Positions 1 to 21,598 of a stretch of DNA of 21,598 nt are shown piece after piece. Source of the DNA: a virus; IMG/VR virus record IMGVR_UViG_3300017587_000015, positions 1 to 21,598 of that record. One strand, given 5' to 3'. Position numbers and translations under genes: made by a program. Numbering within the stretch: the first letter of the stretch is position 1; each line of letters starts with the position of its first letter. The notes under the pieces were generated by a model, which ran no database searches, was not told the DNA's origin, and worked only from the letters and a program-made list of their open reading frames with translations.

Positions 1-117
1 ATAACACTCTTCGCGTTACCGTTTGCACTCTTTGGGGCGACGACTGTTGCAGCAGTCGTCGCCTTCATCGCAATCGGTTGGAGTGCAGCAGCGTTCGTTT
101 CTGCGATAGACGAATAG
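1..117 (+). CDS. C-terminal end of a membrane protein (truncated by window edge)
   Basis: An open frame runs from the first base to a TAG at 115-117, giving 38 residues without a start. They are strongly hydrophobic (segments such as LFALPFALFGA and AAVVAFIAIGW), enough for one or two membrane-spanning helices, and end in the polar tail SAIDE. The virus-like context allows a holin-like or virion membrane protein, but nothing specific can be recognised. The next gene starts 35 bases downstream on the same strand. Confidence 0.55.
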   Translation: MTLFALPFALFGATTVAAVVAFIAIGWSAAAFVSAIDE

Positions 118-152
118 GGAGATAGATAATCGGTTTCACACGATTTCAGACT

Positions 153-845
153 ATGTCATTCAGTTTCAGCGGCAGTTCGCAGAGCAGCACCGATAGTACA
201 GATAGCAAGTTCGACTTCGCAAGTAAATCTAACGGGACGCAATCGGATAACGGTTTCGATTGGGACGACGACGAGTCGCTCTCGACGTACTTCGATGAGG
301 GCGTTCTTCGTGTCGAGTTGTGTGATGAACTCGTCAGCCACGTTCGTTCGTTGGCATCAGAGCGTAATAAGTCTGACGGAGGAACGGCAGAGCGTCGAGA
401 CAAGGAGTCGAGTGATTTCGGCATCCACTTCCGAGGACTGCTTGCAGAAGCAGCACTCGCAGCAGCCTACGACGAGGCAGAACTGGATGAGGAGATATAT
501 CATGGCTCTGGAGATGGTGGTGTCGATTCGGCAATGACGCTCGACGGAACGCATCGCACGATAGACATCAAGTCTGCCAAGCGGCGTCCTCCGTGGATTA
601 AGGTGGAGAAGGGTGCCATAGAGTACAAGGATGAGGACGAGCGTTGTGACGCGTACATGGCAGCCTACGTGGATACAGACGAGTACGTCGTCGACTTCTA
701 CGGATGGCTGCCTTCGGAAGACGTAATCGCTGAACGGAATCTTCGGGAGACGCTGCGACGTGACTCGAACCACATGAACTACACGGTAGAGGGTGGATTT
801 CGCGGAATGCCGAAGCTTCGTGGTGGAGACTCGCTCCTCGTCTGA
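153..845 (+). CDS. PD-(D/E)XK nuclease-like protein
   Basis: 230 residues. Residues 1-50 are a Ser/Asp-rich, probably disordered tail. The core resembles the PD-(D/E)XK restriction-endonuclease-like fold: a helix with Glu99 (LLAEAALAAAY), then GDGGVD with Asp121 and Asp125, then a strand carrying the D-x-K pair IDIKSAK (Asp138, Lys140). This is the order of acidic and lysine catalytic residues seen in such Mg-dependent nucleases. It is followed by a strand-rich part (YVVDFYGWLPSEDVI) common in this fold. The role could be a viral nuclease in DNA processing, recombination or host DNA degradation, or a mobile free-standing nuclease; the sequence does not say which. The ATG at 153 has no clear Shine-Dalgarno. 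It lies just upstream of the zinc-ribbon gene and the packaging genes. The fold is moderately supported; the substrate is unknown. Confidence 0.6.
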   Translation: MSFSFSGSSQSSTDSTDSKFDFASKSNGTQSDNGFDWDDDESLSTYFDEGVLRVELCDELVSHVRSLASERNKSDGGTAERRDKESSDFGIHFRGLLAEAALAAAYDEAELDEEIYHGSGDGGVDSAMTLDGTHRTIDIKSAKRRPPWIKVEKGAIEYKDEDERCDAYMAAYVDTDEYVVDFYGWLPSEDVIAERNLRETLRRDSNHMNYTVEGGFRGMPKLRGGDSLLV

Positions 846-850
846 GCGTC

Positions 851-879
851 GATAGACATACGAACAGAAGAGTAATACC
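851..879 (+). promoter_or_regulatory. Promoter-like element 1 (upstream of zinc-ribbon gene)
   Basis: The core GAACAGAAGAGTAATA is preceded by GATAGACATAC. Nearly the same 20-base string occurs before the candidate RNA at 1014-1042. If the A/T-rich end is the TATA-like box, transcription would start about 25 bases later, near 901, a few bases before the ATG at 908. That suits the short leaders usual in haloarchaea. Promoter function is inferred from repetition and position only. Confidence 0.5.
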
Positions 880-907
880 ATCGGGGCACCTACGTACAAA
901 TCCTTCT

Positions 908-1018
908 ATGGTAAATCAGAACATCGATGAATGCCCCGAGTGCAACGCTTCGCAACTCATCCCAGAGAGCGGATGTCTCTTATGTGCTGCCTGTGGATGG
1001 AGTGCGTGTAGCGTATAG
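908..1018 (+). CDS. Small zinc-ribbon protein
   Basis: 36 residues, starting MVNQNIDECPECN and ending CAACGWSACSV. Two zinc knuckles are visible: CPEC (Cys9, Cys12) and CLLCAAC (Cys23, Cys26, Cys29), followed by a GWSAC ending (Cys34). The pattern CPEC, about ten residues, GC-xx-C-xx-CGWSxC is typical of many small haloarchaeal zinc-ribbon proteins and of C-terminal ribbons on larger enzymes. Such proteins usually bind nucleic acid or another protein, and here a regulatory role is possible but unproven. The ATG at 908 follows a promoter-like element with no Shine-Dalgarno, suggesting a leaderless or near-leaderless message. The stop codon lies inside the next promoter-like element (1014-1042), so transcription units are tightly packed here. 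Confidence 0.65.
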   Translation: MVNQNIDECPECNASQLIPESGCLLCAACGWSACSV

Positions 1019-1042
1019 ACATACGAACAGAAGTGTTATAGG
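1014..1042 (+). promoter_or_regulatory. Promoter-like element 2 (upstream of candidate structured RNA)
   Basis: TATAGACATACGAACAGAAG followed by TGTTATAGG, nearly identical to the element at 851-879. It overlaps the zinc-ribbon stop codon. With the TTATAG part as TATA-like box, a transcript would begin near 1064. No convincing protein gene follows for 200 bases; a set of inverted repeats does. Confidence 0.5.
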
Positions 1043-1063
1043 AAAGGGGTACATAGAGTAATG

Positions 1064-1198
1064 TGTGCCGAAGGCCACGGCACGACTTCCTCAGTCAGCC
1101 GATGGGAGTCAACGCGTTTACTCCAACCACACCCCTTGAACGATTCACTTTCCTCACATCGGCTTTCCAGAGACGATTTCACCGATAGCCGTGGCTAT
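1064..1198 (+). ncRNA. Candidate structured RNA or packaging site (nested inverted repeats)
   Basis: This is the gap between the zinc-ribbon and small-terminase genes. Seen directly: an outer 8-bp perfect pair, GCCACGGC (1074-1081) with GCCGTGGC (1188-1195), extended by a G-U pair; an inner 8-bp perfect pair, AGCCGATG (1097-1104) with CATCGGCT (1157-1164); and inside that a 5-bp hairpin GGAGT/ACTCC (1105-1109 with 1120-1124) abutting the inner stem and a 4-bp hairpin TGAA/TTCA (1137-1140 with 1144-1147). All pairs are mutually compatible. A promoter-like element ends about 20 bases before the outer stem. It could be a small RNA, a structured leader of the terminase mRNA, or a DNA site (pac/cos) next to the small terminase. 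No T-run terminator follows, so read-through into the terminase genes is likely. No known RNA family is recognised. Confidence 0.35.
1185..1198. promoter_or_regulatory. 14-bp palindrome just upstream of the terminase promoter element
   Basis: ATAGCC-GT-GGCTAT is a perfect 6+6 dyad with a 2-base centre. It begins 25 bases before the GAACAGAA core of the next element and is absent from the otherwise matching region at 15903. As DNA it could be an operator. As RNA it would form a 5-bp hairpin with loop CGTG, competing with the outer stem of the candidate structured RNA. Confidence 0.35.
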
Positions 1199-1241
1199 AC
1201 TAATCAAATGAACAGAAGAGTAAAGGGTACAGGACACTAAT
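1199..1241 (+). promoter_or_regulatory. Promoter-like element 3 (terminase operon), copy A of a 43-bp duplicated block
   Basis: Contains the core GAACAGAAGAGTAAAGG (from 1210) followed by GTACAGGACACTAAT. The whole 43-bp block recurs at 15903-15945, before the protease-capsid operon, with one difference (A versus G). With TAAAGG as TATA-like box, transcription would start near 1249, favouring translation from the ATG at 1277. Confidence 0.55.
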
Positions 1242-1276
1242 GTATGACCAGACAGAGAACACCTCGGGGTTCATTC

Positions 1277-1729
1277 ATGGCTTATGATAAAGGAAAAGGA
1301 GAGCGATTCGAAGAAGGGAACGACGCTGCAGTGACGCACGGGTTGTTCCAGACGTACGAGAATCTGCTCGACAATCTTGACGACGATGAAGCAAAGATGG
1401 TTGGAACGATGTCGGAGGAGTTCGTGGAGAAGTACGAGAACGTCCACGGAGAACCCCCCGATACTGCAGAGCGTGAGATGATTCGGAATCTCGTTCTGGA
1501 CACGCTCAAGCGGAAGCGTGCGAACGAGTACATGCTCACCGAAGGCGACTACATCAACTTCGACGTTGAGCAACGCCACTCCGTGTACTCCCGACTACGC
1601 CGTGACAACCGGGATGAGATGGAGGCTCTCGGCTTGCTCGACACGCCTGAAGCATCGAAGCAGAAGGCAGAGAAGGGTTGGTTCGAGGCGATGCAGGAAG
1701 CCGAAGATAACGACGAGAACGAGGACTAA
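1277..1729 (+). CDS. Probable terminase small subunit
   Basis: 150 residues, acidic and almost wholly helical by eye, with a basic stretch (TLKRKRAN) and a C-terminal tail DNDENED. It lies 5 bases before the large-terminase gene, the usual place of the DNA-recognition small subunit. The motif of charged helices followed by EALGLLDTPEA resembles the end of many small terminases, where a short LGLTP-like element follows the DNA-binding part. Identity rests mainly on position and size. Start choice: the frame is open from an ATG at 1244 (11 residues longer). 1277 is preferred because the promoter-like element predicts a transcript starting after 1244, and because the duplicated copy before the protease also has its real start downstream of the first ATG. 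No strong Shine-Dalgarno precedes either ATG. Confidence 0.6.
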   Translation: MAYDKGKGERFEEGNDAAVTHGLFQTYENLLDNLDDDEAKMVGTMSEEFVEKYENVHGEPPDTAEREMIRNLVLDTLKRKRANEYMLTEGDYINFDVEQRHSVYSRLRRDNRDEMEALGLLDTPEASKQKAEKGWFEAMQEAEDNDENED

Positions 1730-1734
1730 CTATC

Positions 1735-3330
1735 ATGACAGATACCGTTGCACGGAACGAGCGTGCTGAAGTCGATAGACAGCAGTTCGTGCAACGGTAC
1801 GTCAATGGTGATGACAGGTATGTTCGGTTCGCAGAGGATATGCTTGGACAGGAACTCGCAGAAACACAGAAGCGCATTCTGCGAGCCGTACAGAACAACA
1901 AGCAGACGATAATCATCTCGGGGAATGGTGTGGGTAAGTCCCACGCCGTCTCAATCCTCTCACTTGCGTATCTCTACTGCAATCTGGAAGCGACGGTTCT
2001 GGCAACGAGTGGGTCGTACTCGCAGCTTCGTGACACGATGTTCAAACCGATGAGCAAGATGTTACGACAGACGCAGGAGAAGTATCCGTTCTTACCGGGA
2101 CGAACTGTCGAGAACCCACCGCAGATAAAGTTCGAGAACCGTGAGGACCAGTATCTCAAGTGCATCTCTACGAAGAACCCCGGTGCGCTTGAGGGACGAC
2201 ACAGTAAGCACATCCTCACACTTGTGGAGGAGGCTGATAAGCCTGAAGTGACTGCTGAGGTCATCGATTCGGCGAAGTCATCCATTACAGACAACCGTGA
2301 CAGAATCGTGCTTATCGGAAATCCACCGAAGGATGAGAGCAACTCCATCGTCCCGTTGATGGAAGATGATTCGTGGGAGGTCATCCAGTTCTCGTCGTTC
2401 GAGAGCCGGAACGTCAAGGTAGACGCGGAAGAATCCGACAAGGATAAGATTCCGGGTCTGGTCGACCTTGAGAAAGTGAAGGACGACTGGGAGTCGTGGA
2501 ACGATGAAGCGTGGCCTTCCTACGAGGACGCGAAGCAGTCGCACGAACGGGACGACCTCGACCCGAGATGGTATCGGCGTCGACTTGGTGTCATTCCACC
2601 GGATAACGCGAACGCCATACGTCCATTCCGTGTCGCTCATGTCAAGCAAGCTTCACAACGCTGGGACGACGACTACGGGTTCGACGAACAGACACGACCT
2701 AACTTCAACGGGTTCGGTGTGGACATCGCACGGGGTGGTGGTGACAGGACTGTCATCGCTGGAGTAACCGATGAGACGATTCACATCCTCGCGTCGGTTG
2801 AGAACCCCGGTTCCCACAACGTGAACAAGGAACTAATCCGTGACAACATTCATGACACGGATGTGCCTGTTGTCATCGACGCAGTTGGTGAAGGGTCGGG
2901 GATAGCCGACGAGTTGAACAACGAGTACAACGTGACTCGATTCAAGGCAGGTGAGAATGCGAAACAGGAAGCCAAGTACTACGACAAACGAACGGAAGCG
3001 ATTGGGGAACTGGGGAAGTTCCTCAAAGCGGAAGGTTCGATTCGACCCAACACGGAGTTATCACGCGAGCTTCGTGCAGGGGCGCACGAAATCGAGTATG
3101 AGGAGAAGCATACTCGTGGCAGTGACTCGTTCAAGGCAACGAGTAAGGACGAACTGAAGAAGTCGCACAAGTTGGGGCGTTCCCCTGACTTGCTGGATGC
3201 GGCTTCCCTCGCAGTTTGGGGGAAGAACCTCTGTACAGCGAAGTCTGATGCAGGTTTCTCGTTCATCGGAGATTCGTTCGATGATGATGAAGAGGAAGAG
3301 AACGTAATTCGCGTGAGTCCAAACAGGTGA
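1735..3330 (+). CDS. terL: Terminase large subunit
   Basis: 531 residues, the normal length. It is the packaging motor: an N-terminal ATPase drives DNA into the procapsid and a C-terminal RNase H-like nuclease cuts concatemers. Walker A is GNGVGKS (residues 63-69). The Walker B region is ILTLVEEAD (160-168) with the catalytic Glu pair, and the coupling motif is IVLIGNPP (191-198). The nuclease part shows GVDIARGGGDRTV with Asp330, VVIDAVGEGSG with Asp382, and RSPDLLDAASLAVWG with Asp485 and Asp488, the expected metal-binding acids. The tail is very acidic (DSFDDDEEEEN), as usual in halophiles. It sits between small terminase and portal, with 5-6 bases on either side. No key residue is missing, so the enzyme should be active. 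Confidence 0.95.
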   Translation: MTDTVARNERAEVDRQQFVQRYVNGDDRYVRFAEDMLGQELAETQKRILRAVQNNKQTIIISGNGVGKSHAVSILSLAYLYCNLEATVLATSGSYSQLRDTMFKPMSKMLRQTQEKYPFLPGRTVENPPQIKFENREDQYLKCISTKNPGALEGRHSKHILTLVEEADKPEVTAEVIDSAKSSITDNRDRIVLIGNPPKDESNSIVPLMEDDSWEVIQFSSFESRNVKVDAEESDKDKIPGLVDLEKVKDDWESWNDEAWPSYEDAKQSHERDDLDPRWYRRRLGVIPPDNANAIRPFRVAHVKQASQRWDDDYGFDEQTRPNFNGFGVDIARGGGDRTVIAGVTDETIHILASVENPGSHNVNKELIRDNIHDTDVPVVIDAVGEGSGIADELNNEYNVTRFKAGENAKQEAKYYDKRTEAIGELGKFLKAEGSIRPNTELSRELRAGAHEIEYEEKHTRGSDSFKATSKDELKKSHKLGRSPDLLDAASLAVWGKNLCTAKSDAGFSFIGDSFDDDEEEENVIRVSPNR

Positions 3331-3336
3331 TATATC

Positions 3337-4797
3337 ATGGGATTTAGAGAACGAATTGCAGAACTCGCACGAGGGTCACCCGCTCCAGAGACACAAGACT
3401 CCAATTTCGACAACGGAATCTATTCGACAGACGTTGGCGAAATTGAACGACGTGACCCTCGTGATAACGAGCTTGAGAAGTATTGGAAGTTTTACAAGAA
3501 CGAGCCACTCGTACGTGCTCCGATTCAGCAGTTTGCGAACGACGTGACTGAACCGGGGTACAAGATTTACGCAGACAGCCCTGAACTCGAAGAGGACCTT
3601 GATAACGTTCTCGACGAGTGTGCAATCGTTGCTGGTGAGTCTGGTCACGGGTTCCTCGAAGTCCTCCGACAGACGGTTATCCAGAAGGAGGTTCGTGGAA
3701 CTGGACTCGTGGAGTTGGTTCCACGAGAAGGACAGGTCGACAACCCTGACTCGATGTGGGGATTCCGTGTCATCAACCCAGCAACTGTCTCTGCACTGAC
3801 GTACGATGACAAGGCAGTCCTCATCGACCCACACGACTCGATGGAAGACGTGCCAGTCACGGCACGTGATGAATCGGCAGCGTACGTGCAGTTCCACGAG
3901 GCGGCGCTGCTTGGCCCATTCGATGACAAGGAAGAGGTCCCGCTCTCACAGAACGATTTGGTGAAGGTCACGCAAGACCCTGACACGTCTGACATCTGGG
4001 GAACGTCACGTATCGAGAGTGTCGCTCATGAAATCGAAGGACTGCGACAGATAAAGCGTGACAACGAGGAGGCAATCGCAGCAAAGGCATATCCACACTG
4101 GGTAATCAAAGTTGGTCAGCCTGACGCAGAAATCAACGAAGCAGGTCGTGTTGCAGGAATGTGGCCTGAAGAGAAGATGCGTCAACTCAAGAACAAGCAC
4201 TCTCGGAGCAACTTCAAGCCTGGACAGAAGGATATCGTTCCAGGCGACGTGCAGTTCCAGAAGTTGTCTGGAGAGACTGCTGACCTTGAGCGAACGATTA
4301 GTCACTATGTCGAGTACATCCTCGCTGCAATGCCGACGCCGAAGTATGCTGTCGGCTTCAGTGACGAGATTAATCGTGACGTGACTGGTCCACAGGCTGA
4401 CAACTATCAGAGGCAGGTCGAGCGAACACGCCGGCAGTTGGAGGACGCCTTCCAACAGGCACTGCAGCGAAAGGCACGGGACCTCGGCTATGAAGATGGC
4501 ATTGCATCCAGTGTCTCTGTGCGACTGGAACCAGAGCGTGGTTCGAATCCGATGAAGGACGATTCGTTCAACGTGGGCGAGTTCCAGTCCTTTATGCAAG
4601 GAATTGCGACTGCATCTCAGGTAAGCGGAGGTCAACCGGTGATGACCAGAGACGAGATTCGTACACGAGTCCTTGGACTCGAACGGTACGAGGAGATACC
4701 TGATGAACTACAGCCAACCGTTGACAATCCGGAAGACGCTGAGGCTGAAAATGCGGAGACGGATAGCGAAACCGACGAAACTAACGTAAGTGATTAA
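3337..4797 (+). CDS. Portal protein
   Basis: 486 residues. Portals form the dodecameric ring at one capsid vertex that docks the terminase and later the neck. The protein follows the large terminase directly and has the portal layout: a variable N-terminus, a long central region starting YWKFYKNEPLVRAPIQQFAND (residues 49-69), a helical part with IEGLRQIKRDNEEAIAAKAYP, and a C-terminal helical section rich in Gln/Arg (YQRQVERTRRQLEDAFQQAL). It ends in a disordered acidic tail (from about residue 462). The start is well set: AGGTGATATATC precedes the ATG, and the gene begins 6 bases after the terminase stop. Unusually, the protease does not follow; 11 kb of surface-protein genes intervene. Confidence 0.85.
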   Translation: MGFRERIAELARGSPAPETQDSNFDNGIYSTDVGEIERRDPRDNELEKYWKFYKNEPLVRAPIQQFANDVTEPGYKIYADSPELEEDLDNVLDECAIVAGESGHGFLEVLRQTVIQKEVRGTGLVELVPREGQVDNPDSMWGFRVINPATVSALTYDDKAVLIDPHDSMEDVPVTARDESAAYVQFHEAALLGPFDDKEEVPLSQNDLVKVTQDPDTSDIWGTSRIESVAHEIEGLRQIKRDNEEAIAAKAYPHWVIKVGQPDAEINEAGRVAGMWPEEKMRQLKNKHSRSNFKPGQKDIVPGDVQFQKLSGETADLERTISHYVEYILAAMPTPKYAVGFSDEINRDVTGPQADNYQRQVERTRRQLEDAFQQALQRKARDLGYEDGIASSVSVRLEPERGSNPMKDDSFNVGEFQSFMQGIATASQVSGGQPVMTRDEIRTRVLGLERYEEIPDELQPTVDNPEDAEAENAETDSETDETNVSD

Positions 4798-4799
4798 CT

Positions 4800-5195
4800 A
4801 TGGCTGCAGGACTAAAGAACAACGGCGAAGTACAGATTCTCGAAGACGCGATGGGTACGACAGGCTACGAGATTGGCCTCTACAACGACAGCACCGACGC
4901 ACTCGGTGATAGTGCGACGCTTTCAGACATCACGACGGAGCCGGCAACTGCCGACGACTACTCTCGGCAGACTGTCAGTGGCTTCAACGTGAGTCTGAAC
5001 GCTAACAACAACGGTGAGGCTGTTGCGCCACAGGTGACGTTCAACGTCTCCTCGAACACTGAGACTGTCGATGCAGTCTTCGTGGTCAATTCGTCGACTG
5101 GAGAGCTTCAGTTCACGTCTGCGCTGCAGCAGTCGCGTGACCTGTCCTCCATCGACAATCTCGTGAACAACAACACAGGCATCATCCTCGACTAA
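4800..5195 (+). CDS. GLYN-family small structural protein, copy 1
   Basis: 131 residues. It begins MAAGLKNNGEVQILEDAMG and carries EIGLYNDSTD near residues 24-33, TTEP, a Tyr-x-Arg-Gln step (YSRQT), VTFNVSSNTETVDAVFVV in the second half, and ends GIILD. The same order of motifs occurs in three more proteins here (5262, 5808 and 9439), so this is an in-window paralogous family. The pattern GLY..., TEP..., Y-x-R, then a strand-rich second half ending in ...LD recalls small beta-sandwich proteins of many tailed phages annotated as tail or virion proteins; that likeness is from memory and not verified. It starts 2 bases after the portal stop, so it is probably translated with it, and is followed by a terminator-like hairpin. 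Confidence 0.6.
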   Translation: MAAGLKNNGEVQILEDAMGTTGYEIGLYNDSTDALGDSATLSDITTEPATADDYSRQTVSGFNVSLNANNNGEAVAPQVTFNVSSNTETVDAVFVVNSSTGELQFTSALQQSRDLSSIDNLVNNNTGIILD

Positions 5196-5220
5196 GAGGG
5201 TGTGCCTGTTGGGTAGACTC

Positions 5221-5245
5221 CCGGCGATTAGTCGGTGAATTTTTT
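5221..5245 (+). terminator. Hairpin plus T-run, possible terminator
   Basis: CCGGC (5221-5225) pairs with GTCGG (5231-5235), including one G-U, around the loop GATTA, and six T's follow at 5240-5245. This sits in the 66-base gap after the first GLYN gene, the only sizeable gap in this part of the operon. The stem is short, so it may only reduce transcription. The T/A-rich end could equally be a weak promoter for the gene at 5262. Confidence 0.35.
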
Positions 5246-5261
5246 ACATACGTTACAAAAG

Positions 5262-5804
5262 ATGTCTAACACACTATCCGACCAAGGAGAACTCGAACTC
5301 CTTCGACGAGCGTATGCCGGTGAAACATTAACCGTTGGTTTGTACAACGAGTCTGGGAACATTCCAGAGTATACGACTGTAATCGAAGATGGTTCTGAGG
5401 CGAGTACTGAAGACACTATTGAATCAGTAAACATCAGCTTGTTCGTTGAGCCGACAGTAGAGACTGATATCAAGGATGACAAGATTACTGTTACAGAAGG
5501 TTCAACGTTGTCTGATGTATCGAAAACTGAGCCAGATAGGTCTCTTTCATACACACGACAGGATGTAGATATTAAACAATCAGACATAAAACAGGTCTTC
5601 GGGTTCAAGGATGATTTAGACCTCTCTGCATCAATCGAAGTTCCGAAGGTAGAGTTCAATGTATCGTCAAACACCCGAGAGATAAATGCTGTATTCGTCG
5701 CAAAAGGAGATGACTTGCTGTTTTCAGCATATCTACCACAGAACTTCAGACTCGACTCAGAGTCGTCTGTCAAAGTGACAAACGTGAAGCTGTTACTCGA
5801 ATAA
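5262..5804 (+). CDS. GLYN-family structural protein, copy 2 (long form)
   Basis: 180 residues, beginning MSNTLSDQGELELLRRAYAG and containing LTVGLYNESG, SYTRQDVD, VEFNVSSNTREINAVFVAK, and the ending VKLLLE. It is longer than copies 1 and 4 because of about 45 extra residues between GLYN and the Tyr-x-Arg-Gln motif, rich in Thr, Glu and Asp. The frame is open upstream to a GTG at 5235. The ATG at 5262 is chosen because all four paralogues then start at the same place, M-xxx-L-xxx-GE. DNA is visibly more A/T-rich than in the terminase and portal genes. Probably a virion protein, possibly a decoration or fibre-attachment protein for the propeller proteins next to it; that role is inferred from neighbours only. 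Confidence 0.6.
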   Translation: MSNTLSDQGELELLRRAYAGETLTVGLYNESGNIPEYTTVIEDGSEASTEDTIESVNISLFVEPTVETDIKDDKITVTEGSTLSDVSKTEPDRSLSYTRQDVDIKQSDIKQVFGFKDDLDLSASIEVPKVEFNVSSNTREINAVFVAKGDDLLFSAYLPQNFRLDSESSVKVTNVKLLLE

Positions 5805-5807
5805 TCT

Positions 5808-6338
5808 ATGACAGTCCAACTAACAGACCTAGGTGAAAAACAAATCTTCGAAGATGCGTACGATGGAGAGGAGTTCATCATTGGACTCTACAATGAGGAA
5901 AATGATGTAACTTACTCACAACCAGATGTAACTGAAGGCTTCGAAGATTACATCTACGGTGTCTACAACAACCCTCAGACGACGAGCGACGTTCCAAACA
6001 ACACAGTTGCTCCAGGCGAACGAGCGACTGTTGCTCAGTTGGAAAAGTCTGAGCCTGACAAAAGTGTTTCGTATAGTAGACAGACTGTCGAAGCCTCTGC
6101 TGAGTACGTTCGTCGAGACTCTGGGCGTTTGAACTTGTCACGTGACTTGTCGGCTCGTGTAAGTTTCCCACGAATCGTCTTTGATGTGAAAGACAACGAG
6201 CGTGTCGTCAACGCCATCTTCGTGATTCTGGAAGAAACTGGCAACGTGCATTTCACAGTACCGCTCGATGAACAGATTGTACTGGATAATGTTGATGACG
6301 AACTCGTCATCAATGGGGCTGAACTATTCCTCGAATAA
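5808..6338 (+). CDS. GLYN-family structural protein, copy 3 (long form)
   Basis: 176 residues. MTVQLTDLGEKQIFEDAYDG aligns directly with the start of copies 1, 2 and 4. It has FIIGLYNEEND, a roughly 45-residue insertion as in copy 2, VSYSRQTVEAS, VFDVKDNERVVNAIFVI and the ending ELFLE. It follows copy 2 by 3 bases and precedes the first propeller protein by 6 bases, so the three are almost certainly co-transcribed. Copies 2 and 3 look like a tandem duplication that has since diverged strongly. No Shine-Dalgarno is seen, so translation is probably coupled to the gene upstream. Confidence 0.6.
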   Translation: MTVQLTDLGEKQIFEDAYDGEEFIIGLYNEENDVTYSQPDVTEGFEDYIYGVYNNPQTTSDVPNNTVAPGERATVAQLEKSEPDKSVSYSRQTVEASAEYVRRDSGRLNLSRDLSARVSFPRIVFDVKDNERVVNAIFVILEETGNVHFTVPLDEQIVLDNVDDELVINGAELFLE

Positions 6339-6344
6339 TAAATA

Positions 6345-9300
6345 ATGGCTCTCTCGACTGATTACCTCTATGTAGGGGACAGTGAAGGACTGAAGAAATA
6401 TGACAAGAGTGGTAACCTCTTCGATTCTGTAACGGATAGGGGTGCCTGTAAGAAGGTCACTGTCGACGAGTGGGGGAACATCTATGCACTGTTCACAGAG
6501 AGTAATGGACAGAACACGTTCCGTAAGTTCGACAGTTCGCTTGTTCAACAGTGGTCTGTGTCTTCATATCAAGACAAAGACGACGATACTGGAGACACTG
6601 TAACTCGGGACATTCTGGATACCAATGCAGTCATTCACGTCCCATCAGTCGACAGTATCTACTATGCCACAGAGACGTACTTCGGTGAGGCGAGGATTGG
6701 ACGTATCGATTCAGAGACTGGTGAACACTATGGCGCACTGGAAATAGATAATTCTGTCACTGGAATAACGTGGGATGCTCGTGGATATCTCTGGATTTCG
6801 ACACGTACTAATTCGGATAGTATATATAACGTTCGGAGACTGCTCCACGATGGTCTAACTGACGCAAAGTACTTCATCGACACAGCTAACGCTGCAGACA
6901 ACAACGACCCGATTAAGTCTATCAGGTTCGACAACGAGACGAACAGCATCTATGTCACACCAGTCGATGGAAGTATCAGGAAGTACAAAGCACCCACTGA
7001 TTCGTCATCACTGACGAAGGAATGGGAGAACAGTGGCTACTTCAACGAGTCGTTCACATGTGAGAGTGCAGTTGACGAAAATCGTGCATTCTACCACGGA
7101 ACAGGTGATTCGAATTCTGGACGTGGTGTTGCAAAGATAGACCAATCTGGAGCAGAGGTCTGGCACACTACGCTAAGTGAAGAGATATCAGAGGTCGCTG
7201 TTGACAGAGACCATTCCGTCTATGCGATAAGCGATAATACAGTCACTGGGAGCGAGTACGTCTACAAACTCGACAGCACTGGCACCAAGCAGTTCCAGTT
7301 CAGTGTCGGTAACGAAGTGCACGACATCTCAGTCTTCCAAGACTTCGAGTGTGACCCCTACGCGTGGCGTGACAACCAAGATAACCCGAACTACAAGCAC
7401 GTCGTCGCAGGTGGAGACCTCTACCAGTTCGACGATTCAGGTAATCGCCAGTTCAAGAATACCGATGCAGCGTCGCAGTGCGTTACACTCGACGCAGATG
7501 GAGTAATCTTCGGCGGAGGGTTTCAGTACGTGACTGCATTAGACAACGGAGAGACACTCCTCTGGAAGAATCAACACGACCTTAACAGGGCGTGTAAAGG
7601 TATCGACCATCACGAGAACGGATACCTCTACGCTGCTGACCAGAACAGCGCCAATGGTGCACGGATACTTCGGATGAGTGAACGTGACGGCTTCGTCGAG
7701 TACGAGTATACACATTCGACGTACGATGAAGCGAACGACGTTGCCTGCGCTCGATGGGACGAGGAGTACTACTTCGTCGGAACGAAGTCTGGTGTCATTG
7801 TCGGAAGCGAGACTGGTGCTGTCGTGAAGATGAGTGGCTCCGGTTCAGAAATCTGGAAGAGAGATATGACACCAGAGCCTGTGAGTGTTGATGCGACACA
7901 CAAGGGAGAACCCGGTACGGTAAGTGGTGGCATGTTGGTGAATACAGAGCCTGAGGTCGTAGTAGCTGCTCGTAAAACAGGTTACAACGACGTTGCAACG
8001 GAGCGAAAGATAAAGGACCTTGGTGACAGTATCGGGTTTGAGACTTCCTCCTCAACTACAGACAAGAACGATACTGCTGCTGGTACGTGGGGAGACGACG
8101 AATCTAGTCCACGAACAAAAGTCGTCGATGAAGATGAAGATAAAAGTATCTCGTACGACAAGTTCAACGCAACACTCGTCGTAGATGAAATTAGCGAAGT
8201 CGCTCGATTCATCGACCAGTTCGGTTCAACGAGATGGGAGGCCCCTCTCGATGCAGGTAGTGCCGATGATTCGGCAATCTATCCGTCGAGTAGTGGACAC
8301 GAGTTCCTCTACACATCGACGCCGACGAATAGCGTCAAGGTTAGCAGTTCCGCAACTCCGACAACGAGCGAAACGGATATCCCGACAGCTAGTACGAGTA
8401 CGTTGTTCGATAGCGTGGCGACTGCAACGACGAGTGAGACGCTTCTCAAAGAGATTTCAATCTCGAACAAAGTCAGTCCATCGACGCAACTTCCCATCTC
8501 GAATACGGCGATTCAGGCTGATACTGAGAGCACGATTCTGTCACCGACGACGACGTTACTCTCGCCTGATGTTGTTGCCGATGCAGATACAAAGGCAAAC
8601 GTCTTACGACCAGACGTATTCCTCAACATCAGTGACTCTGATACGCAGAGTGTGACAGTTTCGACACCTAACGTTCCACAACTCAGCGTGACAACGACTG
8701 TTTCACTGAAGGAACAACTCACGCAATCGTCACTGCAACTTGCGACATCGACGATTACGGCAACGGTGTCAGAGACTGGAGCGACGGGTAATTCACTATT
8801 AACAGATGTATCGACACTCGTGAACATAAGTAATTCGTTCACAGAGTCGTTATCAGAATCGTCGTTGCTCACGCGACCAATCGGTGTGAAGTCGAGCAGA
8901 CAGATTGCCAGTTCGTACACGCAGTCTATTCTGCGGAGCGTGAGTGTGCCTGTAATCAATCTTGATGAATTTGCGGATGCAGACACCACGACGATTACGG
9001 AACAGCCTGACGTGAAGCTGAACAGCTCTCAAGCACTTCCGTCGAAAGTCGAACTGTCGGTGCTACTGACAGTTCCGGCAACTGTAACGACGACACAGGA
9101 ACGGCTCGACGTTCGTCTGAACGGTGTTTTGACACCAGTCGCATCGACGGTTGTGACAACCACGTCATTAAGGAAATCCGTGGCCTCGTCGAAGGAATCA
9201 GTGGTCGACACAGTCCCGACAATCAGTTCGGGAATCCGTGAATCTGTAGTCGACCCGACTATTGCGAATACAACTTCAGTGAAAACAACGGTGTTCGCTG

Positions 9301-9377
9301 GTGCAAATCGAAATACGTATTCCATCGAACCGACAGTACAGACGTTCGGTGACTACAATACATTCGAAAATGTATAG
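6345..9377 (+). CDS. Beta-propeller plus Ser/Thr-rich stalk protein (probable host-recognition fibre)
   Basis: 1010 residues. Residues 1 to about 510 are repeated beta-propeller blades of the PQQ/WD-like kind: recurring strands such as NIYALF, GYLWIST, NSIYVT and SVYAI, each followed by a turn with Asp-x-x-Gly and a basic or aromatic strand (FRKFD, YVYKLD). Residues about 510-650 are a linker with acidic patches (VDEDEDKS). From about 655 to the end the protein is an irregularly repetitive Ser/Thr/Val-rich stalk with recurring PDV and SxTxSxL patterns and almost no aromatic residues. No signal peptide is seen. Propeller plus stalk suits a virion spike or fibre that binds cell-surface glycans or S-layer; Ser/Thr richness would allow glycosylation. 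The stalk is a low-complexity sequence, so homology to other proteins would be hard to show. It ends just inside the next promoter-like element. Confidence 0.7.
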   Translation: MALSTDYLYVGDSEGLKKYDKSGNLFDSVTDRGACKKVTVDEWGNIYALFTESNGQNTFRKFDSSLVQQWSVSSYQDKDDDTGDTVTRDILDTNAVIHVPSVDSIYYATETYFGEARIGRIDSETGEHYGALEIDNSVTGITWDARGYLWISTRTNSDSIYNVRRLLHDGLTDAKYFIDTANAADNNDPIKSIRFDNETNSIYVTPVDGSIRKYKAPTDSSSLTKEWENSGYFNESFTCESAVDENRAFYHGTGDSNSGRGVAKIDQSGAEVWHTTLSEEISEVAVDRDHSVYAISDNTVTGSEYVYKLDSTGTKQFQFSVGNEVHDISVFQDFECDPYAWRDNQDNPNYKHVVAGGDLYQFDDSGNRQFKNTDAASQCVTLDADGVIFGGGFQYVTALDNGETLLWKNQHDLNRACKGIDHHENGYLYAADQNSANGARILRMSERDGFVEYEYTHSTYDEANDVACARWDEEYYFVGTKSGVIVGSETGAVVKMSGSGSEIWKRDMTPEPVSVDATHKGEPGTVSGGMLVNTEPEVVVAARKTGYNDVATERKIKDLGDSIGFETSSSTTDKNDTAAGTWGDDESSPRTKVVDEDEDKSISYDKFNATLVVDEISEVARFIDQFGSTRWEAPLDAGSADDSAIYPSSSGHEFLYTSTPTNSVKVSSSATPTTSETDIPTASTSTLFDSVATATTSETLLKEISISNKVSPSTQLPISNTAIQADTESTILSPTTTLLSPDVVADADTKANVLRPDVFLNISDSDTQSVTVSTPNVPQLSVTTTVSLKEQLTQSSLQLATSTITATVSETGATGNSLLTDVSTLVNISNSFTESLSESSLLTRPIGVKSSRQIASSYTQSILRSVSVPVINLDEFADADTTTITEQPDVKLNSSQALPSKVELSVLLTVPATVTTTQERLDVRLNGVLTPVASTVVTTTSLRKSVASSKESVVDTVPTISSGIRESVVDPTIANTTSVKTTVFAGANRNTYSIEPTVQTFGDYNTFENV

Positions 9378-9404
9378 ACAAGCGAACAGAACGGTAAAGT
9401 ATAC
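9373..9404 (+). promoter_or_regulatory. Promoter-like element 4 (upstream of GLYN copy 4)
   Basis: TATAGACAAGCGAACAGAAC followed by GGTAAAGTATAC. It matches elements 1 and 2 in the TATAGACA and GAACAGAA parts. With GTAAAGTATAC as TATA-like box the transcript would start near 9424, 15 bases before the ATG at 9439. It would let the second half of the surface-protein cassette be expressed separately. Confidence 0.5.
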
Positions 9405-9438
9405 AGAGAACTAATTGCAACATAAGAGGATACAAACA

Positions 9439-9831
9439 ATGACACAGCAACTATTCAACGAAGGAGAAACGTTCGTCCTGAACAATGCGATGGGTGGAGT
9501 AACGTACGAGATTGGACTGTACAACGATTCGACGGATTCCCTCACGGATTCCGCGACGTACAGTTCGATTACGACTGAGCCGGCAGGTTCTGCGTATGCA
9601 AGCCAGACTGCTTCCGGAACCGTGTCGCTCAATGGGTCGAGCAATGGACAGGTCGACATCGACCTTGTGACGTTCGACGTGAGCGACTCGTCGCAGACAG
9701 TCGATTCCGTCTACATCCGTGACAATGCTTCCGGCGACCTTATCGCCGCGAACGCACTCGGCTCTTCGTACGACCTTTCTACAGAAGGTGGTAAGTTAGA
9801 GGTTGATGGTGCAGGCTTCACGCTTGACTAA
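9439..9831 (+). CDS. GLYN-family small structural protein, copy 4
   Basis: 130 residues, MTQQLFNEGETFVLNNAMGG onwards. It is closest to copy 1 (4800): both share YEIGLYNDSTD, a SITTEP or DITTEP step, S/V-x-TVDSV or TVDAV, and an ending in LD. The frame is open back to a TTG at 9415, but the ATG at 9439 aligns with the start of the other three copies and is used here. It has its own promoter-like element and is followed by the AT-rich propeller gene, repeating the order GLYN protein then propeller protein seen at 5808-9377. This arrangement suggests the GLYN proteins anchor, fold or cap the fibres, but that is inference. Confidence 0.6.
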   Translation: MTQQLFNEGETFVLNNAMGGVTYEIGLYNDSTDSLTDSATYSSITTEPAGSAYASQTASGTVSLNGSSNGQVDIDLVTFDVSDSSQTVDSVYIRDNASGDLIAANALGSSYDLSTEGGKLEVDGAGFTLD

Positions 9832-9889
9832 CAATAGAGTATAGATATATGAATAACCAAATGGATAATTCAACAAAGGTGAATAAATA

Positions 9890-10963
9890 ATGGCTTGGGA
9901 TGATGACAAAGGACCCGGTGATGGGCTTCCGTCGAGTGAATGGGACGCGATGGTAGCAGACCAGAAGTCTCGTGCGCCAATTACTGTTTCCGGTACTGAG
10001 CCAGCGGTTGGTCCAGAAGGTGCTATTTGGATAGAACTAGTTGATGCTATTACTCTTCAATATGGTACATCTTCGTATGTATTGTATGGAAAAAGTCCAA
10101 TCCCAGACGCGAGTGGAAATCTTTGGGCTGTTGATGAGTACGATAAACTTGTTGGGTATGACCCAGATACTGATACAGAACTTCTAAGTACCGACCTCCC
10201 TGACTTTTCTAACGGAATGGGTGTTGGGCAAAATAATATATTCATTGGTGGTTTCTTCGAGGCATTCGCCTACGACAAAACAGATGGCACAGAAGTCTGG
10301 CAAATCAACGCTGAGAACCGTTTCGGAAGTGGTGGTGTTGAAGCTTTCACTGCTGACGACAGTAATAATCGTGCCTTTATGTCAGCCAGTGATGAGGAGC
10401 AAGTAAATGCTATTGACGCATCCACTGGTAGTTCTGACTGGAGTTATAGAAAAAATAATACAGAAACAATAGAATTCCTGTCATATGACCCTGAACGGGG
10501 TGTTGTCTACTTTGGAACAGGTGGTGGCATATTTGGAGAACTGCCTGAGAGTGGTAGTAGTCCAAATTGGAGAAAAACTAATGGAACGTCTTCTATTAAA
10601 AGGATGGTTAGTGATGGTAGTTATCTGTATGTCATGTATGGTTCAACTATTGTAAAAATTGACCCCACTGATGGTTCTGAAATATGGAGTGTTACAGACA
10701 GCGTTTGGAATGATATTGGACTATTAGGTCAGTCACTATACGCCTTAAATGGACCTTCCACAACACTGGAAAAAATTGATACAAGTAATGGGAGTGTAAC
10801 AGTGTCTGATATTAACATTCCAAATGTTGATGATACAGATATTACATCCATAACATCCTATCGACAAAATATTTACGCATCAACAGCATTCGCAGAGTAT
10901 GTAGAAACTACTAAATATTCACAGTACGTGAGTAATGGGAATATTTGGATGAGTGAAAAGTAA
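9890..10963 (+). CDS. Beta-propeller protein, AT-rich gene
   Basis: 357 residues. The N-terminal 30 residues (MAWDDDKGPGDGLPSSEWDA) look like a separate attachment peptide. The rest is a PQQ-like propeller with blades such as NLWAVDEYDKLVGYDPDTD, FEAFAYDKTDGTEVWQI, NAIDASTGSSDWSY, and YVMYGSTIVKIDPTDGSEIW, each ending in the Asp-x-x-(T/D)G-x-x-x-W step typical of PQQ-like repeats. It has no stalk of its own; the following gene is almost pure stalk. GGTGA (9878-9882) sits 7 bases before the ATG, fixing the start. Base composition is odd: many lines here are about 30-37% G+C by hand count, against 55-58% in the terminase region, with unusual codons such as ATA, AAA and AAT. That suggests recent acquisition or swapping of this receptor-binding gene. 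Confidence 0.7.
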   Translation: MAWDDDKGPGDGLPSSEWDAMVADQKSRAPITVSGTEPAVGPEGAIWIELVDAITLQYGTSSYVLYGKSPIPDASGNLWAVDEYDKLVGYDPDTDTELLSTDLPDFSNGMGVGQNNIFIGGFFEAFAYDKTDGTEVWQINAENRFGSGGVEAFTADDSNNRAFMSASDEEQVNAIDASTGSSDWSYRKNNTETIEFLSYDPERGVVYFGTGGGIFGELPESGSSPNWRKTNGTSSIKRMVSDGSYLYVMYGSTIVKIDPTDGSEIWSVTDSVWNDIGLLGQSLYALNGPSTTLEKIDTSNGSVTVSDINIPNVDDTDITSITSYRQNIYASTAFAEYVETTKYSQYVSNGNIWMSEK

Positions 10964-10971
10964 CGAAATAG

Positions 10972-12588
10972 ATGAGTGTCAGATTCGACGAGTGGAAGTT
11001 CCCTGAAACCTTTGGCGAGGACACAGCGGATACCTTCCTCAAGTTTCCGGAGACGTTTGACGAGGATAGTGGCGACTACGCTCTCTTCCCGTGGCAATTT
11101 CCACAAACTTTCGAAACATCTGGCACTTCAGTAACAGCATCAAAGGTGTCTGCGTCTACCTCGATGAATGCAGCTACTGCATCTGTACCAGCTACATCTG
11201 CGACTGCATCGAAGGTACCTTCGTCCACCTCGATGAATGCAGCTACTGCATCTGTACCAACTACATCTGCTACTGCATCGAAGGTGTCTTCGTCTGCATC
11301 GATGCAGACACCAGAACTTACAGTTACTACATCTGCTACTGCAACGAAGGTGTCTTCGTCTGCATCGATGAATATAACTACTGCATCTTTACCGACTACA
11401 TCTGCGACTGCAACGAAGGTCTCTTCGTCTACCTCGATGAATACAGCTACTGCATCTGTACCGACTACATCTGCTACTGCAACGAAGGTGTCTTCGTCTG
11501 CATCGATGCAGTCCCCAACAGTAACAGTTACTACATCTGCGACTGCATCGAAAGAAACTTCCAGTGCCTCGATGAATACAGCTACTGCATCTGTACCGAC
11601 TACATCTGCTACTGCAACGAAGCTATCTTCGTCTGCATCGATGCAGTCACCAGCAGTTACAACGAGAAAGGGTGCTACTGCAACAAAGACGAGTGCATCT
11701 TCCTCGATGAATGCGGCGATTGCACAGAAGCCACTCACGTCAGCAACTGCGACGAAGGAAGTAGCAACTTCCTCGATGAGACAGGGAGTTGTCACGACTA
11801 TTCTTCCAGTCAGTGCCAGTAAGGTCGCTGGTACTACGTCGATGGAGACAGGCAGTGTGCTGCCAATCGAGAAGGTTGTTGCGAGCAAGAGTGCATCGGT
11901 TGCAGCGATGGAGAGTCCATCGGTACTGGAAATCGAGATAGCTGTTCCGACGAAGGTTGCCGGAACTTCGTCGATGAATACAGGAGCAGTAACTCCAGTA
12001 CTGCCTGGAACTGCGACGAAGGTTGCTGGAACTTCGTCGATGAGTACTGCAGTAGCGAAACCATTTGTTGATTCATCGACACAATCTGTTAGACCAACAT
12101 CTTCTATACTTCCAGCGAACAGTGTTGTTGGGCAAGGAGAATCCAGTGTTCTGTTCAAGTCGTTTGCATCCCCACTATCAATCTTTGATACGGCAGAGGC
12201 TAATACAAGTGGACAGAAGAGTCAAGTGCTTACGACACTAACACAATTACAAGTAACTGGTAATTCCACGACGAATACTGTTACGACAGCACCAGTTGTC
12301 ACGGTGGTTGGCACAGACGCTGTTCCACCGAACCTGACACTCGATTCCGTGACGACGCCTGTGGATGTAACGGTGTTCGATGTTGACTTGAGTTACAGGG
12401 TCGATGCGGATTCGACTCTCATCGCAGTTAGCATCGGAGAGAAGACGAGTTTCGCACGACGCTCCGGTTTCAACATCGACAATAACGTGAATACGGTAAG
12501 TGAGTTTGTAACTGCTGGAACAAAGGCGAAAGAATCAGACGTTCAGAAAGTGTTCAACCGGAAGTTCGGTGGACGAAGCAACGTGTAA
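10972..12588 (+). CDS. Tandem-repeat stalk protein (probable fibre shaft)
   Basis: 538 residues in three parts. Residues 1-54 hold three copies of a FPETF-like motif (KFPETF at 9 and 24, QFPQTF at 42) within an acidic, aromatic segment. Residues 55-368 are fourteen tandem units of 22-23 residues with consensus TATKVSSSxSMNxATASVPTTSA; a Met recurs at residues 65, 88, 111, 133, 156, 179, 201, 224, 246, 269, 291, 313, 335 and 357, and a Lys normally lies seven residues before it. Residues from about 440 (VTTAPVVTVVGT) to the end are a less repetitive, more acidic domain ending KVFNRKFGGRSNV. It starts 8 bases after the propeller gene, so the two may form one fibre from separate head and shaft chains. 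A stalk or fibre role is inferred from repeat type and context; no known family is recognised. Translation start ATG 10972 has no Shine-Dalgarno. Confidence 0.6.
   Translation: MSVRFDEWKFPETFGEDTADTFLKFPETFDEDSGDYALFPWQFPQTFETSGTSVTASKVSASTSMNAATASVPATSATASKVPSSTSMNAATASVPTTSATASKVSSSASMQTPELTVTTSATATKVSSSASMNITTASLPTTSATATKVSSSTSMNTATASVPTTSATATKVSSSASMQSPTVTVTTSATASKETSSASMNTATASVPTTSATATKLSSSASMQSPAVTTRKGATATKTSASSSMNAAIAQKPLTSATATKEVATSSMRQGVVTTILPVSASKVAGTTSMETGSVLPIEKVVASKSASVAAMESPSVLEIEIAVPTKVAGTSSMNTGAVTPVLPGTATKVAGTSSMSTAVAKPFVDSSTQSVRPTSSILPANSVVGQGESSVLFKSFASPLSIFDTAEANTSGQKSQVLTTLTQLQVTGNSTTNTVTTAPVVTVVGTDAVPPNLTLDSVTTPVDVTVFDVDLSYRVDADSTLIAVSIGEKTSFARRSGFNIDNNVNTVSEFVTAGTKAKESDVQKVFNRKFGGRSNV
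11134..12075 (+). repeat. Fourteen in-frame tandem repeats, 66 or 69 bp each
   Basis: Unit lengths, judged from the recurring ATG (Met) codon, are 69, 69, 66, 69, 69, 66, 69, 66, 69 and then 66 bp. The first eight units are nearly identical in DNA, often sharing runs such as TCGATGAATACAGCTACTGC, and follow an N-N-Q, N-N-Q, N-Q order (residue after the Met), a sign of duplication in blocks of two or three units. The last five are diverged. Such arrays change length easily by recombination or slippage. Confidence 0.85.
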
Positions 12589-12597
12589 GGTGATACT

Positions 12598-12999
12598 ATG
12601 CCAATGCAACCAAGTGATGATACGTTCTACATAAAGGAAGGGAATACTGTTCCACTCCTGCAGGGACAGCTTACTGACGAGAACAATAGACCTCTCAACC
12701 TACAGTTCGCGGAGGGGGTGAAGTTTCGTATGTACGACCCTCGCTCTGGAGAGACAGTTCTCTTCCGTGGAGCAATCATTCAAAATGAATCGAACGGTGT
12801 TGTACAGTTTGCGTGGAAACAGAATGAGACAGAGAATCCGGGTCGCTACAGAGCAGAGTTCGTCGTACAGTATCCGTCTGGTCGAGAGGAGTCGTTCCCG
12901 AACTTCGGATATCGTGACGTGATGATTTGGGGAACTGAAAAGTCGTCACAGATTCCTGTTGGAGACGACCTCGACGGATGGTTGGAAGGTGATTACTGA
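12598..12999 (+). CDS. BppU-like beta-sandwich virion protein
   Basis: 133 residues. The pattern FYIKEGNTVPLLQGQLTD, then VKFRMYDP, a strand with AIIQNESNGVVQFAW, then PGRYRAEFVVQYPSGREESFPNFGYRDV, follows the N-terminal immunoglobulin-like domain of phage baseplate upper proteins (BppU) and related small virion proteins: an IKxGDT-like opening, a GxxxYxAEF step and a FPNxGY ending. These domains attach receptor-binding proteins to baseplates or capsids, which fits its place directly after the stalk gene. GGTGATACT precedes the ATG by a normal distance. The stop overlaps the next ATG by one base (TGATG), so the next gene is translationally coupled. The resemblance is by motif reading, not a search. 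Confidence 0.55.
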   Translation: MPMQPSDDTFYIKEGNTVPLLQGQLTDENNRPLNLQFAEGVKFRMYDPRSGETVLFRGAIIQNESNGVVQFAWKQNETENPGRYRAEFVVQYPSGREESFPNFGYRDVMIWGTEKSSQIPVGDDLDGWLEGDY

Positions 13000-14048
13000 T
13001 GGCTACATACAGAGAAGGCGAAGTTGTCGAAGTGAACGTCGACGGTTCGGGTGAGCGTGGTGTCGTTACAGGTGTCTTCGAGCAACCAGTCAACTGGCCT
13101 ACGGGAGATGATGGTGAAGATGAGACGATACAGGGGACTCCAGAGAATCCCGTCTACATCATCTCACTCGTTTCTGGTGGGTCGAGAGCATACCGAGAGG
13201 ATGAGATGAAGTCATCACAGTTCGATGAGGAGATGCCTGATGTGGAGGATGCAGTTGAAGATATCGAGATGTCGTCGTTGGAGATAGTGCCGGGAGATGG
13301 TCGAGAAGGCTCCGATAAGAACGACGATGGCTCTGCATCAGACAAGGAGAACGACATCGATTTCAGTGATTCCATCATCGAAGGACTGAAGAATAAGGTA
13401 GAGGAACACAACGAAGAGTACGGCGACGAACCAGGGAAACGTGTGACTCTCGACATGTTGAAGGCAGTGTTCCGTCGTGGAGCAGGAGCATACTCCGACT
13501 CACATAGAGAAGGCATCTCGCGTAACCAGTGGGCGTACGCCAGAGTCGACGCGTTCCTCTATCTGGTGAGGAACGGTGAGCCTGAGAACGAGAACTACAC
13601 ACAGGACAACGACTTGCTCCCTGAAGACCATCCACGATACACAGGAAGCGATGTGACGGATGCATCGTGGTACGGTTGGTACGACCATGTCGACGATGTG
13701 GAAGAGCTTGCGGCTGTCAAGAGCGAGCTTGAGAAACGACTGCGTGCCAACAACGTCGCCACACTGTCACGAACTCGTGGAACGAGCGAGATGACGTACG
13801 ATGAACTGATTGACGTTCCCGGTGTTGATGACCCCGGTGTCGGATGGGACGAGTACCCAGATTCGTGGGAGGAGTCGGAGCAACCGAACCGACTCATCCT
13901 GCTCAAAGCGTGGTCATCGATGGGCGGAACGTGGCGTGGATGTTTCAGAGAGATGACGACTAACATGACACCACGTCGTGCACGGAAACTGTGCAGTTCG
14001 ATGAAGGACGAAGTGTATGGAACCGAAGAATGGAGAGGTTTTGCGTGA
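12999..14048 (+). CDS. Multi-domain virion-associated protein sharing a module with the protease fusion
   Basis: 349 residues. Residues 1-70 look like a small SH3- or Tudor-like barrel (GEVVEVNVDG, RGVVTGVF, NPVYIISLVSGG). Residues 75-125 are an acidic linker. Residues 148-211 contain LKAVFRRGAGAYSDSHR, then QWAYARVDAFLYLVRNG, then YTQDNDLLPEDHP; the same module, more diverged, is in the protease fusion at residues 580-646 (VYRRGIKSYD, WAIERVREYANLLEAG, YSEDNNLLPSNHP). Residues 265-349 form another conserved-looking part with RLILLKAWSSMGGTWRGCF and ARKLCSSMKDEVYGTEEWRG, including Cys316 and Cys332. Functions are unknown; occurrence beside head and tail genes suggests virion assembly. GGTGA lies upstream, and the start overlaps the previous stop. 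Confidence 0.55.
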   Translation: MATYREGEVVEVNVDGSGERGVVTGVFEQPVNWPTGDDGEDETIQGTPENPVYIISLVSGGSRAYREDEMKSSQFDEEMPDVEDAVEDIEMSSLEIVPGDGREGSDKNDDGSASDKENDIDFSDSIIEGLKNKVEEHNEEYGDEPGKRVTLDMLKAVFRRGAGAYSDSHREGISRNQWAYARVDAFLYLVRNGEPENENYTQDNDLLPEDHPRYTGSDVTDASWYGWYDHVDDVEELAAVKSELEKRLRANNVATLSRTRGTSEMTYDELIDVPGVDDPGVGWDEYPDSWEESEQPNRLILLKAWSSMGGTWRGCFREMTTNMTPRRARKLCSSMKDEVYGTEEWRGFA

Positions 14049-14066
14049 TAGAGAGAATCTAAACAT

Positions 14067-15902
14067 ATGCCTGAATTCAAACCATCGATACTGTCAGGAA
14101 ACATCCAAGAAGGAACATACGACGAATACATCGACATCTGGGAAGATAGATATGAAACACCACAGTCGTTATACGGCATTGAGGGTATAGACTTCGGTAT
14201 CCCCAATGTGGAATATGGGTTAGGTGGTGGTGAGAAACAGTTCAAGAGAGGGAATTACAATGTCAGATATCAAGGACCTGATGGATATTTCTACTCTGAA
14301 GCGTCGGGTCGTGTCTTTGAACGGCTGAACAGAGACTTCAGTGTCGATTGGCAGAAAGAAGTTGGTCAACGGATGGGTAGCGGGAACTTCAGTGCGTTCG
14401 CAGTAACGAGAGAATACATCGTTACAGCAGACGCCCTCGCTGCAGAAAGTGAAAATGCAGAACTGTTGTTGCTTGACAAATCGAACGGTGAAAAAGTATT
14501 CAGGAGGCTGATTCCGTTCGACGTAACTGGAATCGCATACGACCCAGAGCGAAAGTACGTTTACGTGGCGACTGGAGCAAACATCGTTGCCGTCGCACTC
14601 GAAGGAACCGTCAACGACGAACCACAGTTAGATTTCGAATTCAACCTGTTCAATGACAGGAACTGGCTCGGTGAAGGGTACACACAGGACGTGTACTTCT
14701 TCGATGGTGGGCTGTACGTATACACGAAGGGTCGACTATACCGTCTTAACAAGCGTACAGGAAGAGTTATCGAGTTCAAGGATGTGTTATCGGAGGCTGA
14801 TGCAGACCTCGAAACAATAATCTTCACGAACGCTGAAGACACACACATCGACCAACATGGAAATCTCCACCTACTGAATAGGAAAGGGCAGACGACTCCA
14901 GATGAGAAGAACTACTACATAGTTTACGATGTAGATGAGGAAGAAGTGTTGAAGGAGATATACATCGGCAATGGTGTAGAAACTCTTACCCCGAATGTAG
15001 ACGATGGACAACGCGGATATGAGGGATACGTTAATACATTCACAGATGATGGACTTCTCTTAGAAAAAAGTATATGGCCTTCCGTTCTCATTGAAGACAA
15101 AATAAATTCACTGGGTGTCACACCGTGGGGATATATACTCGGAATAGTATCTGACGCATTGCCTCGATACGAGATGTACGACCACGCAACAGACACGCTC
15201 CAGTGGACGATTCATCTTGGCGAACGGGGCGAAGATAGAGGAGGCACCATCGCATTTAATCAAGCGTACCCTCCACTATCACACCAACCCTCTAAGTGGA
15301 AGGGTGATAGACCTGATGTCGAGCGATACGTCAACACCCCACCAGATGCTCCGAAACTGACCACTGCACTGAGCACCGGTTCCTTCACGGAAGGAACGAT
15401 TGTTTCAACGAACTCACAAGACACAACCGTGACAACGACGACTAACAAAAGTCACAGTGTTACAGATGCGATTACTGGAGAAACAACAATCGTCCCACAG
15501 GTCGGTGTCATAGGCGGAGGAGAGGTTATTGATGGTGGTGCTGCTGCTGAAGAGACGAACACACTCTACACAGAGACACAGACGTTGCTGATAGCACCTG
15601 ACGTGTCTCCACTGGAGGGGACGATTGGTGGAACGTGGAGCGCAACTTCAGAAAACAACGTTGTCACGGCAAGTGTCACGACGACCTCCGAGCGTGGATT
15701 CAAGGCTACGGTTGCTAATTCATCCGACATCTTCGTGGCTGTAGATACAGTCCCGAACGTTCGAACGACAGCGAACGTACAGGAAGATAATCCCCCACTT
15801 CGCATCACGGCGCGTGTGTTGCGGGAGAACATCGATGACTACTGGCGGAATAGAGTCGTCGGTGTCGGTGAAACGACTGATGCTGGCGTCTCACCGGAAT
15901 AG
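14067..15902 (+). CDS. Beta-propeller plus Thr/Ser/Val-rich C-terminal part
   Basis: 611 residues, third propeller protein of the window. An N-terminal segment (1-60) is followed by blades such as GYFYSEASGRVFERLNRD, LLLLDKSNGEKVFRRL, AYDPERKYVYVATGANIVAV and GLYVYTKGRLYRLNKRTGRV, running to about residue 405. The rest is Thr/Ser/Val-rich (TTVTTTTNKSHSVTD, VVTASVTTTSERG) and looks like a short stalk with a few repeats, ending with an acidic-neutral tail. The same head-plus-stalk plan as 6345-9377 suggests a second fused fibre or spike. No clear Shine-Dalgarno; the start at 14067 follows the previous stop by 18 bases. It closes the surface-protein cassette; the next element is the promoter-like block of the protease operon. 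Confidence 0.65.
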   Translation: MPEFKPSILSGNIQEGTYDEYIDIWEDRYETPQSLYGIEGIDFGIPNVEYGLGGGEKQFKRGNYNVRYQGPDGYFYSEASGRVFERLNRDFSVDWQKEVGQRMGSGNFSAFAVTREYIVTADALAAESENAELLLLDKSNGEKVFRRLIPFDVTGIAYDPERKYVYVATGANIVAVALEGTVNDEPQLDFEFNLFNDRNWLGEGYTQDVYFFDGGLYVYTKGRLYRLNKRTGRVIEFKDVLSEADADLETIIFTNAEDTHIDQHGNLHLLNRKGQTTPDEKNYYIVYDVDEEEVLKEIYIGNGVETLTPNVDDGQRGYEGYVNTFTDDGLLLEKSIWPSVLIEDKINSLGVTPWGYILGIVSDALPRYEMYDHATDTLQWTIHLGERGEDRGGTIAFNQAYPPLSHQPSKWKGDRPDVERYVNTPPDAPKLTTALSTGSFTEGTIVSTNSQDTTVTTTTNKSHSVTDAITGETTIVPQVGVIGGGEVIDGGAAAEETNTLYTETQTLLIAPDVSPLEGTIGGTWSATSENNVVTASVTTTSERGFKATVANSSDIFVAVDTVPNVRTTANVQEDNPPLRITARVLRENIDDYWRNRVVGVGETTDAGVSPE

Positions 15903-15945
15903 ACTAATCAAATGAACAGAAGAGTAAAGGGTACGGGACACTAAT
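15903..15945 (+). promoter_or_regulatory. Promoter-like element 5 (protease-capsid operon), copy B of the 43-bp block
   Basis: Identical at 42 of 43 positions to 1199-1241, with core GAACAGAAGAGTAAAGG from 15914. With TAAAGG as TATA-like box the transcript would start near 15954, leaving about 43 bases of leader before the protease ATG, which has its own GGTGA. A short frame (ATG 15947 to TGA 16006, 19 codons) begins right after the block and ends inside the protease gene. Confidence 0.55.
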
Positions 15946-15996
15946 TATGAATCACGTACGAGACACATTGGTTATAGTTTCTCGTCGGGTGACACC

Positions 15997-18459
15997 ATGC
16001 AAATGAGCGCAAACTTCGGCACAACAGCCTCTCTTGAAATAGTCAACAGAGAGACTGCTGTCGACAACCTCAATGTAGATGATGGAACGGTAGTCCACGG
16101 TATTGCGCTCGGTGTCGACGACACGACAGTGGGACAAAGCGGTGTGAAGAAGAAGTGGCCTGCTGAAACGTTGAAGGAGGCTGCACCATCGCTTGCTGGA
16201 ACACCACTCGTCACAGACCACGATAACGGTAGCGAGAACGTCGTTGGTCAAGTGACGAAGGCGGGGTACAAGCAGGACGTTGGTGTCATCTACGAAGCCG
16301 TCGTCTTCGACGAGGAGCTTGCACAGAAGATACAGAACGGATTGCTGGAAGTATCGATTCGGGGCTATCACCCAGACCCCGAGAAGATGGAGAAAGACCA
16401 AGACGGTGCAGCAATCATCGACAAACTCGTCTTCGACAACCTGTCAATCGTTCCACAGGGTGCATCGGAGAGCAACACGCTCGAAGTGGGTGAACACGCC
16501 GAACTTTCTCAGTCGGAATTGAACGACGCATTGGAGGAACTGGAACCGGTGTCGTTAGCGTCACACGATTCTGGCGACGAGTCTGGCGATGGTTCAGATA
16601 ATGGTTCTCCCGACCTCTCCGACGAGGACAAGGAGATTATCAAGAGTGCGTACAACGAACTGTACGACTCTGCGAAGAAAGCACAGGATAGGGCGAAGGA
16701 GCTTGGCATCGGCAAAGGTCACCACAAGGTTACGATTGGTGACACGACGTTCTATATGCCTGGAGGCGACCATCAGGAGTTCCTCGACAAACTTCGTCAA
16801 GAAGTAACTGACACGAGTGAGGAGAATCGGAGCGATACATCCGAGCAGGACGACGCTGATAGAAAGTCGCTCTACGATAAGATTTGTGACGAGCAGGGTG
16901 TGGAGAACGACGTGCTCGAAACCATCGCTGACCTCTCCGAGAAGGAGATATATGCTGAATGGGAAGACGCAGTCAACATGGACGAAGAGATGATGGAGGA
17001 ATGGATGGACCATTCCTGTTCCGACAAAGCGTCTATTCGTCCAGTTCGTGTCCAGAAGCGGAATCTGGGTCTGATGCAGAAACCACGTGATGAATGGGAC
17101 GAAGTCGACTACACGTCGGCGCAGAGGGCTGTCTCGTTCATCTCACGGATGCGTGGTCAACGACCAGATGATATCGACGATGGTCCTGCCGGTTGCCCAA
17201 GTCGATGGGCTATCTCGCTGATGAACTGGGGCTACACACCCTTCGACGAGATGCCTGCAGAACCGTCTGCCGAAGCAGGACTGTCACAACACTTCCCCGA
17301 CTACGCTGATATCAACAGCGAGGATGACTGGGAGGAGCCGAACTTCGAGGACTTCCGAGAGCCGTACAATCTCTCGGAGGACCAGTCTTTCGAAAGCCTC
17401 GACACGGAGATGAAGTCTGCAATCGCGGAACACTTCATCTACGCCGAAGGTGGATTGCCACCGGAGAACTACGGTGATTTGAAGTTCCCCGTCGTTTCGC
17501 CGGATGGGACACTCTACCTCGATGCGCTTCGCTCGGTGAAGCAAACACTACATCTGGCTGATGTAAGCGAGGAAGATGCCGATAAGATTCGTGAAATAGC
17601 CAACGACTTGGCGAAGCGTGAGTTCGGCAAGGACTGGAAGACTGGACAGAGTATCGAGCAATCCGTGGATATTTCACAGGATGCGCTACAGGCGATACAG
17701 GCTGAAGCCCACTCTGTACCGACTCGTGCCAAGAGTCATATCTCACAGTTCAAAGAAGTCTACCGTCGTGGAATCAAGTCCTACGATATGGTAGACGATG
17801 AGGTGACTCAAGGAAAGGATGCAGAGGAGTGGGCAATCGAGCGAGTTCGTGAGTATGCGAACTTGCTCGAAGCAGGACTTCCTGCTGACGAGCGATACAG
17901 CGAGGACAACAATCTGCTTCCGAGTAATCACCCTCGCAGTGAGCCGATAGATGACACGCAGTTGACTGAAGTCAGTCCTGCTGGCTTCAGAGGCGTCGAG
18001 TTGGAACCAACAGTGATGACGGAAGCAACGGTTGCTAAACTACAAGGTGACAATACAATGACTGATACCACAGACGAGCGCGTCGAGGAACTCGAAGCCC
18101 AAGTAGAGGAACTCGAATCGCGTAACGATGAGCTGCTCGACGAAATCGAGCAGGTTCGTGCAGAGTACGCGGCAACGCTTGCCGACGAAGGGCCTTTCAC
18201 GAAGGATGAGCTTGTCGACAAGTTCACCGTGGAGGAACTGCGCGAGAAGTACGACGAGAACGAAGCGGTACAACTCGCTGAAGGTGGCCCTGCTCCACAG
18301 GCAGGAGACGCCGAGGAAGCTGAACTGAGCGATGACTCCGACGATGTTGATGAGGAGTATATCGCCACCCTCGAATCTCGTATCGAGAACTACGAGGAGA
18401 TGGGTTGGGACGCTGCTGCAGAGACGGCGCGTTCTGAACTCAAGGAGATGCGGAACTAA
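15997..18459 (+). CDS. Prohead protease fused to several modules and a C-terminal scaffold
   Basis: 820 residues, far longer than the usual 200-400 for a prohead protease. Residues 1-160 are the protease: LVTDHDNG gives His75 and LLEVSIRGYHP gives Ser120, the His/Ser layout of HK97- or XkdF-type prohead proteases, followed by DNLSIVPQGAS. Residues 160-290 are mostly acidic and helical, with a small basic strand-rich piece (GKGHHKVTIGDTTFYMPGGD). Residues 355-420 have Cys400 and a Trp-rich part (GCPSRWAISLMNWGY). Residues 475-548 hold PDGTLYLDALRSVKQTLHL followed by charged helices. Residues 580-646 are the RRG...DNNLLPSNHP module also found at 12999-14048. From 688 the protein is a coiled coil with an acidic tail, typical of scaffolds. 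The protease would mature the capsid by cutting scaffold and delta-like regions. GGTGACACC before ATG 15997 fixes the start. Confidence 0.8.
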   Translation: MQMSANFGTTASLEIVNRETAVDNLNVDDGTVVHGIALGVDDTTVGQSGVKKKWPAETLKEAAPSLAGTPLVTDHDNGSENVVGQVTKAGYKQDVGVIYEAVVFDEELAQKIQNGLLEVSIRGYHPDPEKMEKDQDGAAIIDKLVFDNLSIVPQGASESNTLEVGEHAELSQSELNDALEELEPVSLASHDSGDESGDGSDNGSPDLSDEDKEIIKSAYNELYDSAKKAQDRAKELGIGKGHHKVTIGDTTFYMPGGDHQEFLDKLRQEVTDTSEENRSDTSEQDDADRKSLYDKICDEQGVENDVLETIADLSEKEIYAEWEDAVNMDEEMMEEWMDHSCSDKASIRPVRVQKRNLGLMQKPRDEWDEVDYTSAQRAVSFISRMRGQRPDDIDDGPAGCPSRWAISLMNWGYTPFDEMPAEPSAEAGLSQHFPDYADINSEDDWEEPNFEDFREPYNLSEDQSFESLDTEMKSAIAEHFIYAEGGLPPENYGDLKFPVVSPDGTLYLDALRSVKQTLHLADVSEEDADKIREIANDLAKREFGKDWKTGQSIEQSVDISQDALQAIQAEAHSVPTRAKSHISQFKEVYRRGIKSYDMVDDEVTQGKDAEEWAIERVREYANLLEAGLPADERYSEDNNLLPSNHPRSEPIDDTQLTEVSPAGFRGVELEPTVMTEATVAKLQGDNTMTDTTDERVEELEAQVEELESRNDELLDEIEQVRAEYAATLADEGPFTKDELVDKFTVEELREKYDENEAVQLAEGGPAPQAGDAEEAELSDDSDDVDEEYIATLESRIENYEEMGWDAAAETARSELKEMRN
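18046..18050 (+). promoter_or_regulatory. Internal ribosome-binding site for a nested scaffold start
   Basis: GGTGA lies 7 bases before an in-frame ATG at 18058, inside the protease gene. The 13 bases ACTACAAGGTGAC around it are repeated exactly at 18481-18493 in front of the major capsid gene, where the spacing is 6 bases. An exact copy of the capsid-gene leader inside a coding region is unlikely to be chance. Confidence 0.6.
18058..18459 (+). CDS. Nested scaffold protein (in-frame internal start in protease gene)
   Basis: 133 residues starting MTDTTDERVEELEAQ, identical to residues 688-820 of the protease fusion. Heptad-like Leu and Val spacing (VEELEAQVEELESRNDELL) predicts a coiled coil over the first 35-40 residues, then helices and an acidic, Gly/Pro-containing linker, and a final helical part (ATLESRIENYEEMGWDAA). 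Phage lambda makes its scaffold Nu3 from an internal start in protease gene C in just this way, so the same strategy is likely: excess scaffold from 18058, plus a few protease-scaffold fusions for incorporation into the procapsid. Evidence is the internal GGTGA, the ATG, the coiled coil, and position just before the major capsid gene; expression is not shown. Confidence 0.55.
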   Translation: MTDTTDERVEELEAQVEELESRNDELLDEIEQVRAEYAATLADEGPFTKDELVDKFTVEELREKYDENEAVQLAEGGPAPQAGDAEEAELSDDSDDVDEEYIATLESRIENYEEMGWDAAAETARSELKEMRN

Positions 18460-18498
18460 ACACGAATTCAACAAACAATAACTACAAGGTGACTTAAT

Positions 18499-19320
18499 AT
18501 GGCAGAAGATGGAACTCTCACGAGCGCGGAAGTAATCACACAGGAAGCTGTTCGTCAGGAAGTCCTCGAAGATATCGAGGAGTCGCTTGTCTTCCGACAG
18601 GCGTTTGACGAGTACGACGCAACGAACGTCAACTCCAGTTCGGTGGAGATTCCCGTCGCTGACGGCAACGTTGGCGAGACGGGGACTGTTGCAGAGGGTA
18701 CTGCACCGAGCCGTGAAGAGGCTCTCACGAGCAAGGTCACGGTTTCGACGAGCAAGTACATGGCAGAGGCTGCCATCACGCGAGAGGCCATCGAGGACTC
18801 CATCCTCGGTGAAATCGAGCGCCAGGTCGAGGCACACCGAGAGGCTCTGATGGAGGCTCTCGACGGTGCAGCGTACGACGCCCTCTCCAGTGGTCTGACT
18901 CGTGCCGCTGTTGGTGACAACGGCGGGTCGATGGACTACGATACGTTCATCGACGCGATGACGGAGCTGGAGAACGACGGGTATCAGCCTGACTTCGCCA
19001 TCGTCTCGGCACAGTCCAAGGGTGACCTGATGAAGTCGAACGAGTTCACCCGTGCTTCGGAGATGGGTGACGAGGTCGTCTTCAATGGTCAGTTCGGCGA
19101 GATTGCCGGCGTTCCGGTTGCTGTCTCGAACGTTGGCGACCTCGGTGCAGGAGAGGGCTTCGTCTTCGACACCGACCATACTGGTGTCGAGGTAATCCGC
19201 TCCGGCGTCGAGACACGCGAGTACGAGGAGGAGAGCAACGACCAGGTTGTTCTTCAGATTCGTACTCGGCGTGGTTACAAGGTACTTCGCGGTGACGCGT
19301 TCGCAAAGATTACGGCGTAA
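18499..19320 (+). CDS. Major capsid protein, HK97 fold
   Basis: 273 residues, with the layout of HK97-type capsid proteins: an N-terminal helical arm (VLEDIEESLVFRQAFDE), a Thr/Ser-rich extended loop (NVGETGTVAEGTAPSREEAL), KVTVSTSKYMAEAAITREAIEDS leading into the long spine helix (ILGEIERQVEAHREALMEAL), then the A-domain with DFAIVSAQSKGDLMKSNEF, IAGVPVAVSNVG and the C-terminal strand RRGYKVLRGDAFAKI. It assembles into the icosahedral shell around the scaffold. A strong GGTGA sits 6 bases before the ATG. G+C is visibly higher than in the cassette genes, with strong codon bias, as expected for the most abundant virion protein. The short N-terminal part before the arm suggests little or no separate delta domain, consistent with a separate scaffold. 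Confidence 0.9.
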   Translation: MAEDGTLTSAEVITQEAVRQEVLEDIEESLVFRQAFDEYDATNVNSSSVEIPVADGNVGETGTVAEGTAPSREEALTSKVTVSTSKYMAEAAITREAIEDSILGEIERQVEAHREALMEALDGAAYDALSSGLTRAAVGDNGGSMDYDTFIDAMTELENDGYQPDFAIVSAQSKGDLMKSNEFTRASEMGDEVVFNGQFGEIAGVPVAVSNVGDLGAGEGFVFDTDHTGVEVIRSGVETREYEEESNDQVVLQIRTRRGYKVLRGDAFAKITA

Positions 19321-19338
19321 CGGGAGCCATAATCCCGT
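19320..19338 (+). terminator. Hairpin directly after the capsid gene
   Basis: ACGGGA (19320-19325) and TCCCGT (19333-19338) form a perfect 6-bp stem with loop GCCATAA, starting on the last base of the capsid stop codon. Only a mild T-rich stretch follows, so it may be an RNA processing or stabilising hairpin that raises capsid mRNA relative to downstream genes rather than a full terminator. Confidence 0.4.
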
Positions 19339-19356
19339 ACCTCGGTTTCAATACAT

Positions 19357-19707
19357 ATGGCAAGAATAGAACCAGAAGATGTTGAAGAGGTCACTGATAT
19401 CGACCTTGAGCCTACAGACGTTCAGGCGTTTGTCGACGATGCTCATCGTATCGTGCAACGTCGATGCGCTCCATACGTCTCCGAGGATTTACACGAGGAC
19501 CTTGCGACAACCGAGGTATATCTGGCTGCACACCTACTTACCTCGAAATCGCCACAGATTCAAAGTACATCCGCCGGAGTTGGCGTAAACGTATCGTACG
19601 TTACGAGAGATGAAGATTTCTGGCACAAGGCAATCCTCGCTGACCCCAGTGGACGACTCGCTCGTCCTGACGGCTGGTCAGTCATGTCAACACACCAAGA
19701 GTCGTAA
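19357..19707 (+). CDS. Head-tail adaptor (connector) protein
   Basis: 116 residues, mainly helical: MARIEPEDVEEVTDIDLEPTD, then VQAFVDDAHRIVQRRC, then LATTEVYLAAHLLTSK, and an end with FWHKAILADPSGRLAR. The order of a short acidic start, a helix of the form D(V/I)xxFVxxAxxIV, and a second helix LxxxExxLAAHL is the pattern of head-tail adaptors of the HK97 gp6 / SPP1 gp15 type, which attach under the portal after packaging. Its position, first gene after the major capsid protein, is the normal one. The start at 19357 lies 36 bases after the capsid stop, past the hairpin, with no clear Shine-Dalgarno. Confidence 0.65.
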   Translation: MARIEPEDVEEVTDIDLEPTDVQAFVDDAHRIVQRRCAPYVSEDLHEDLATTEVYLAAHLLTSKSPQIQSTSAGVGVNVSYVTRDEDFWHKAILADPSGRLARPDGWSVMSTHQES

Positions 19708-19734
19708 CATGGTGTCGTGGGCTGAGGGTGCCTC

Positions 19735-20544
19735 GTGTCGAGAACAGAGGCCACACTGATGCCAGTCAAAGCAATTCACGAAGAGATGCGGAACGTATCT
19801 GTCGATAGTCGTGACTCCGAGCGTGCGAAGATTTATACCACTCGTCCTACGATGGATGGTGAGGCTGAACTTGGCCCAGTTCTCGAAAAAGTATATGAAC
19901 GCTTCTACAATCGTGCAGACTTCGTCGACCCGACATCGATACACAGCGTTGGCGAAGGTGGCGATGGGATAGTTGGTGATATCGATATCAACTCTAGCGC
20001 GTTCTGGAAAGGTGACGGTTCGTTCGATATAGATAGATTCAATCGAGAACGTGCTCGTGAAAAAGACGATTCACTCATCCTCGACGTAATATTCAATAAT
20101 CGCAACGACACGTTCATAGACGAAATCATCGGTGGGTTAGGAGATGTTGTGGACATCGGTTTAGAAACATCTGCACCATTCATCGACATCGACTTCGACC
20201 CACTTGAAGGTCTGTTGAGTGGACTGTTCGGAATCTTGAAAGAAGCAGTTCTCGGCACAGTCAAGAAAGCCGATGCAGTCCTCGTCTCACGAAAAGCGAA
20301 TGTCAACATGGTCGGTGCTGCGATGGAAGCGAAAGAAGCATACGAGAACGACATTCCGGTTGCAGTATACGACCATGATTCGCAGCAGAACGGGACGATT
20401 CCTGCAATGCTCGACGCTCACGCCGATTACGTGACAGATAATTCATATTGGGCGACATCATGGCTCATCGACGAAGTGGAACGACGACAAGAGCGTGAAA
20501 ACAACGGCGAGGAAGCCGTTCAAGAAGTACACGTTGATGTATGA
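19735..20544 (+). CDS. Nucleoside deoxyribosyltransferase-like protein in the connector operon
   Basis: 269 residues from a GTG at 19735 (GAGGGTG lies just upstream); an ATG at 19759, overlapping the TGA of a 16-codon frame, is an alternative. The fold pattern of nucleoside 2-deoxyribosyltransferases and related DUF4406-like proteins can be traced: first strand KIYTTRP (32-38), a helix, a VDP step (64-66), then KKADAVLVSRKANVNMVGAAMEAKEAYENDIPVAVYD (177-213), where D180 and E198 occupy the positions of the substrate-contact Asp and the catalytic Glu. An insertion of about 100 residues (72-170) with Gly-rich and hydrophobic helices separates the halves. Family members exchange bases on deoxynucleosides, but some are only ligand-binding. 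Why this fold sits among connector genes is unknown; it may be a virion protein. Motif reading only. Confidence 0.5.
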   Translation: MSRTEATLMPVKAIHEEMRNVSVDSRDSERAKIYTTRPTMDGEAELGPVLEKVYERFYNRADFVDPTSIHSVGEGGDGIVGDIDINSSAFWKGDGSFDIDRFNRERAREKDDSLILDVIFNNRNDTFIDEIIGGLGDVVDIGLETSAPFIDIDFDPLEGLLSGLFGILKEAVLGTVKKADAVLVSRKANVNMVGAAMEAKEAYENDIPVAVYDHDSQQNGTIPAMLDAHADYVTDNSYWATSWLIDEVERRQERENNGEEAVQEVHVDV

Positions 20545-20729
20545 CGAACGACATGGACGAATCACTCGATGATATTTCAGTTGCAGAACACGAAGGAGAT
20601 GTGCGAATATACGTTTCTGCCGACACAGATACCTATCTACAAAGTGACATGACTGTGTCGGAGTATCTCGACACAGTAGACGCAGACGAAGACTATTCAC
20701 CCGATGGTGATTCGAACGATGACACTTAA
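20541..20729 (+). CDS. Small acidic protein of unknown function
   Basis: 62 residues; about a third are Asp or Glu (MTNDMDESLDDISVAEHEGD... ending DSNDDT). No domain is recognised. A short strand-like part GDVRIYVSADTDTYLQSD may fold; the ends are disordered. The start ATG overlaps the previous stop in an ATGA junction, and its 3' end overlaps the next gene by 11 bases, so translation is coupled at both sides. That packing supports it as a real gene. Confidence 0.6.
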   Translation: MTNDMDESLDDISVAEHEGDVRIYVSADTDTYLQSDMTVSEYLDTVDADEDYSPDGDSNDDT

Positions 20730-21093
20730 TAACGTAATCGATAGGTCTGAACGGCACATCTTCCGAGCCGCACGTCGGTTCGAGCAAGAAATGACACTTG
20801 TACGACGTACAGGTGCTGGTGACGACGAGCGTGAACCATTCAAAGCGATAGTAAACAGTAATACAGACCTAACGTCGTTCGACGGAAACATCGGCAGTGA
20901 CTCCGTGAACCTCGATGGGAAATACGAAGTCGAAATCATGGTCACGAAAGATAACGCACTGGAAAACATCGACACATCATTCGAAACTAACGTCACCACA
21001 GATGTCGTCGAACTGAACGGCTACACATACGAAGTTGGTGACATAACAGAGACTGCGTACTTCCAGAAGATGGTGTTGCAGCGAGAACGATAA
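20719..21093 (+). CDS. Probable connector / head-closure or minor head protein
   Basis: 124 residues. GGTGAT (20706-20711) lies 7 bases before the ATG at 20719, which is chosen over an in-frame ATG at 20704. A basic N-terminal helix (VIDRSERHIFRAARRFEQEM) is followed by a strand-rich acidic body (EREPFKAIVNS, KYEVEIMVTKDNA, VVELNGYTYEVGDITETAYF) ending KMVLQRER. Its size, the beta-rich body with NGYTYEVGDI, and position two genes after the adaptor fit a head-closure or tail-completion protein, but no specific family is recognised. It is unusual in having a more basic start than its neighbours. Confidence 0.5.
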   Translation: MTLNNVIDRSERHIFRAARRFEQEMTLVRRTGAGDDEREPFKAIVNSNTDLTSFDGNIGSDSVNLDGKYEVEIMVTKDNALENIDTSFETNVTTDVVELNGYTYEVGDITETAYFQKMVLQRER

Positions 21094-21116
21094 CAAACAC
21101 TCAGATTGGTTGTTAG

Positions 21117-21521
21117 ATGATGGTTTCACCGTCGATAATAGCGACACTAATCGGAATCGCATGGGCAATCATTGCCGGTGGTATCGGCTATCTATATCGC
21201 CGTCTCCAAACAATGGAGAAACGTATCGACACACTTGAACGGCGTGCGAACGACGCACAACGTCGTTCAGAGAAGATGATGGGGATACTCTTTGGACGAG
21301 AGAAGGATAGTAGTGACGACGGCGTCGTGTCGGAAATCGACGACGGCTTCGACAACGTCGAAGAGCGAATCGAAGATATGGACGACGAAATCGACGACGT
21401 TGAAGACACCGTACGCATCGTCGTATTCCATCTCGACGAAGCTGACGGCGTCGAGATAGACAAAGAGGATATCTGGAGTGAGGCGTCGTTGATGGAGTAC
21501 GACAGTTCCGACGAACAGTAA
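21117..21521 (+). CDS. Membrane-anchored coiled-coil protein
   Basis: 134 residues. The N-terminus is one hydrophobic helix (residues 4-26, SPSIIATLIGIAWAIIAGGIGYL), followed by a basic step YRRL, then a coiled-coil stretch (LQTMEKRIDTLERRANDAQRRSEKM) and a second, very acidic one (IDDGFDNVEERIEDMDDEIDDVEDTV). A second ATG three bases on (21120) is an equal start candidate. One N-terminal membrane helix plus a coiled coil occurs in phage lysis accessory or membrane-linked assembly proteins; the archaeal equivalent is unknown and no function is claimed. Confidence 0.55.
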   Translation: MMVSPSIIATLIGIAWAIIAGGIGYLYRRLQTMEKRIDTLERRANDAQRRSEKMMGILFGREKDSSDDGVVSEIDDGFDNVEERIEDMDDEIDDVEDTVRIVVFHLDEADGVEIDKEDIWSEASLMEYDSSDEQ

Positions 21522-21545
21522 TCGACTGTCACACACAATTCTTCC

Positions 21546-21598
21546 ATGCTTACTGAGACGAACAGTGGCGACACTACCATCGGTGAAAGGTATATAAA
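21546..21598 (+). CDS. Start of a gene cut by the window edge
   Basis: The frame ATG at 21546 gives MLTETNSGDTTIGERYI and remains open to the last base. It follows the membrane/coiled-coil gene by 24 bases in the same direction, as expected for this operon. Only 17 residues are visible and there is no Shine-Dalgarno, so identity cannot be judged. Confidence 0.35.
   Translation, partial: MLTETNSGDTTIGERYI

Follow-up and report, generated by a model that had tools for sequence, protein, structure and literature searches.

Does the long open reading frame (ORF) upstream of the major capsid gene of this virus yield one protein, or does it hold a second gene within it? The window (the whole 21,598-nt stretch of DNA that was analysed) belongs to a haloarchaeal tailed virus whose closest named relative is HGTV-1. 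Its capsid protein is 37% identical to that of HGTV-1 over 98% of the length, and its protease-scaffold gene is 47% identical in the matched parts, two pieces that make up 38% of the query; both genes are homologous to those of Halomagnusviridae-like viruses (the HGTV-1 group). The relevant features of the region are as follows.

15997..18459, plus strand: protease-linker-scaffold ORF, 820 aa (PHROG 36109, E=1.2e-47, residues 21-218)
15997..16536, plus strand: N-terminal domain, predicted capsid maturation protease (alignment, AlphaFold model, PDB fold matches)
16537..18057, plus strand: variable linker, ~500 aa
18058..18060, plus strand: internal in-frame ATG at codon 688, the proposed scaffold start
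18058..18459, plus strand: proposed nested scaffold, 133 aa, acidic coiled coil (composition, AlphaFold)
18499..19320, plus strand: major capsid protein of the HK97 type, 273 aa (Pfam, PHROG, HGTV-1 gp13)

Our analysis suggests that the ORF is best explained as a capsid-protease gene with a scaffold gene nested in it, a reading to which we assign a probability of roughly 0.83.

The N-terminal domain can be assigned with moderate confidence to the T4 gp21/assemblin fold, as a capsid maturation protease. An AlphaFold model of residues 1-180 (pLDDT 74) has T4 gp21 as its best PDB match (5JBL, E=4.7e-4, probability 1.00, TM about 0.5), with the herpesvirus assemblins ranking after it. In the alignment of relatives, S120 is invariant and H75 nearly so, and the ORF also has a weak match to PHROG 530 (head maturation protease, E=0.0038). 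Alignment with relatives shows that ATG 16003 (MSANFG...) fits the N-termini of the relatives better than 15997 does, and it is probably the true start of the protease ORF. The linker that follows is longer in many relatives, where it can reach many hundreds of residues, and is reduced to almost nothing in seven others (L010, L032, and L034-L038). Modules similar to those of the linker occur in the upstream ORF at 12999-14048 (e.g., RYSEDNNLLPSNHPR and NYTQDNDLLPEDHPRY) and in head genes of relatives. Further upstream, the ORF at 10972-12588 encodes a Ser/Thr/Ala-rich protein with tandem coding repeats (11090-11700), a by-product of which is long open frames in another frame and on the opposite strand.

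The C-terminal domain lies in the same reading frame as the protease and upstream of the capsid gene, and its composition is as the original prediction had described it, that of an acidic coiled-coil protein. The predicted 133-aa product starting at 18058 has a pI of about 4.05 and 35% D+E, and its AlphaFold model places a long helix at residues 2-44 with shorter helices after it (mean pLDDT 81, with a pTM of only 0.49). A fold search with this model matched no known scaffold. It returned only two significant matches, both to long viral proteins, 775 and 993 aa in length, which are possibly homologous to the ORF in its entirety. Position, acidity, and the coiled coil lead us to infer a scaffold role for this domain. 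The capsid protein itself is well recognized (Pfam Phage_capsid_4, 2.9e-11, and Phage_capsid, 4.3e-8; PHROG 544, 4.7e-27). An HK97-type delta domain, an N-terminal extension of ~100 residues, was not found in it, as the Phage_capsid match spans residues 12-272 of 273. The HFTV1 capsid protein provides a contrast, as its first 100 residues are absent from the virion (PMC12494034). Between protease and capsid the window holds no separate scaffold gene, the capsid gene following directly. A nested scaffold is therefore favored, since the capsid lacks an N-terminal extension, lies immediately downstream, and leaves no other scaffold candidate. The small intervening gene of the HGTV-1 clade was also considered as a scaffold and rejected, its sequence being decoration-like and not a coil.

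Three scans of viral contigs recovered 31 loci with related capsid genes, 29 of which reach across the junction between protease and coil, with capsids 33-78% identical to that of the window. Genome contigs were also scanned with the capsid alignment and yielded no proviruses, and the protease genes of Humcor1 and HJTV-4, when examined, had no such nested start. In the window and all 29 covering loci, protease and coil are joined in a single uninterrupted ORF, and each of the 30 carries an in-frame ATG where the coil begins, with T, S, N, or G as the next residue. This ATG is retained despite linkers that differ greatly in length and sequence. The nested ATG of each relative was picked by its position at the coil head, so a slight selection bias is possible.

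Such a layout might also be produced by a fused protease-scaffold with no true internal start, similar to P2 gpO, in which the 820-aa protein would be the sole product and any free scaffold would be cut from it by the protease. That no relative has a stop codon between the two domains agrees with this explanation, as does the lack of a Shine-Dalgarno (SD) sequence at the nested ATG in several of them. We nevertheless consider it improbable, as the methionine is conserved within a linker that is otherwise unconserved, and protein-level constraint does not explain the synonymous signature centered on the ATG that is described below.

To obtain this signature, the use of A or T at third codon positions near the nested ATG was compared with that for identical amino acids in the rest of each ORF, over 22 non-redundant loci; a set of 11, one from each 60%-identity cluster, served as a control for kinship. 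Synonymous codons ending in A or T are in excess at codons -7 to +7 of the 22 nested ATGs (observed/expected 1.66, z 11.3), and the excess is absent beyond about 8 codons on either side. Elsewhere in these ORFs, 489 in-frame ATGs gave a ratio of 1.00 (z 0.0), and the real capsid starts, used as a positive control, gave 1.86. These z values overstate the independence of the loci, which are related; the cluster representatives correct for this in part and retain the signal (n=11, ratio 1.71, z 8.3). In the window alone the excess is modest (9 observed versus 6.0 expected, z 1.7), and the case therefore rests on the family. A+T content rises from about 0.38 to 0.75 solely between -21 and +21 of the nested ATG, staying at background further upstream, and in 17 of the 22 ORFs (2.2 expected) no other in-frame ATG lies in surroundings as A/T-rich as those of the nested one. 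In most ORFs, local folding at the nested ATG ranks with the weakest. A signal that is synonymous, symmetric, and centered on the ATG points to the trace of a used start codon; neither a conserved residue nor a cleavage site would be expected to give such a signal. Judged from these sequence patterns, it is very likely that translation also starts internally where the coil begins, at a conserved site, as in lambda C/Nu3. The lambda-like nested start that had been proposed for this locus is thus strongly supported, at the level of a family-wide ATG with a start-like synonymous signature.

The original prediction also drew attention to a leader that precedes both the internal ATG and the capsid ATG, and this repeat is real, at 14 nt:

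18038..18051, plus strand: AACTACAAGGTGAC, first copy, 14 nt (the 13-mer identity plus one base 5'), before ATG 18058
18480..18493, plus strand: AACTACAAGGTGAC, second copy, the capsid gene leader, before ATG 18499

The window has exactly two copies of the 13-mer ACTACAAGGTGAC (18039-18051 and 18481-18493). Copy 1 of the 14-mer ends 6 nt before its ATG and copy 2 ends 5 nt before the capsid ATG; counted from the A of GGTGA to the start codon, the distances are 7 and 6 nt, a spacing that is nearly but not exactly matched. The haloarchaeal SD core AGGTGA (18045-18050 in copy 1), which is complementary to the 3' end of 16S rRNA and precedes several other genes of the window, accounts for approximately 6 of the 14 nt. 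About two pairs of exact 14-nt repeats arise by chance per dinucleotide shuffle of the 21.6 kb, so the repeat alone is unremarkable; to have its two copies flush with two start codons is unusual. Among unrelated nested and capsid leaders (462 cross pairs) the longest common string is 10 nt, and within any other single virus the two leaders have at most 7 nt in common, which makes the matched leader a private trait of the window virus. As a conserved regulatory device it was rejected.

The further proposal, in which the matched ribosome-binding site would keep the amounts of scaffold and capsid in proportion, was not borne out by the comparison. The matched leader is confined to the window virus, most relatives show no clear SD ahead of the nested ATG, and any that occurs there tends to be weaker than the one of the capsid gene, whose leader has the longer SD match in most relatives. 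SD matches of at least 5 nt occur at 6 of the 22 nested ATGs versus 27 of 494 other ATGs (p=0.0015), so that the SD is enriched here but not general, and we rejected it as the defining signal. The ATG is present in 29 of 29 relatives; L009, the locus with the capsid 78% identical to that of the window, retains it but lacks GGTGA.

Leaderless mRNAs are frequent in haloarchaea, and the scaffold might accordingly be translated from a leaderless or short-leader transcript of its own, made from an internal promoter as for herpesvirus UL26.5 within UL26. At the sequence level, the 22 loci show no TATA-like rise in A+T near -27, nor is A+T raised in the interval proper to a TATA box, -24 to -36. A promoter-like element does occur elsewhere in the window:

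15903..15945, plus strand: one copy of a 43-nt near-exact direct repeat, ACTAATCAAATGAACAGAAGAGTAAAGGGTACRGGACACTAAT, upstream of the protease ORF
1199-1241: the other copy, upstream of the ORF at 1244 and just ahead of the terminase gene

Short copies lie at 862-875 and 1025-1038. This repeat could be a promoter or regulatory element shared by the packaging and protease-scaffold-capsid blocks, but the copy at the protease gene precedes 15997 and none is found near 18058. With no signal in its favor, an internal promoter for the scaffold was rejected as very improbable.

The nested ATG and its leader might instead be left over from a scaffold gene that was once separate and became fused to the protease gene, and now be unused. 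Separate, scaffold-like acidic genes do exist in other haloviruses, such as HSTV-2 gp11. This explanation is highly improbable, since each of the 22 non-redundant lineages, even at only about 30% identity, keeps the fused state and an ATG with A/T-rich flanks, and unused sites would not be expected to persist in this way. In HSTV-2 (L005:4486-5499, gp11 and gp12), gp12 is annotated as a scaffold protein and yet resembles a decoration-type protein; the neighboring acidic gp11 seems the likelier scaffold. HATV-2, a member of another family (Soleiviridae), has in its gp11 (L004:3380-4945) a nested, in-frame ATG at 4490 with A/T-rich surroundings at the head of a coiled coil, with a synonymous A/T excess of z 2.2, and the gene carries the same linker module as the HGTV-1-type genes. 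The nested start may therefore extend beyond the HGTV-1 capsid family; the capsid gene of HATV-2 was missed by our capsid searches.

The gene layout, the moderately supported protease fold, and the ATG with its conservation and start-like nucleotide pattern suggest the following model for the nested scaffold. Protease-scaffold and capsid would be translated from one mRNA. Initiation at 15997 or 16003 would give a few molecules of the 820-aa protease-linker-scaffold fusion, and internal ribosome entry at ATG 18058, aided by AGGTGA and the unstructured A/T-rich patch, would give the free 133-aa acidic coiled-coil protein. The free protein would act as the scaffold on which the 273-aa HK97-type capsid protein assembles into a procapsid; the fusion would bring the protease inside through the shared scaffold tail, and the protease would then destroy the scaffold.

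We found no description of a nested scaffold in an archaeal virus in the literature searched, which comprised papers outside subscription journals. While this type of arrangement is already known, its presence in archaeal viruses, its breadth there, and its often SD-free form appear to be undescribed in searchable papers. For haloarchaeal tailed viruses generally, we see about an even chance that a family-wide and mostly SD-independent internal start, marked by an unstructured A/T-rich patch of ~40 nt, makes a scaffold from within the protease gene, and that this is the first case of a conserved internal start among archaeal viruses. If so, these viruses would offer a natural set of variants for learning how archaeal ribosomes enter messages internally. 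They contribute about 22 non-redundant candidate internal in-frame starts, the first archaeal example having been proven only in 2025. The proposed nested protein is also a candidate for the missing scaffold of this virus group, in which HGTV-1 gp11 and each of its relatives carry the annotation of a single protein and probably give two.

Among known systems, the closest in layout is lambda C/Nu3, whose overlap was reportedly described by Shaw and Murialdo in 1980 (as cited in PMC8508860) and is the classic precedent. In lambda, and by our reading in these viruses, a single ORF has an N-terminal serine protease and a C-terminal scaffold, the scaffold is also made from an internal in-frame start, and the capsid gene lies downstream; the HGTV-1 clade has one small intervening gene, as lambda has D. 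Unlike lambda, the viruses described here are archaeal, have variable linkers that are often hundreds of residues long, and often lack an SD sequence at the nested start; direct sequence similarity between lambda C and the window protease is not established. Our analysis suggests that archaeal tailed viruses, too, use the strategy of a protease with a nested scaffold, which is known from lambda and takes another form in herpesviruses. Herpesvirus UL26/UL26.5 likewise combines a protease-scaffold fusion with a free, 3'-coterminal scaffold, and the predicted protease fold of the window is assemblin-like; the herpesvirus scaffold has a separate internal promoter, whereas here translation initiation is indicated. 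P2 gpO also carries protease and scaffold in one protein, and to our knowledge the P2 scaffold is not made from an internal start of its own. In both lambda and P2, protease and scaffold come from a single gene (PMC8508860). Proof that a haloarchaeal gene can be translated from an internal in-frame start exists for Cas11b, made from cas8b of Haloferax volcanii; as far as its authors know, it is the first for archaea, and they regard a missing SD as no argument against a start (PMC11899642). As proposed for the window, an in-frame internal ATG, there with only a weak SD, gives a second product from the 3' end of the gene; Cas11b differs in being a non-viral CRISPR protein with no homology to the scaffold. 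The true homologue is HGTV-1 gp11, annotated as a single 888-aa "prohead protease", which has a nested ATG in the corresponding position (KC292026; L003, about 5959; AAAGTGATTAATATG), with the nested start reading AAAGTGATTAATATGACTGAACTA, and which differs from the window in having gp12, a decoration-like gene, between gp11 and the capsid gene.
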